DNA from: Pseudoxanthomonas broegbernensis
Lineage (GTDB): Bacteria; Pseudomonadota; Gammaproteobacteria; Xanthomonadales; Xanthomonadaceae
Length of the DNA stretch: 64,000 bases
Reading direction: 5' to 3'
Assembly: GCF_014202435.1 (NCBI RefSeq)
Contig: NZ_JACHGU010000005.1
Coordinates: forward strand, 62,001-126,000
The number at the start of each line of letters is the position of its first letter. Position 1 is the first letter of the stretch. Of this stretch, positions 1 through 64,000 are shown in pieces. Under the pieces are notes generated by a model that was not told the origin of the DNA, did no database searches, and saw nothing but the letters and a program-made list of their open reading frames with translations. The translations under genes and the position numbers were made by a program.

Positions 1-1473
1 GGCGAGGGCGACCCGCCGGACGACGCCATCGGCTTCACCGAATTCCTGCTGGGCAGGCGCGCGCCGAAGCTGCCGGAGCTGAAGTTCGCCGTGCTCGGCC
101 TGGGCGACTCCAGCTACGTCGACTTCTGCGGCATCGCCCGCAAGCTGGACGCGCGCCTGGCCGAGCTGGGCGCCCAGCGCCTGGCCGACCTGGGCCAGGC
201 CGACGTCGACATCGACACCGTGGCCGCGCCCTGGCGCGACAACGCGCTGGCCAAGGCCGGCGAGCTGCTCAAGGCCGCCGCCCCGGCCGCCGCGCACGTG
301 GCCACGGTCACCCCGCTGCGCCCGGCCGCGGCCTGGACCCACGAGCGCCCGTTCCAGGCCGAGCTGCTGGCCAGCCAGCGCATCACCGGCCGCGAGTTCC
401 GGGGCACCGGCTTCCAGACCTACGCCACCCTCGACAAGGACGTGCGCCACATCGAGCTGTCGCTGGAAGGCTCCGGCCTGGCCTACGAGCCGGGCGACGC
501 GCTGGGCATCCATCACCGCAACCCGCCCGCGCTGGTGGAGGCGGTGCTGCAGGCTACCGGGCTGGACGGCGATGCCGCCGCCGCCCTGGACGGCCAGTCG
601 CTGCCGCTGGCCGAAGCGCTGGCCGCCCGCCGCGAGCTGACCCGCCTGTCGCGCCCGTTTCTGGCCGCGCACGCCGAGCGCTCCGGCGCGGCGGAGCTGC
701 AGCAATTGCTGGAGCCGGGCAACGCCGGACTGGCCGCGCTGCTGGGCGACCACCAACTGGTCGACGTGCTGCGCCGCTGGCCGGCCTCGTGGGCACCGGA
801 TGCGCTGCTGGCCGCGCTGCGCCCGCAGACCCATCGCCTGTACTCCATCGCCTCCAGCCGCAAGCGCGTGGGCGAGGAGGTGCACCTGACCGTGGACGTG
901 CTGGGCTACCAGGCCCACGGCCACGACCACCTCGGCGCCGCCAGCGGCTTCCTGGCCGCCCTGGAGGAAGGCGCGCAGGTGCCGGTCTACATCGAGCCCA
1001 ACGAGCGCTTCCGCGTTCCCGCCGATGCCTCGCGCGACATCATCATGATCGGCCCCGGCACCGGCGTGGCCCCGTTCCGCGCCTTCGTCCAGGAACGCGC
1101 CGAGACCGGCGCCGGCGGCCGCAACTGGCTGTTCTTCGGCGCCCAGCACTTCAACACCGGCTTCCTGTACCAGACCGAGTGGCAGGAGGCGCTGGAGCGC
1201 GGCGAGCTGCACCGCATCGACCTGGCCTTCTCCCGCGACCAGGCGCAGCGCGTCTACGTCCAGCAGCGCCTGCGCGAGCGCGGCCGCGACGTCTACGACT
1301 GGCTGCAGAACGGCGCGCACCTGTACGTGTGCGGCGCCATCGCCATGGGCAAGGACGTGCACGCCGCGCTGCTGGACATCGTGGCCGCGAACAACGGCGG
1401 CGACGCCGAGGCCGCCGCCGAATACCTCACCCGGTTGCAGACCGAAGGCCGCTACGGCCGCGACGTCTACTGA
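1..1473 (+). CDS. cysJ: Sulfite reductase [NADPH] flavoprotein alpha subunit, 5' end missing
   Basis: The flavoprotein passes electrons from NADPH through FAD and FMN to the CysI hemoprotein for six-electron reduction of sulfite to sulfide in the cytoplasm. The frame is open from base 1, so the N-terminus lies outside the window. What remains starts inside the flavodoxin-like FMN domain (GLGDSSY), followed by a linker, the FAD domain with RLYSIASS, and the NADPH domain with [12 protein letters not shown]. It ends in the expected aromatic residue (DVY). cysI starts 52 bases downstream and cysH follows, giving a cysJIH operon. A GTG at 91 is in frame but internal. The identification is secure from domain order and context. 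Confidence 0.95.
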
Positions 1474-1525
1474 CACCGCCGCCCCTTCCGCCCGCGCTCC
1501 CCCTACCGGACTCCCAGCCAACGCC

Positions 1526-3247
1526 ATGAGCCACCCTTCGGTCGAAGACATCAAGATCAACAGCCGCCGCCTGCGCGGCACGATGGAGGCCGGGCTGGAC
1601 GATGCCGTCACCGGCTCGCTGAACTTCGAGGACCAGCGCACCATCAAGTTCCACGGCAGCTACCAGCAGGACGACCGCGACCTGCGCGACGAGCGCCGCC
1701 GGCAGAAGCTGGAGCCCGCGCACCAGTTCATGATCCGCATCCGCGCGCCGGGCGGGGTGTTCACCCCCGAGCAGTGGCTGAAGCTGGACGCCATCGCCAC
1801 CGCCTACGCCAACCACTCGCTGCGCGTGACCACCCGCCAGACCTTCCAGATCCACGGAGTGATCAAGCGCGAGCTGAAGGAGACCATGCAGGCGATCAAC
1901 GCCGCCATGCTGGACACCGTGTCCGCCTGCGGCGACGTCAACCGCAACGTGCTGGGCGCCACCAACCCGCTGCAGTCGCGCCTGCATGCCCAGGTGCACG
2001 ACTGGGCGCAGCGCCTGTCGCTCCACTTCAAGCCCAAGACCCGCGCCTACTACGAGGTGTGGCTGGACGAGGAGAAGGTGGCCGAAAGCGGCCAGGAGCA
2101 GGAGCCCCTCTACGGCGACGCCTACCTGCCGCGCAAGTTCAAGATCGCCGTGGCGGTGCCCCCGCTCAACGACGTGGACGTGTTCGCCAACGACCTGGGC
2201 CTGATCGCCATCGTCGACGCGGCCGGCGAGCTGGCCGGCTTCAACGTGGCCATCGGCGGCGGCATGGGCGCCAGCCACAGCATCGCCGCCCACTACCCGC
2301 GCCTGGCCAACGTGATCGGCTTCGTCACCCCCGACCAGGTGTTCACCATCGCCGAGGCGGCGGTGACCGTGCAGCGCGACCTGGGCGACCGCGTCGAGCG
2401 CAAGCACGCGCGCTTCAAGTACACCATCGACGACCACGGCTCGGACAAGATCGTGGCGATGATGGAGGAGCGCGCCGGCTTCAAGCTGCAGCCCGCCCGC
2501 CCCTGGCACTTCGACCACAACGGCGACCGCTTCGGCTGGGTCGAGGGCGAGGACGGCCACTGGCACCTCACCCTCTCCGTGCCCAGCGGCCGCATCGTCG
2601 ACCGCCCCGGCCGCCCGCACCTGACCGGCATGCGCGAGATCGCCCGCGTCCATCGTGGCCATTTCCGCATGACCTGCAACCAGAACCTCATCATCGCCGG
2701 GGTGCCGGCCGCCGAGCGCGAGCGCATCGACGCGCTGGTGGCGCAGCACGCGCTGGACTCGGAGAACAAGGCGCCCACCGCCCTGGCCCGCAGCGCCGTG
2801 GCCTGCGTGGCCCTGCCGACCTGCGCCCTGGCCATGGCCGAGGCCGAGCGCTACCTGCCCGGCTTCGTGGGCGCCCTGGAGCCGCTGCTGGACAAGCACG
2901 GCCTGCGCGAGCAGCCGATCCTGCTGCGCGTGTCCGGCTGTCCCAACGGCTGCTCGCGCCCGTACCTGGCCGAGATCGCGCTGGTGGGCAAGGCCGTGGG
3001 CCGCTACAACCTGATGCTCGGCGGCGACCACCGCGGCCTGCGCATGAACACCCTGTACCGCGAGAACGTCACCGAGCCGGAGATCCTGGCCGCGCTCGAC
3101 CCGCTGCTGGCGCGCTACGCCGCCGAACGCGAGCCGGAAGAACACTTCGGCGACTTCCTGCACCGCGCCGGCCTGATCGAGTTGCCCGCCTACCCCACCC
3201 ACGTCCGCGTCGATCCGGCCGAAGCCATGGCCGGCGCCAGCGCCTGA
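1526..3247 (+). CDS. cysI: Sulfite reductase [NADPH] hemoprotein beta subunit
   Basis: This 573-residue protein is the siroheme and [4Fe-4S] subunit that reduces sulfite to sulfide with electrons from CysJ. The cluster and siroheme ligands are visible as Cys427-x5-Cys433 and Cys472-x3-Cys476 ([10 protein letters not shown]). Two repeated ferredoxin-like halves are recognisable, with arginines around residues 96-105 ([10 protein letters not shown]) and 372-384. Length and start fit the family (E. coli CysI is about 570 residues). It lies between cysJ and cysH on the same strand. Siroheme for it would depend on the methyltransferase encoded at 7037. Confidence 0.97.
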
Positions 3248-3279
3248 TCCATGTTCAGCCCCCGCGTCCGGAGTTCCCG

Positions 3280-4023
3280 ATGAGCCTGACCGTCACCGCC
3301 ACCGACGAAGCCGCCAACGGCGCCGAGCCCGTCTCCGCGCCCGACCTGGACACGCTCAACGCCCGCCTGGAAGCGATGGACGCCGACGCGCGCGTGGCCT
3401 GGGCGCTGGCGCACGGCCACGGCAACCCGGCGCTGTCGTCCAGCTTCGGCGCGCAATCGGCGGTGACCCTGCACCTGGTGACCCGGCACCGGCCCGACAT
3501 CCCGGTGATCCTGGTCGATACCGGCTACCTCTTTCCCGAGACCTACCGCTTCGCCGACGAACTCGCACAGCGCCTGGGCCTGAACCTCAAGGTCTATCGC
3601 CCGCAGTTCAGCCGCGCGTGGACCGAAGCGCGCCACGGCCGCCTGTGGGAACAGGGACTGGAAGGACTCAACAGCTACAACCAGTTGCACAAGGTCGAGC
3701 CGATGCGCCGCGCCCTGGACGAGCTGGCCGTGGGCACCTGGTTCACCGGCCTGCGCCGCAACCAGTCCGCCAGCCGCGCCGGCACCCCGATCCTGCAACG
3801 CCGCGACCGTCGCCTGAAGGTCAACCCGATCGCCGACTGGACCGACCGCGACGTGTGGCAGTACCTCAAGCAGCACGACCTGCCCTACCACCCGCTGTGG
3901 CACGAGGGCTACGTCTCCATCGGCGACTTCCACACCACCACGCGGTGGGAACCGGGCATGAAGGAAGAGGACACCCGCTTCTTCGGCCTGAAGCGCGAGT
4001 GCGGGATTCACGAGGAGATCTGA
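3280..4023 (+). CDS. cysH: Phosphoadenylyl-sulfate reductase (thioredoxin)
   Basis: This 247-residue enzyme reduces PAPS to sulfite with thioredoxin. Visible motifs are SSFGAQSAV of the PP-loop, [12 protein letters not shown], the GLRRNQS substrate-binding stretch, and the C-terminal catalytic cysteine (Cys241 in KRECGIHEE). The paired cysteines that bind an Fe-S cluster in APS reductases are absent, which points to PAPS rather than APS as substrate. It begins 32 bases after the cysI stop, and a strong terminator follows it, so it closes the operon. Confidence 0.95.
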
Positions 4024-4052
4024 TCGCTGCCGCTTGCGTGTTCGTGATAAAA

Positions 4053-4078
4053 GAACCCCGCTTTTGCGGGGCTTTTCA
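4053..4078 (+). terminator. Rho-independent terminator after cysH
   Basis: A GC stem (CCCCGC / GCGGGG, 4056-4071) closes a TTTT loop. It is followed by CTTTTC and preceded by an A-rich stretch. It closes the cysJIH transcript. Confidence 0.9.
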
Positions 4079-4222
4079 TAAACCGACCCGGGCGGGGCGT
4101 TCTCCAGGCCCGCGGAATGGTTTTCGGGTTGAAGGCCGCCAGTCCCGCATGACGGTTCATCCGGGCCGCTTCACGACTGGCTCAATCCGGGCGTGAGCTG
4201 GCAACCAGCTTCAGGAGTACGC

Positions 4223-4588
4223 ATGAGCAACAGCGCCAACCCCATCGAGGCCTGCAGCTCCATCGAGCAGGTCCGCTCGAACATCGATCGTATCGACCAG
4301 CATATCGTGGGCCTTCTGGCCGAGCGCGGCGCCTACGTCAAGCAAGCGGCCGCGTTCAAGGCCTCCACCGCCGACGTTCGCGCACCCCAGCGGGTCGAGC
4401 AAGTCGTCGGCAAGGCGGTGGCGCTGGCACGCGCGCTCGGCGCCAACCCGGCCGTCACCGAGCAGGTGTATCGGGCGATGATTTCGGGCTTCATCGATGC
4501 GGAGCTGGCCGAGCACGCCGTGCTGCAAGATGCGGCGGGCGGAGTCGGCGCTTCGCCCAAGCCGATGCCGTTCCGCGGCACGACTTAG
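4223..4588 (+). CDS. Chorismate mutase, AroQ/PchB-like
   Basis: A 121-residue all-helical protein of the chorismate mutase type II fold. The first helix has the expected pattern (VRSNIDRIDQHIVGLLAERGAY) and is followed by VKQAAAFKAS and APQRVEQVV. These resemble PchB-type isochorismate-pyruvate lyases and related monofunctional mutases. The ATG at 4223 was chosen over an in-frame upstream start at 4193 because CAGGAG sits 7 bases before it and alignment to the family begins there. It could act in salicylate or aromatic amino acid metabolism, but no siderophore genes are next to it. The function is inferred from the fold only. Confidence 0.75.
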   Translation: MSNSANPIEACSSIEQVRSNIDRIDQHIVGLLAERGAYVKQAAAFKASTADVRAPQRVEQVVGKAVALARALGANPAVTEQVYRAMISGFIDAELAEHAVLQDAAGGVGASPKPMPFRGTT

Positions 4589-4610
4589 CCCTGGCATCAG
4601 GCACCGCTGC

Positions 4611-5054
4611 ATGCGACTTTGGTCATTGCATCCGAAGTATCTGGACCCACAAGGCCTGGTCGCACTCTGGCGAGAAGCACTGCTGGCCAAGGCCGTTCTT
4701 GGCGGCAAGACGCGCGGCTACACCCATCATCCGCAACTGGAGCGGTTCAGGGCGCACGCCTACCCCCGCTCGGCCGTCAACTCGTACCTGGCCGCAATCT
4801 GCGATGAGGCCACACAACGTGGCTACGCCTTCGACCGCTCGAAGATCGGGCCTATCCGGGCGGTGCAGCCCATCTTCGTCGGTTCCGGTCAGCTCGCGTA
4901 CGAGTGGAAACACCTACAAGGCAAGCTGTCGGCTCGCAATCCTGGCGTACTGGCCCGATGGAGCGGCATCGCCATACCGGCGTGCCATCCGCTGTTTCGC
5001 CGGCATCCTGGGCCGGTGGCGCCATGGGAGCGGGCATCGAATGGCGCCCGGTAG
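4611..5054 (+). CDS. Pyrimidine dimer DNA glycosylase family protein (Pyr_excise)
   Basis: A 147-residue protein that begins MRLWSLHPKYLD, continues with GLVALWREALLAKAVL, and has the GYTHHPQLERF block. These are the hallmarks of the bacterial T4 endonuclease V-like (Pyr_excise) family, whose phage member cuts DNA at UV-induced pyrimidine dimers. Bacterial members are usually annotated from this similarity without biochemical tests. The ATG at 4611 gives the conserved N-terminus. It starts 22 bases after the chorismate mutase-like gene and precedes a small DUF4287 gene on the same strand. Confidence 0.8.
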   Translation: MRLWSLHPKYLDPQGLVALWREALLAKAVLGGKTRGYTHHPQLERFRAHAYPRSAVNSYLAAICDEATQRGYAFDRSKIGPIRAVQPIFVGSGQLAYEWKHLQGKLSARNPGVLARWSGIAIPACHPLFRRHPGPVAPWERASNGAR

Positions 5055-5064
5055 GTGGCCAGTG

Positions 5065-5259
5065 ATGCGGCCAGCCTCATACGTCCCTTCCATCGAAAAA
5101 GCCCACGGCAAGCCGGTGGCGCACTGGCTCCGTGGGCTCGACGCGATGAAGGAGAGGAAGCACATGGAACAGGCCGCCCACCTCGAGGAAGCGCATAAGC
5201 TCGGGCACGGGTACGCCACTGCGCTCGTCGCGTACCCTCGGGCGCAGCGGCAGGCCTGA
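5065..5259 (+). CDS. Small DUF4287-type protein
   Basis: A 64-residue protein with YVPSIEKAHGKPVAHWL near the start and HMEQAAHLEEAHKLGHGYA-type sequence near the end. These match the two short helices of the DUF4287 family, in which a conserved GLGHG-like turn joins helices. No function is known for the family. It starts 10 bases after the upstream gene and is probably co-transcribed. The start at 5065 is the first methionine giving the family N-terminus. Confidence 0.65.
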   Translation: MRPASYVPSIEKAHGKPVAHWLRGLDAMKERKHMEQAAHLEEAHKLGHGYATALVAYPRAQRQA

Positions 5260-5313
5260 CATCCGGGGGAGGCCCGCGCCGCGCCCGCCGCTCCAGCGGA
5301 ACGCCGCCACTTC

Positions 5314-5763
5314 ATGGAACCCACGATGCCACACCCGTTCTCCATCCAGCGCATCGACCACGTCGTCTTCCGGGTCCGCGACCTGGGCAGGAGCATCGAC
5401 TTCTACGGCCGCGTGCTCGGCTGCGAAGTCGTGCGCCGGCGCGAACACCTGGGGCTCGTCCACTTGCGCGCCGGCGCCTCGATGATCGACCTGGTAAGCG
5501 TGGATGGCGCGCTTGGGTCGCGCGGAGGCGCGGCGCCGGCGGAGGGCGCGCGCAACGTCGATCACCTGTGCCTGCGCATCGAGCCGTTCGACGCGGCCGG
5601 CCTGGTCGCGCATCTGCATGGCCACGGTGTGGCGCCGCTGGGCCCGGCGGAAACGAACTTCGGAGCGGAGGGCGACGGGCTGTCGCTGTATTTCCCGGAC
5701 CCGGATGGCAACGTGATCGAACTCAAGGGCCCGTCGCCGGCGACTGCTGGCGACAGGCCGTAG
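5314..5763 (+). CDS. VOC (glyoxalase/dioxygenase-like) family protein
   Basis: A 149-residue protein with two beta-alpha-beta-beta-beta modules typical of vicinal oxygen chelate enzymes. The first carries IQRIDHVVFRVRDL with FYGRVLG. The second carries ARNVDHLCLRI and closes with YFPDPDGNVIELKG, which supplies the usual metal-binding His and Glu positions. The substrate cannot be told from sequence. A second ATG at 5326 is also possible as a start. It is unrelated to the glyoxalase I-like gene at 36344. Confidence 0.8.
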   Translation: MEPTMPHPFSIQRIDHVVFRVRDLGRSIDFYGRVLGCEVVRRREHLGLVHLRAGASMIDLVSVDGALGSRGGAAPAEGARNVDHLCLRIEPFDAAGLVAHLHGHGVAPLGPAETNFGAEGDGLSLYFPDPDGNVIELKGPSPATAGDRP

Positions 5764-5899
5764 CGCCTGCGGCGCGCCTGGATGAGCCATGAAGTCCCCC
5801 TGGCCCGCTGGCCATCCTCGGCGGCGCCCTGCTCCACCTGGCGCCTATGCGGGTCAATCGTGTCCTGGCGCTCTCGCGGGCGGGCCGAGCGAGACGTCC

Positions 5900-6883
5900 T
5901 CAGCTCGTAATCGTCTGCGTCAACGATTCCCATGTCGGCGGGTCGGGCCAGTCCGGCTCCTGGTTGCCGTCCAGCACGCGGCGCAGGTCGCGCTTGTCGA
6001 TCTGCGGGGCCAGCACGTGGACCAGCTCCAGGGCGTAGTCGCGCAGCACGCGCTCGCGCGGCAGCACCGCCCAGGCGATGCACTCGCTGATCTCCTTGGG
6101 CGCCGGCCAGCCGCGCAGGTCGGTGTCGCCCAGGCTCACCGCCATCTCGGCCAGCAGGCCCACGCCCAGGCCGGCGCGCACGTAGGTCTTGATCAGGTCC
6201 GCGTCCAGCGCGGTCAGGGTCAGGTCCGGTTCCAGGCCGACGCCGGCGAAGGCGCGCTGCAGGGAGGACTCCGGGCGCACCGAGGACTCGTAGCTGATCA
6301 GCGGGTATTGCGACAGCTCCTGGATGTCCGGGGCGCGATCTGTGCGGTCCAGCGGATGCCCGCGCGGCACCAGCGCCAGGCGGCGCCAGCGGTACAGCGG
6401 CACCGCCACTCCGCCCTGCGGCTCGCCGCCGGCGGTGCTGACCACCGCCATGTCGGCGTCGCCCTGGCTCAGCAGGTCCAGGGCGGCGCCCTCGGTGGCC
6501 TGCTGCAGGTGCACGCTCACCTGGGGGAAGGCGCGCTTGATCTGGGCGATGGCCGGCGGCAGCACGAAGCGGGCCTGGGTGTGGGTGGTGGTCAGGGTCA
6601 GTTGGCCCTGGCTCTCGCGGCGCTGGTTGGCGGCATAGGCACGGATGTTGGCGGTCTCGGCCAGGATCACGCGGGCGCGCTCCAGCACCTCGCCGCCGGC
6701 CGGGGTGATCGCCTCCAGGCTGCGGCCCTTGCGCACGAACAACAGGAAGCCCAGTTCGTCCTCCAACTGCTTGAGCTGCTTGGACAGGCCGGGCTGGGTG
6801 GCGTGCACGCGGGTGGCGGCCAGGGTGATGTTGAGCCCGGCGTCGGCGATGGCCACGAGGTAGCGAAGCTGGGTGAGCGTCAT
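5900..6883 (-). CDS. cysB: CysB-family LysR transcriptional regulator
   Basis: A 327-residue LysR-type regulator with an N-terminal winged helix-turn-helix (MTLTQLRYLVAIADAG, TQPGLSKQLKQLEDELG). Its effector domain contains TTTHTQARFVLP, the stretch that holds the anion-binding threonines of CysB. CysB activates sulfate assimilation genes in response to N-acetylserine / O-acetylserine. It is transcribed away from the methyltransferase gene at 7037, with a 153-base shared upstream region, and it sits among cys genes, which supports the assignment. The start at 6883 gives the canonical CysB N-terminus. An in-frame ATG at 6970 would add 29 non-conserved residues. Confidence 0.88.
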   Translation of the reverse strand: MTLTQLRYLVAIADAGLNITLAATRVHATQPGLSKQLKQLEDELGFLLFVRKGRSLEAITPAGGEVLERARVILAETANIRAYAANQRRESQGQLTLTTTHTQARFVLPPAIAQIKRAFPQVSVHLQQATEGAALDLLSQGDADMAVVSTAGGEPQGGVAVPLYRWRRLALVPRGHPLDRTDRAPDIQELSQYPLISYESSVRPESSLQRAFAGVGLEPDLTLTALDADLIKTYVRAGLGVGLLAEMAVSLGDTDLRGWPAPKEISECIAWAVLPRERVLRDYALELVHVLAPQIDKRDLRRVLDGNQEPDWPDPPTWESLTQTITS

Positions 6884-7036
6884 CGGGCAATAACCTGAAT
6901 ACGCGGCGAGGGCGAGACCTGACTGTAGTCCCATTCCACGACCGATCTTATAACCGGGATGCATGTGCATTGTGCGGCAAGTTATTTCCGCTCGTTATGA
7001 GCCGGCGCTACGGTCATCCTCCCGTTTCCGTCTTTC
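6884..7036. promoter_or_regulatory. Divergent cysB / SUMT control region
   Basis: This 153-base region separates two divergently transcribed sulfur genes. It is locally AT-rich (around 6945-7010) and contains repeated TTAT-type half sites, for example TTATAACC and AGTTATTTCCGCTCGTTATG. These would suit a LysR-type regulator such as CysB, but CysB sites are too degenerate to call by eye. Confidence 0.35.
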
Positions 7037-7864
7037 ATGTCCGTGAACCAGCCGTCCAACACTGCCGCGCCCTCCTCTCTGCTGCCCGGCAGCGTGACCC
7101 TGGTCGGCGCCGGTCCGGGCGATCCGGGCCTGCTCACTCTGCATGCCGCGCAGGCGCTGGCATCGGCCGAGGTGGTGCTGTACGACCGCCTGGTCGGCGC
7201 CGGGGTGCTGGCCCTGGCCAATCCGGACGCGCTGATGGTGGAGGTGGGCAAGTCCGCCGGCCACCACAGCGTTCCCCAGGAAGACATCCACGCGCTGATG
7301 CTGCGCCATGCGCGCAGCGGCCTGCGCGTGGTCCGGCTCAAGGGCGGCGACCCGTTCGTGTTCGGCCGCGGCGGCGAGGAGCTGGAATTCCTGCGTGCGC
7401 ACGGCATCCCCTACCGGGTGGTGCCGGGCATCACCGCGGCGGTGGCGTGCGCGGCCTACGCGGGCATCCCGCTCACCCATCGCGACCACGCCCAGTCGCT
7501 GCGGCTGATGACCGCGCACTGCCGCGATGGCGTCGACACCCTGGACTGGGACGCGCTGGCGCAGGAGCGGCAGACGCTGGCGGTGTACATGGGCGTGGCC
7601 GGGCTGGAACGCCTGCGCGAGCGCCTGCTCGCCGCCGGGCGCGCGCCGTCCACGCCGTTCGCGCTGGTGGAGAACGGCTCGCGCCCGGAGCAGCGCGTGA
7701 TCGTCGGCACCCTGGACGACCTGACCCGGACCGCGCGCGCCCACGCGGTCGCCTCGCCGGCGCTGCTGATCCTGGGCGAGGTGGCCGGGCTGGCCGCGCA
7801 ACTGCACTGGTTCGGCGCCGCGCCGCTGACGCCGCCCGCCCCGGCACTGGCGCAGGCGGCCTGA
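7037..7864 (+). CDS. cobA: Uroporphyrinogen-III C-methyltransferase (SUMT)
   Basis: A 275-residue SAM-dependent methyltransferase that adds two methyl groups to uroporphyrinogen III to give precorrin-2, the precursor of siroheme for CysI. Motifs are [12 protein letters not shown] near residue 22, [16 protein letters not shown] near 103, and [19 protein letters not shown] near 130. It corresponds only to the C-terminal half of trifunctional CysG. The dehydrogenase / ferrochelatase half is absent here and must be supplied elsewhere. It lies between cysB and cysK, so the context supports siroheme rather than cobalamin. Confidence 0.93.
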
Positions 7865-7925
7865 ACCCGCCCCCGCATCGAAGACCCCATCACACGACAT
7901 CCACACGACCCACGGAAAACACCGC

Positions 7926-8885
7926 ATGGCCATCCACAACAGCATCCTCGACACCATCGGCTTCACCCCGATCGTCCGCCTGAACCGCATCGCGCCCTCG
8001 CACGTGGAACTGTATGCGAAGGTCGAAGCCTTCAATCCCGGCGGCTCGGTCAAGGACCGCCTGGCCATCGCCATCGTCCTCGACGCCGAGGCGCGCGGCC
8101 TGCTCAAGCCCGGCAGCACGATCGTGGAGGCCACCTCCGGCAACACCGGCGTGGCCCTGGCGATGGTCGCCGCCGCGCGCGGCTACAAGTTCGTGGCGGT
8201 GATGACCGAGACCTTCTCGATCGAGCGCCGCAAGCTGATCCGCGCCTACGGCGGCAAGGTGATCCTGACCGCGGCGGCCGAGCGCGGCGTGGGCATGGTG
8301 CGCAAGGCCGAGGAACTGGCCAAGAAGCACGGCTGGTTCCTGGCCAGCCAGTTCGAGAACCAGGCCAACCCGGCCTACCACCGGCAGACCACCGCCGCCG
8401 AGATCCTGCGCGACTTCGCCGGCCGCCGCCTGGACCACTTCGTCAGCGGCTGGGGCACCGGCGGCACCCTCACCGGCGTGGGCGAGGTGCTGCGCACCGC
8501 ACGCCCGGAGGTGAAGATCACCGCCGCCGAGCCGGCCAACGCCTCGCTGCTGGGCGGCAACGAGTGGAAGCCGCACAAGGTGCAGGGCTGGACCCCGGAC
8601 TTCCTGCCGGGCGTGCTCAGCCGCGAGGTCGCCCACCAGATCGTCGGCGTGGTCGACGAAGAGGCCTTCGCCACTTCCCGCCGCCTGGCCATCGAGGAAG
8701 GCATCTTCGCCGGCATCTCCGCCGGCGCCACCGTGGCCGCCGCGCTGAAGGTCGCCGCCGACGCGCAGCCGGGCTCGGTGCTTCTGGCGATGCTGCCCGA
8801 CACCGGCGAGCGCTACTTCTCCACCCCGCTGTTCGAGGGCGTGAACGAAGGCTCCGACGACGAGTGGCTCGCCTCGCTGGGCTGA
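7926..8885 (+). CDS. cysK: Cysteine synthase A (O-acetylserine sulfhydrylase)
   Basis: A 319-residue PLP enzyme that makes L-cysteine from O-acetylserine and sulfide. The PLP lysine is Lys43 in GGSVKDR. The substrate loop TSGNTG, the phosphate-binding GTGGT, and the C-terminal GERYFSTPLF typical of CysK are all present. It follows the SUMT gene by 61 bases and uses the sulfide made by CysJI. A hairpin terminator follows. CysM is less likely because of the GERY ending. Confidence 0.93.
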   Translation: MAIHNSILDTIGFTPIVRLNRIAPSHVELYAKVEAFNPGGSVKDRLAIAIVLDAEARGLLKPGSTIVEATSGNTGVALAMVAAARGYKFVAVMTETFSIERRKLIRAYGGKVILTAAAERGVGMVRKAEELAKKHGWFLASQFENQANPAYHRQTTAAEILRDFAGRRLDHFVSGWGTGGTLTGVGEVLRTARPEVKITAAEPANASLLGGNEWKPHKVQGWTPDFLPGVLSREVAHQIVGVVDEEAFATSRRLAIEEGIFAGISAGATVAAALKVAADAQPGSVLLAMLPDTGERYFSTPLFEGVNEGSDDEWLASLG

Positions 8886-8914
8886 GCCCGGCACCGGCTT
8901 TCTGCTTCGAGACA

Positions 8915-8952
8915 AAAAGAAGCGGGCGGCGGGCAACTGCCGCCCGCTTCCG
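8915..8952 (-). terminator. Shared terminator between cysK and the emrB operon
   Basis: A 12-bp perfect stem (GAAGCGGGCGGC / GCCGCCCGCTTC, 8919-8950) lies between two convergent genes. On the minus strand it is followed by TCTTTTTG, so it is an intrinsic terminator for the efflux operon. On the plus strand it has an A-run before it but no T-run after it. Confidence 0.85.
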
Positions 8953-8987
8953 TTCCGGGGGCAGGGTCCGCCGTCCTCGGCGGCGGC

Positions 8988-10586
8988 TCAATGCGCCTCG
9001 GCCGCCATGCCCGGGCCCGGTGCCGGCCCATGGCGACCGCTGTGCATCAGCAGCACCAGCGGCATGGCGCACAGGGTCAGCACCGTCATCAGCCAGAAAT
9101 CGTTGGCATAGCCGATCGCCGCGGACTGGCGCAGCAGCTCGCCGTCCAGCAGCGCCGCGCCGGTGGCGGTGGCCGGGTTCCAGAGCGCCGGCACCAGGGT
9201 CTGCTCGGCTCCGTAGGCCGGGATGCGCGCGCCGATCTCGGCATGGTTGACCTGGCCGGCGCGCGCCAGCAGCGTGAACACGATCGAGATGCCCACCGAC
9301 GAGCCGATGTTGCGCACCAGGCTGAAGATGCTGGCCGCCTCGGTGCGCTGCCATGGCGGCAGGGTCGAATAGGCGACGGTGGAGATCGGCACGAACACCA
9401 GGCCCAGGCCCACGCCCTGGGCCACGCCCAGCCACACCACCGCCTGCACCGAGGCCTCGGTGCCGAACCCGGCCATGCCGTACAGCGAGTACACGATCAG
9501 GCCCATGCCGGCCAGGATCGGGATGCGCGCGTCCACCCGGCCGAGCATGCGCCCCACCAGCATCATCGCGAACATCGTGCCCACCCCGCGCGGCGCCAGC
9601 ACCAGGCCGATGGTCAGCACCGGGTAGTGCATCAGCGCGCTCAGGTAGGGCGGCAGCAGCGCCAGGGTGGCGAACAACACGATGCCGACCACGAAGATCA
9701 ACACGCAGCCCACCGCGAAGTTGCGGTTGCCCAGCAGGCCCAGGTCCAGCAGCGCGCGGTCGCGCCGGTTCCACCACCACAGCCCGTACAGGTACAGGGC
9801 CAGGAACGCGAACGCGGCCTCGACCTGGATCTCCAGGCTGCCGAACCAGTCCTGGCTCTGGCCGCGGTCCAGGAACAACTGCAGGCCGCCGATGCCCAGC
9901 GCCAGCAGGGCCAGGCCGGTGCCGTCGAGCGGGCGCCGGTGCGGGGCTTCCGGCTTCACGCTGGCCGCGATCCCGACCAGCGCCAGGATGCCGACCGGCA
10001 GGTTGATCAGGAACACCCAGTGCCAACTGTAGTACTGGGTGAGATAGCCGCCCAGCGGCGGGCCGAGGATCGGGCCGACCATGATCCCCATGCCCCACAT
10101 CGCCATCGCCGCGCCGTGCTTCTCGCGCGGGAAGGCATCCAGCAGCAGCGACTGCGAGATCGGCACCAGCGAGGCGCCGAACACGCCCTGCAGAATGCGG
10201 AACAGCACCATCTGGCCGATGCCGGTGGCGATGCCGCACAGCAGCGAGGCGGCGGTGAAGCCGCTCACGGCGACGATCAGCAGGCGGCGCCGGCCCAGGC
10301 GCCCGGCCAGCCAGCCGGTGACCGGAGTGAGGATGGCCGCGGCCACGATGTAGCTGGTCAGCACCCACGCGGCCTGGTCCTGGGTGGCCGACAGCGCGCC
10401 CTGCATGTCCGGCAGGGCGACGTTGGCGATGGTGGTGTCCAGCGCCTGCATCAGCGTGGCCAGCATCACCGAGCCGACCAGCAAGGCGCGGCGGCCGCCC
10501 TCGGAAGCGTTGAGGCGCTGGATCATGGCGGGGGGTTCCGGAAGCGGTTCCGCGGAAACGGGTACCGGCCGCCGCGCACGGATCAT
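8988..10586 (-). CDS. emrB: DHA2-family multidrug efflux MFS permease, EmrB-like
   Basis: A 14-helix drug:H+ antiporter of up to 532 residues, with MQALDTTIANVALP in TM1, GWLAGRLGRRRLL as motif A, and the LGPPLGGYLTQYYSWHWVFLI block that is diagnostic for DHA2 permeases. It would work with the EmrA adaptor encoded just upstream and an outer-membrane channel to expel hydrophobic compounds. The start is uncertain: 10586 gives a proline-rich 20-residue leader, and 10526 gives a start nearer the family norm. Neither has a clear ribosome-binding site. It is the last gene of the MarR-EmrA-EmrB operon. Confidence 0.9.
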   Translation of the reverse strand: MIRARRPVPVSAEPLPEPPAMIQRLNASEGGRRALLVGSVMLATLMQALDTTIANVALPDMQGALSATQDQAAWVLTSYIVAAAILTPVTGWLAGRLGRRRLLIVAVSGFTAASLLCGIATGIGQMVLFRILQGVFGASLVPISQSLLLDAFPREKHGAAMAMWGMGIMVGPILGPPLGGYLTQYYSWHWVFLINLPVGILALVGIAASVKPEAPHRRPLDGTGLALLALGIGGLQLFLDRGQSQDWFGSLEIQVEAAFAFLALYLYGLWWWNRRDRALLDLGLLGNRNFAVGCVLIFVVGIVLFATLALLPPYLSALMHYPVLTIGLVLAPRGVGTMFAMMLVGRMLGRVDARIPILAGMGLIVYSLYGMAGFGTEASVQAVVWLGVAQGVGLGLVFVPISTVAYSTLPPWQRTEAASIFSLVRNIGSSVGISIVFTLLARAGQVNHAEIGARIPAYGAEQTLVPALWNPATATGAALLDGELLRQSAAIGYANDFWLMTVLTLCAMPLVLLMHSGRHGPAPGPGMAAEAH

Positions 10587-10613
10587 GCGGCGGCGGGCGA
10601 CGGGCGGTGGGGC

Positions 10614-11738
10614 TCAGTGCTGGCCAGCGGCCGGCTGCGCATGGGAGACGGCGGCCGCCGCCGCGGTGGACGACGCCTCGCCGCGCAGGTCGACCCTGAC
10701 CCGCGCGCTCATGCCGGCGCGCAGCACCGGCGCATCGTCGCGGCCGGTGCCGTCGATCTCCAGCCGCACCGGGATGCGCTGCACGATCTTGATCCAGTTG
10801 CCGGTGGCGTTCTGCGCCGGCAGCACGCTGAACTCGGCGCCGGAGGCCGGCGCGATCGAGGCCACGTGCGCCTGCCACTTCACGCCCGGATAGCTGTCGA
10901 TCTCCACGGTCGCCGGCTGGCCGACCTTCATCCTCGTCAGCTCGGTCTCCTTGAAGTTGGCCTCGATCCACTGCCGGCCGGTGGCCACCAGCGGCATCGC
11001 GGTCTGGCCGACGGCGAGGAACTCGCCGGCCTGCAGGTCGTGGGTGCCGACGATGCCGTCCACCGGCGCGCGCACCTGGGCATGCTCCAGGTCCAGCCTG
11101 GCCTTGGCCACCATCGCCGTGGCGGCGCGGTAGTCGGGCAGGTCCTCGGTCGGGGTGGCGGCGTCGCCGCTGAGGCTGGCGGTGGCCTCGTTCTCCGAGG
11201 CGACGGCGTCGGCCAGGTCGGTGCGCGCCTCGGCCACGGCGTGGCGGGCGTCGTCGAGCATCTTGCGCGAGACCAGTTGCTGCCCGGCCAACTGCCGCAT
11301 GCGCTGCAGGTCGCGCTGCGCCCAGGCCAGGGTCTCGCGCGCGGCCCGGATCGAGGTGCCGGCGCCGCTGGCCTTGGCCCGGCTGGCGCTGGCGCTGTTG
11401 GCCATGTGCGCCAGCAGCGCCTCGTTCTGGGCCAGGGCGATCTCCAGCGGCCGGGTGTCGATCCGGAACAGCAGGTCGCCCCGCTTCACCGGCTGGTTCT
11501 GGCCGACGGCGACCTCGACCACGCGGCCGCCGACCTGCGGCGCGATGAGGATGCGCTCGGCCTTGACGTAGGCGTTGTCGGTGCCGACCTGGCGGCTGGC
11601 CTGCATCCACTCCCAGCCGAAGAAACCGGCCACGGCCAGCGGCCCGGCGATCCAGAGCCACACCGGCACGCGGCGCCTGCGGGCGGGAGACGGGGCGGCG
11701 GCTGCGGCCGCGGCGGCAGTGTCGGGCTTGCCGGTCAT
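10614..11738 (-). CDS. emrA: HlyD/EmrA-family membrane fusion protein
   Basis: A 374-residue periplasmic adaptor. It has a short cytoplasmic N-terminus, one membrane segment (VWLWIAGPLAVAGFFGW), then TDNAYVKAERILIAPQVGGR, a lipoyl-like half, a long coiled coil rich in Ala and Arg, and the second lipoyl half (VRAPVDGIVGTHDLQAGEFL). A beta-barrel follows with WIEANFKETELTRMKVGQ, typical of EmrA. It links the inner-membrane EmrB pump to an outer-membrane channel. The start at 11738 lies 5 bases after the MarR stop, so the genes are translationally close. Confidence 0.92.
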   Translation of the reverse strand: MTGKPDTAAAAAAAAPSPARRRRVPVWLWIAGPLAVAGFFGWEWMQASRQVGTDNAYVKAERILIAPQVGGRVVEVAVGQNQPVKRGDLLFRIDTRPLEIALAQNEALLAHMANSASASRAKASGAGTSIRAARETLAWAQRDLQRMRQLAGQQLVSRKMLDDARHAVAEARTDLADAVASENEATASLSGDAATPTEDLPDYRAATAMVAKARLDLEHAQVRAPVDGIVGTHDLQAGEFLAVGQTAMPLVATGRQWIEANFKETELTRMKVGQPATVEIDSYPGVKWQAHVASIAPASGAEFSVLPAQNATGNWIKIVQRIPVRLEIDGTGRDDAPVLRAGMSARVRVDLRGEASSTAAAAAVSHAQPAAGQH

Positions 11739-11743
11739 GGGGG

Positions 11744-12217
11744 TCAGCTCTTGGGGGAGGGCTCGCCGCGGCCTTCGCGGTCGAGCTGGGTCAGGTTCGC
11801 GCGCACCCGGCCCAGGACCGAGAGGGTGGTGGCCAGGTCGGCGGAACCGATGCCGGCGGTGGCGTCCTTGCGCAGCAGCCGGGCCACCGCTTCGACCTCG
11901 TCGGTCACCTGCGCCGACTGGGGGCGCAGGTACAGCCGCCACACGCGCCGGTCGGCCGGGTCGGCGCGGCGCTCGACGAAGCCGGCCTTCTGCAAGCGGT
12001 CGATGACGCGGCCGACGGCAATCGGCTCCATGTCCAACTGGTCGGCCAGCTCGACCTGGGTGGCGCCCTCGGCGCAGGCCAGCCGCTTGAGCGCGCGCCA
12101 CTGCGCCCGGGTCAGGTCGAGGTGGGCGACGCGGCGGTCGAACACCCGGCCGAACAGCCGGCCGAGGTCGGCGACGAGGTAGCCGAGGCTTTCGCGGGGA
12201 TGGGGACGGGGCGCCAT
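11744..12217 (-). CDS. MarR-family transcriptional regulator
   Basis: A 157-residue winged-helix repressor. DNA-binding elements are LTRAQWRALKRLACAEGATQ, VELADQLDMEPIAVGRVIDRL and the wing VERRADPADRRVWRLYL (DxRxxxxxLT-like). It is the first gene of the efflux operon and most likely represses it, with relief by drugs or phenolic ligands as in EmrR/MprA. A perfect 12-bp palindrome 17 bases upstream of its start codon is the likely operator. Confidence 0.9.
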   Translation of the reverse strand: MAPRPHPRESLGYLVADLGRLFGRVFDRRVAHLDLTRAQWRALKRLACAEGATQVELADQLDMEPIAVGRVIDRLQKAGFVERRADPADRRVWRLYLRPQSAQVTDEVEAVARLLRKDATAGIGSADLATTLSVLGRVRANLTQLDREGRGEPSPKS

Positions 12218-12232
12218 GGGTGCGCAGGATAT

Positions 12233-12248
12233 AACTGCCTAGGCAGGC
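12233..12248. promoter_or_regulatory. Probable MarR operator
   Basis: CTGCCTAGGCAG at 12235-12246 is a perfect palindrome just upstream of the marR start. TGCCTAGGCA-type palindromes are common MarR-family operators. Autoregulation of the operon is inferred. Confidence 0.65.
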
Positions 12249-12277
12249 ATTTCAAGGGCCGCCGCCGCTGGCGCCCT

Positions 12278-12304
12278 GCAGGAACCCAGCTTCGGTCGGC
12301 GACG
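12278..12304 (+). repeat. Dispersed REP-like element (copy 1)
   Basis: TGCAGGAACCCAGCTTCGG followed by TCGGCGAC is a diverged copy of a repeat found in most larger intergenic gaps of this window. It lies between the MarR operator and the 3' end of pepP. Confidence 0.6.
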
Positions 12305-12335
12305 GGCCCCAGGCGCCGGGAGCCTTCGTCCCGCG

Positions 12336-13664
12336 TCATCCCCCGGCCATCAACGCTTCGATCTCGTCGGCCGAGCGCGCCAGCCCTTCGCTCAGCACCC
12401 GGTGGCCTTCGGCGGTGATCAGCACGTCGTCCTCGGTGCGGATGCCGATGCCGCGCCACCGGGCCGGCACCGATGCCTCGTCGGCCGCCACGTACAGCCC
12501 CGGCTCGACGGTCAGGACCATGCCCGGCTCCAGCAGGCGCGGCTCGCCGTCGATGCGGTAGTCGCCCACGTCGTGCACGTCCAGGCCCAGCCAGTGGCCG
12601 CTCTTGTGCCGATAGAAGCGCTCGTAGTGCTTCCCGGCGATGCTCGCCTCCAGGCGCCCCTTCAGCAGGCCCAGCCGCAGCAGGCCCTCGGTCAGCGCCT
12701 CCACCGCCGCGTCGTGGATGGCGGTCCAGGCCACGCCCGGGCGCGCCTGCTCCAGCGCGGCGGCCTGGGCCGCGCCGACGAGGTCGTGCAGCGCGCGCTG
12801 CTCCTTCGAGTAGCGGCCGCTGGCGGGGAAGGTACGGGTGATGTCGGCGGCGTAGTTGCGGTACTCGGCGCCGGCATCGACCAGCACCAGCTCGCCGTCC
12901 TGGACCTTGGCGCCGTTGGCCACGTAGTGCAGCACGCAGCCGTTGGCGCCGGCGCCGACGATGCTGGCGTAGGCCGGCCAGGCATCGGACGCGCGGAACA
13001 CGCGCTCGATCTCGGCCTGCAGCTCGTATTCGTGCACGCCCGGGCGCGCGGCGCGCATGGCCGCCTCGTGCGCGCGCATGCTGATGGCGGCCGCCTTTTG
13101 CAGCAGCCGGACCTCGTCCTTGGACTTGAACAGGCGCTGCTCGTGCAGCAGGTGGCCCAGTTCGAGGAACTCGTGCGGCGGCTGCGCGCCGTGGCGTACC
13201 TGCGCCCGCACCCGGTTGAGCCAGCCGATCAGCTTGAGGTCGAACTCGGCATCGCGGCCGAAGTGGTAGTAGACGCGCGAGCGGCCTTCCAGCAGCCCGG
13301 GGAGGATGTCGTCCAGGTCGTCGATCGGGTAGGCGTCGTCCATGCCGTAGCGGTCCACCGCGCCTTCCTGGCCGGCGCGCGGGCCGTCCCAGCCCTCGCG
13401 CACCGGGTCGCGTTCGCGGCAGAACAGCAGCGCCTCGCCATGCCGGCGCCCGGGCACCAGCACCAGCACCGCCTCCGGCTCGGGAAAGCCGCACAGGTAC
13501 CAGAAGTCGGAATCCTGCCGGTACGGGTAGTGGGTGTCGTGGCTGCGCACGCGCAAGGGCGCGCTGGGCAGCACCAGGATGGCGTCCTCGCCGGCCAGGC
13601 GCATGAGCTGGCGGCGGCGGCGCGCGTACTCGGCGCCGGAGATGCCGGTGAGCGCGCGCAGCAT
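12336..13664 (-). CDS. pepP: Xaa-Pro aminopeptidase P
   Basis: A 442-residue cytoplasmic metallopeptidase that removes N-terminal residues preceding proline. The N-terminal AMP_N domain (RRRQLMRLAGEDAILVLPSA, RQDSDFWYLCGFPEPEA) is followed by the pita-bread domain. The dinuclear metal ligands are visible: Asp in VDAGAEYRNYAADITRTFP, His in HKSGHWLGLDVHD, Glu in LTVEPGLY, and Glu in GIRTEDDVLIT. It starts one base after the stop of the UPF0149 gene, the same gene pair as ygfB-pepP in enterobacteria. Confidence 0.95.
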   Translation of the reverse strand: MLRALTGISGAEYARRRRQLMRLAGEDAILVLPSAPLRVRSHDTHYPYRQDSDFWYLCGFPEPEAVLVLVPGRRHGEALLFCRERDPVREGWDGPRAGQEGAVDRYGMDDAYPIDDLDDILPGLLEGRSRVYYHFGRDAEFDLKLIGWLNRVRAQVRHGAQPPHEFLELGHLLHEQRLFKSKDEVRLLQKAAAISMRAHEAAMRAARPGVHEYELQAEIERVFRASDAWPAYASIVGAGANGCVLHYVANGAKVQDGELVLVDAGAEYRNYAADITRTFPASGRYSKEQRALHDLVGAAQAAALEQARPGVAWTAIHDAAVEALTEGLLRLGLLKGRLEASIAGKHYERFYRHKSGHWLGLDVHDVGDYRIDGEPRLLEPGMVLTVEPGLYVAADEASVPARWRGIGIRTEDDVLITAEGHRVLSEGLARSADEIEALMAGG

Positions 13665-13665
13665 G

Positions 13666-14211
13666 TCAGTTCAGGCGGCGGCGATGCCGCGGGCCGAGCA
13701 CGCAGTCCCCATGCAGCAGCAGGGTGGCGACGCGGACGAACTCCTCCAGCTCCGACAGCGCCGATTCGTCCTCCTCGTCCTCGTCGATGTCCTGCACCCG
13801 CGCCCCCGCCAGCTTGCCCAGGTCCTGCAACGCCTCCGCGCCCTCTTCCGACAGCGGCGGGCTGGCGCCGGCGGCCAGGCCGAAGCCGCCGAGGAAACCG
13901 CGGCACCAGTCGAACAGCGCCTGCGCGCGCTGGTGCAACGGCGCATCGTCGTCGTCCAGCACCAGTTGGAAGGCGAACTCGCCATCGTCCAGGCGGGCGG
14001 CGCTGCCCTGGCGCAGCCGGTCCAGCGCCGAACCCGGCGGCGGCGCGGGAAGCGACGGGTCGGCCAGCACCCGGGCCGGCCAATCGGCCAGGTCGCCGCC
14101 ATCTCCGCACAGCCAGCCGCACAGCGCCCCGTGCAGCTCGGCGGCCGAGGCGGCCAGGCCCAGCTCGCGGCTGGCGGCGGCGACTTCGTCGGCGGTGGGC
14201 AATTCCTGCAT
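13666..14211 (-). CDS. UPF0149 family protein (YgfB-like)
   Basis: A 181-residue acidic protein with AASAAELHGALCGWLCGDG near the start and FDWCRGFLGGFGL in the middle, the signatures of UPF0149/YgfB. The family has no assigned catalytic role. Its stop codon is one base from the pepP start, so the two are translationally coupled. In E. coli ygfB also neighbours pepP and, on the other side, zapA and ssrS. Here the neighbourhood is kept but a GGDEF/EAL gene lies in between. Confidence 0.85.
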   Translation of the reverse strand: MQELPTADEVAAASRELGLAASAAELHGALCGWLCGDGGDLADWPARVLADPSLPAPPPGSALDRLRQGSAARLDDGEFAFQLVLDDDDAPLHQRAQALFDWCRGFLGGFGLAAGASPPLSEEGAEALQDLGKLAGARVQDIDEDEEDESALSELEEFVRVATLLLHGDCVLGPRHRRRLN

Positions 14212-14431
14212 GCGCGCGCAAACTCCTTTCCGGGAAGATGGCCGAGCCGGCACGGATCGCCCGGCGCCAGGTACGCCGAAGTGTAGCAACCGGGTCCGGC
14301 ATCCCGCTTGTCGGCGTTGTCGGCGCGTGCCTACACTGGGTCCGATCGTCCCGTCACGCCGGTCATGCCATGCCGCCCAGTTGCACCGTGCGTCACCGAC
14401 AGTGCGGGTTCCCAAGCCGGAGTGGAAGGCC

Positions 14432-16597
14432 ATGACCGCGATCCTGATGTCCGTGGCCGCCGGCCTGCTGCTGGCCGTGCTCCTGCTGCTGTGGCACTGG
14501 CGCCGCAGCCACGCCGCCCAGGCCGCCATCCTGCGCGCCCGCGAGGAACACCTGACCGTGGCGCTGTGGGGCTCGGGCGAGCGGTTCTGGGACTTCGACC
14601 TGGCCCGGCGCGACCTGCACGTGCTGGATTGCGACGAGAGCGAACTGCCGTCCGGCACGGGCCTTTCGGTGACCAGCCGCAAGATGCCGCTTCCGGCCGT
14701 GCATCCGCAGGACCGCCGCCAGGTGCGCAGGCGCCTGCGCGCGCACCTGCGCGGGCGCGAGCCGCTGTTCACCTCCGAGCACCGGGTGGACCTGCACGGC
14801 GACGGCCACTGGATATGGACCCGGGTGCGCGGCCGCACCGTCGAGCGCGATGCGCGCGGGCGCCCGCGCCGCCTGGCCGGCACCGCGCGCGACACCACCG
14901 CCAGCCGCCACGCCGACGCCGAGCGCCGCATCGCCAGCGAGGTGCTGCGCAGCATGAGCGAGGCGGTGGCGGTGCTCGACCACGACCTGTACTTCGTGGC
15001 GGTCAACCCCGCCTTCACCCTGATCACCGGCTACAGCGACGTGGAAGCGCTCGGGCGCCCCCTGTCGCTGCTCGACTCCGGACGCCACGATGGCCTCCCC
15101 GGCGCGCTGCGCGACGAACTGGCGCGGCGCCCGCAGTGGCAGGGCAACGTGTGGATGACCCGGCGCGACGGCGAGGAGATCCTGTGCCAGGTGCGCCACA
15201 ACGGCATCGGCGACATGGCCGGCGAGTTCAACTTCCACGTGGTGGTGCTCAGCGACATCACCGAGCAGAAGCGCGCCGAGCAGGAGCTGCGCTATCTGGC
15301 CAACTACGATGCCCTGACCAGCCTGCCCAACCGCTCGCTGCTGTCGGACCGGCTGGCCCGGGCGATCGTGCGGGCACGCCGCGAAGGCGGCCACGTGGCC
15401 GTGCTGTTCCTGGACCTGGACCGGTTCAAGCATGTCAACGACTCCCTCGGCCACGCGGTCGGCGACCGCGTGCTGCGCGCGGCGGCCGAGCGGGTGCAGC
15501 GCGCGGTCGGCACCCAGCACACCGTGGCCCGGCTGGGCGGCGACGAGTTCACCGTGGTGCTGGAGGCGCTGGCCGCGCCGGAGGAAGCCGAGGAGGCCGC
15601 GCGCCGGGTGCTGGAGGCCTTCGCCGAGCCGCTGGTGTGCGGCGAGCATGGCGAGATCACGATCTCCCCGTCGATCGGCATCAGCCTGTTCCCCGGCCAC
15701 GCCAATGCGCCCACTGAGCTGATCAAGCATGCCGACACCGCGATGTACCAGGCCAAGTCGGCCGGCCGTCGCACCTGGCAGGTGTACTCGGCGCACATGG
15801 ACGAGTCCGCGCGCCGCCGCGCCACCCTGTCCAGCCTGCTGCGGCGCGTGCTGGAGCGCGGCGAACTGGCCCTGGTCTACCAGCCGCGCTACTCGCTGCA
15901 CGAGCGCCGGGTGGTCGGGGTGGAGGCGCTGCTGCGCTGGCGCAACCCGGAGTTCGGACTGGTGCCGCCGGACCAGTTCATCCCGCTGGCCGAGGACACC
16001 GGGCTGATCCTGGAGATCGGCGAATGGGTGCTCAAGGAGGCCTGCACCGTCCTGCGCGGCTGGCACGAGGCCGGCCTGGACGGGATGCGCATGTCGGTGA
16101 ACGTGTCTGCGATCCAGTTGCTGCGCGGCGACCTGGCCGCCACCCTGGCGCGCATCCTGGACGAGACCGGCGTGGCCGCCGGCCTGCTGGAACTGGAACT
16201 GACCGAGAGCGCGATCATGGACAACGTCGGGCGCAGCGCCGGCGTGCTGCACGCCTGCCGCGCCCTGGGCGTGGGCCTGGCGGTGGACGACTTCGGCACC
16301 GGCTATTCCTCGCTGGCCTATCTCAAGCGCCTGCCGCTGACCACCCTGAAGATCGACCAGGAGTTCGTCGGCGACCTGGCCTGCGACCCGGACGACGAGG
16401 CCATCACCAGCACCGTGATCGCGATGGGCCATTCGCTGTCGCTGCTGGTGGTCGCCGAGGGCGTGGAGACCGCGGCCCAGCTCCAGTTCCTGCGCGAACA
16501 CGGCTGCGACGAGATCCAGGGCCACTACATCGCCGCGGCGATGGAGCAGGACGCCTGCCTGGCGTTCCTGCGCCAGCCCACCCTGCTGCCCGACTGA
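14432..16597 (+). CDS. Membrane-anchored PAS-GGDEF-EAL cyclic-di-GMP protein
   Basis: A 721-residue protein with an N-terminal membrane helix (MSVAAGLLLAVLLLLWHW), two PAS-like modules (about residues 35-155 and 170-285), a GGDEF domain with intact LGGDEF near residue 370, and an EAL domain with VEALLRW near 497. EAL catalytic positions look present: SVNVSAIQLL, LELTESAIM, VDDFGTGYSSL, LKIDQEFV and AEGVET. No RxxD inhibitory site precedes GGDEF. It may therefore make or break cyclic di-GMP; which activity dominates cannot be told. It is divergent from the UPF0149 gene. Confidence 0.92.
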   Translation: MTAILMSVAAGLLLAVLLLLWHWRRSHAAQAAILRAREEHLTVALWGSGERFWDFDLARRDLHVLDCDESELPSGTGLSVTSRKMPLPAVHPQDRRQVRRRLRAHLRGREPLFTSEHRVDLHGDGHWIWTRVRGRTVERDARGRPRRLAGTARDTTASRHADAERRIASEVLRSMSEAVAVLDHDLYFVAVNPAFTLITGYSDVEALGRPLSLLDSGRHDGLPGALRDELARRPQWQGNVWMTRRDGEEILCQVRHNGIGDMAGEFNFHVVVLSDITEQKRAEQELRYLANYDALTSLPNRSLLSDRLARAIVRARREGGHVAVLFLDLDRFKHVNDSLGHAVGDRVLRAAAERVQRAVGTQHTVARLGGDEFTVVLEALAAPEEAEEAARRVLEAFAEPLVCGEHGEITISPSIGISLFPGHANAPTELIKHADTAMYQAKSAGRRTWQVYSAHMDESARRRATLSSLLRRVLERGELALVYQPRYSLHERRVVGVEALLRWRNPEFGLVPPDQFIPLAEDTGLILEIGEWVLKEACTVLRGWHEAGLDGMRMSVNVSAIQLLRGDLAATLARILDETGVAAGLLELELTESAIMDNVGRSAGVLHACRALGVGLAVDDFGTGYSSLAYLKRLPLTTLKIDQEFVGDLACDPDDEAITSTVIAMGHSLSLLVVAEGVETAAQLQFLREHGCDEIQGHYIAAAMEQDACLAFLRQPTLLPD

Positions 16598-16662
16598 AGC
16601 CGCCGGCCGCCATGGCACCGGCCGCTTGACCGGGCCGCCGGGCGCTGCCTATCGTGGCCGCC

Positions 16663-16887
16663 ATGGAACCGCCCGCCGACGCCATCGCCCAGCTCCGCGC
16701 CCTGGCCGCGCGGGTCGAGGCCCTGGTCGAACGCTGCCAGCGCCTGGCCGACGAGAACCGCAGCCTGCGCCAGCAGCAGGAGCAACTGGTGGGCGAGCGC
16801 GCGCAACTGCTGAGCAAGAACGAGCAGGCGCGCTCGCGCGTGGAGGCCATGATCGCGCGGCTGAAGTCGCTGGAGCAGCACACATGA
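16663..16887 (+). CDS. Small coiled-coil protein, TIGR02449/ZapB-like
   Basis: A 74-residue protein that is almost entirely heptad-patterned coiled coil (IAQLRALAARVEALVERC, RLADENRSLRQQQEQLV). It is the short ZapB-like protein usually encoded immediately before zapA in gamma-proteobacteria, and its stop overlaps the zapA start (ATGA). ZapB-type proteins bind ZapA at the division ring. The role here is inferred from length, structure and position. Confidence 0.75.
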   Translation: MEPPADAIAQLRALAARVEALVERCQRLADENRSLRQQQEQLVGERAQLLSKNEQARSRVEAMIARLKSLEQHT

Positions 16888-17186
16888 GCGATGCCCAGCC
16901 GGTCGAGGTCCGCATCCTCGACCGCGACTACACCGTCGGCGTCACCGCCGCCGAGCGCGACAGCCTGCTGGCCGCCGCGCGCATGCTGGACGCGCGCATG
17001 CGCGAGCTGCGCGGCAACAACCGCGTGGTCTCGCTGGACCGCATCGCGGTGCTGGCGGCGCTCAACCTGGCCCACGAGCTGCAGCAGGCGCGCGAGGAGC
17101 GCGACGCGCGCGAACGCGAACTGGCGCGCACCCTCGACGCCCTGCACCGGCGCCTGGACGGCATGCTCGGCCCGGCGCAGGACTGA
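16884..17186 (+). CDS. zapA: Cell division protein ZapA
   Basis: A 100-residue FtsZ-ring stabiliser. The N-terminal domain reads VEVRILDRDYTVGVTAAERDSL with ARMLDARMRELRG and DRIAVLAALNLAHEL, followed by a C-terminal coiled coil. It cross-links FtsZ protofilaments. It overlaps the upstream coiled-coil gene by 4 bases and is followed by 6S RNA, as in many gamma-proteobacteria. Confidence 0.92.
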   Translation: MSDAQPVEVRILDRDYTVGVTAAERDSLLAAARMLDARMRELRGNNRVVSLDRIAVLAALNLAHELQQAREERDARERELARTLDALHRRLDGMLGPAQD

Positions 17187-17265
17187 ATGCGGCAAACCGC
17201 CGCCACCGTCCCCCTGCGACACTGAACCCCTCATGGCCGCGCCGCGGTCGCGGCCGTCGGCGCAC

Positions 17266-17294
17266 TGGGGAAGTTCCGCGCTTGGCGCTATAAT
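17266..17294 (+). promoter_or_regulatory. Promoter of 6S RNA
   Basis: A perfect TATAAT lies at 17289-17294, seven bases before the predicted RNA start. The -35 region (TGGGGA at 17266-17271, 17-base spacing) is weak. Confidence 0.7.
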
Positions 17295-17300
17295 CCCCTT

Positions 17301-17484
17301 GCGTTCTCTGCCGTGCGCGACAGTGGCAAAACATTCGCCTTGTCCCTTAAAAACGACACCGGGGATGCGACGACGCCGGGGGTGCATGTCCGCCACGCAG
17401 CGGGAAGCCCGAAGGTATCCTAGCGTTCCCACTTGAACCTCGGGTTCAAGGTCGTTTCGCCGCATCGCCATGGCGGAGAATGCT
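17301..17484 (+). ncRNA. ssrS: 6S RNA
   Basis: A 184-nt RNA that binds sigma70-RNA polymerase by mimicking an open promoter in stationary phase. The 5' strand GCGTTCTCTGCCGTG pairs with CATGGCGGAGAATGC at the 3' end to form the closing stem. Near the 3' side, ACTTGAACCTCGGGTTCAAG (17431-17450) is the conserved 6S signature. The position between zapA and fau matches the conserved gene order. The end points are estimated from the closing stem. Confidence 0.92.
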
Positions 17485-17490
17485 CTTTCC

Positions 17491-17523
17491 GACGACGCCT
17501 CCTCATGGGGGCGTCGTTTTTTG
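17491..17523 (+). terminator. Terminator after 6S RNA
   Basis: ACGACGCC (17492-17499) pairs with GGCGTCGT (17510-17517), followed by TTTTTTG. It ends the 6S precursor. Confidence 0.85.
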
Positions 17524-17645
17524 TTCCTGGTCCCGGCGCGCGACATGCCGAGATGGCCGCCAGCCCGTAGGCCACTGACTGCAGAAGCCGGGGAGAGCCG
17601 GCGACCGCCGTGCCCGGGTGCCGACGATTCCGTGGCTTCGACGCG

Positions 17646-17673
17646 ACCGCCGGCCGAAGTCGGCTCCTGCAAG
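17646..17673 (-). repeat. Dispersed REP-like element (copy 2)
   Basis: Reverse-oriented copy containing GCCGGCCGAAGTCGGCTCCT and TGCAA, between the 6S terminator and fau. Confidence 0.65.
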
Positions 17674-17782
17674 GCGAAAGGACGAAAAGATGAAGGGCCA
17701 AGGGCACGGCCGTGGCCGAACGGGCTTGGCGCCGCCTGGCGGGTCCGCGATCATGCGCGTTCCCTTCCCTCTTCCGGCCGCC

Positions 17783-18400
17783 ATGACCCAGGACCGCGCC
17801 ACGCTGCGCCGCGAACTGCGCGAACGCCGCCGCGCGCTGCCGCCCGCCACCCGGATCGCTGCGGCCGAGGCGCTGGCGCAGCGCATCCTCGCCCTGCCCT
17901 TCCTGCCCACGTCGGGCTACGTCGCCGGCTATTGGGCGATGGACGGCGAGATCGGCCTGCACGTGCTGCAGATGCGGCTGCCGCCGGGCCTGGTGTGGTG
18001 CCTGCCGCTGCTGCACGAGGGCGACCACCTGCGCTTCGCGCCCTGGCGCGCGGGCGATGCGCTGGTCACCAACCGCTTCGGCATCCCCGAACCCGCGGTC
18101 GAACCGTCCTCCGGCCTGCGCGCCGAGGACCTGGCGCTGGCGGTGATGCCGCTGGTGGGGTTCGACGACGCCGGCCGGCGGCTGGGCATGGGCGGCGGTT
18201 GGTATGATCGCAGCTTCGCGTTCCGCCGCGACCGCGCCGCGCCGCCCTGGCTGGTGGGCGCCGGCTTCGCCGCGCAGCGCGTGCCAGCGCTGGAGGCCGC
18301 CGCCTGGGACGTGGCGCCCGACGCGATCTGCACCGAGGACGCCACCTTTCCTTCCCTCCACGACGGCGCGCACGACGCCCCCGGAACCGCACCCGCATGA
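17783..18400 (+). CDS. fau: 5-formyltetrahydrofolate cyclo-ligase
   Basis: A 205-residue enzyme that converts 5-formyl-THF to 5,10-methenyl-THF using ATP. It has the N-terminal LRRELRERRRALPP helix, a central YWAMDGEIGL region, and the signature GMGGGWYDRSF (usually GMGGGYYDR) near residue 135. In-frame starts at 17618 and 17753 exist, but 17783 gives the family N-terminus. It is co-located with ssrS as in E. coli (ygfA). Its stop overlaps the start of the EVE-domain gene (ATGA). Confidence 0.9.
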   Translation: MTQDRATLRRELRERRRALPPATRIAAAEALAQRILALPFLPTSGYVAGYWAMDGEIGLHVLQMRLPPGLVWCLPLLHEGDHLRFAPWRAGDALVTNRFGIPEPAVEPSSGLRAEDLALAVMPLVGFDDAGRRLGMGGGWYDRSFAFRRDRAAPPWLVGAGFAAQRVPALEAAAWDVAPDAICTEDATFPSLHDGAHDAPGTAPA

Positions 18401-18867
18401 CCCCCCGCAAGCGCTACTGGCTGATGAAGTCCGAACCGGACGCCTTCTCCATCGACGACCTGCAGCGGGTCGGCACTGAGCCGTGGAACGGCGTGCGCAA
18501 CTACCAGGCGCGCAATTTCATGCGCGACGGCATGCACGTGGACGACGGCGTGCTGTTCTACCACTCCAATACCAAGGTGCCCGGCGTCGTCGGCATCGCC
18601 CGCGTGGCCAGCACCGCCTACCCGGACGATACCCAGTTCGACCCCAAGTCCCACTACCACGACCCCAAGGCCACCCGCGAGCAGCCGCGCTGGTTCCTGG
18701 TGGACGTGGCCTTCGAGCGCAAGCTCAAGCGCACCATCGCGCTGGAGGAAATCAAGCGACACACCGACGAACTGGGCGAAGGCTTCCCGCTGACCGCGCG
18801 CGGCAGCCGCCTGTCGGTATTCCCGGTCACCGCCGCGCAGTGGAAGCTGCTGCTGTCGCTGGAATGA
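18397..18867 (+). CDS. EVE domain-containing protein
   Basis: A 156-residue single-domain protein: YWLMKSEPDAFSIDDL, then WNGVRNYQARNFMRD, VLFYHSN and GVVGIARV are the classic EVE (PUA-like) blocks. EVE domains bind modified bases in DNA or RNA. Stand-alone bacterial EVE proteins like this one are common next to fau and zapA and have no defined substrate. Translational coupling to fau by a 4-base overlap is visible. Confidence 0.9.
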   Translation: MTPRKRYWLMKSEPDAFSIDDLQRVGTEPWNGVRNYQARNFMRDGMHVDDGVLFYHSNTKVPGVVGIARVASTAYPDDTQFDPKSHYHDPKATREQPRWFLVDVAFERKLKRTIALEEIKRHTDELGEGFPLTARGSRLSVFPVTAAQWKLLLSLE

Positions 18868-18907
18868 ACCCGCCGCCATCGAACGCGATCGGCCTGCGCC
18901 GCCCCAT

Positions 18908-19001
18908 GGGAACCGGCTTCGGCCCACAACACGGGCGCCGGGACAACGGGGAGCCGCCCGCGCCGACGCGGCGCATCGCCGGCTGAAGCCGGCCCCTACA
19001 G
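18908..19001 (-). repeat. Dispersed REP-like element (copy 3, with a partial inverted copy)
   Basis: A partial forward copy (GGGAACCGGCTTCGGCC, 18908-18924) is followed about 50 bases later by a full reverse copy (TCGCCGGCTGAAGCCGGCCC, 18975-18994, then CTACAG). It sits between the EVE gene and rpiA. Confidence 0.6.
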
Positions 19002-19023
19002 AAGGCACCACTGGAAACGACCC

Positions 19024-19671
19024 ATGAGCGAAGCGAAGCGCCAGGCCGGCGAGAAGGCCATCGACTACGTCGAGGACGGCATGATCGTCGGCGTCGGCAC
19101 CGGCTCCACCGTGGCGTACTTCATCGAGGCCCTGGGCCGGATCAAGGAGCGCATCGCCGGCGCGGTATCCAGCTCCGAGCAGAGCACCGCGCGGCTGAAG
19201 GCACTGGGCATCGAGGTGCTGGACGCCAACGCCGCCGGCCCGCTGGAGCTGTACGTGGACGGCGCGGACGAGTGCGACCCGCACAAGCGCCTGATCAAGG
19301 GTGGCGGCGCCGCGCTGACCCGCGAGAAGATCATCGCCGAGGCCAGCCGGACCTTCGTCTGCATCGTCGACCCGGCCAAGCGCGTGCCGGTGCTCGGCAG
19401 ATTCCCGCTGCCGGTGGAAGTGATCCCGATGGCGCGCAGCCTGGCGGCCCGGCGCATCCTCGCCCTCACCGGCGGCCAGCCGGTCTGGCGCGACGGCGTG
19501 GTCACCGACAACGGCAACTGGATCCTGGACGTGCACAACCTGTCCATCACCGACCCGGTGGGCATGGAGACCGAACTCAACCAGATCCCCGGCGTGGTCA
19601 GCGTCGGCCTGTTCGCCCGCCGCCCGGCCGACGTCGTCATCGTCGGCGGGGAGCCGCCGCAGGTGCTGTAG
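19024..19671 (+). CDS. rpiA: Ribose-5-phosphate isomerase A
   Basis: A 215-residue cytoplasmic enzyme that interconverts ribose-5-phosphate and ribulose-5-phosphate. Motifs: [16 protein letters not shown] (phosphate binding), [10 protein letters not shown], the catalytic [22 protein letters not shown], and [10 protein letters not shown] near the C-terminus. Length is normal. It marks the left border of the CRISPR-Cas island; cas1 starts 178 bases downstream on the same strand. Confidence 0.96.
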
Positions 19672-19768
19672 CCGCCCGGCCAGCAGCGACAGGCTTCTCG
19701 CCCGCCCCACATCGCCCATGCCGCCTGGCCTCAAGCGCCAGTGCCATCCCTGAACCGAGCCTCAGGAT

Positions 19769-19797
19769 TTGAGACGCGCCCCGCATATGGATAGGCT
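19769..19797 (+). promoter_or_regulatory. Candidate promoter for cas1
   Basis: TTGAGA (19769-19774) and TAGGCT (19792-19797) are separated by 17 bases in the 178-base rpiA-cas1 gap. A strong Shine-Dalgarno (AGGAAGGGGG) follows, about 5 bases before the cas1 start. The -10 match is only moderate. Confidence 0.35.
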
Positions 19798-19849
19798 CCG
19801 GGCGGGGGTATCGAAGCCCCGCTGCAAGGAATAGCAGGAAGGGGGCGCG

Positions 19850-20824
19850 ATGGACGATCTGTCACCGTCGGATCTGAAGACGATCCTGCATTCGAAGCGG
19901 GCGAACGTCTATTACCTGCAACATTGCCGCGTGTTGGTCAATGGCGGCCGCGTCGAATACGTCACCGACGCAGGCAAGCGTTCCTTGTACTGGAACATCC
20001 CGATCGCCAACACCACCACGATCCTGCTCGGCACCGGCACTTCGATCACCCAGGCCGCAATGCGCGAACTGGCCAAGGCCGGCGTGCTGGTCGGCTTCTG
20101 CGGTGGCGGCGGCACGCCGCTGTTCTCGGCCAACGAGATGGACGTGGAAGTGGCGTGGTTCTCGCCACAAAGCGAGTACCGGTCCACCGAGTACCTGCAG
20201 GCCTGGGTGAAGTTCTGGTTCGACGACGACCTGCGCTTGTACGCGGCCAAGGCGTTCCAGCGCGCCCGCACGGCACGGCTGCACGGGCAATGGACGCACC
20301 GCCACCTGCGCGAGGCCGGTTTCGCCCCCGATCCTGGCCGCCTGGACGAACTGCTGCAGCGGACCGCACGCCAGATCGAACTGGCCCAGGACAATACCGC
20401 CCTGCTGACCGAGGAAGCACGCCTGACCAAGGCCCTGTTCAAGCTGGCGGTGGACACCGTCGGCTATGGCGACTTCACCCGGGCCAAACGCGGCAGCGGC
20501 AGCGATCCGGCGAACCGCTTCCTCGACCACGGCAACTACCTGGCGTATGGCCTGGGCGCCACCGCAACCTGGGTACTCGGCCTGCCGCATGGACTGGCGG
20601 TGCTGCACGGCAAGACCCGCCGCGGCGGCCTGGTATTCGACGTAGCCGACCTGGTCAAGGATGCCAGCATCCTGCCGCAGGCGTTCCTGTCGGCGATGCG
20701 GGGCGACGACGAGCAGGCGTTCCGCCGTGGCTGCATCGAGGCGCTGACCCGCAGCGAATCGCTGGACTTCATGATCGACACGCTCAAGGCCGTGGCGCTG
20801 GAGACGGCGGGCAAGGCCGCATGA
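19850..20824 (+). CDS. cas1: CRISPR-associated endonuclease Cas1, type I-F
   Basis: The 324-residue integrase of the adaptation complex, which inserts new spacers at the leader end of the array together with the Cas2 part of Cas2-3. It opens with DLSPSDLKTILHSKRANVYY, typical of Cas1f. The metal-binding triad is at Glu188/189 (LLTEEARLTK), His253 (AVLHGKTRRGG) and Asp267 (ADLVKD), in register with I-F Cas1. The stop overlaps the cas2-3 start by 4 bases. The locus order cas1, cas2-3, csy1-4 is the standard I-F order. Confidence 0.96.
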   Translation: MDDLSPSDLKTILHSKRANVYYLQHCRVLVNGGRVEYVTDAGKRSLYWNIPIANTTTILLGTGTSITQAAMRELAKAGVLVGFCGGGGTPLFSANEMDVEVAWFSPQSEYRSTEYLQAWVKFWFDDDLRLYAAKAFQRARTARLHGQWTHRHLREAGFAPDPGRLDELLQRTARQIELAQDNTALLTEEARLTKALFKLAVDTVGYGDFTRAKRGSGSDPANRFLDHGNYLAYGLGATATWVLGLPHGLAVLHGKTRRGGLVFDVADLVKDASILPQAFLSAMRGDDEQAFRRGCIEALTRSESLDFMIDTLKAVALETAGKAA

Positions 20825-23800
20825 ACATCCTGCTGATTTCCCAATGCGACAAGCGTGCCCTGACCGAAACCCGGCGCATCCTCGACCAGTTCGCCGAGCG
20901 CCGCGGCGATCGCACCTGGCAGACCCCGATCACCCAGTCCGGCCTGGACACCCTGCGCAAGCTGCTGCGCAGGACCGCACGCAAGAACACGGCCGTCGCC
21001 TGCCACTGGATCCGCGGCCAGGACCACAGCGAACTGTTGTGGCTCGTCGGCGACGCCCGCCGCTTCAATGCGGAGGGCGCGGTTCCCACCGACACCACGG
21101 TGCGCAACGTACTGCGTGCCGGTGACGAGAACGACTGGCACACCGCCGAGGACATCCGCCTGCTGGCGCAGCTGGCGGCCCTGCTGCACGACCTGGGCAA
21201 GGCCAGCCTGGCCTTCCAGGCCCGCCTGCGTGGCGAGTTGCAGGAGCGGAACCTCTATCGCCACGAATGGGTTTCGCTGCGCCTGTTCCTGGCCTTCGTC
21301 GGCCAGGACGACGACGAAGGCTGGCTGCAGCGCCTGGCCGACCCGGAGATTTTCGACGAACAGGCCTGGATCGCATCCGACCGCTACCAACGCGACGGAC
21401 TGGGAGCCATCGACAGATATCCGTTCCGCGATCTGCCCCCGCTGGCCGCCGCGGTTGCCTGGCTCGTGCTCACGCACCACCGTCTGCCGCTGGCACCGGT
21501 CGCCAGGGAGGATGGCAGCCAGGATTGGCTTGGCAAGCGCTACCCAGGCTCAGTGACGGGATGGCTGGAATCCCCCCTGGCCCGGGTCGCGCACGACTGG
21601 AACGAGATCCGCCAGGAAGCCGAACGATCCAGGATCGAACCGTATTGGCAACCCGCCGGTCCGTTGCCGGTGATCGAGCCAAAGTGGCGCGCCCAGGCCG
21701 CACGACTCGCGCGAAGCCTGCTCGGATTGCGCCTGCGTCGCGGCAACGACTGGCTGCGCAACCCCTACGTCGTGCACCTGGCCCGACTCAGCCTGATGCT
21801 GGCCGACCACCACTACTCCAGCCTTCCTCCCGGTTCGCCATTGCGCGTGCAGGGGGACGGCAACACCCGCCTGTACGCCAATACCGGCCGCGATGGCCGC
21901 CTCAAGCAACCGCTGGACGAGCACCTGCTGGGCGTGGCCCGCGATGCCGGCCTCATTGCCCATGCCCTGCCCGGTTTCGAGCGGCACCTGCCGCGCCTGG
22001 CCAACCACCGTGGCCTGCGCAAGCGCAGCGCCGATCCCCGGTTTTCCTGGCAGGACAAGGCGGCCGACGCCGCCACGGCACTGCGCGAGGCGGCGCGGGA
22101 GCATGGCGCCTTCGTCGTCAACATGGCCTCCACCGGCTGCGGCAAGACCCTTGCCAACGCCCGCATCCTCCACGCGCTGGCCGATCCCCAGCGAGGCATG
22201 CGCGCCACCTTCGCCCTGGGCCTGCGCACGCTGACGCTGCAGACCGGTCGCAGCTATCGCAACGACCTGCACCTGGGCGAAGACGAACTGGCGATCCGGG
22301 TAGGCGGCTCGGCCAGCCGCGCCCTGTTCGAGTACTACGAACAGAAGGCCGAAGCCCATGGCTCCGCCTCGGTCCAGGACCTGATCGAGGAGGACAGCCA
22401 CGTCCTCTACGAAGGCGTGGTCACCGACCACCCGCTGCTGTCGCGGGCGCTGCACGACCCCAACATTCGCAGCCTGCTGTCGGCACCGATGCTGGCCTGC
22501 ACCGTGGATCACATGGTGCCCGCCACCGAGGCACTGCGTGCCGGCCGCCAGATCGCGCCCATGCTGCGGCTGATGAGCGCCGACCTGGTCCTGGACGAAC
22601 TGGACGACTACGACCTCGACGACTTGCCCGCCCTGACGCGGCTGGTGCACTGGGCCGGCATGCTCGGCACGCGCGTGGTGTTGTCCTCGGCCACGCTGCC
22701 GCCGGCGCTGGTGGAAGGCATGTTCCTGGCCTATCGCGCCGGGCGCATCCAGTACCGGCGCAACCGCGGCGCCCATGGTGGAGCCCATGCGGGGCCGATC
22801 GAGGTGCCCTGCCTGTGGGCCGACGAGTTCGGCGCGCAAACGGCAAGCTGCGCCAATGCCGAGGTCTTTTCCGGCCGGCATGCGCAGTTTGTGGACAAGC
22901 GCGTGGTGAAGCTGAAAAAAGCCGGGCCATTCCGCCGGGCCGAGCTGTTTCCCCTGCTGATCGCCAAGGGCGTACCGGGAGCGCAGATCCGCGCCGAGTT
23001 CGCCGGACATGTGCGCACGGCATGCCTGCAACTGCACGCCGACCACGCGGAGATCGATCCCGTCAGCGGCAAGCAGGTCAGTTTCGGCCTGGTCCGCATG
23101 GCCAACATCGAGCCGTTGTTCGACGTGGCCCGCGGGCTGTTCGCGCTCGGGGCACCGGAAGGCACCCGTATCCACCTGTGCGTCTACCACGCCCGTTTCC
23201 CCTTGCTGCAACGCTCGGCCATCGAGCATCAGCTCGACACCGCGTTGAACCGCCGCGGCGACGGGCAGGCCGTCTACCACTTGCCAAGCATCCGTGCCGC
23301 GCTCGACGCCCACCCGGAACACGACCACCTGTTCGTCGTCCTCGCCTCTCCCGTCTGCGAAGTCGGCCGCGACTGGGACGCCGACTGGGCCGTGGCCGAA
23401 CCCTCGTCGATGCGCTCGCTGATCCAGCTCGCGGGGCGCGTGCAGCGGCATCGTGGCAAATGCGGCGATGGCCCCAACATACGAGTGTTCGACCGCAACC
23501 TGAAGGCTGCCGAAGGCAGGACGTTTCCCGGCGGCGAACCCAGCCCGGTATTCGTCCGGCCCGGCTTCGAACGCCAGGACGACAGCCGCCGCTTCCGGCT
23601 CCGCTCGCCCCGCCTGGACAAGCTCCTGTCGCCGGACGAGTACCGCACGCTCACGGCCATCCCGCGCATCCGGCCACGCCCGCAGTCCGAATGGTCCAGC
23701 CGGGAGCGGCTCGTGGACCTGGAACACGCACGCATGGCCGCCGGCATGCTGCCGAGACGGCGCATGGCGGCCTCGGGGGCGCTGGACGATGACGCCCCCA

Positions 23801-24213
23801 TCGAGCGCGACGAAGCCACATGGTCGTGGCAGTACCCGCAGGCCGCGCTGACCGGCGTCCTGCCGCAACAGCAACCGTTCCGCGAAGACACCATGCGCAA
23901 GACAACATTGGTTTTCCTACCCGACGACGACGAAGAGCGCCTCGTCCTGCACCGCGTCGAACAAGACCCGGCACGACGCGGTCAGAGTCTCCACGTCGCC
24001 ATCGACCGCAGCCAGTGCCATGACGTGCGCCTGGACGTCGGTGAACGCATCAAGGCCTGGGGCAAGTTTGAACTGATGGCGCTGCTCGCCGAACAGGCCG
24101 ATGCCCTGGATATCCCGCTGGACGCGGCCGCGAAGAAGTTCGCCGTCGTGCAGGTTCCGGAGAGCACGCAAGGCTGGAACTGGCACCCGTGGCTGGGCTT
24201 CGGCAAGGCTTAG
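20821..24213 (+). CDS. cas3: Cas2-3 fusion: adaptation subunit plus HD nuclease-helicase, type I-F
   Basis: A 1130-residue protein made of an N-terminal Cas2 domain (about residues 1-95, MNILLISQCDKRALTETRRI), an HD nuclease domain (LLHDLGKAS with His123-Asp124, RHEW near 148, LTHHRLPL near 220) and a superfamily 2 helicase. Helicase motifs are STGCGKT near 437, LDELDDYD near 590, SSATLPP near 621 and AGRVQRHRG near 870. Cas3 shreds DNA marked by the Csy complex; the Cas2 part bridges Cas1 dimers. All key motifs look intact. No frameshift is seen. The next cas gene, csy1, begins about 970 bases later because a toxin-antitoxin pair lies in between. Confidence 0.96.
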   Translation: MNILLISQCDKRALTETRRILDQFAERRGDRTWQTPITQSGLDTLRKLLRRTARKNTAVACHWIRGQDHSELLWLVGDARRFNAEGAVPTDTTVRNVLRAGDENDWHTAEDIRLLAQLAALLHDLGKASLAFQARLRGELQERNLYRHEWVSLRLFLAFVGQDDDEGWLQRLADPEIFDEQAWIASDRYQRDGLGAIDRYPFRDLPPLAAAVAWLVLTHHRLPLAPVAREDGSQDWLGKRYPGSVTGWLESPLARVAHDWNEIRQEAERSRIEPYWQPAGPLPVIEPKWRAQAARLARSLLGLRLRRGNDWLRNPYVVHLARLSLMLADHHYSSLPPGSPLRVQGDGNTRLYANTGRDGRLKQPLDEHLLGVARDAGLIAHALPGFERHLPRLANHRGLRKRSADPRFSWQDKAADAATALREAAREHGAFVVNMASTGCGKTLANARILHALADPQRGMRATFALGLRTLTLQTGRSYRNDLHLGEDELAIRVGGSASRALFEYYEQKAEAHGSASVQDLIEEDSHVLYEGVVTDHPLLSRALHDPNIRSLLSAPMLACTVDHMVPATEALRAGRQIAPMLRLMSADLVLDELDDYDLDDLPALTRLVHWAGMLGTRVVLSSATLPPALVEGMFLAYRAGRIQYRRNRGAHGGAHAGPIEVPCLWADEFGAQTASCANAEVFSGRHAQFVDKRVVKLKKAGPFRRAELFPLLIAKGVPGAQIRAEFAGHVRTACLQLHADHAEIDPVSGKQVSFGLVRMANIEPLFDVARGLFALGAPEGTRIHLCVYHARFPLLQRSAIEHQLDTALNRRGDGQAVYHLPSIRAALDAHPEHDHLFVVLASPVCEVGRDWDADWAVAEPSSMRSLIQLAGRVQRHRGKCGDGPNIRVFDRNLKAAEGRTFPGGEPSPVFVRPGFERQDDSRRFRLRSPRLDKLLSPDEYRTLTAIPRIRPRPQSEWSSRERLVDLEHARMAAGMLPRRRMAASGALDDDAPIERDEATWSWQYPQAALTGVLPQQQPFREDTMRKTTLVFLPDDDEERLVLHRVEQDPARRGQSLHVAIDRSQCHDVRLDVGERIKAWGKFELMALLAEQADALDIPLDAAAKKFAVVQVPESTQGWNWHPWLGFGKA

Positions 24214-24240
24214 CGGCGCTGCGCGGAGCGACCGGAAGGC

Positions 24241-24660
24241 TCAGGCATGCCAGGGATCGATCACCGTGACCCCACAATCCTCGAAATCCCGTACGTTGCG
24301 GGTGGCCAGCATCGCTCCGCGCGAGCGAGCGATGCTGGCGATCATGGCGTCCGACTGGCTGATCGGGCGCCCCTGCGCGCGGCGCATGGCCGCGAGCGTG
24401 GCATGGACCTCGGCGGCGGCGCTATCGTATGGCAGCACGCGCCCTGCCATATCCGTGGAGAAGATTGCCTCCACTTCATGCAGCAGGGCGTCGCGATGAC
24501 GACCGGCTGGAAGGATGCAGACGCCATAAAGCATCTCGCCCCGCGAAACCGCCGTCGTGAACAGCACATCCATCGTCTGGGCTTCCAGCCAAGCCACCAC
24601 CCTCGGCTCCGGTATCGCGCGAATCAGCTCGGACAGGATATTGGTGTCAAGGACGATCAC
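24241..24660 (-). CDS. PIN-domain toxin, VapC/FitB family
   Basis: A 139-residue PIN-domain ribonuclease-type toxin. The acidic active site is Asp5 (MIVLDTNILSEL), Glu42 (SRGEMLYG), Asp104 (SQSDAMIASIA) and Asp125 (TRNVRDFED), all present. The residues and the WLEAQ and PYDSAAAEVHA stretches fit the FitB/VapC group. It starts with GTG overlapping the antitoxin stop (GTGA). It is inverted relative to the cas genes and converges on cas2-3 with only 27 bases between stop codons. Target RNA is unknown. Confidence 0.88.
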   Translation of the reverse strand: MIVLDTNILSELIRAIPEPRVVAWLEAQTMDVLFTTAVSRGEMLYGVCILPAGRHRDALLHEVEAIFSTDMAGRVLPYDSAAAEVHATLAAMRRAQGRPISQSDAMIASIARSRGAMLATRNVRDFEDCGVTVIDPWHA

Positions 24661-24926
24661 TCGCCGCGCCCGCTCTCGCCGAAGTCCGGCGCCTCACGCA
24701 TCGGCTCGCGCGGCGGAAGTTCCAGATCGATGCCGCCGACCCGCTTCACCCGGGCACGGATGGCCTTGACCAGCGCCGCGCCGGTATTCGCTTCCGGCTC
24801 GGTGTTCAGCGCAGCCCGCAGGATGCTGCGGGCCTCCTCTTCCATCGAACGCCCGTGCTGCGCCGCCCGAATACGCAGGCGCGTCTTCACGTCATCGCCA
24901 ATGTTGCGGATTGTCACGGTAGCCAT
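24657..24926 (-). CDS. Ribbon-helix-helix antitoxin, VapB/FitA family
   Basis: An 89-residue antitoxin. The N-terminal ribbon-helix-helix reads MATVTIRNIGDDVKTRLRIR with HGRSMEEEARSILRAAL, typical of FitA-like antitoxins that bind DNA as dimers and block the toxin with a C-terminal tail (GIDLELPPREPM). The ATG at 24926 is preceded by GGAGG at a 10-base spacing. A longer in-frame start at 25001 would read through the pseudo-repeat hairpin and is not favoured. It is the first gene of the pair and shares its upstream region with csy1. Confidence 0.85.
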   Translation of the reverse strand: MATVTIRNIGDDVKTRLRIRAAQHGRSMEEEARSILRAALNTEPEANTGAALVKAIRARVKRVGGIDLELPPREPMREAPDFGESGRGE

Positions 24927-24975
24927 GGACTCAAATCCTCCGAAGGCAATGACGGCATTGTATGCAATGCATGCT

Positions 24976-25044
24976 GAAAAACTGCCTACTCGGCAGTACA
25001 CCCCTTGGGATAGAACTATCTTCTAAGCTATCTTTGCGATAGTA
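24976..25044 (-). ncRNA. Candidate crRNA-like regulatory RNA (CreA/CreR-like)
   Basis: Read on the minus strand, a degenerate I-F repeat (25044-25019) forms a hairpin CTATC-GCAAA-GATAG and ends in CTTAGAAG, like the 8-nt crRNA handle of the array repeat (CTCAGAGA). An 18-nt guide follows (25019-25002, ATAGTTCTATCCCAAGGG). A second pseudo-repeat follows (25001-24982, GTGTACTGCCGAGTAGGCAG), in which the Csy4 stem CTGCC/GGCAG is exact. It runs straight into TTTTT, so the hairpin could also terminate transcription. The layout is repeat-guide-repeat with a short guide. The guide matches 25031-25048 next to CC on the same strand. The role as an autoregulatory guide is inference; overlapping GATAG/CTATC palindromes could instead be antitoxin operators. 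Confidence 0.6.
25005..25034 (+). promoter_or_regulatory. Candidate csy operon promoter
   Basis: TTGGGA (25005-25010) and TATCTT (25029-25034, 18-base spacing) are the best plus-strand pair upstream of csy1. They would start transcription near 25041, within the guide-matching site. The match is modest and other pairs are possible. Confidence 0.3.
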
Positions 25045-25050
25045 CTATGG

Positions 25051-25079
25051 ATTTTATTCGAGGAACCCACGGGACACAA
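25051..25079 (-). promoter_or_regulatory. Promoter of the crRNA-like RNA
   Basis: On the minus strand TTGTGT (25079-25074) and TAAAAT (25056-25051) are spaced by exactly 17 bases. A start near 25044 would place the first pseudo-repeat at the 5' end of the RNA. The CC and the guide-matching site lie directly downstream of the -10 box, so a bound Csy complex would block this promoter. Confidence 0.5.
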
Positions 25080-25184
25080 TGCCAGTTGCGGTCGGCAGGC
25101 TCGCCATTCCGGGGTCGCAACCTGTGAGATGGGTGAGAGTTAAGAGTGGAAATGAAAGGGGACAACACGACAGGGGAAAATGAC

Positions 25185-26525
25185 ATGCCCGATCTGACCA
25201 AAAGAGGGAAAACCTTCCGCTCAGCCATCACTGCCTTCATCGACGAGCGGCGCGAGGCCAAGCTGAAGGGCAAGGAAGACGATGCCGGGACGGCATCCAG
25301 GTACGACTACGGCACGTGGCTGGCCGATGCCGCGCGCCGGGTCGGCCAGATCCAGGCCGTCACCCACGTGCTCAAGGCCACCCACCCGGACGCCCGCGGC
25401 AGCAGCCTGCATGCCGCGCCCGGCACGCTGCCGCAGCACACCGAGATCGGCACGCACCTGCTGGGCGAGGACTACGCCGAGGACGTGGTCGGCAACGCCG
25501 CGGCGCTGGATGTATTCAAGTTCCTCAAGACCGAGGTCGAAGGCCGCCGGCTGCTGGACTGGATGCGGGCCGGCGACCTCGACCTGCGCAGTGCGCTGCA
25601 TCCGGATCCCGACACCGCCTCCGGCTGGATGGAGGCCTTCGGCAACCTGATCCGCAGCGACCCGGCCCCCAGTTCGCACGAAGCGGCCAAGCAGATCTAC
25701 TGGCTGGTCGACGGGCAGCCATCGAACGATGGCGACTACCATCTGCTACAGCCATTGTTCTCCAGCAGCCTGGCCCATGCGGTGCATGCCGATATCCAGG
25801 ACGCCCGGTTCGGCGAAGCCAACAAGTTGGCGCGGCAAGCCTTCCGGGCGAAGGAGGCGCACGAAGCCCCCTATCGCGACTACCGCCAACTGGTCGCGCG
25901 CAAGCTGGGGGGAACGAAGCCACAGAACATTTCCCAGCTCAACAGCGAACGTGGCGGCATCAATTACCTGTTGGCCTCGCTACCGCCCACATGGACCCGC
26001 GAGTCGTCCCGGAGCCTGCTCCGCCTGGAAACGGCGCTGGAAATATTCTCCTACTTTGAAGGTGTTCGACCGCTGGTACGAACGTTGTCCTCCTTCCTTA
26101 TGTCCGATCCGGACCGGAACACGGACACACGCGACAAACGCGAAGCCATCGAGCAGGCACTGGCCCTGCAGCTTCCAGTGTTCGCCGCGAGCATCCAGGC
26201 CCGCCTCGAACCAGGCTGGACCCGCGACCCCGATTGTCGCCTGCCATTGTGTGAGCAGCTCTGGCTCGATCCCGAGCGCACCGAACTGCCGGCGCGCGAA
26301 GGACACGAGCAGGAAGACGAAGATTTCAATGCGGCGTACGCTCGGGGAAACTGGTCGGACGAGGTCGCCGGCCGCTTCGCCAACTGGGTCAACGCGGAGC
26401 TGCGCGAGGCCGGGCTGACCACGGTCGGCGATGCGGAGTACACGCATTGGGCCAGGCAGGCCATCGTCGAGGCGGCCTGGCCGGTGCCGATGCAACGGCG
26501 CGCTCCGGCGGGAGGACAGCCATGA
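25185..26525 (+). CDS. csy1: Csy1 / Cas8f, large-subunit of the type I-F surveillance complex
   Basis: A 446-residue protein that forms the tail of the Csy complex with Csy2 and takes part in PAM recognition. Family features are AITAFIDERREAKLKGK near the N-terminus, ATHPDARGSSL near 60-70, and the C-terminal WARQAIVEAAWPVPMQRR. The ATG at 25185 has AGGGGAA 7-8 bases upstream and gives the family N-terminus; an in-frame GTG at 25146 is less likely. The stop overlaps csy2 by 4 bases. The 258-base upstream gap holds the crRNA-like element and the divergent antitoxin promoter region. Confidence 0.93.
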   Translation: MPDLTKRGKTFRSAITAFIDERREAKLKGKEDDAGTASRYDYGTWLADAARRVGQIQAVTHVLKATHPDARGSSLHAAPGTLPQHTEIGTHLLGEDYAEDVVGNAAALDVFKFLKTEVEGRRLLDWMRAGDLDLRSALHPDPDTASGWMEAFGNLIRSDPAPSSHEAAKQIYWLVDGQPSNDGDYHLLQPLFSSSLAHAVHADIQDARFGEANKLARQAFRAKEAHEAPYRDYRQLVARKLGGTKPQNISQLNSERGGINYLLASLPPTWTRESSRSLLRLETALEIFSYFEGVRPLVRTLSSFLMSDPDRNTDTRDKREAIEQALALQLPVFAASIQARLEPGWTRDPDCRLPLCEQLWLDPERTELPAREGHEQEDEDFNAAYARGNWSDEVAGRFANWVNAELREAGLTTVGDAEYTHWARQAIVEAAWPVPMQRRAPAGGQP

Positions 26526-27520
26526 GCGTCTGCCCCCGTTTCGACCACCTGCTGGTACTGCCGCACCTGCGCGTGCAGAACGCCAATGCCGTCTCCAGCC
26601 CGTTGACCCACGGCTTCCCCTCGGTAACCGCCTTCCAAGGCTTGATGTGGGCGCTGGAGCGCAAGGCCCGTGCGCTTGGCCTCGACCTGGCATTCAAGGC
26701 CGTCGGCATGGTCTGCCACGATCATCAGGAGCAGGTCACCGAAGGCGGCTTCGTCAAGGCATTCCGCCTGACCCGCAATCCGGTTGGCAAGGATGGCGGC
26801 ACCGCGGCCATCGTCGAAGAGGGCCGTATCCACCTGGATCTCAGCCTGGTGTTTGCGATCCGCAGCGAGCGGTGGAATCGCGAGCCGGAGATCCGGGAGA
26901 CCGATACCGCCGCAGTAGCCGATCTGCTGGCCGGCATGCGGATCGCCGGCGGCACCTTGCTGCCGCCGGCACAGCCGGGACGACTCCGCTATCGTCCCTG
27001 GACCATCGACCTGACCGGCACCGAAGACGACCGACGGACCGGGTTCCGCAAGGCACGCATGCGCCTGCTGCCGGGCTTCGCCCTGGTATCGCGCGAGGAT
27101 CGGCTGGAAGCGCGCCTCGTCGAACTGCAGGCGAACACCCCCTCCGCGACACGACTCGACACCTGGCTTTCCCTGTCCCGCATCAACTGGCGCCATCAAC
27201 CCTCCGGAAATGATGGCAAGGGCGAATGGGTCAACGACCGCAAGGGCCAAGGGTGGATCGTGCCTATTCCGGTCGGCTATGGCGCGCTCGGCGAGCTTCA
27301 CCCGGCCGGCGGCGTCGCCAACGCACGCGACGCAACCACGCCGTTCCGCTTCGTCGAAAGCCTCTACTCGATCGGTGAATGGGTCAGCCCGCATCGGCTG
27401 CAGTCGCCGCAGCAGATGCTCTGGTACGCCGACAGCCAACCCGACACCGGCCTCTATCGTTGCCGCAACGACTACCACCCGGCTGCCGACGCGTTCGAGC
27501 AGCTCTACGATTTCGACTGA
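26522..27520 (+). CDS. csy2: Csy2 / Cas5f
   Basis: A 332-residue RAMP protein that caps the 5' handle of the crRNA next to Csy1. It opens with HLLVLPHLRVQNANAVSSPL and HGFPSVTAFQGLMWAL, the conserved Csy2 start, and carries LLPGFALVSRE in the middle. It overlaps csy1 (ATGA) and is 27 bases from csy3. Length is typical. Confidence 0.94.
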   Translation: MSVCPRFDHLLVLPHLRVQNANAVSSPLTHGFPSVTAFQGLMWALERKARALGLDLAFKAVGMVCHDHQEQVTEGGFVKAFRLTRNPVGKDGGTAAIVEEGRIHLDLSLVFAIRSERWNREPEIRETDTAAVADLLAGMRIAGGTLLPPAQPGRLRYRPWTIDLTGTEDDRRTGFRKARMRLLPGFALVSREDRLEARLVELQANTPSATRLDTWLSLSRINWRHQPSGNDGKGEWVNDRKGQGWIVPIPVGYGALGELHPAGGVANARDATTPFRFVESLYSIGEWVSPHRLQSPQQMLWYADSQPDTGLYRCRNDYHPAADAFEQLYDFD

Positions 27521-27547
27521 CAGTCCACCACGACAAGGAATCCGATC

Positions 27548-28585
27548 ATGTCCAAAGACCTCAAGACCGCCTCCGTTCTCGCCTTCGAGCGCAAGCTCGA
27601 CCCTTCCGACGCCTTGTTCTTCTCTGGCACCTGGGCCTCGCGTAGCGAATCCGGGAATTGGTTTCCGGTAAAGATCCGCGAAAAGTCGGTACGCGGCACG
27701 ATTTCCAACAGGCTCAAGACCAAGGACCAGGACCCGGCCAAGCTCGACGCCGCCATCGAGAACCCCAACCTGCAGACCGTCGACGTGGCCGCGCTGCCAT
27801 TGGATGCCGACACATTGAAAGTCCAGTTCACCCTGCGTGTGCTGGGGGGTACTGGCGAGCCTTCAGCCTGCAACAATGCCGATTACCGCAACAAGCTCAT
27901 CGCCACTGTGCGTGGCTACGTACAGCAGCATGGCTTCGGCGAACTTTCACGCCGCTATGCCGCCAATCTCGCCAACGGCCGCTTCCTGTGGCGCAACCGC
28001 GTCGGTGCCGAGCAGGTCGAAGTTCACGTTGCACACATGCAGGATGGAAAGCCTACCTCGCAGTGGGCGTTCCAGGCGCACGATCACTCGCTGCGCTCGC
28101 TGTCCGCACCCGCCAGTGAGGAAGCCGACCTGACCGCCCTTGCTGCCCTGATCGGGTCCGGCTTCGCAGGCACCTCGCATGTACTGCTGCAAGTGACCGC
28201 CTTCGTTCGCATCGGCGCCGGACAGGAGGTATTCCCCTCCCAGGAGTTGATCCTCGACCGTGGCCGGGGCGACAAGAGCAAGACCCTGTATGCCGTGGGT
28301 GAAGGCGACAAGGCCGTAGCCGCGATCCACTCTCAGAAGATCGGCAATGCCCTGCGCACCGTCGACACCTGGTATTCCGGTAGCGAAGAAAATGGCCCCA
28401 TCGCCGTAGAACCCTATGGCTCGGTCACCACCCAGGGCAAAGCCTACCGCCAGCCCAAGGAAAAGCTGGACTTCTACAACGTGCTCGATGGCTGGATCAT
28501 CAAGGACAAGGTACCGGAGCTTGAGCAACAGCACTTCGTCATCGCCACCCTGATCCGTGGCGGCGTATTCGGCGACGCAGGCTGA
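27548..28585 (+). CDS. csy3: Csy3 / Cas7f backbone subunit
   Basis: A 345-residue protein, six copies of which form the helical backbone that holds the crRNA and kinks it every sixth base. It starts [20 protein letters not shown] and contains [29 protein letters not shown] and [10 protein letters not shown], all typical of Cas7f. A Shine-Dalgarno-like AAGGAA precedes the start. It is 5 bases from csy4. Confidence 0.95.
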
Positions 28586-28590
28586 TACCG

Positions 28591-29157
28591 ATGGGACACT
28601 ACCTGGATATCCAATTGCGTCCCGACCCTGAGCTGACGCCGCAGCACCTGCTCAACGGCCTGTATGCCCGCCTCCACCGCACGCTGGTACTACTGGACAA
28701 CGAGAACATCGGCATCAGTTTCCCAAAATACGAGGAGAGAATGGCCACCCTAGGCACCCAGGTACGCCTGCACGGGCCAGAGACTTCGCTGCGCGCGCTC
28801 ACGGCCACGACCTGGCTCAACGGGATGCTTGACTACCTTAGGATCTCGGAGATTGAGCCAGCTCCCACTGGTACCCGCCATCGCCATGTAAGCCGCGTGC
28901 AGGCCAAAAGCAATCCTGCCCGTCTACGCCGTCGCGCCATGCGCCGGCATGGATTGGACGAGAAAACCGCAACCGACCTCATCCCTGACTCAGCTATAGA
29001 GCGTTTGCGACTGCCATTTGTGATGCTGGGAAGCCGTAGCACGGGACAACCATCATTTCCGCTTTTCATCCAACATGGCCCGCTACTCTCCACGGCCATC
29101 CCAGGAAAATTCAACAGCTACGGCCTGAGCCGGGAGGCAACCGTTCCCTGGTTCTAA
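28591..29157 (+). CDS. csy4: Csy4 / Cas6f, CRISPR RNA endoribonuclease
   Basis: A 188-residue nuclease that cuts the pre-crRNA after the repeat hairpin and stays bound to it. Catalytic His29 (YARLHRTL) and Ser148 (LGSRSTGQ) fall at the same numbers as in the P. aeruginosa enzyme, and Tyr177 matches its active-site tyrosine. The arginine-rich RNA-binding helix is at residues 111-119 (RLRRRAMRR). The C-terminus YGLSREATVPWF is canonical. Base composition is less GC-rich than the flanking chromosome. A terminator and the array leader follow. Confidence 0.96.
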   Translation: MGHYLDIQLRPDPELTPQHLLNGLYARLHRTLVLLDNENIGISFPKYEERMATLGTQVRLHGPETSLRALTATTWLNGMLDYLRISEIEPAPTGTRHRHVSRVQAKSNPARLRRRAMRRHGLDEKTATDLIPDSAIERLRLPFVMLGSRSTGQPSFPLFIQHGPLLSTAIPGKFNSYGLSREATVPWF

Positions 29158-29190
29158 CCCTTTTCTTTTTCAATCTTTCGTCCTCATATA

Positions 29191-29203
29191 AATCAAAAAC
29201 TTA
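29191..29203 (+). promoter_or_regulatory. IHF consensus site in the leader
   Basis: AATCAAAAACTTA fits the IHF consensus WATCAANNNNTTR with no mismatch, 85 bases before the first repeat. IHF bends the leader during spacer integration in type I-E and I-F systems. Confidence 0.6.
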
Positions 29204-29204
29204 T

Positions 29205-29244
29205 CGGCCGCCCCTGGAAAAGGGGAGCGGCCGTCCTTTTTCTT
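29205..29244 (+). terminator. Terminator after csy4
   Basis: CGGCCGCCCCT (29205-29215) pairs with AGGGGAGCGGCCG (29221-29233, one small bulge) around a GGAAA loop, followed by TCCTTTTTCTT. It separates the cas transcript from the array. Confidence 0.88.
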
Positions 29245-29287
29245 AGCATCGATAGAATTTTATGGGTAGTTGCGGGATATTTTTCTA
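29245..29287 (+). promoter_or_regulatory. CRISPR leader, AT-rich proximal part
   Basis: These 43 AT-rich bases lie between the csy4 terminator and the first repeat. TAGAAT at 29253-29258 is a possible -10 box for array transcription; no good -35 box is visible. Confidence 0.5.
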
Positions 29288-32195
29288 GTTCACTGCCGCA
29301 TAGGCAGCTCAGAGAAGTCATCGAGCGGCAGGTTGCACATGCGGAAGGTTCACTGCCGCATAGGCAGCTCAGAGATTTCCAGGTAGCGGTCAGCAGTCCG
29401 CGGAACGGTTCACTGCCGCATAGGCAGCTCAGAGATGGGGGAACAGGTACTTCGCCGGCGGCGTGCCGTTCACTGCCGCATAGGCAGCTCAGAGATGCCA
29501 GCTCGCCTTCGCCGCGTCGCTGAGGGGGTTCACTGCCGCATAGGCAGCTCAGAGATCACGTACTTGCTTCGGATCACGCGCGGGCGGGTTCACTGCCGCA
29601 TAGGCAGCTCAGAGATGACCACCGTCGGCATCGTCGTGAAGTTCGCCGTTCACTGCCGCATAGGCAGCTCAGAGATCGCTGGGGCTCAGCCGGTTGGCCT
29701 TGATGAAGTTCACTGCCGCATAGGCAGCTCAGAGAACCCCTCCTCGCCAGGGATGGCGACGCCTGCTGTTCACTGCCGCATAGGCAGCTCAGAGAGTCCA
29801 CAACTCCGGCCTGTACGTGAACGCTGCGTTCACTGCCGCATAGGCAGCTCAGAGATGGTCGAGCTGGAACGAGATGACGGTGAACTCGGTTCACTGCCGC
29901 ATAGGCAGCTCAGAGAATGTCGAATACGTTGGGGGCGGCGACCCCATCGTTCACTGCCGCATAGGCAGCTCAGAGACATGACGATCGCCTGGGCCTCGGC
30001 GAGCCGGCGTTCACTGCCGCATAGGCAGCTCAGAGAGAGCTGCGCGACACCGCCGAGCGGGCCAAGAAGTTCACTGCCGCATAGGCAGCTCAGAGATGCA
30101 GGCCGAAGCCGTCACAGACACCGTCGGCGTTCACTGCCGCATAGGCAGCTCAGAGACTGATCCGGACGTGGGGTCCGAACTGGATGACGTTCACTGCCGC
30201 ATAGGCAGCTCAGAGACATTCCTGGAACCAGTCGCGGATCACGCTGCCGTTCACTGCCGCATAGGCAGCTCAGAGAGGAACCGCTGGCCAGCGGAACCAT
30301 GTGCGTCAGTTCACTGCCGCATAGGCAGCTCAGAGAATCGGCGGGATTCCCGCCCGCACCGGCGATGTGTTCACTGCCGCATAGGCAGCTCAGAGAAACT
30401 CGCGCAGCCAGTTGGTCAGATCATCAAGGTTCACTGCCGCATAGGCAGCTCAGAGAAACGATGCACAGATCACGCGCGGCGACGATGGGTTCACTGCCGC
30501 ATAGGCAGCTCAGAGAGTTCCTCGCTGCGGTAGGTCAGCGTCAACATCGTTCACTGCCGCATAGGCAGCTCAGAGAAGATGGTCCTCTTAACTGGATGCC
30601 TTCGTCTTGTTCACTGCCGCATAGGCAGCTCAGAGAGCGTATACGTGCCCATCCCGGCCGCGCTCACCGTTCACTGCCGCATAGGCAGCTCAGAGAATGA
30701 TCTTCGTCGTTATGCCTCCCGTTTGGCAGTTCACTGCCGCATAGGCAGCTCAGAGACGAACCCATGCGCAGAAGCGCACTACGATCACGTTCACTGCCGC
30801 ATAGGCAGCTCAGAGATCGTAACCGGCCAGCCCGGCCACGGCAAAACCGTTCACTGCCGCATAGGCAGCTCAGAGATACACACTCCGGAGAATGCCGATC
30901 CTCACCCGGTTCACTGCCGCATAGGCAGCTCAGAGAATGGGGAAGTGGTAAGCCATGCTGGTATTCAAGTTCACTGCCGCATAGGCAGCTCAGAGATGCA
31001 GGTGACAAAGTGAGCGCCCTTGTCTGGAGTTCACTGCCGCATAGGCAGCTCAGAGATCGATCAGTCTGGCCTGGGCGGCGGTGGCTCTGTTCACTGCCGC
31101 ATAGGCAGCTCAGAGAAAATCCGGATTGATCCAAGCGGCCCACAGGATGTTCACTGCCGCATAGGCAGCTCAGAGAACTCCGCGCCATGGCCAAGGAAGG
31201 CAAGCTCAGTTCACTGCCGCATAGGCAGCTCAGAGATGGAGCATGCCCAACTTGTCGCCCGTGAAATCGTTCACTGCCGCATAGGCAGCTCAGAGATGGC
31301 AGCGTTCGAGATGCGGGATGCCGGCTACGTTCACTGCCGCATAGGCAGCTCAGAGAAGTTCGTAATGATCGCTTCCTTACGCGCCTCCGTTCACTGCCGC
31401 ATAGGCAGCTCAGAGATGTTCGACGTTGAGCTTGAAGGGCAGCGGGTAGTTCACTGCCGCATAGGCAGCTCAGAGAACCACTTCCCTACCCTGATACGCC
31501 GGAGCCGAGTTCACTGCCGCATAGGCAGCTCAGAGAAGCTAGCGAAGATCGCAGGCCTCGACCCGAAAGTTCACTGCCGCATAGGCAGCTCAGAGATGCA
31601 GGCGCAGCAGGAGGCCGCCGCGCGGCTGGTTCACTGCCGCATAGGCAGCTCAGAGACCCGCCGTCACCGTCGCTCCCGCTCCGTTGCCGTTCACTGCCGC
31701 ATAGGCAGCTCAGAGAAGTCATAGCGCCGCACGCGAGCGCCCGTGGTCGTTCACTGCCGCATAGGCAGCTCAGAGATGATCCGTCAAGTCTCCGAACTCC
31801 CCGCCGCTGTTCACTGCCGCATAGGCAGCTCAGAGATATTCGAGGTGCGCTATGCCCCTGACTCCTTCGTTCACTGCCGCATAGGCAGCTCAGAGATGTC
31901 AAACAAGCCTCCCTTGTCCACATGCAGGGTTCACTGCCGCATAGGCAGCTCAGAGAACCGCGAACATCGAGGTGGATTACAGCCACGGGTTCACTGCCGC
32001 ATAGGCAGCTCAGAGAATCGAGCCAATGCAGGCCATCTCGCCAAGCTCGTTCACTGCCGCATAGGCAGCTCAGAGAATGTCAGCAGCGTGGTGGTCAAGA
32101 AGGGTGGCGTTCACTACCGCATAGGCAGCTCAGAGAGCAGATCGCCAGGGATGTCCGTCGCCTCAGGGGTTAACTGCCGCATAGGCAGCCAGAGA
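29288..32195 (+). CRISPR. Type I-F CRISPR array, 49 repeats and 48 spacers
   Basis: A 28-bp repeat beginning GTTCACTGCCGCATAGGCAG and ending CTCAGAGA recurs every 60 bases from 29288. Spacers are 32 nt, except spacer 10 (29856-29888), which is 33 nt and shifts the register by one. The stem CTGCC/GGCAG is the Csy4 substrate. All repeats look identical until the last two: the one at 32109 has CTACC in place of CTGCC, and the one at 32169 has GTTAACTG and lacks the T in CAGCTCAG, giving 27 bp. Decay at the right end and the leader at the left agree on direction. No duplicated spacers were seen. The array is transcribed in the same direction as the cas genes. Confidence 0.98.
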
Positions 32196-32285
32196 TGCGG
32201 GCAGCCCACCACCGCCATCTTGACCGCGTCGTTGCGTTTGCCTGAAGGTATGAACCTGCCTCCAGCAAATCGCCTACTCCCCGCC

Positions 32286-32744
32286 ATGCCTCGCCTGCCT
32301 CGCCTCGCTCTGCCCCTGCTGCTGCTCCTTAGCGCCTGCGCCTCGGCGCGCACGCCGTGGGTGGAACTGGGCGGCGAACGCTACAAGGTCGAGATCGCCG
32401 CCGACGATGCGCAGCGCGCGCGTGGGCTGATGTTCCGCGACAAGCTGGAAGCCGGGCACGGCATGCTCTTCGTCCACGACCGCCTGGAACCGCAGGCGTA
32501 TTGGATGAAGAACACCAAGATCCCGCTCGATATCCTCTACTTCGACGACGAGCGCCGGCTGGTGGCGCAGCAGCGCGACGTGCCCCCGTGCTCGGCCGGC
32601 GACCGCTGCCCGCCCTATCCCAGCCGGCGCCCGGCCCGCTACGTGCTGGAACTCAACGCCGGCGAAGCGGCCAGGCTTGGGTTGGAAGAAGGCGCGCCAC
32701 TGCGCTTCGGTCCCGGCATCCCCACCGTCCCGGGCGGTGGTTGA
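32286..32744 (+). CDS. DUF192 family lipoprotein
   Basis: A 152-residue protein with a lipoprotein signal (RLALPLLLLLSAC, lipobox LSAC) and a DUF192 domain: ARGLMFRDKLEAGHGMLFVH, YWMKNTKIPLDILYFDD and YVLELNAGEAARLGL. DUF192 proteins are small periplasmic or lipid-anchored beta proteins of unknown role. An in-frame ATG at 32250 is possible, but 32286 gives a well-formed signal peptide. The gene begins 90 bases after the last repeat, so the array ends close to its start. Confidence 0.85.
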   Translation: MPRLPRLALPLLLLLSACASARTPWVELGGERYKVEIAADDAQRARGLMFRDKLEAGHGMLFVHDRLEPQAYWMKNTKIPLDILYFDDERRLVAQQRDVPPCSAGDRCPPYPSRRPARYVLELNAGEAARLGLEEGAPLRFGPGIPTVPGGG

Positions 32745-32831
32745 AGCCACCCCTCAATCCGCGGCCGCGGCGGCCGATACAGGGATCAGGCGGGGCTTGA
32801 ACCTGGCGATGAGCGGCCCCAGTGTTGCGAC

Positions 32832-33677
32832 ATGGGGGATCGACGCATGCACCTGACCGACTGGAACGCACTGACCTGGCTCGACGATGCGTCGCTGCCG
32901 CTGCTGGACGCGGCCCTGCTGATCGCGCGCGACGAATATCCCGACCTGGACCCGACGCCCTACCAGGCCTTGGTGCAGGCCCACGCCGACCACCTGCGCG
33001 AGGAGGTGGCCGCGATCGAGCCCTGCGCGCTGAAGATGGCCGCCATCAACCGCCACCTGTTCGTGGAACTGGGCTACAGCGGCAACCACGACGAGTACTA
33101 CGACCCGCGCAACAGCTACCTCAACCAAGTGCTGGAGCGGCGCCTGGGCAACCCGATCTCGCTGGCGATGGTGCAGATGGAGGTGGCGCGGCGCCTGGGC
33201 ATCCCGCTGGACGGGGTGTCCTTCCCGGGCCACTTCCTGGTGCGGCTGCCGGTGGACGGCGGCCTGCTGGTGATGGACCCGTTCAACGGCGGCCGGCCGC
33301 TGGCGGTGGAGGAACTGCGCGAGCGGGCGCGACCGCACCTGGGCGAGATCCCGGACGACAACGTACTGCTGAAGATCCTCAGCCCGGCACCGAACCGTGC
33401 GATCCTGGTGCGCGTGCTGCGCAACCTGCATGGCCTCTACGCCGAGGCCGGGCAATGGGACCGGGCCGCACGCAGCATCGACCGCGTGCTGAAGCTGACC
33501 CCGGAGCAGCCCGATGCCGTGCGCGATCGCGGGCTGGCCTACCTGGAGCTGGGCTACCTGCCGGGCGCCCGCCAGGACCTGGGCCAGTACCTGCAACTGG
33601 CGCCCGAAGCCGGCGACGCGGAGCAGGTGCGCGAGAAGCTGATCGAGGCCAGCGCCACGCGTACCGTATTGCACTGA
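32832..33677 (+). CDS. SirB1-family transglutaminase-like / TPR protein
   Basis: A 281-residue protein with the SirB1 N-terminal transglutaminase-like fold (LLIARDEYPDLDPTPY, YYDPRNSYLNQVLERRLGNP, VSFPGHFLVRL) and C-terminal TPR-type helices (LRNLHGLYAEAGQWDRAARS, GLAYLELGYLPGARQDL). The usual catalytic Cys-His-Asp of true transglutaminases is not evident. SirB1 proteins are of unknown function. The start could also be Met6 at 32847. Confidence 0.8.
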   Translation: MGDRRMHLTDWNALTWLDDASLPLLDAALLIARDEYPDLDPTPYQALVQAHADHLREEVAAIEPCALKMAAINRHLFVELGYSGNHDEYYDPRNSYLNQVLERRLGNPISLAMVQMEVARRLGIPLDGVSFPGHFLVRLPVDGGLLVMDPFNGGRPLAVEELRERARPHLGEIPDDNVLLKILSPAPNRAILVRVLRNLHGLYAEAGQWDRAARSIDRVLKLTPEQPDAVRDRGLAYLELGYLPGARQDLGQYLQLAPEAGDAEQVREKLIEASATRTVLH

Positions 33678-33738
33678 GGCTCGGGGAGCGCGCGGCCGGC
33701 CCATATCGGGACTTCGACGTCCCGTGCCTCCGGGTGCC

Positions 33739-33766
33739 GTCGCCGGCTGAAGTCGGCTCCTGCAAG
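33739..33766 (-). repeat. Dispersed REP-like element (copy 4)
   Basis: GTCGCCGGCTGAAGTCGGCT followed by CCTGCAAG, a reverse copy in the 218-base gap between the SirB1-like and SDR genes. Confidence 0.65.
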
Positions 33767-33895
33767 TGCGGGAGTCGCCCACCGCGGGGCCGCATTCATC
33801 CCCGCCCTCCACATGCACCGCACACGCGGCCGCGCGACAATAGGGAAGCCATCCACGCTCGCTTCGACACGGCGACCGCTTCCCCGAGGCGCTAC

Positions 33896-34711
33896 ATGAC
33901 CCCCCTGGCCGGCAAGACCTTGTTCATCACCGGCGCCTCGCGCGGCATCGGCCTGGCCATCGCCCTGCGCGCGGCGCGCGATGGCGCCAACGTGGCCATC
34001 GCGGCCAAGTCGGCGGTGCCCAACCCCAAGCTGCCGGGCACCATCCACAGCGCCGCCGAGGCGGTGGCCGCCGCCGGCGGCCGCGGCCTGGCGCTGAAAT
34101 GCGACATCCGCGAGGAAGACCAGGTGCGTGCCGCGGTGGCGGCCACGGTGGACGCCTTCGGCGGCATCGACATCCTGGTCAACAACGCCAGCGCGATCTG
34201 GCTGCGCGGCACCCTGGACACGCCGATCAAGCGCTTCGACCTGATGCAGCAGGTCAACGCGCGCGGCAGCTTCCTCTGCGCGCAGGCCTGCCTGCCGCAC
34301 CTGCTGGCGGCGCCCGACCCGCACATCCTCACCCTGGCGCCGCCGCCCTCGCTGGACCCGAAGTGGTGGGGGCCGCACACCGGCTACACCCTGGCCAAGA
34401 TGGGCATGAGCTTCGTCACCCTCGGCCTGGCCGCCGAGTTCGGCCCGCAGGGCGTGGCGGTCAACGCGCTGTGGCCGCGCACGATCATCGCCACCGACGC
34501 GCTGAACATGATTCCCGGCGTGGACCTCGCCAACGGCCGCCGCCCGGAGATCGTGGCCGACGCCGCCCATGCGGTGCTGGTGCGCCCGGCCGCCGGCTTC
34601 AGCGGCAACTTCCTGATCGACGAAGAGGTGCTGGCGCAGGCCGGCGTCACCGACCTGTCCGGCTACGCGATGGACCCCACCCTGCCGCTCATGCCGGACC
34701 TGTTCCTGTAG
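33896..34711 (+). CDS. Short-chain dehydrogenase/reductase
   Basis: A 271-residue Rossmann-fold oxidoreductase. The NAD(P)-binding motif is TGASRGIG (residues 12-19), with NNAS near residue 97 and the catalytic YxxxK as YTLAK near 163. The residues between (HILTLAPPPSLDPKWWGPHTGYTL) and VNALWPRTIIAT resemble the SCP2/HSDL2-like group of SDRs. Substrate is unknown. The ATG at 33896 gives the family start; the frame upstream is open but not conserved. Confidence 0.85.
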   Translation: MTPLAGKTLFITGASRGIGLAIALRAARDGANVAIAAKSAVPNPKLPGTIHSAAEAVAAAGGRGLALKCDIREEDQVRAAVAATVDAFGGIDILVNNASAIWLRGTLDTPIKRFDLMQQVNARGSFLCAQACLPHLLAAPDPHILTLAPPPSLDPKWWGPHTGYTLAKMGMSFVTLGLAAEFGPQGVAVNALWPRTIIATDALNMIPGVDLANGRRPEIVADAAHAVLVRPAAGFSGNFLIDEEVLAQAGVTDLSGYAMDPTLPLMPDLFL

Positions 34712-34786
34712 AGGTCAGCGCCCCTGGGCGGCATCGCCCGGATGCGCGGCACGATCGGCATGCGGGCATGAGGCTTGCCGCCGTCG

Positions 34787-35413
34787 CTACGCGGCGGACC
34801 CGCCGCGATCGTCGCCGCCAGATGTGTTCGCCGGACGGGTGCCGCCACGTGCCATGCGACTGGCCAGCGCCCACGATGCGCCGGCCAGCACACCCACCTG
34901 GTGGGCGGAGGTCGCCACCGGCAGGCCCGCCACCATCCCTGGCGCCATGGCCTCCCACGCGAGTTTTACCCCCAGCAACGTCATGCAGGCCGCCGCCAGG
35001 GCGCCGCCACGCCGGACCAGCAGCCAAGCCACCCAGCCATGCAACAGGCCGGACAGGCCCGCATACCACTGCAGCCCCGGCGATGCCGCCAGCGTCCCCA
35101 AGGCGATGGCCGGCATCAACAGTGGCGAGGTCCACAGCAATGGCCCGAGCGCGCGCATCCGCGCCGCCAGCGGCAGCAGGATCGCCAGCGCGCCCAGGTT
35201 GACCAGGGCGTGGCGCGCATCCAGGTGCAGCAGGTGCCCGCTCCACAACCGCCAGACCTGGCCGGACAGGACCGCTTCGCGGTCCAGCACCAGCGCCTCG
35301 AACGCCACCGTCCAGCGCAGCCCGGCCCATGCGGCCAGCGCCGCGGCGAGGGTCAGCCCCGCGGCCGCAGCAGGAGCAATCCGGCCGCCGCCAACAGCAA
35401 GCCCAGTTCCCAT
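34787..35413 (-). CDS. rrtA: Rhombosortase (rhomboid-family intramembrane protease)
   Basis: A small rhomboid protease of up to 208 residues with about six membrane helices. The catalytic serine is Ser121 in YAGLSGLLHGW and the histidine is His171 in TSAHQVGVLAG; WRLWSGHLLHLDARHALVNL is the rhomboid L1-type region. Rhombosortases cleave GlyGly-CTERM tails of exported proteins. The gene directly upstream on the same strand ends in such a tail, and the two frames overlap by 61 bases if this ATG is used. The true start may be a little further in. Confidence 0.85.
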   Translation of the reverse strand: MGTGLAVGGGRIAPAAAAGLTLAAALAAWAGLRWTVAFEALVLDREAVLSGQVWRLWSGHLLHLDARHALVNLGALAILLPLAARMRALGPLLWTSPLLMPAIALGTLAASPGLQWYAGLSGLLHGWVAWLLVRRGGALAAACMTLLGVKLAWEAMAPGMVAGLPVATSAHQVGVLAGASWALASRMARGGTRPANTSGGDDRGGSAA

Positions 35414-36231
35414 GGCTGCACGCTCCCGCCGCCGCCCGAGCGGCCGCTCCAGTTCCGGCCCGAACGGCGGTCCACCAGCTTCACCTGGCCTTCCTCGCGC
35501 ACGCGCCGGCCGAAGTCGGCGATGGCCGTGTCCAGGTTGCCGACCATCTGCCCGACCGCGGCCTGGAAACCATCGCGCGCGAGCCGGTCGCGCACGTCGC
35601 CCGCACGGATCGCGGTGGAACCGGCGTCGCGCTGGTCCTGCCCGGGCGCACGCAGCAGCAGCGTGCGCGATTTCACGTCGAACACGGTGGTCTCGACGAA
35701 GGTGCTGACCTGGTTGCGCGTGGCCGGGACGGTGTAGGCGCCGATGATCGTCCAGTAGAGGAACGAGGCCGCCGTCTCGCCGCTGTTGGCGACCTGGTCG
35801 TAGGACACCAGCGCGACGATATCCAGGCCGTGCAGCCGCGCCACCTGCTCCAGGTTCTCGAATCCGCCGCGCGGGCGCAGGTAGGTCTCCGGCACGATCT
35901 CAATGCGCTCGATGAACGGCTGCGCCTTGAAGGCGTCGCGCACCTGCTCCAGCAGTGCCTGCCGATCGGCGGCGGTCAGGCCGGCCGGCGTGCGTGCGGA
36001 CGGCACGAACATCAGCCCCACCCTCGCCGGCAGCTTCACCTCCGGCGTGCCTTCTTGCGCCGGCTCGAACGCGGTGCCCGGTGGATACAGGTAGTCCACC
36101 ACGCTACTGGACACGCCCGAACGCGTGCCGTGCCCGGAATAGAACGAGGCGCAGCCGGCCAGTACCAGTGCCGCCAGCGCCAGCAGCCCGGCCCGCAGGG
36201 GCACGCGCGCCAGGTCTTCGATTCGCTTCAC
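35353..36231 (-). CDS. Rhombotarget lipoprotein with GlyGly-CTERM tail
   Basis: A 292-residue lipoprotein with signal ALVLAGCAS at its N-terminus and a C-terminal sorting signal: RSGGGG, a hydrophobic helix (WELGLLLAAAGLLLL) and RPRG at the end. This is the GlyGly-CTERM architecture recognised by rhombosortase, and the adjacent rrtA gene is its probable processing enzyme. The GTG at 36231 was chosen because it gives a 27-residue signal peptide; an ATG at 36291 would make it unusually long. The central domain (EVKLPARVGLMFVPSAR, VSYDQVANSGETAASFLYWT) has no known activity. Confidence 0.8.
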   Translation of the reverse strand: MKRIEDLARVPLRAGLLALAALVLAGCASFYSGHGTRSGVSSSVVDYLYPPGTAFEPAQEGTPEVKLPARVGLMFVPSARTPAGLTAADRQALLEQVRDAFKAQPFIERIEIVPETYLRPRGGFENLEQVARLHGLDIVALVSYDQVANSGETAASFLYWTIIGAYTVPATRNQVSTFVETTVFDVKSRTLLLRAPGQDQRDAGSTAIRAGDVRDRLARDGFQAAVGQMVGNLDTAIADFGRRVREEGQVKLVDRRSGRNWSGRSGGGGSVQPWELGLLLAAAGLLLLRPRG

Positions 36232-36343
36232 TTCCCTGTTCCCCGTGGCGCGCCGCACAGGCGGCGCATTGGCGCGAACTATAGCCTGCACCGCACGACG
36301 CCGGCACGCCTAGAATGCACCCTCCGCCCCGGGAGCCGACACC

Positions 36344-36781
36344 ATGAAGTACCTGCACGCGATGATCCGCGTCCACGACCTGGACAAGACCAGCCGCTTC
36401 TTCACCCATGGCCTGGGCCTGGTGCAGACCCGGCGCATGGACAACGAGGCGGGCCGCTTCACCCTCGTCTACTTCGGCGCGCCGGAGAACCCGGAAGCTG
36501 AGATCGAGCTCACCTGGAACTGGCCGCCGGCCGACGGCTCGGCGCCGGAAGACTACGGCAGCGCGCGCAACTTCGGCCATCTGGCCTTCGAGGTGGACGA
36601 CATCTACGCCCTCTGCGCGCACCTGCAGGCGCTGGGCGTGACCATCAACCGCCCGCCGCGCGACGGGCGCATGGCCTTCGTCCGCACCCCGGACCTGATC
36701 TCGATCGAACTGCTGCAGAAAGGCGGCGCGCTGGCACCGGCAGAGCCGTGGGCATCGATGCCCAATACCGGCCATTGGTGA
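36344..36781 (+). CDS. gloA: Lactoylglutathione lyase (glyoxalase I)-like
   Basis: A 145-residue VOC protein. The N-terminus MKYLHAMIRVHDLDKTSRFF with GLGLVQTRRMDNE, then EIELTWNW, FGHLAFEVDD and ISIELLQKGG place the four expected metal ligands (His5, and Glu, His, Glu further on). Glyoxalase I isomerises the methylglyoxal-glutathione hemithioacetal to S-lactoylglutathione. It is divergent from the rhombotarget gene. Confidence 0.85.
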   Translation: MKYLHAMIRVHDLDKTSRFFTHGLGLVQTRRMDNEAGRFTLVYFGAPENPEAEIELTWNWPPADGSAPEDYGSARNFGHLAFEVDDIYALCAHLQALGVTINRPPRDGRMAFVRTPDLISIELLQKGGALAPAEPWASMPNTGHW

Positions 36782-36860
36782 TCGCGGGCCGCGCCCTCCG
36801 CGGCATCGCCCCCGGGCAACCCGCCGCGGCTTCCCCGCCGCCCTGGCACGGCCGCCCTTG

Positions 36861-36954
36861 CCAGGAGCCGACTTCGGCCGGCGACGACATCCGCGGCCAC
36901 GGAACGGCCGGCGTGCCGGCATGGCGACACCGGCGGAGGCCGGTTCCTACAGGG
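36861..36954. repeat. Inverted pair of REP-like elements (copies 5 and 6)
   Basis: A forward copy (CCAGGAGCCGACTTCGGCCG, 36861-36880) and a reverse copy (ACCGGCGGAGGCCGGTTCCT, 36928-36947) face each other 48 bases apart. They fill most of the 237-base gap between convergent glyoxalase and trans-sulfuration genes. Confidence 0.65.
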
Positions 36955-37018
36955 AACAGGCAGCCGGCGCCTGGTGCGAGCGAGCGCGCCGACGCCGCAC
37001 CGGCACGAGGCCGCCCAC

Positions 37019-38146
37019 TCACCCCGCTTCCAGCGCCTGGGCCAGGTCGGCGACCAGGTCGCCGGCATGCTCCAGGCCCACGGACAGGCGCAGCAACCCC
37101 TCGGGCGTGGTCGACAGCGGGCCTTCGATCGAGGCGCGGTGCTCGACCAGCGATTCGGTCGAGCCCAGCGAGGTGGCGTTGGTGAACAGGCGCATGCGCG
37201 CGGCCACCGCCAGCGCCGCCTCGCGCCCGCCGGCCGCCTCGAACGAGAGCATGCCGCCGAACTGCCGCATCTGCCGCGCCGCCACCGCATGCTGCGGGTG
37301 GCCGGGCAGGCCCGGGTAGTGGACCTTCTCCACGCGCGCATGGCCGGCGAGGAACTCCGCCACCGCCTGCGCGTTGCGGCAGTGCCAGTCCATCCGCGCC
37401 GGCAGCGAGCGCACGCCGCGCAGGATCATCCACGCCGCGAACGGCGAGGCGGTGGCACCGGCCAGCAGGCGCAGGCCATGGCAGGCGGCGGCATGCTCGC
37501 CGTCGTCGCGGAAGGACAGCACCCCGCCCATCACGTCGCCGTGGCCGCCCAGATACTTGGTGGCCGAATGCATCACCACGTCCGCACCCAGCGCCAGCGG
37601 CTGCTGCAGCGTCGGCGGGGCAAAGGTGCCGTCCACCAGCAGGCGCGCGCCGGCGCCGTGGGCGATGCCGGCCAGGGCGGCGATGTCGCTGACCTTGAGC
37701 AGCGGGTTGGACGGCGTCTCGGCCCAGAGCAGGCGCGTTTCGGGCCGCAGCGCGGCGCGCACCGCGTCCAGGTCGGTGAAGTCGACGATGGTGCAGGCCA
37801 GACCCCAGCGCGGGAACCAGTCGCGGGCGATCACCCGGAACGAGAAGTAGCTGTCGTCGCACAGCAGCACGTGGCTGCCGGCCGGCAGCGCCTGCAGCGC
37901 GGTGGCCCCGGCGGCCATGCCGGTGGGGAACAGCAGCGCGCGCGCCGCGCCGTCCAGCGCCGCCAGCACCCGCTCGGTCTCGCGCTGGGTGGGGTTGTCG
38001 TAGCGCTGGTACAGGAAGCCGTGCGGCAACTGCACGTCGGGCGTGTGCTCGAAGGTGGTGGCCAGTTGCAGCGGCGGCGCAAGCGCGCCGCTGGACGGGT
38101 CGGGCGTGCTGCCGGCGCGGGCAGCGAGGGTTTCGATGCGGGTCAT
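37019..38146 (-). CDS. Cys/Met metabolism PLP-dependent enzyme (trans-sulfuration family)
   Basis: A 375-residue PLP enzyme of the cystathionine gamma-synthase / beta-lyase / O-succinylhomoserine sulfhydrylase family. Visible are YQRYDNPTQRETERVLAAL, ALLFPTGMAAG, WAETPSNPLLKV, the PLP-lysine block MHSATKYLGGHGDVMGG, and the C-terminal SLGSTESLVEHRAS. The exact reaction cannot be decided from sequence; cystathionine gamma-synthase-like is the best guess. It is divergent from the ArgD-like gene with a 261-base gap. The methionine at 38146 gives the family start. Confidence 0.85.
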   Translation of the reverse strand: MTRIETLAARAGSTPDPSSGALAPPLQLATTFEHTPDVQLPHGFLYQRYDNPTQRETERVLAALDGAARALLFPTGMAAGATALQALPAGSHVLLCDDSYFSFRVIARDWFPRWGLACTIVDFTDLDAVRAALRPETRLLWAETPSNPLLKVSDIAALAGIAHGAGARLLVDGTFAPPTLQQPLALGADVVMHSATKYLGGHGDVMGGVLSFRDDGEHAAACHGLRLLAGATASPFAAWMILRGVRSLPARMDWHCRNAQAVAEFLAGHARVEKVHYPGLPGHPQHAVAARQMRQFGGMLSFEAAGGREAALAVAARMRLFTNATSLGSTESLVEHRASIEGPLSTTPEGLLRLSVGLEHAGDLVADLAQALEAG

Positions 38147-38407
38147 GGGCGATACGGGCGCGAAGGACGGGGAGCCATGCATGCGGGCGGCCGCGGCACG
38201 GCGGCCTCCGATCTTACGCCGCATGGCGCCGATGTCCGCGCGGACGGCCCGGCCGCACCCGGCGATCGCGCGGGCCGGCGCGGGCGGCGAACCCATGCCG
38301 CGCGGCCAGCCCCGGGAAATCCGGCGACGATGGCGGGGGCGTGGATACCGGCCGATAATGCGGGCGCCGGCAGGTGCCGGCGACATCACCGGACATCTGC
38401 CCTCCTC

Positions 38408-39652
38408 ATGAACGCCACGACGCTGCCCGCCGGCGACACCGCCGCGCTGCTGGACCTGGGACGCAACTACTACCTGCCCGTCTACCGCCCGCGCGAACTG
38501 GTGCTGGAGCGAGGCCAGGGGTCGCGCCTGTGGGACAGCGCCGGCCGCGAGTACGTCGACCTGGCCGCCGGCATCGCAGTCTGCGGCCTGGGCCACAACG
38601 ACCCGGACCTGCACGCCGCACTGGTCGAGCAGGCCGGCAAGCTGTGGCACACCAGCAACGTCTTCTACAGCGAACCGCCGCTGCGCCTGGCCGAGGAACT
38701 GGTGGCCGCCAGCCGCTTCGCGCGGCGCGTGTTCCTGTGCAACTCCGGCACCGAGGCCAACGAGGTGGCGATCAAGCTGGTGCGCAAGTGGGCCGCCGCA
38801 CAGGGCCGCCCGCCGCAGCAGCGGGTGATCGTCACCTTCCGCGGCAGCTTCCACGGCCGCACCCTGGCTGCGGTCACCGCCACCGCCCAGCCCAAGTACC
38901 AGGAAGGCTACGAGCCGCTGCCCGGCGGCTTCCGCTACGTGGACTTCAACGACATCGTCCAGTTGGAGACGGCGATGGCCGCCGGCGACGTGGCCGCGGT
39001 GATGATCGAGCCGGTGCAGGGCGAAGGCGGCGTGATGCCGGCCGCCTCCGGCTTTCTGCGCCAGGTGCGCCTGTTGTGCGACCGCCACGGCGCGCTGCTG
39101 GTGCTGGACGAGATTCAGGCCGGCATGGGCCGCACCGGCACCCTGTTCGCGCATTGGCAGGACGAGGTGGTGCCGGACATCGTCACCCTGGCCAAGGCGC
39201 TGGGCGGCGGCTTCCCGGTCGGCGCGATGCTGGCCGGGCCAAAGGTGGCCGAGGCGATGCAGTTCGGCGCCCACGGCACCACCTTCGGCGGCAACCCGCT
39301 GGCCGCGGCGGTGGCGCGGGTGGCGCTGCGCAAGCTGGCCTCGCCGCAGGTCGCCGCCAACGTGACCCGGCAGTCGCAGGCATTGCGCGACGGCCTGGCC
39401 GCGATCGGCGCGGAGTTCGACCTGTTCGAGCAGGTGCGCGGCCGCGGCCTGATGCTGGGCGCGGTGCTCAAGCCGGCCTTCGCCGGGCGCGCCGGCGAAA
39501 TCCTCGACCACGCCGCCGCCCACGGCCTGCTGGCCCTGCAGGCCGGCCCGGACGTGCTGCGCCTGGTGCCGGCGCTGAACATCACCGACGCCGACGTGGC
39601 CGAGGGCCTGAAGCGGCTGCGCGCGGCGGCGGCCGCCTTCCTCGGCCGCTGA
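38408..39652 (+). CDS. argD: Acetylornithine / succinylornithine aminotransferase family
   Basis: A 414-residue class III PLP aminotransferase. Landmarks: YYLPVYRPRELVLERGQGSRLWD, AVCGLGHNDPDL, NSGTEANEVAIKL, FRGSFHGRTLAAV, LDEIQAGMGRTGTLFAH and the PLP lysine in TLAKALGGGFPVGA. It would transaminate N-acetylornithine in arginine synthesis, or N-succinylornithine in arginine breakdown. No other arginine genes lie nearby, so the paralogue choice is open. Confidence 0.85.
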   Translation: MNATTLPAGDTAALLDLGRNYYLPVYRPRELVLERGQGSRLWDSAGREYVDLAAGIAVCGLGHNDPDLHAALVEQAGKLWHTSNVFYSEPPLRLAEELVAASRFARRVFLCNSGTEANEVAIKLVRKWAAAQGRPPQQRVIVTFRGSFHGRTLAAVTATAQPKYQEGYEPLPGGFRYVDFNDIVQLETAMAAGDVAAVMIEPVQGEGGVMPAASGFLRQVRLLCDRHGALLVLDEIQAGMGRTGTLFAHWQDEVVPDIVTLAKALGGGFPVGAMLAGPKVAEAMQFGAHGTTFGGNPLAAAVARVALRKLASPQVAANVTRQSQALRDGLAAIGAEFDLFEQVRGRGLMLGAVLKPAFAGRAGEILDHAAAHGLLALQAGPDVLRLVPALNITDADVAEGLKRLRAAAAAFLGR

Positions 39653-39711
39653 AGCGGCGGCCGGCGGCGGCCTGTTCGCGCATCCTGGCGCGGCCATGCC
39701 GGCGCCGAGGC

Positions 39712-40335
39712 CTACGGTGGATGCACCAGCCCGTAGCGCTTGAGCACGCGGCCCAGGGCACGGGCGTCGGCAACACTGTCGGCCTGCAGGCCAGCCTTGC
39801 GCGCGCCCTGCACGTTGACGAACAGGTCGTCGACGAACAGCGTGCTCGCCGCATCCCAGCCCAACCGGTCCAGCGCGCGGCGGAACACCCGCGGGTCGGG
39901 CTTGCGCAGGCCCAACCGGCCGCTGCACAGCACCCGCCCTTCCAGGCGCGGATACAGGCTGCCCACGGCCTGCGGGATCGCCCGGGCCATCAGCACGCCG
40001 TTGTTGGTCAGCACGCCCAGCGCCAGCGCCGGGTCCAGTGCGGCGACGCGGGCCAGCGCGCGCGGGTCGGGGTCGGTGCCGGCAAGGCGTGCGGCCAGCC
40101 AGGCGGTTTCGTCGACCGGGGCGCCGATGCCCTCGCCCAGCGCGCGCAGGTAGTCGCCGGTGTCGACCTGGCCGGCGTCGTAGCGCGCCTCCAGCCCCGA
40201 CTCGAACAGCACCTCGCGCACGCGGGCGAACCCGGCGCCCGCATGCGCGGCCAGGTGGGCGATGCGCCGCTCGCGCCGGTAGCGAGCCAGCACGCCGTCG
40301 AAATCGAACAGCACCTGGCCGATGCGCGGCCTCAC
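39712..40335 (-). CDS. HAD-superfamily hydrolase
   Basis: A 207-residue haloacid dehalogenase-like phosphatase. Motif I is [12 protein letters not shown], motif II LTNNG, motif III lysine in LGLRKPDP, and motif [13 protein letters not shown]. The cap is a small helical insert after motif I. It starts with GTG overlapping the hemL stop (GTGA), so the genes are coupled. Substrate unknown. Confidence 0.85.
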
Positions 40336-41624
40336 CCGGCGGCGGCGGCCTTGAAGGCTTCGCGGGCGGCCTCCAGGGTCGCGGCGATCACCGCATCGTC
40401 GTGGGCGCTGGACAGGAAGCCGGCCTCGTACGCCGACGGCGCCAGGAACACGCCGCGCTCGAGCATGGCATGGAAGAAGCGGTTGAACGCGCCGATGTCG
40501 CAGGCGGTGGCCTGGGCGTAGGTCTCCACCTTCTGCGCGGTGAAGAACAGGCCGAACATCGCGCCCACGCGGTTGGTGGTCGCCGCCACGCCGGCTTCGC
40601 GCGCGGCCGCCTCCAGACCTTCGCACAGCGATGCGGTGGCCGCGGCCAGGCGCGCGTGGAAGCCCGGCGCCTGGACCAGCTCCAGCATCGCCAGGCCGGC
40701 GGCCATCGCCACCGGGTTGCCGCTCAGGGTGCCGGCCTGGTAGATGGGCCCGGCCGGGGCGATCTGCCGCATCAGCTCGCGGCGGCCGCCATAGGCGCCC
40801 ACCGGCATGCCGCCGCCGATGATCTTGCCAAAGGTGGTCAGGTCCGGGACGATGCCGTAGTGCGCCTGCGCCCCGCCCAGCGCGACGCGGAAGCCGGTCA
40901 TCACTTCGTCGAAGATCAGCAGCGCGCCATGCTTCGTGCACAGCGCGCGCAGGTGCTGCAGGTAGCCCTCGCGCGGCGGGATGCAGTTGGCGTTGCCGAC
41001 CACCGGCTCGATGATGACCGCGGCGATCTCGTGGCCGATCTCGTCGAACAGCCCGGTCGCGCCCTCGAAGTCGTTGTAGCTCAGCGTGGTGGTCAGCTCG
41101 CTCAGGCCCGCGGGCACGCCCGGGGAGGTCGGCACGCCCAGGGTCAGCATGCCGCTGCCGGCCTTGACCAGGAACGAGTCGCCATGGCCGTGGTAGCAGC
41201 CCTCGAACTTGACGATGCGCTGGCGGCCGGTGGCGCCGCGCGCCAGCCGGATCGCCGACAGCGTGGCCTCGGTGCCGGAGTTGACCATGCGCACCATGTC
41301 GCACGAGGGCACCAGCTTGATGATCGTCTCGGCCATGGTCACCTCGGCCGGGCACGGCGCGCCGAAGGACAGGCCGTCGCCGATCGCGCGCGCCACCGCC
41401 TCGCGCACCGCCGGGTGGTTGTGGCCGGCGATCATCGGCCCCCAGGAGCCGACGTAGTCGATGTAGCGGTTGCCGTCCACGTCGTACAGGTACGGCCCGT
41501 CGGCGCGCTGGACGAAGAACGGCTCGCCGCCGACCGACTTGAACGCGCGCACCGGCGAATTGACCCCGCCCGGCAGCAACTGCTGCGCGCGGGTGAACAG
41601 GGCGTGGGAGCGGTCGTGGTTCAT
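40332..41624 (-). CDS. hemL: Glutamate-1-semialdehyde 2,1-aminomutase
   Basis: A 430-residue PLP enzyme that makes 5-aminolevulinate from glutamate-1-semialdehyde, the C5 route to tetrapyrroles. Diagnostic stretches: [20 protein letters not shown] at the start, [17 protein letters not shown], the gating loop [25 protein letters not shown], and the PLP lysine in [18 protein letters not shown]. The start MNHDRS at 41624 fits the family; an upstream ATG at 41687 would run into a repeat. It supplies precursors for siroheme and heme. Confidence 0.96.
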
Positions 41625-41655
41625 GAGGGCGTTCCAATGCTGCGGGGGATGACAT

Positions 41656-41747
41656 TGTAGGAGCCGGCTTCGGCCGGCGACCGCCAATGCGGGCGAGCCG
41701 AGTCTCCCTGCTGCGGATGCGGTCGCCGGCCGAAGCCGGCTGCTACG
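41656..41747. repeat. Inverted pair of REP-like elements (copies 7 and 8)
   Basis: The forward copy TGTAGGAGCCGGCTTCGGCC (41656-41675) is the best match to the family consensus. The reverse copy GGTCGCCGGCCGAAGCCGGC (41721-41740) follows 45 bases later. The pair sits between hemL and thiE; the reverse copy reaches into the last codons of thiE. Confidence 0.75.
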
Positions 41748-42453
41748 GGAAGCAGCGGTTGTAGGCGCGCACCGCCGCCACCGGATCGGGCGCGTCGAAC
41801 ACGCCGCCGATCACGGCGATGAGGTCGGCGCCGGCCGCCACCAGCGGCGCGGCGTTGCCCGGGGTGATGCCGCCGATGGCCACCCGCGGCACGCCCAGCG
41901 CCGCCGCCTCGCCCAGCAGCGACGCCGTGGCCCGGCGGGGGGTGAGCTTGGTGGCGGTGGGGAAGAATGCACCGAAGGCGACGTAGCCGGCGCCGGCGGC
42001 GACCGCGCGGCGGGCCAGTTCCAGGCTGTCGTGGCAGGACGCGCCGAGGATCGCGCCCGGCCCCAGGCGCGCGCGCGCGGCGGCGATGTCGCCGTCGTCC
42101 TCGCCCAGGTGCGCACCGGCGGCGCCCACCGCTTCCGCCAGCGCCGCGTCGTCGTTGACCAGCAGCGGCACGCCGGCACGCGCACACAGCGCCTGCAGGG
42201 CGGTGGCCTGTTCGCGGCGCAGCGCGGCGGCGGCGGTCTTGTTGCGGTACTGCAGCCAGGCCACGCCCTCGCCCAGCAACGGCGCGACCCGGGCCAGCAG
42301 GCGCGCGGTATCGGCCTCGTCGGGGGTGATGAGGTACAGGCCGCGGGGCGCGGGGCGGCGGGCGACCGCCTCCGCGCAAGCCGGGGCCTGCGAGGCGGCG
42401 CCTCGCCGGTCCGGGCCGGGCGGCGCGAGCGGCGTTTCCGTGATCGGCGTCAT
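41743..42453 (-). CDS. thiE: Thiamine-phosphate synthase
   Basis: A 236-residue TIM-barrel enzyme that joins HMP-PP and the thiazole phosphate into thiamine monophosphate. Motifs: [77 protein letters not shown] and [14 protein letters not shown]. It has an N-terminal extension of about 50 residues before GLYLITPDE. The thiC partner of the pathway is at 55354. Confidence 0.92.
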
Positions 42454-42528
42454 GGCGGGGATTTCCGGTGCGGAGGCGGCGGTGGGACAATGCGGCCCCG
42501 TGCTGCCGCCCGATGCCCGCATTATCCG

Positions 42529-42717
42529 ATGAGCGAACCCGACGCCACCACCTACCGCACCTGGATGTGCGTGGTCTGCGGCTTCATCTACCACGAGGCC
42601 GACGGCCTGCCGGAGGAAGGCATCGCCCCCGGCACGCGCTGGGAGGACATCCCGGACACCTGGACCTGCCCGGACTGCGGCGTGACCAAGGACGACTTCG
42701 AGATGGTCGAGCTGTAG
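42529..42717 (+). CDS. Rubredoxin
   Basis: A 62-residue iron protein with the two CxxC knuckles Cys14-x2-Cys17 ([10 protein letters not shown]) and Cys47-x2-Cys50 ([11 protein letters not shown]). The spacing and WEDIPDTW stretch are typical of one-iron rubredoxins, which carry single electrons. The partner enzyme is unknown. It is divergent from thiE. Confidence 0.93.
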
Positions 42718-42998
42718 GCACGGTGGGCGCCGCGCGGCATCGGGCCGCCGGCGATCCGGTGCCGGGCCTGGCCTGGGCGCGGCTCTCGCCAGGAGGCCGC
42801 GTACCCCCGTGAGGGCCGGTTCGAAGGCGGCGCGGGCCGCGCCCCGGCCGGGGCCGATGCCGCGGGCCGCCGGCCATCCCCACCCGGGCGAGGCCCCCGC
42901 ACGGCCGGCCCCCCGCCGCCTGCGACCGGCCGAACCGGTCCTGTCCCGGCCGCCTGCGCTTAAGCCGGGCGCAGGGTGGCGCCTTCTATAATCCGCCG

Positions 42999-45005
42999 AT
43001 GAATTCCTCCTGGATGGAAACCACGCTGGCGTGGATCGGGGAGAACCCCGTCCTGGCAGGCGCGGCGATCTTCGCCATCGCGTTCTGCGATGCGCTGATC
43101 GTCGTCGGCACGATCGTGCCGGCCCTGCCGCTGCTGTTCGCCGTGGGCATGCTGATCGGCCTGGGCGAGATCTCCGGCCCGTACGCGGTGGCCTGCGCCA
43201 CCCTGGGCGCCTTCGCCGGCGATGCGGTCAGCTTCTGGGTCGGCCGGCGCTGGGGCACGCAACTGCGCGGCGTCTGGCCATTCCGCCGCTTCCCGCAACT
43301 GCTGGACCGCGGCGAGCTGCTGTTCCGGCGCAACGCCTTCAAGAGCATCCTCATCGCCCGCTACGTCGGCGCGATCCGCCCGTTCGTGCCGGCCATCGCC
43401 GGCATGGCGGGCATGCCGCTGCGCCGCTACGCGATGGCCAGCGGCGCGGCCTGCCTGTCCTGGGGCGTGCTGTTCCTGCTGCCGGGCTGGGTCCTGGGGC
43501 AGGCCTACGAGGCGGTGGCGGCGGTGGCCGGCCACCTGGCCACGGTGCTGGGCCTGATGCTGGCGGTGCTGGCGCTGGCGTGGGCGGCGGTGCTCTACAC
43601 CTACCGCTGGTTCGCCAACCATGCCGACACCCTGCTGGCACGGGCGCTGGACTGGTCGCGCCGGCACCCGGCGCTGGGCCGGCATTCGATCGCCGTGTTC
43701 GATCCGCGGCGCCGCGAATCGGTGTCGCTGGCGCTGCTGGCGGTGCTGCTGCTGGGCATCGGCTGGGCCTGGTTCGTACTGCTGCTGGTGGTGCTGGGGC
43801 ATGGCGAGCCGCTGGGCGCGGACCTGGCCGTGCACCAGTTGATGCTGGCCCTGCGCAACCCGCTGGCCGACTACCCCATGGCGGCACTGGCCTCGCTGGG
43901 CGACTGGCCGGTGCTGGCGCCGGCCTGCGTGCTGGTGCTGGTGTACTTCGTCTGGCGCCAGCGCTGGATGGCCGCCGCGCACTGGCTGGCGGCGCTGGCC
44001 TTCGGCCTGGTCCTGACCTGGCTGCTGGGCGCCACCGTGGACGTGGTGCGCCCGCCCGGCGCCAGCAGCGGCTTCGGCTTCCCGTCCATCGCGGTGACCA
44101 TGTGCACCATCGCGCTGGGGTTCTTCGCGGTGCTGATCGCGCGGGAGATGCCCGGCCGGGACCGGGTATGGCCGTACATGGTGTCCGGGCTGGCGGTGGC
44201 GGTGATCGGCTTCGCCCGCCTGTACCTGGGCGCGCACTGGCTCAGCGACGTCATCGGCGGGATGCTGCTGGGCATCGTCTGGCTGCTGGTGCTGGGCATC
44301 GCGTATCGCCGCCGGGTGAACCGCTCGTTCTGGGTCAAGCCGGTGTCCTGGCTGTTCTACGGCGCGCTGGTCGCGGCAGGGATGTGGTACGCGCCGCGCA
44401 ACGTGGAGGCCAAGCTGGCCAAGTTCGAACCGCCGCCGCCGGCGCCGGTGGCGCTGGACCTGCAGGCATGGTGGGAACGCGACTGGATGGCGCTGCCGGC
44501 GCGGCGCAACGAGTTCGACGACCAGTTGCGCTGGCCGCTGGACGTGCAGGTCGCCGGGCCGCTGGCGCCGCTGCGCGCCCGCCTGGAGGCGGACGGCTGG
44601 CAGGTGCAGCCGCAGGCCAAATGGGAGCAGGCGCTGAACCTGTTCGACACGGACGCCGAGCCGGGCCAGGTCCCGCTGCTGCCGGCCACGCTGGACGCGC
44701 GCACCGAGGCGCTGCTGATGGTCCGCGACGACGCCCTCTCCGGCCACCGCCATGCGTTGCGGCTGTGGCCCAGCCCGGTGCGGCTGCAGCCGGGCGATGC
44801 GCCGTTGTGGATCGGCACCGCGCAGACCCTGCACTTCTCCCAGCACCTGGGCCTGGTGGCGACCTGGCGGCCGCAGCGCGGCGCGGACCCGGCGCTGGAA
44901 CAGGTGCTGGCCTCGGTGCGCGACCTGCCGCATGCGGTGGCGCCGCATCCGGACTCGACCCTGCCGGTGCTGCGGGTACGCACCGGGCCGCCACCCGCGC
45001 CGTAG
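42999..45005 (+). CDS. DedA (VTT) - PAP2 phosphatase - LssY C-terminal fusion membrane protein
   Basis: A 668-residue inner-membrane protein. The first about 210 residues are a DedA/VTT domain ([48 protein letters not shown]). Residues about 250-440 are a PAP2-type phosphatase with [15 protein letters not shown] and [15 protein letters not shown] as motifs; the usual PSGH is altered to PSIA. A soluble LssY-like C-terminal domain follows ([25 protein letters not shown]). It probably handles lipid phosphates such as undecaprenyl pyrophosphate or phospholipids. The altered PAP2 motif makes activity uncertain. Confidence 0.85.
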
Positions 45006-45078
45006 CGGCGCTCCTGGCGTGGCGGCTCCTTCCCGCGCCATCCCCCGCACCTTCGTAGAAGCCGACTAGATCGCGCGC

Positions 45079-45675
45079 CTACTCGTCCATCCAGCGCAGC
45101 AGGCAATCCAGGCGCCGGTGCGGGTCGTCCTCCTGCAGCAGCGCCAGGCGCTGGGCATCGCTCAGCGGCAGCAGCTCGGCCAGGCGCCAGCCCACCCATT
45201 CGGCCTCCTCGAGGCGGCGCAGGTTGGCGCTGGCGTACTCGCCGCCCACCTTCTCCAGCAGTTCGCCCAGCAGCGTGCCCATCACCGCGTGCTCCGGGCG
45301 CAGCCGCGGCGCAGGGGCGGCGGCGGCATCGCACCAGTGCACGCTGCCCACCAGCAGGCCGTTGTCGCGGACCTGGACGCCGGCGACGCGGAAGCGGCGC
45401 CCGCCACGCACGCGCAGGGCGAGCAACCCGCCGCGGTCGCTGCCGAAATCCTCGATCAGCGCCTCCACGCCGAACGCCGCCGGGGTGGCCGGCGCCCCGG
45501 TCTCCTCGCCTTGCAGGATCAGGCAGATGCCGAAGCCGCCGCCGCCGCGGCCGCATTCGGACACCAGGTCCAGGTAGCGCGGCTCGAACACCCGCAGCCC
45601 CAGCGGCGCACCGGGCAGCAACACCGTGTGCAGCGGGAACAGGGGCAGCGGAACGGCGGCGGCGGTCACGGGCAT
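45079..45675 (-). CDS. LON substrate-binding domain protein
   Basis: A 198-residue protein consisting of the N-terminal domain of Lon protease only: LPLFPLHTVLLPGAPLGLRV, FEPRYLDLVSEC, GFGICLIL and GGRRFRVAGV. No ATPase or protease domain is present. Such stand-alone LON domain proteins are common; their role is not defined. Confidence 0.85.
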   Translation of the reverse strand: MPVTAAAVPLPLFPLHTVLLPGAPLGLRVFEPRYLDLVSECGRGGGGFGICLILQGEETGAPATPAAFGVEALIEDFGSDRGGLLALRVRGGRRFRVAGVQVRDNGLLVGSVHWCDAAAAPAPRLRPEHAVMGTLLGELLEKVGGEYASANLRRLEEAEWVGWRLAELLPLSDAQRLALLQEDDPHRRLDCLLRWMDE

Positions 45676-45780
45676 CCGGGCGGGAACGGGACTGTCGGTT
45701 CGATGCGGTGGGTACAGGGCATCGGCAGGTTAACTCCGCCGGCGCACGGATGCGTCAAACGCACGCCCGGAAGGCCGGCA

Positions 45781-47178
45781 TCAGCGCGCGAGCATCGCCA
45801 CGAAGCGCCGCGGCGCGCCGTCGAAGCCGCCATTGGACATGAACACCACGTGGTCCCCGGGCCGCACCGTTTCGCGCAAGGCGGCCAGCAGCGCATCGGT
45901 GTCGGCGGCGGTCGTCGCCTGGCCGCGCACCGCCGCGACCACGCGGCCGGCGTCCCAGGCCAGTTCCGGGCGATGCAGGAACACCACCGCGTCGGCCAGG
46001 TCCAGCGACGGCGCCAGCGCGTCGGCGTGCGCGCCCAGGCGCATCGAATTGCTGCGCGGCTCCATCGCCACCACGATCCGCGCATCGCCCACCTTCGCAC
46101 GCAGGCCCTCCAGGGTGGTGCGGATGGCGGTGGGGTGGTGGGCGAAGTCGTCGTACACGGTGATCCCGTCGCGGCTGCCCAGCACTTCCAGCCGGCGCTT
46201 GACGCTGCGGAAGCTGGCCAGCGCCGCGATCACCTGCGTCGGCGGCACGCCCACCGCGTGCGCGGCCGCCAGCGCGGCCAGCGCGTTCATCACGTTGTGG
46301 CGGCCGAGCAGGGGCCAGCGCAAAGTGCCCACCTCGGCGCCCCGGTGCAGGACCACGAAGGCACTGCCGTCGGCCTCGACCAGGCGCGCGCTCCAGTCGA
46401 AGCCGGCGCCGCCATCGGCGCGCGCGACCGCCACCGCACCCTCGTCCATGCCGAAGGTTTCCACCGGCGTCCAGCGGCCCATCGCCAGCACCTGCGCCAG
46501 GTGTGCGTCCTCGCCATTGACCAGCAGCCGCCCGGCGTGCGGCACGGTGCGCACCAGGTGGTGGAACTGGCGCTGGATCGCGGCCAGGTCCGGGAAGATG
46601 TCGGCGTGGTCGTACTCGAGGTTGTTGAGGATCGCCACCTTCGGCCGGTAGTGGACGAACTTGCTGCGCTTGTCGAAGAAGGCGGTGTCGTACTCGTCGG
46701 CCTCGACCACGAATTCCGCACCGCCGCCGCGCCGCGCCGAGACGCCGAAATCCTCGGCCACGCCGCCGATGAGGAAGCCCGGGTCGCGCCCGGCCGCCTG
46801 CAGCAGGTAGGCGAGGAGGGTGGCGGTGGTGGTCTTGCCGTGGGTGCCGGCCACCGCCAGGGTGGTGCGCCCGGGCAGCACGCGTTCGGCCAGCCACTGC
46901 GCCCCGGAGGTGTAGCGGCGGCCATCGTCCAGCACCTGCTCCACGGCGGGGTTGCCGCGCGAGAGCGCGTTGCCGATCACGACCTCGTCCGCTTCTGCGC
47001 AGATGTGCTCGGGCCGGTAGCCCTGCTTCAGGGCGATGCCCAGGGTTTCCAGTTGGGTGGACATGGGCGGGTAGACCGCCTGGTCGCTGCCTTCGACGGT
47101 GTAGCCCAGCTCGCGCGCCAGCGCGGCCACGCCGCCCATGAAGGTGCCGGCGATGCCGAGGATATGGATGGTGCTCAT
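45781..47178 (-). CDS. mpl: UDP-N-acetylmuramate:L-alanyl-gamma-D-glutamyl-meso-diaminopimelate ligase
   Basis: A 465-residue Mur ligase that reattaches recycled murein tripeptide to UDP-MurNAc. It starts IHILGIAGTFMGGVAALARE (Mpl-type GIAGTFMGG), then SDQAVYPPMS, the ATP loop GTHGKTTTAT near residue 111, EADEYDTAFFDKRSKFVHY, NNLEYDHADIF, and DDFAHHPTAI. The start at 47178 is the family start; an upstream ATG at 47301 is unlikely. Confidence 0.95.
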   Translation of the reverse strand: MSTIHILGIAGTFMGGVAALARELGYTVEGSDQAVYPPMSTQLETLGIALKQGYRPEHICAEADEVVIGNALSRGNPAVEQVLDDGRRYTSGAQWLAERVLPGRTTLAVAGTHGKTTTATLLAYLLQAAGRDPGFLIGGVAEDFGVSARRGGGAEFVVEADEYDTAFFDKRSKFVHYRPKVAILNNLEYDHADIFPDLAAIQRQFHHLVRTVPHAGRLLVNGEDAHLAQVLAMGRWTPVETFGMDEGAVAVARADGGAGFDWSARLVEADGSAFVVLHRGAEVGTLRWPLLGRHNVMNALAALAAAHAVGVPPTQVIAALASFRSVKRRLEVLGSRDGITVYDDFAHHPTAIRTTLEGLRAKVGDARIVVAMEPRSNSMRLGAHADALAPSLDLADAVVFLHRPELAWDAGRVVAAVRGQATTAADTDALLAALRETVRPGDHVVFMSNGGFDGAPRRFVAMLAR

Positions 47179-47413
47179 GGGCACGATTGTCGCCGAAGCG
47201 GATCGGATTGGGGGGCCAAAGCGCCGGCTTCGGAGAGCCGCCACTCCACGGTTCGGCCGGGAAAGCGGAAGCGCGGGCTTCGGAGGGAGCCGTCGTTCCA
47301 TGGGCGTCGAGTACGCCTCTTCTCATCGCCTTCCGAAAACCGCGGGCTTCCTCCGGCGCCGCTGCAACCCAAAGCTCCCGTCCTGGCGTTGCCGTCGCCT
47401 TGCCCGTCGCCCA

Positions 47414-47451
47414 AGAAAAAGCGCGCGCCGCCACCGGGGACGACGCGCGCC
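47414..47451 (-). terminator. Terminator after adk
   Basis: On the minus strand GCGCGCGTCGTC and GGCGGCGCGCGC form a 12-bp stem with G-U pairs around CCCGGT, followed by TTTTTC. It lies 23 bases beyond the adk stop. Confidence 0.75.
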
Positions 47452-47473
47452 TGGGTTCGATCGGGCTGCGGCC

Positions 47474-48040
47474 TCAGCCCTTCTTCAGCGCCGCCAGTAC
47501 GCGGGCGGTGATCTCGTCCATGCTGCCGACCCCGTCGATGCGGGCCAGCGTGCCGCGGTTCTCGTAGAAGCCGATCACCGGCGCGGTGGAGTCGTTGTAG
47601 ACCTGCAGGCGCTTGCGCACCGCCTCGGGATTGTCGTCGGCGCGGCCTTCGGCCTGGGCACGGCCGGCGATGCGCTCGACCAGCAGGTCGGTGGCCACGT
47701 CCAGTTGCACCACCCCGTCCAGCGGCTGCCCGATCTTGGCCAGCAGGCCGTCCAGCGCGCCGGCCTGGGCCAGGTTGCGCGGGTAGCCGTCGAGGATGAA
47801 GCCCTTGCCCGCGTCGTCGCGGCCCAGGCGCGATTCCAGCATGCCCAGCAGGATGTCGTCGGAGACCAGGTCGCCGCGCGCCATGACCTCCTTGGCCTGC
47901 ACACCCAGCGGCGTGCCCGCGGCCACCTCGGCGCGCAACAGGTCGCCGGTGGAAATGTGCGGCACGCCCAGCGTGTCCTTCAGGCGCGCGGCCTGCGTCC
48001 CTTTGCCCGAGCCGGGCGGGCCCAGTAGTACCAGTCGCAT
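47474..48040 (-). CDS. adk: Adenylate kinase, short form
   Basis: A 188-residue nucleoside monophosphate kinase (AMP + ATP to 2 ADP). P-loop GPPGSGKGTQ at residues 7-16, STGDLLRAEV, DLVSDDILLGML, GFILDGYPRN and the short LID-free region RIAGRAQAEGRADDN. Lack of the long LID insert is normal for Xanthomonadaceae. The start MRLVLL at 48040 was chosen over an in-frame ATG at 48094. Confidence 0.95.
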   Translation of the reverse strand: MRLVLLGPPGSGKGTQAARLKDTLGVPHISTGDLLRAEVAAGTPLGVQAKEVMARGDLVSDDILLGMLESRLGRDDAGKGFILDGYPRNLAQAGALDGLLAKIGQPLDGVVQLDVATDLLVERIAGRAQAEGRADDNPEAVRKRLQVYNDSTAPVIGFYENRGTLARIDGVGSMDEITARVLAALKKG

Positions 48041-48186
48041 CGATTGCTCCCTGGAAGAAATGCCCCACGGCGGCATGGGCGCTAGACTTCTCATCCTAGC
48101 GCCGCGTTGCGCCGCACCATGGCCCGCAGCTTACCGCATCGGGCCACGCCGCCCAAAAGTGTTTCCCCTTCCCCCAGGAGCCCCTC

Positions 48187-49443
48187 ATGGCCAACGGCAC
48201 CCTGCTCTATGCCCAGTCCGGCGGCGTCACCGCCGTCATCAACGCCACTGCCAGCGGTGTCATCGCCCATGCGCGCTCGCGCAAGGTCAATGTGCTGGCC
48301 GCGCGCAACGGCATCCTGGGCGCGCTGCGCGAGGAACTGGTCGACACCACGAAGGAATCGGCGGCGTCCATCGCCGCGCTGGCGCACACGCCGGGCGGGG
48401 CGTTCGGCTCCTGCCGCTACAAGCTCAAGTCGCTGGAGGCCGACCGGGCCAAGTACGAGCGCCTGCTGGAGGTGTTCAAGGCCCACGACGTGCGGTACTT
48501 CCTCTACAACGGCGGCAACGACTCGGCCGACACCGCGTGGAAGGTGTCGCAACTGGCCGCGGAATTCGACTACCCGCTGACCTGCATCGGCGTTCCCAAG
48601 ACCATCGACAACGACCTGGCGGTGACCGACACCTGCCCGGGCTTCGGCTCGGCGGCCAAGTACACCGCCGTATCGGTGCGCGAGGCCGCGCTGGACGTGG
48701 CCGCCATGGCCGAGACCTCGACCCGGGTGTTCGTCTACGAAGCCATGGGCCGCCATGCAGGCTGGCTGGCCGCCGCCGCCGGCCTGGCCGGCGCCACGCC
48801 GGAGGAGGCGCCGCAGGTGATCCTGTTCCCCGAGCGCGCCTACGACGAGGCCGCGTTCCTGGCCCGGGTGCGGAAGGTGGTGGAGAAGGTGGGCTGGTGC
48901 GTGGTGGTGGCCAGCGAGGGCATCCGCGACGCGCAGGGCCGGTTCGTGGCCGACGCCGGCGGCGGCAAGGACGCCTTCGGCCATACCCAGCTCGGCGGCG
49001 TGGCCTCGCACCTGGCCGGCAGGGTCAAGGACGAACTGGGCTACAAGGTGCATTGGACCGTACCCGACTACCTGCAGCGTTCGGCCCGCCACCTGGCCAG
49101 CCGCACCGACTGGGAGCAGGCGCTGGCGGTGGGCAAGGCCGCGGTGGAGTACGCGCTCAAGGGCATGAACGCGGTGATGCCGGCGATCGTGCGCACCTCC
49201 CCCGCGCCGTATCGCTGGAAGATCGAGCCGGTGCCGCTGCACAAGGTGGCCAACCACGAGAAGACGATGCCGGCCGGCTTCATCCGCAAGGACGGCTTCG
49301 GCATCACCGCCAAGGCGCGCGAATACCTGCAGCCGCTGATCCGCGGCGAGGCGCCGCTGCCCTGGGGCCGCGACGGCCTGCCCAGGTACGTGACGTTGAA
49401 GAACGTGGCGGTGAAGAAGAAGCTGCCGGCCTGGAAGGGCTGA
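48187..49443 (+). CDS. Diphosphate-dependent 6-phosphofructokinase
   Basis: A 418-residue phosphofructokinase. The phosphoryl-donor loop reads YNGGNDSADTAWK, with Asp112 in the GGxDS motif where ATP enzymes have Gly, which indicates pyrophosphate as donor. The second motif is GVPKTIDNDL (residues 135-144), with CPGFGSAAKY and EAMGRHAGWL also present. It would catalyse the reversible fructose-6-phosphate step of glycolysis. Start codon context CAGGAGCCCCTC-ATG is good. hppA and ppa, which also use PPi, are encoded a short way downstream. Confidence 0.92.
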   Translation: MANGTLLYAQSGGVTAVINATASGVIAHARSRKVNVLAARNGILGALREELVDTTKESAASIAALAHTPGGAFGSCRYKLKSLEADRAKYERLLEVFKAHDVRYFLYNGGNDSADTAWKVSQLAAEFDYPLTCIGVPKTIDNDLAVTDTCPGFGSAAKYTAVSVREAALDVAAMAETSTRVFVYEAMGRHAGWLAAAAGLAGATPEEAPQVILFPERAYDEAAFLARVRKVVEKVGWCVVVASEGIRDAQGRFVADAGGGKDAFGHTQLGGVASHLAGRVKDELGYKVHWTVPDYLQRSARHLASRTDWEQALAVGKAAVEYALKGMNAVMPAIVRTSPAPYRWKIEPVPLHKVANHEKTMPAGFIRKDGFGITAKAREYLQPLIRGEAPLPWGRDGLPRYVTLKNVAVKKKLPAWKG

Positions 49444-49454
49444 GCCCCTGCCCC

Positions 49455-49553
49455 TATAGGAGCCGGGTACAGCCGGCGGCCGCCTATGCGCGGCAGGCCG
49501 GCCATGGCCGACTCCGGAGGCTGCCGCCGATCGGAGCCGGCTCCTACAAGGCG
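49455..49553. repeat. REP-like elements (copies 9 and 10)
   Basis: TATAGGAGCCGGGTACAGCC (49455-49474) and GATCGGAGCCGGCTCCTACA (49530-49549) lie in the gap between two convergent genes. The second is a fused, palindromic form (GGAGCCGGCTCC). Confidence 0.6.
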
Positions 49554-49579
49554 GCGCAGGGCAAGGCGGTGGCGGGCCC

Positions 49580-50206
49580 CTACGGGGGACAGGCCGGGCC
49601 TTCGGTCGCCAGTTGCGCGCTGAACCGCGGCAACGCCGCGATGTCGCCCGCGGCCGCCTGTTGCCGTGCCTGTTCCAGGTAGATCCGCGCCTGCCCCTGG
49701 CCGTCGCGCGCCGGCGCCGGGCCCGCCGCCGGCTGGCGCCAGACCCGCACCACCGCTTGGCGGGACGGGCAGGCCGCGTCGGGCACGCGGATCACGTCGT
49801 TGAGGACCCATCCGGCCGCGGCCGAGGGCCGTGCCTGCGCCGCGTCGAGGTAGCGGGCGCGCGGCTGGCAGGACACCGCGGCGGGTACCGCCCGCAGGCG
49901 GTAGGGCTGCGCCGCCTGGCCGGTGAATTCGCCTTCCAGGCGGGTGCAGGCTTCGGGAATCTGGCGCAGCGTATGCACCGCGCCCACCGCCTGCGGCGTG
50001 CCGACCGGGCGCTCGCGCTCGGGACGGTCGGGCGGGGCGGGTTGCGCGCGCAGCGGCACGGCGATGGCCACCATCGTCGCCAGCACCACCAGCAGCACGG
50101 CCTGGCGGAAGGCCCGATCCTGGCCGCCGTCGCCGGGCCTGGCCGGCGCGGCGGTCCGGGCGCGGCGCGGCGGCGGATCGGGATTCCGGCGGCGGTTCGC
50201 GGTCAT
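49580..50206 (-). CDS. Hypothetical membrane-anchored or secreted protein
   Basis: A 208-residue protein with a basic, proline-rich start (NRRRNPDPPPRRARTAAP), one hydrophobic segment (AVLLVVLATMVAIAVPL, about residues 35-50) and a periplasmic remainder with three cysteines (ACTRLEGEF, AVSCQPRA, DAACPSRQ). I do not recognise a known family. The reading frame has coding-type composition and no overlap with other genes. The start at 50206 is the first giving the hydrophobic segment near the N-terminus. Confidence 0.6.
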   Translation of the reverse strand: MTANRRRNPDPPPRRARTAAPARPGDGGQDRAFRQAVLLVVLATMVAIAVPLRAQPAPPDRPERERPVGTPQAVGAVHTLRQIPEACTRLEGEFTGQAAQPYRLRAVPAAVSCQPRARYLDAAQARPSAAAGWVLNDVIRVPDAACPSRQAVVRVWRQPAAGPAPARDGQGQARIYLEQARQQAAAGDIAALPRFSAQLATEGPACPP

Positions 50207-50435
50207 CGGCGAGCATTCAATCCAGGGGGTAAAGGCACAGCCTGTCACCGGCAGGATGAACGGCGTGTGGCCTTCAGGCCCGTCCAGCGTTCATACTCGG
50301 CCCGCTCCAGGGATGTTGAACACGATGTAACGCGCCACCGCTTGCGGGTCCGTTCCAGTGCTTCAAGGCTCGCCCGGCGTGGTTCCTCCTGTTCGCCCGT
50401 CCGCTGGGTGGCACTCATCAACCTTGGGAGGGGTC

Positions 50436-52463
<2,028 letters not shown>

Positions 52464-52485
52464 CGGCGCCGACGACCGCAGCACC

Positions 52486-52518
52486 CGAAGCCCCGGCATG
52501 TCCGGGGCTTCGTTTTTG
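52486..52518 (+). terminator. Terminator after hppA
   Basis: CGAAGCCCCGG (52486-52496) pairs with CCGGGGCTTCG (52502-52512) around CATGT, followed by TTTTT. Confidence 0.92.
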
Positions 52519-52640
52519 GCGGCGGGGGGAGGCAGGCATCCCGGCTTCGGGGCGGGATCGCCGCACGTTTGTGCGCCGCAGCACGCATCGGCGTAAAATG
52601 CCCGCCCTACCTTCCTCCCCCGCTTTCCACGGAGCAGCAG

Positions 52641-53174
52641 ATGGGCCTCGACCAGGTCAATTCCGGGCGCAACCCGCCGGACGAAATCAACGTCATCATC
52701 GAGATCCCGAAGGACTCCGAGCCGGTGAAGTACGAGGTGGACAAGGAAAGCGGGGCGATCTTCGTCGACCGCATCCTCTCCACCCCGATGCGCTACCCCT
52801 GCAACTACGGCTACATCCCCAATACCCTGTGCGGCGACGGCGACCCGGCCGACGTGCTGGTGGTGCTGCCGCTGCCGCTGGTTCCCGGCTCGGTCGTGCG
52901 CTGCCGCCCCGTGGGCGTGCTGAAGATGACCGACGAGGCCGGCGGCGACGAGAAGATCCTCGCCGTGCCGGTGTCCGACATCTTCTCCGGCTACGCCCAC
53001 GTGCAGGACATCGACCAGGTCTCGCCGCACTGGCTGGAGCGCATCGGCCACTTCTTCGAGCACTACAAGGACCTGGAGAAGGGCAAGTGGGTCGAGCTCG
53101 ACGGCTGGGGCAACGCCGAGGAAGCCAAGCAGATCCTGCTCCAGTCGATCCAGCGCGCCGCCGCCCAGGCCTGA
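52641..53174 (+). CDS. ppa: Inorganic pyrophosphatase, soluble
   Basis: A 177-residue family I pyrophosphatase. Active-site stretches: INVIIEIPKDSEPVKYEVDK, RYPCNYGYIPNTLCGDGDPAD with VLVVLPLPLVPGSVV, and the C-terminal FFEHYKDLEKGKWVELDGW. It removes PPi in the cytoplasm. It starts 178 bases after hppA, past the terminator, so it has its own promoter. Having a soluble and a membrane PPase next to a PPi-using PFK suggests PPi levels matter to this organism. Confidence 0.94.
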   Translation: MGLDQVNSGRNPPDEINVIIEIPKDSEPVKYEVDKESGAIFVDRILSTPMRYPCNYGYIPNTLCGDGDPADVLVVLPLPLVPGSVVRCRPVGVLKMTDEAGGDEKILAVPVSDIFSGYAHVQDIDQVSPHWLERIGHFFEHYKDLEKGKWVELDGWGNAEEAKQILLQSIQRAAAQA

Positions 53175-53417
53175 AGCACGCCCTGGCGCGTGGCGTGGCG
53201 GTGGCCGGACGATCCGGCCATCGCCCGGGCCGGTTCGCCGGCCCTCCGTGCGCTGGGTCGCCACGCAACCGCGAACTGCCGCACAGTTCCGCCAGCCCGG
53301 CGCGGCCATACTCGTCCACGGGCTCAACTTCCGGCAGAACGGCCCGATACCCGACAGGTGGCGCCTCGCCAGCCCGGTGCGCGCCTCCGTACCACGTTCC
53401 ATCCAGGGAGGTTTTCC

Positions 53418-54527
53418 GTGCGCATTCTGTTCGTCGGCGATGAGGCCGTCTTCCCCGTCGACCTGGTCGACCTGGTATCGGCGATGGGCATGGACTGGGA
53501 AGTGGAGCGCTGCGCGGACGCCGACGCAGCCATGAACCGTACCGCCGCCGCCGCGCTGGACGTGATCCTGGTGGCGCCCGAACTGGGCGATCTGCCGCCG
53601 GCCACCCTGCTCGGCCAGGTCCGTGCACTGCGCCCGGAGACCTCGCGCATCGCCGTGATCGACGGCAACCGCGCCCCGCCGGCGCGGATCATCGGCCTGG
53701 CCCACCGCTTCCTGCCCACGCCGCTGGCGCCGGAAGTGCTGCTGGAGGCCATCGGCAGCCTGGAGGAACTGCGCGAGCTGCTGGACAACGCCGACCTGCG
53801 CACGCGCATCGGCCGGGTCGAGCAACTGCCCTCGCCGCCGCAGTTGTACCTGCAACTGATGAACGCGCTGGAGGCCGACGACAATGCCAGCGCCTCGGAC
53901 ATCGCCGGCCTGGTCGCCGGCGACCCGGCCATCGCCGCCAAGGTGCTGCAGTTGTGCAACTCGGCCTATTTCTCCAGCGGCCGCACCATCACCGACCTGC
54001 GCGCCGCGGTGACCCGCCTGGGCATCGCCACCCTGCGCGACCTGGTCCTGGCCAGCGAGGTGTTCTCGCTGCCCGCCACTCCCGGCGTGGACCGCCTGGC
54101 CCTGCAGCACCGCGCGCTGCTGGCCGCCCGCCTGGCCAAGCGCATGCTGCCCGAGTCCAGCGCCGAACTGGGCGCCACCGCCGCGCTGCTGGCCGACATC
54201 GGCATGCTGCTGCCCGGCGTGCGCGACGAGCGCCAGCCGCTGGCCGAGGGCGACGACCGCCCCGGCCACGCCGAGGCCGGCGCCTACCTGCTGGGCCTGT
54301 GGGGCCTGCCGATGCCGATCATCGAGGCGGTGGCCTTCCACCGCACCCCGGCGCGCTCCAGCACGCGCAGCTTCTGGGTCACCGGCGCGGTGCACGTGGC
54401 CATGGCCATGGCCGCCGGCGAGGCGCCGGACGAAGCCTACCTCGAGCGCACCGGCGTGCTGTCGCGGCTGCCCGAGTGGCGTGATTACGCCGAATCGATC
54501 AACGTCGCGCCCGAGGCCGTCGCCTGA
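53418..54527 (+). CDS. HDOD-domain protein with degenerate receiver-like N-terminus
   Basis: A 369-residue protein. Residues 1-120 look like a receiver domain (MRILFVGDEAVFPVD) but the phospho-acceptor aspartate is missing (VILVAPELGD), so it is probably not phosphorylated. Residues about 130-330 are an HDOD domain (VEQLPSPPQLYLQLMNAL, IAAKVLQLCNSAYFSS, TLRDLVLASEVF). HDOD proteins act in signalling, often with cyclic di-GMP. It starts with GTG behind a clear AGGGAGG; no ATG start fits. Its own target is unknown. Confidence 0.85.
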   Translation: MRILFVGDEAVFPVDLVDLVSAMGMDWEVERCADADAAMNRTAAAALDVILVAPELGDLPPATLLGQVRALRPETSRIAVIDGNRAPPARIIGLAHRFLPTPLAPEVLLEAIGSLEELRELLDNADLRTRIGRVEQLPSPPQLYLQLMNALEADDNASASDIAGLVAGDPAIAAKVLQLCNSAYFSSGRTITDLRAAVTRLGIATLRDLVLASEVFSLPATPGVDRLALQHRALLAARLAKRMLPESSAELGATAALLADIGMLLPGVRDERQPLAEGDDRPGHAEAGAYLLGLWGLPMPIIEAVAFHRTPARSSTRSFWVTGAVHVAMAMAAGEAPDEAYLERTGVLSRLPEWRDYAESINVAPEAVA

Positions 54528-54671
54528 CCGGCGCACGGCCTTTCCCGCGCCACGGCGCCGCCGGCCCGATCAGCCGCGGGACCGCCGGGGCGATCCCCAT
54601 CGGCCCGTGAGCGGGCCCGGCATCCCAGGTACGCGCCGCGCCCGCACCGGCACCCCGGTCGCCCACGCCGC

Positions 54672-55274
54672 TCAGCGTGCGCCGGCGCGGTAGGGATAGC
54701 GGGCGAATATCTCGGCCATGGCCGCGTCGATCCGCGCGCCGCGCTGCTCCGGCGCGACCCGGCCGACCCGGCCCACCGCCACCCCGGTCCACACCAGGCG
54801 CCGGTGGCGGGCATCGACCAGGTCCACATTCAGCGTGCCCTCGGTGTAGCGGCGCACGTCGGTGCGGTCGCGCCAGTACGGCACGGCCAGGTAGCTGCGC
54901 GCGCGGTAGCTGTAGTAGAAGTCGTAATCGACCTCGGGCATGGTCGTCACGTCGGTGCGCTCCTGCAGGTAGGCGTTGAGGTTGACCCACAGGTCGGGCG
55001 AGGCCGTGTCGTAGACGTAGCCGCGCGCCTCCATCTGCGCACGCGCGGCGTCGCGGATGCGGCGGCTGGTCGGCGTGGAATAGCCCTGCGATTCCACCGC
55101 CAACGGCGAATGGAAGGCGAAGCTGCGGTAGCCGCCGAAATCGGCCTCCGGATCGGCCTCGCTGCTGATCCTCGGCCCGCTGGCGCAGGCCGACAGCAGC
55201 AGCGCCACCGCCGCGAGCGCGGCCCACGCGCCCAGCCGGCGCGGCGTTCCGGTACGCAAGGCGATCGGGGCCAT
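54672..55274 (-). CDS. DUF4136 lipoprotein
   Basis: A 200-residue lipoprotein: signal peptide AAVALLLSACAS with lipobox Cys, then the DUF4136 domain (FGGYRSFAFHSP, AQMEARGYVYDT, DLWVNLNAYLQE, GTLNVDLVDARHRRLVWTG). AGGAG lies 7 bases upstream of the ATG at 55274. These proteins are thought to be outer-membrane lipoproteins; the role is unknown. Confidence 0.82.
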   Translation of the reverse strand: MAPIALRTGTPRRLGAWAALAAVALLLSACASGPRISSEADPEADFGGYRSFAFHSPLAVESQGYSTPTSRRIRDAARAQMEARGYVYDTASPDLWVNLNAYLQERTDVTTMPEVDYDFYYSYRARSYLAVPYWRDRTDVRRYTEGTLNVDLVDARHRRLVWTGVAVGRVGRVAPEQRGARIDAAMAEIFARYPYRAGAR

Positions 55275-55353
55275 GGACGTTCTCCTGCGGGATGGGGACG
55301 GCCGGATCATCGCGCCGCCCCCGTGAAACCGTGTGAAAGCGCCCCTGGCCCGA

Positions 55354-57459
<2,106 letters not shown>

Positions 57460-57572
57460 TTAGACAGGCAAACGCGGGGGGATGCCAGCCGCGGCGCACG
57501 AATGCCGGACAGGTCCGGATCGGGAGGCGCCCGGGGCGCGGACGCCGGGACATGCCGGTGCCGGACGGGCCT

Positions 57573-57601
57573 GCATGGCGGTTGGCGGGCGCCCGCCATG
57601 C
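57573..57601 (-). terminator. Possible terminator or hairpin after the chemoreceptor gene
   Basis: GCATGGCG (57573-57580) and CGCCATGC (57594-57601) form a strong hairpin, with an inner palindrome. No T-run follows, so it may only be an RNA structure. It lies in the roughly 190-base stretch between the gene end and the TPP riboswitch, where nothing else is evident. Confidence 0.35.
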
Positions 57602-57648
57602 CCGGCTCCCGCAAAGGCGAGGCGGGCCGCGCCTGCGAACGGCAGAGG

Positions 57649-59493
57649 TCACTCCAGCGTGTAGCCGATGCGGAAGCCGCCCCAGTGGCGGCCATCCACG
57701 TATACCGGGACCGAAAGGTCGAGCATGATCTGGCCGGTGTCGCGGCGGTAGACCTGCAGGCGGTAGGGGTCGGTGTGGGCGCCGACGCTTCGGCCCACGC
57801 GGTCGGAGAAGATGCGCTTGGTGCGGTTGCCCACCAGGTCCTTGGCGCGGTCGCCGGTGAGCGGCTGGCTGAAGCGCCGGTTGTGGGTGGGCACGTAGCC
57901 GTCGGGATTGGCGCAGATGGCGAACACGATCCACGGCTCGGCCGCGGCCACCGGTTCCTGCAGGGGCGGCAGCAGTTCGTCGCACAGCGCGTCGAAGGCG
58001 GTGCCGTACTTGGGCGGGTCCACGCCGGCGATGGGGCGGTATTCGCGCGCGAACAGCGCCTGCGCGCCGATGGCGCCGCCGGCCACGGCATCGGCCAGCG
58101 CCTGGCCGATGCGCGCGGCGGCCGCGTCGGCCAGCGCGCGCACCCGGGCGTGACGCGCCTCGCGCATCGGGTCGGCGGGCAGCCGGAACAGGCCCAGGCA
58201 ATCGTGCAGGGTGGTCACGCCTTGCCCCAGCGCCTCGCTGCGCTCGGCAACCTGGGCGGCATGCTCCAGGTTGCTGCGGCCCAGGGCGACCGCCTCCTCC
58301 ACCGCGCGGTCGATGGCGGCCACTTCCCCGTCCTGGGCGGCGATGCGCCCGGCCACCGACTCCATCGCCGCGCCGGCGCGGCCCAGCGACTGGCCGATGC
58401 CGTCCAGCACCTCGCCGGTCTGCTTGGCCGAGGCGGCACTCTGGCCCAGGGCCTCGATGGTGCCGCCGACGATGGCGCGCACGTCGCGCGCGGCGCTGGC
58501 GGCGCGCTCGGCCAGGCGGCGGATCTCGGCGGCGACCACGGCGAAGCCGCGCCCGGCCGCGCCGGCGTGCGCGGCCTCGATGCCGGCGTTGATCGAGAGG
58601 ATGTTGGTCTGGAAGGCGACCGAGTCGATCACCTCGATCACCTCGCTGGCGCGCGCCGCGCGGCTCTCCACCTCGCGCATGGCCGTGGCCAGGGCCTGCG
58701 CGGCCTCGCCGCCGCGGTGGGCGTCCTCGTCCGCGCGCGCGGCGGCCTGGCGCACCTCGCCCAGTTCGGCGCGGACCTCGCCCAGGCCCTGCAGCAGGCG
58801 CCGGCTGGCCACCAGCACCGATTCCAGCGCCTCGGCCTGGGCGCGCGACTGGCGGGCCAGCTCATCGTTCTCGCCGACGACCTGGGACACCTCGTCGGCG
58901 ATCTGCATCGACAGCGTCACGGCCTGGCGGATGGCCTCGGCCAGGTTGCCGAAGCCGGAGGCCAGGCGCCGCCCGGCCGGCGTACCGGCGTGATGCGCGG
59001 GCAATTCCAGGTCCAAGTCCAGGTCACAGGCGGCCAGGGCATCGTTGGCCTGGGCCAGCAGCGCCTGCTCGGCACCGGCTTCGGCCAGGCGCCGCACCAG
59101 GGGCCACAGCAGCGGGTGGACGGCGGTCGCCAGGTCGCCATGGGCCAGGCGCGCCGCCTCGCGCAGCAGCGCGGCGGTTTCCGGATGGGGCAGGCTCAGC
59201 CACCAGCCGCCCTGCACGTCGCGACGGTAGCGCACCCGGCGAGCCGGGTCGTCGCCGGGCGAAGCCCATTCGCCTTCCTCACCGGCCAGCGCTTCGGGCA
59301 CCAGGCCCCACAGATGCTGCGCTGCCGGTGCCGGCAGCGCATCGGGCGCCAGCCGCAACTGCTCCAGGGCGGCGCGGTTGGCCGCCTGCAGCAGCCCGTC
59401 TTCGCCCAGGCGCAGCAGCGCCACCGGCGCATCGGGCAGGCCTGCAACGACGGCGGCGCCCTCCGCGAGGGGCGCCTGCACAACGGTGGACAT
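57649..59493 (-). CDS. Soluble methyl-accepting chemotaxis protein with C-terminal Cache-like sensor
   Basis: A 614-residue protein with no membrane helix. Residues about 15-120 resemble a PAS-like input (VALLRLGEDGLLQAANRAAL). The signalling hairpin is near residues 290-340 (SVAFQTNILSINAGIEAAHA, GFAVVAAEIRRLAERAA). The last about 150 residues form a sensor-like domain (WIVFAICANPDGYVPTHNRR, RIFSDRVGRSVG, IMLDLSVPVYVDGRHWGGFR) similar to Cache domains that usually sit in the periplasm. Here it is at the C-terminus and cytoplasmic. GAGGAACGCCC precedes the start at 59493. Ligand unknown. Confidence 0.85.
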   Translation of the reverse strand: MSTVVQAPLAEGAAVVAGLPDAPVALLRLGEDGLLQAANRAALEQLRLAPDALPAPAAQHLWGLVPEALAGEEGEWASPGDDPARRVRYRRDVQGGWWLSLPHPETAALLREAARLAHGDLATAVHPLLWPLVRRLAEAGAEQALLAQANDALAACDLDLDLELPAHHAGTPAGRRLASGFGNLAEAIRQAVTLSMQIADEVSQVVGENDELARQSRAQAEALESVLVASRRLLQGLGEVRAELGEVRQAAARADEDAHRGGEAAQALATAMREVESRAARASEVIEVIDSVAFQTNILSINAGIEAAHAGAAGRGFAVVAAEIRRLAERAASAARDVRAIVGGTIEALGQSAASAKQTGEVLDGIGQSLGRAGAAMESVAGRIAAQDGEVAAIDRAVEEAVALGRSNLEHAAQVAERSEALGQGVTTLHDCLGLFRLPADPMREARHARVRALADAAAARIGQALADAVAGGAIGAQALFAREYRPIAGVDPPKYGTAFDALCDELLPPLQEPVAAAEPWIVFAICANPDGYVPTHNRRFSQPLTGDRAKDLVGNRTKRIFSDRVGRSVGAHTDPYRLQVYRRDTGQIMLDLSVPVYVDGRHWGGFRIGYTLE

Positions 59494-59581
59494 GGGCGTT
59501 CCTCGTCCGCTCCTGGTACCGCTAGCGGCCGCAGGATGCGGATTCTGAAGCCCCGGGCCGCGCCTGCGGGGGCTGCCCGAC

Positions 59582-59660
59582 GTAGGAGCGCCCTTGGGCG
59601 CGAGGGCTCTGCTGGGCGGCAAGCCGCACGGCATCGCGGCCAAGGCCGCTCCTGCAAGAG
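59582..59660. repeat. Inverted pair of REP-like elements (copies 11 and 12, variant)
   Basis: GTAGGAGCGCCCTTGGGCGC (59583-59602) and GCGGCCAAGGCCGCTCCTGC (59636-59655) face each other in the gap between the chemoreceptor and mannanase genes. They share the TAGGAGC / GCTCCTGC ends with the main repeat family but have different stems. Confidence 0.55.
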
Positions 59661-59668
59661 GAAGGACG

Positions 59669-61024
59669 TTACGGGAGGGCGTGCATCGCGCGGGCGTGGT
59701 CGGAGACGATGCGCAGGGTGGAGGCGTCGCTGTCGAACAGCGAGAACAGGCCTTGCGGCTCCTGCGGCGGGTCGCCGGTGAACGGGTCGCCGGCCTTCCA
59801 CATGAAGTCGGCGTTGCCGGTCCGGCCGCGTCCGCCCCAGGCCCAGAAGTTGGAGCCGGCGATGGCGTCGCCCGCCCTGGCGCGCTCGAGCAGGCGGTCG
59901 AAGATGGCACGGTAGAAACGGTCGCGCGCGGCCACCGTCGAGGCCGGGTCGTACGAGCCCTTGTCGCGGTTGAGGCCGAACTCCGACAGCACGATCGGCA
60001 TGCCCAGCTTGTTGGCGATGTCGATGTGGCGGTCGACGTAGGCCAGCGAGGTCGCCAGCCCGGATTCCAGCCGCGCGGCCGGGTCCTCGTGGTCGATCCA
60101 GCTCCAGTTGGACGGCCACAGGTGGAAGGTCAGGTAGTCCACGTTGGGCGTGGCGTGGGCGATGATGTACAGGTCCTCGTCGCGCAGCGAGCCCATCGCG
60201 CCCTCGCTGCCCGTGCTGACCAGTTGCCTCGGCGCCAGTTGGCGGATGAAGGCCGAGGTCTCGTCGATCCACGCGCGGTAGGCGGGGAAGTTGGGGTGCC
60301 CGTCCGGGTCGCTGCCCGGCCGCGGCTCGTTGGCCAACTGCCAGGACATCACCGTGGGATCGTCCACGTAGGCCACGCCGCTGATGCTGTTGCGCCGCTC
60401 GACGACGGTGCGGATGGCCGTCCGGAACCACGCCTGCGCCTCGGGGATGGCGTAGAAGCGTGCCGAGTTCTGCATGAAGCCGTTCCAGTCGCCGGTGGCG
60501 TCCGGGTCGAACACCGGCTCGCCGGTGGCCCAGGACACGTATTGCGACATGCCGCCGGACCACTGCCAGAAGTTGTTGAGGTACAGCACCGCCTTCATGT
60601 CGCGGCGGGCCATCTCCACCAGCAGGAAGTCCAGGCCCTGCAGCAGGCGTTCGTCGAACTGGCCGGGCTTGCCCATGATCGCCGGGCTCACCCCGCGCAG
60701 GAAGCCGCTGGCCTCGGACATGGCCAGCACCCGCAGGTTGTCGATGCCGGCGTCCTTCAACTGGTCCAGTTCGGCGACCAGGCGCTCGCGGTCGCCCAGG
60801 CCGTCGGGCGCGCCCAGGTAGGCGCCGTACCAGAAATTGGCGCCGGCGAAGCGGTAGGGCTTGCCGTCGACGACGAATTGCGTGCCTTCCACGCGGACGA
60901 AGCCCGATTGCCCGGCGGCCAGGACCGGGCCGGCGCAGAACATCGCCAGCGCCAGCAGCATGCCGCCCAGCACGGGCCCGAGGCGGCGAGCCGGCGTGCC
61001 GGCGGTGTTGCGGTGGTCTTCCAT
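59669..61024 (-). CDS. Secreted endo-1,4-beta-mannanase (GH5)
   Basis: A 451-residue exported glycoside hydrolase. The signal peptide covers about residues 1-37 (VLGGMLLALAMFCAGPVLAA). The (beta/alpha)8 domain has the acid/base Glu233 in WQLANEPRPG and the nucleophile Glu348 in MPIVLSEFGLNRD, with RFAGANFWYGAYLG at the start; together these match GH5 subfamily 7 mannanases. Substrate would be beta-mannans. GGGAGA precedes the start at 61024 at good spacing. The gene stands alone. Confidence 0.85.
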   Translation of the reverse strand: MEDHRNTAGTPARRLGPVLGGMLLALAMFCAGPVLAAGQSGFVRVEGTQFVVDGKPYRFAGANFWYGAYLGAPDGLGDRERLVAELDQLKDAGIDNLRVLAMSEASGFLRGVSPAIMGKPGQFDERLLQGLDFLLVEMARRDMKAVLYLNNFWQWSGGMSQYVSWATGEPVFDPDATGDWNGFMQNSARFYAIPEAQAWFRTAIRTVVERRNSISGVAYVDDPTVMSWQLANEPRPGSDPDGHPNFPAYRAWIDETSAFIRQLAPRQLVSTGSEGAMGSLRDEDLYIIAHATPNVDYLTFHLWPSNWSWIDHEDPAARLESGLATSLAYVDRHIDIANKLGMPIVLSEFGLNRDKGSYDPASTVAARDRFYRAIFDRLLERARAGDAIAGSNFWAWGGRGRTGNADFMWKAGDPFTGDPPQEPQGLFSLFDSDASTLRIVSDHARAMHALP

Positions 61025-61328
61025 CGTGGTGTCTCCCTCATGGCGGTTGTCGCGGCGCGGCGCGCGCCCGGGGCGACCGTCGGCCGGCCCGGTGCGGCGG
61101 TAGCGGCGGTAGCGGCGGCACCCCGGACCGGATCGCACCCAGCCCCGGGGGAACGTTACCTCGAAACGTGGCCCGAGGGGAGTCCCGGGAGCCGCCGCCG
61201 ACCATCCGCGGGCGGATGGAACCCCTCTTACGGCGCTCTTACGTCCTGACGGTATCTAACGCCTGCTCACGGTGCCGGGGGTCGGCCCGGCAATCGTCGC
61301 GTCATCCGCACACATCGGGGATCCAAAC

Positions 61329-62144
61329 ATGCAAGCACGCCTCAATCGCCGCCGCCAGGGCGGCTTCACGCTGGTCGAGATGGCCGTGGTCCTGGTCATC
61401 ATCGGCGTCATCATCGGCGCGGTCATGATCGGCCGCGACGTCCAGCGCAACGCCGAATACACCCGCATCAAGCAGAAGTTCATCGATCAGTGGGTGGTGT
61501 CCTACAACACCTACCAGCAGCGCCTGGGCGTGCCGGTGGGCGACAGCCAGAGCGCACCGCGACTGATGGTCAACGGCGCCAACTTCTCGGGCACCGGCGG
61601 CAACCTGTCGGGCGGCGACATGACCAATGCGCAGTTGCCCAATGCGGTCTGCCGCGCGCAGGCCGGTCCGAACATGGTCCGCCCGCAAGAGACCAGCGCC
61701 GATTTCGACCTGCGCCTGCTGATGCGCCGCGCCGGCATCACCCTGCCGCCCGGCCGTGGCGACGGCATGGAAGACCGCTACGTCTACCTGGACACCAACG
61801 GCAACCCGCAGGAAATCCAGATCTGCTTCCAGTGGAACCCGCCGGGCACCGGCTCCGGCTCCGGCAACGTGATGGTCATCACCGGCCTGACCCCCGACCT
61901 GGCCCGCGCCCTGGACCAGATGGTCGACGGCAAGCCGGACGCCCAGAACGGCGCCTTCCGCCAGGAAGGCGTGGTGGCCCGCTCCGGCGCCAATGCCGAC
62001 CCCACCGCTCCGGGCCTGGAATGGGCCGGCAACAACACCCAGAGCCTGAGCGGCGGCGGTGCCGGCGATGCGACCACCGATGGCATGAACAGCGACATCG
62101 AGCAGGTGCTGACCCTGGTGGCCCATCTGAAGATGAACCAGTAA
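61329..62144 (+). CDS. Prepilin-like protein with type IV pilin N-terminus
   Basis: A 271-residue protein with the class III signal QGGFTLVEMAVVLVIIGVII (cleavage after GG, hydrophobic helix after Phe), followed by RIKQKFIDQWVVSYNTYQQR and a large, Gly-rich globular domain with two cysteines (AVCRAQ, IQICFQW) that may bond. It is much larger than a major pilin, so it may be a minor pilin or pseudopilin. It leads a cluster with two further envelope genes. Confidence 0.78.
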   Translation: MQARLNRRRQGGFTLVEMAVVLVIIGVIIGAVMIGRDVQRNAEYTRIKQKFIDQWVVSYNTYQQRLGVPVGDSQSAPRLMVNGANFSGTGGNLSGGDMTNAQLPNAVCRAQAGPNMVRPQETSADFDLRLLMRRAGITLPPGRGDGMEDRYVYLDTNGNPQEIQICFQWNPPGTGSGSGNVMVITGLTPDLARALDQMVDGKPDAQNGAFRQEGVVARSGANADPTAPGLEWAGNNTQSLSGGGAGDATTDGMNSDIEQVLTLVAHLKMNQ

Positions 62145-62151
62145 CGCCGCC

Positions 62152-62697
62152 ATGAAAGCAATCCCCCTGCTCTCGCGCCTGCGCCAGTCACGACGCACGT
62201 CGCTGACGCTCTTCGCCATCACCCTGGGGGCCCTGGTGGTGGCCGCGGCGTGGTTCCTCGGCGCGCGTTCGGCCCTGGCCGACGCCTACCAGCGCCTGGG
62301 CAGCCGCAACCAGGCCCTGTCCGAGGCGCAGGTGCGTGAGCAGGAGGCGCGGCTGCGCGTGGAATACGCGCAGTCGGCGCAGCACCTGCTGACCGCCGTG
62401 CAGGCCCATGGCCTGCAACCGGATGCATGGGGCGAGCGCCTGATCAACCTGCGCCAGAGCCAGATGAGCCGCGAGGATGCGGCCTCGCTGCTCGGCGCAG
62501 TGGGGCGTGACAGCGACCGGATCTTCGGCGCCGAAGCGTTCGAGCTGTCGGTCACCCACCCGGACGAGGGCCTGTTCGACACGCCCAACACCGAGGACCG
62601 GGCCCCGGCGCCGCTGTCGCTGACCCTGCGCGGCAGCCTGCTGTTCCGCACCGCCGCCACCGGCGGTGCGGCCCTCCTGCCCGAGGCAGCACCATGA
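62152..62697 (+). CDS. Hypothetical single-span protein, GspM/PilO-like position
   Basis: A 181-residue protein: basic start (SRLRQSRRTSLTL), one membrane helix (LFAITLGALVVAAAWFLG, about residues 20-37), a coiled coil and a small periplasmic domain. I do not recognise its family. Its position between a pilin-like gene and a GspL-like gene, and its bitopic layout, resemble PilO/GspM proteins. Its stop overlaps the next start (ATGA). Confidence 0.6.
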   Translation: MKAIPLLSRLRQSRRTSLTLFAITLGALVVAAAWFLGARSALADAYQRLGSRNQALSEAQVREQEARLRVEYAQSAQHLLTAVQAHGLQPDAWGERLINLRQSQMSREDAASLLGAVGRDSDRIFGAEAFELSVTHPDEGLFDTPNTEDRAPAPLSLTLRGSLLFRTAATGGAALLPEAAP

Positions 62698-64000
62698 GCC
62701 TGCTCCTGCTGGTCCAGCAGCAAAACAACTGGCTGACATTCGACCGCGGCAACGTCGGCCGCAGCGACACCCGGCCGCGTCTGCAGCGCGCGGGAATGGT
62801 GGTGGCCGACTTCGAAGGCGCGGTCAGCAGCGTGATCTCGCTGGAAGGCAGCCCGGCGCACGCGGTGGCCCTGATCGAGAAGCGGCTGCGCTCCGACGGC
62901 CTGATCGACGGCGAAAGCAAGATCCTGATCCACAAGACCCGCACCGTCGGTGCCGGCTACCAGACGCTGTTCACCGCGGTGCCGCTGGAAACCTGGCAGC
63001 AGACGTACGCCTGGGCCGAGGCCCAGCCGGACCACTGCCTGCTGGTGCCCGCGACCTCGCTGCTGTTCAACGCACTCAAGCCGGGGCAGGCGGTCGTGCT
63101 GCAGTCCGGGCGCCAGCTCAGCGTGCTGGCCATGCTCAAGCACGACGTGATCTACCGCAGTTCCCTGGCCTACAGCGACGACCCGGAAGACCTGGCGATG
63201 ACCGCCGGCGCCCTGGCCGAGCAGTTCGCCGACGACCTGGCCCGTGGCGAGGACAACCTCGAGCCGCTGGACGTGAAATGGTGCCCGGTCCTGGTGCGCC
63301 GCCCGCAGGAAGGCCAGCCCTGGCTGGACGACACCCTGCGCGAGATCTTCTCCGCCCGCAGCGGCCTGCAGGTGGCGACCGTCCCGGTGCGCCGCGTGCT
63401 GGACGGCAACGGCAACGAGTACCGTACCGGTGCGGCATGGATCGAGAGCACCGCCAGCGCGGCGATCGCGGTCAATCCCACCGCCAGCCGCGCGGCCTAC
63501 GTCGCCGAGTGGGCCCTGCCCCTGGCCAGCGCCGCCTCGCTGGTGTTCGCGCTGGTCCTGGGCGCGCTGGGCGCGCGCTGGACGCTCAGCGCACGCGAAG
63601 CCGGCAACCGCGCCGAACAGCTCGACGCCCAGATCGCCGAGATCGAAACGCGGGTCGACGCCCTCCGCAACGACCAGGCCGTGCCCGACCGCTTCCCCGC
63701 CGTGCTGGACTTCGTCGAGCGCGCGCGCACCCTGCAGCAGGGCGTGGACCCGGTCTCCGGGATGACCCAGATCCGCGAGGCCGCGGCAAACGAGGTGCGG
63801 ATCCTGCGCGTCCGGGTCGAACAGCCCATCGCGCCCGGCACGCCCGTCCGCGCCGATGCCAACCTGCCCGACATCCGCGAGCCCACCCTGCGGGTGGACG
63901 GCGTGGTCGACCCCGGCCGCGGCATGCCCGGCATGCAGATCGCCGGCTTCGTCGAGCGCCTGCGCCGCGCCGGCTTCGACCCGGTTCCGCTGGATCCGCA
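62694..64000 (+). CDS. GspL/PilM-N-like bitopic assembly protein, 3' end missing
   Basis: At least 435 residues before the window ends. The N-terminal about 260 residues are cytoplasmic (DRGNVGRSDTRPRLQRAG, SLLFNALKPGQAVVLQSGRQ, YSDDPEDLAMTAGAL) and may have an actin-like fold as in PilM/GspL. A membrane helix follows (ALPLASAASLVFALVLGALG, about residues 275-294), then a coiled coil and a periplasmic ferredoxin-like region. The ATG at 62694 overlaps the upstream stop. Assignment to GspL rests on topology, not on clear motifs. Confidence 0.6.
   Translation, partial: MSLLLLVQQQNNWLTFDRGNVGRSDTRPRLQRAGMVVADFEGAVSSVISLEGSPAHAVALIEKRLRSDGLIDGESKILIHKTRTVGAGYQTLFTAVPLETWQQTYAWAEAQPDHCLLVPATSLLFNALKPGQAVVLQSGRQLSVLAMLKHDVIYRSSLAYSDDPEDLAMTAGALAEQFADDLARGEDNLEPLDVKWCPVLVRRPQEGQPWLDDTLREIFSARSGLQVATVPVRRVLDGNGNEYRTGAAWIESTASAAIAVNPTASRAAYVAEWALPLASAASLVFALVLGALGARWTLSAREAGNRAEQLDAQIAEIETRVDALRNDQAVPDRFPAVLDFVERARTLQQGVDPVSGMTQIREAAANEVRILRVRVEQPIAPGTPVRADANLPDIREPTLRVDGVVDPGRGMPGMQIAGFVERLRRAGFDPVPLDP

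Follow-up and report, generated by a model that had tools for sequence, protein, structure and literature searches.

A crRNA-like element with a target at its own start between cas2-3 and csy1 of a type I-F CRISPR-Cas locus, and its relatives in other genera

The window analysed here, a stretch of 64,000 nucleotides from Pseudoxanthomonas broegbernensis, contains a type I-F CRISPR-Cas locus in which Cas1 and Csy1-4 were identified by Pfam. An array of 47 identical 28-nt repeats starts at 29288, behind csy4. The interval between cas2-3 and csy1 carries, on the minus strand, a pseudo-repeat (psiR1), an 18-nt guide and a second pseudo-repeat (psiR2), which make up an element at 25047-24974. FitAB-like genes follow psiR2 on the same strand, which confirms the toxin-antitoxin (TA) pair that an initial annotation of this DNA had placed next to the element. 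The features are as follows.

25185..26525, plus strand: csy1, first gene of the csy1-csy4 operon (PF09611, 1.4e-131; start set by alignment)
25051..25184, plus strand: 134-nt stretch from the PAM to the csy1 start, without the creT-like SD and mini-ORF of relatives
25051..25079, minus strand: candidate guide-gene promoter, TTGTGT-17-TAAAAT (8 of 12 consensus positions; missed by a 9-of-12 scan)
25049..25050, minus strand: CC PAM of the self-target, by sequence
25031..25048, minus strand: self-target (protospacer), overlapping psiR1 and the predicted transcript start; 14 of the 15 non-sixth positions of nt 1-17 match
25020..25047, minus strand: psiR1, degenerate 28-nt I-F repeat with stem CTATC/GATAG and handle CTTAGAAG
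25002..25019, minus strand: guide (psiS), 18 nt, from the sequence and cross-locus comparison
24974..25001, minus strand: psiR2, degenerate I-F repeat with an intact CTGCC/GGCAG stem, then TTTTT
24955..24970, minus strand: inverted repeat GCATTG-CATA-CAATGC, containing TACAAT; probable FitAB operator, by sequence
24657..24926, minus strand: fitA-like antitoxin gene, ribbon-helix-helix (PF22513, 7.4e-20)
24241..24660, minus strand: fitB-like PIN toxin gene (PF01850, 1.7e-13)

The initial annotation described two degenerate I-F repeats around an 18-nt guide on the minus strand, and this anatomy was borne out by the sequence. psiR1 is identical to the array repeat at 16 of 28 positions and keeps 5 of 5 stem pairs. 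As annotated, its compensated hairpin is CTATC-GCAAA-GATAG, followed by the handle CTTAGAAG; in the stem, two changes from the array repeat are compensated. psiR2 is identical at 17 of 28 positions with five stem pairs. Its core, ACTGCCGAGTAGGCAG, agrees with the array core at 14 of 16 positions, as had been counted for the downstream repeat, and the T-run reported after the second hairpin is the TTTTT behind psiR2. In the whole 3.47-Mb genome, exact copies of ACTGCCGNNTAGGCAG outside the array occur in psiR2 only. An ordinary CRISPR array, with near-identical repeats and spacers of ~32 nt, was ruled out, as the repeats agree at 16/28 and 17/28 positions and enclose a single 18-nt guide. Rfam gave nothing credible for the element; its one match lies far below its gathering score. 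The array handle (window 29288-32188) is CTCAGAGA, and many psiR1 of relatives retain CTNAGAAA. Near the array end, one repeat has a stem change (contig C5 94113).

The key part of the element, a target of the guide at its own locus, was absent from the initial annotation. Read behind the handle, the guide is ATAGTTCTATCCCAAGGG; its counterpart on that strand is ATAGTACTATCGCAAAGA at 25048-25031, which follows CC and differs at guide nt 6, 12, 16 and 18. In type I-F guides every sixth nucleotide stays unpaired, so 14 of the 15 pairable positions of nt 1-17 count as matched. For Acinetobacter CreA, CC serves as the I-F PAM, and the guide is described as unpaired at nt 6, 11 and 18 (PMC10097628). 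The self-target lies in the divergent interval that precedes csy1, and it begins immediately after the guide gene's putative -10 box. In the genome, the pattern CCATAGTNCTATCNCAA, with 15 fixed letters, has one zero-mismatch site, and the next best sites have 2 mismatches, one of them being the guide itself. A search of the genome for further targets at up to 3 mismatches returned 11 places, compared with 10 for the pattern read backwards; only the perfect site is therefore meaningful.

The promoter hexamers annotated before psiR1 are present, TTGTGT at 25079-25074 and TAAAAT at 25056-25051 with a spacing of 17 nt. As a promoter the pair is less convincing, since it agrees with the consensus at 8 of 12 positions (3 of 6 in the first hexamer) and fails our 9-of-12 promoter scan. 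That scan returned nothing in the window, and a recognisable consensus promoter for csy1 was not found there, so the target may serve the guide gene alone. A terminator scan of the window found none. Guide and target are close to a palindrome (ATAGTnCTAT, window 25012-25048); the RNA can therefore pair its guide with psiR1, which would conceal the hairpin for Csy4. When the naked RNA was folded in silico, its minimum-energy structure had the guide paired to the 5' side of psiR1 in place of the psiR1 hairpin, which appears only in the centroid of 24973-25044.

Of 395 genomes of the family, 30 have Csy1; in samples of the order, the class and the genus, which overlap with it and with each other, the numbers are 22 of 397, 32 of 369 and 1 of 17. 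The sole bearer in the genus is the source genome, and the evolution of guide and target can therefore not be followed in a close relative. A scan of genome contigs gave 80 named loci. From 153 loci, 126 distinct upstream regions of 992-1530 nt from gamma- and betaproteobacteria were retained after dropping L001, identical regions, loci with no Csy1 match and those with less than 300 nt upstream. A strict rule (stem, handle and a CC target within ~150 nt; best match per locus) was run on all 126 regions and returned 42 elements, all on the strand opposite csy1. Nine more were chosen by hand in a looser search that covered loci with cas3-csy1 gaps of at least 160 nt. The element is thus present in 51 of the 126 distinct loci, and other genera have psiR1 and psiR2 before csy1 too, with position and strand unchanged. 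The initial annotation had likened the element to RNAs of the CreA/CreR class and had staked this in part on conservation of both hairpins where the flanking genes are conserved. The survey supports the likeness, and the element survived that comparison. Its frequency depends on the gap: 0 of 44 loci below 160 nt (under the strict rule, for which these short-gap loci are a built-in control), 4 of 13 at 160-300 nt, 17 of 22 at 300-500 nt, 26 of 36 at 500-1400 nt, 0 of 1 above that and 4 of 10 where the gap is unknown.

Guides differ between loci, yet each matches its own locus, with 11-15 of 15 positions paired in the 51 loci: 4 loci score 11, 4 score 12, 11 score 13, 23 score 14 and 9 score 15. 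Shuffled guides reached at least 11 in 48 of 5100 draws and at least 13 in none; their maximum was 12, so that none equalled the 14 of 15 in the window, and each of the eight elements scoring 11 or 12 is singly within their reach. When guides were tried on foreign loci, at least 13 was reached in 9 of 2550 cases, the sisters L023-L025 among them. Element selection scored non-sixth guide positions only, and mismatches at nt 6, 12 and 18 occur in 43 of 51 elements each; unconstrained positions would be expected to mismatch in 75%, slightly less than this frequency (84%). Elsewhere in nt 1-17, mismatches occur in 0-16 of 51, with counts of 0, 1, 0, 1 and 3 at nt 1-5 and of 2, 4, 5, 7 and 4 at nt 7-11. 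In each of L022, L024 and L025, two CC-flanked sites before the creT-like segment match one guide (13/13, 14/13 and 15/12 of 15).

The hairpins covary as well. Of the 51 psiR1, 40 with five stem pairs around a 5-nt loop were used, in which all 200 of 200 cells pair by selection. Both sides of a pair were changed in 27 cells, against a mean of 5.8 in shuffled data, and 0 of 500 shuffles was as high. In 51 of 51 loci, the best hairpin located 12-32 nt downstream of the guide start has 8-10 of 10 positions in common with the repeat arms, a figure that has no shuffled control.

By the distance from target to csy1, the loci form a long group (37 loci, 197-304 nt) and a short group (14 loci, 0-168 nt); the distance of 0 in L116 stems from an extrapolated csy1 start and is unreliable. 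A strong SD with a mini-ORF of 5-22 codons is present in 29 of the 37 long-group loci, compared with 154 of 3700 shuffled segments, and TTGACA starts at most 2 bases from the PAM in 11 of 33 long-distance loci. In the published Acinetobacter I-F CreTA, the cas3-csy1 interval carries creT, with an SD and a 33-bp mini-ORF, behind the target (PMC10097628). The long-group layout is the same, judged by sequence, and its creT-like mini-genes are putative. The 29 loci (e.g. L009, L023-L025 and L074), each with an SD and short ORF behind the target, represent a putative type I-F creT family; its ORFs include MIGHRMIVISG and MKYRRRRT, and a promoter and a strong hairpin often precede them.

The window (137 nt) and Luteimonas XNQY3, L008 (120 nt), belong to the short group. 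The rule that finds an SD and mini-ORF in 29 of 37 long-group loci finds one in 0 of the 14 short-group loci, the window included, and TTGACA beside the PAM was not found in the window. A 34-codon ORF does start from ATG at 25079, between target and csy1, with GAGGA 14 nt upstream and no close SD. L008 is the nearest Csy1 relative (84%); it also lacks creT, and it has a different guide with its own target (14 of 15). If creT was lost before the window and L008 parted, the guide-target pair would have been renewed without creT; the two losses may also be separate events. In three short-group loci, L119 (Malikia granosa), L092 (betaproteobacterium MS502-43) and L060 (MAG YF3.bin23), the PAM lies 0-1 nt from a clear csy1 promoter (TTGACA/TTGACT-N16/17-TAxxxT), with 73-103 nt between target and csy1. 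In these loci it is thus the csy1 promoter that the guide covers, which is the geometry of CreR.

A Csy1 tree of 86 rows was built by a quick method from loci whose Csy1 is at least 46% identical to that of the window (91 of 126), leaving out L023, L024, L025, L031 and L118 with short or empty Csy1 translations. The tree shows 24 changes in the presence of the element and, among bearers, 8 changes between its two states. The element has therefore often been gained, lost or exchanged, in a direction that the tree cannot tell. The close Csy1 sisters L002 (X. albilineans CFBP2523) and L004 (Xanthomonas sp. GPE 39) offer a near-empty-site comparison: a CreTA-like interval is present in one (gap 395) and absent from the other (gap 127).

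TA-like genes recur in the cas3-csy1 interval. For the 36 loci whose gaps measure 500-1399 nt, the four longest ORFs each were listed, and 20 of these loci have TA-like genes, 12 with the element and 8 without a detected one; all listed TA-like genes are on the minus strand, opposite the cas genes. Nine of the 20 carry FitAB (tblastn with the window proteins), the fitA frame of L033 looking broken. The eleven others, L027, L030, L040, L071, L072, L075, L107, L113, L114, L116 and L117, hold unrelated genes (Phd/PIN, PaaA2-ParE, BrnT, MNT/HepT, HigBA and PIN). Pfam was run on ten proteins, from L027, L071, L072, L113, L116 and L040; L030, L107, L114 and L117 were called by likeness, as was L075, from its antitoxin alone. 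In L027 and L030, the Phd/PIN antitoxin starts 18-19 nt behind the psiR2 stem, which suggests that element and TA pair share one transcript. In the fitAB loci, inspection by eye showed a palindrome with TACAAT or a near form between psiR2 and fitA. This palindrome lies outside the target, so FitAB seems to have its own operator. The idea that FitAB replaces creT is unsupported: TA-like genes are found in 5 of 14 loci without creT and in 7 of 37 with room for it (Fisher p 0.27), and fitAB alone in 3 of 14 and 4 of 37 (p 0.38).

The guide matches a site at its own start, before the immune operon, and so it probably turns those genes down. The window element is, in our judgement, probably a type I-F CreR that represses the csy operon and/or itself. 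The label CreR suits it better than CreA, since room for creT is present in most bearers (37 of 51) and a creT-like gene is missing here; the window was not classed as CreTA since the rule found no SD and mini-ORF behind its target. As to transcription, processing, repression and the promoter that matters, we infer the following course. A short minus-strand transcript would be cut by Csy4 in both pseudo-repeats, with a predicted Csy4-dependent RNA of ~50 nt whose 5' end is CUUAGAAG. Its 18-nt guide would assemble a short Csy complex that binds 25048-25031 beside CC, between the guide gene and the divergent csy1. Incomplete pairing would allow binding without destruction of the target. The bound complex could block the promoter of the guide gene and/or a csy1 promoter on the opposite strand. 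Csy abundance would thereby be limited, and, by analogy to published CreRs, excess ordinary crRNAs or anti-CRISPR proteins may relieve the block.

Two other readings keep the element closer to CreTA. The guide could be an antitoxin (CreA) that silences a small toxic plus-strand RNA in 25051-25184, encoded by a creT that our rule does not recognise. The published Acinetobacter module occupies the same interval, room for creT is the usual state of bearers (37 of 51, with an SD and mini-ORF in 29 of the 37), and the 34-codon ORF with its GAGGA could be considered for this role. We regard this as unlikely, however, since an SD and mini-ORF of the kind found in those 29 loci and a TTGACA beside the PAM are both missing from the window and the room is 134 nt only. 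It is likewise doubtful that the element is a decaying CreTA remnant that lost creT and no longer works. The patchy presence of the element (24 changes on the Csy1 tree) and FitAB loci without a detected element (L057, L073) are in line with decay, but the window retains 14/15 pairing, two compensated changes in the psiR1 stem and both hairpins intact, and L008 retains a different, equally matched guide-target pair. That the hairpins arose by chance or terminate neighbouring transcripts is very improbable: psiR2 with its TTTTT resembles a short terminator, whereas the terminator scan found none and neither origin agrees with the conservation, the covariation and the guide-target matching.

The remaining readings involve the TA neighbour. 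The guide might control the FitAB operon, as a protein-toxin counterpart of CrePA. On the strand of the element, 55 nt separate the psiR2 stem from the start of fitA, 12 of the 51 element-bearing loci have a TA-like pair in the slot, and the 18-19 nt before the Phd/PIN genes of L027 and L030 leave little room for a separate promoter. On the other hand, the operator-like TACAAT palindrome stands between psiR2 and fitA, outside the target, TA-like genes occur in 8 loci without a detected element, and creT-less loci show no TA excess (5/14 vs 7/37, p 0.27). Given that palindrome, we keep guide control of fitAB as a rival only, and a quite improbable one. A broader scheme, which we consider rather unlikely, would place the Csy-guide complex on a divergent control site with the csy operon on one side and the guide gene and a type II TA pair on the other. 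Transcription of the cas genes and of the TA pair would then rise jointly whenever the Cas effector is lost or inhibited, and type I-F cas loci would have recruited unrelated pairs (FitAB, Phd/PIN, PaaA2-ParE, HigBA) repeatedly.

The window element shares with published I-F CreTA the cas3-csy1 interval, two divergent pseudo-repeats and a CC-flanked partial match mismatched at nt 6, all present in the window, as well as a short guide (20 nt in Acinetobacter, 18 here) and a guide gene divergent from the genes behind the target; the published modules have creT, whereas the window lacks it by the rule used and has FitAB on the cas3 side (PMC10097628). CreR, a cas-regulating RNA, is a crRNA-like RNA from degenerate repeats with a limited match before cas genes and no RNA toxin (PMC12737573, PMC13131331, PMC12948488). 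The window likewise has two degenerate repeats with Cas6-type hairpins around a short guide. Its PAM-flanked partial match lies between the guide gene and csy1, but a clear csy1 promoter, as seen in L119, L092 and L060, was not found in the window. By the SD and mini-ORF rule it has no RNA toxin gene; the 34-codon ORF remains. CreR is said to act in types I-B, I-E and V-A (PMC13131331), whereas the window is I-F and repression of cas genes is here proposed from sequence. CrePA also places a crRNA-like RNA beside a protein toxin gene in a cas locus, but its guide targets the toxin promoter and its toxin is typically KilA-N, whereas the window has a PIN toxin with its own antitoxin (PMC12737573). 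In the window the target (25048-25031) is separate from the operator-like palindrome of fitAB (24970-24955), so a CrePA arrangement was set aside; a shared transcript of element and fitAB from the guide promoter may occur. Racr, an RNA anti-CRISPR, also consists of solitary repeat-like units; it is described from viral genomes and inhibits CRISPR, unlike the window element with its guide and matching target inside a cas locus (PMC10651486). Our searches of an open-access library showed no report of a type I-F CreR, or of the element outside Acinetobacter, which is weak evidence of absence as most subscription papers fall outside that library.

The element is a member of a widespread family that is often paired with a small toxin-like gene, though not here. 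The recurrent one-strand TA slot bears on a question raised in PMC12737573, whether other TA types cooperate with CRISPR-Cas. The 51 loci are ready test cases, including Malikia granosa (L119), where the csy1 promoter is plain beside the target. If our reading is true, type I-F systems, much studied for anti-CRISPRs, would carry a built-in RNA-guided autorepressor, and CreTA and CreR would be a single element in two states, with and without creT.
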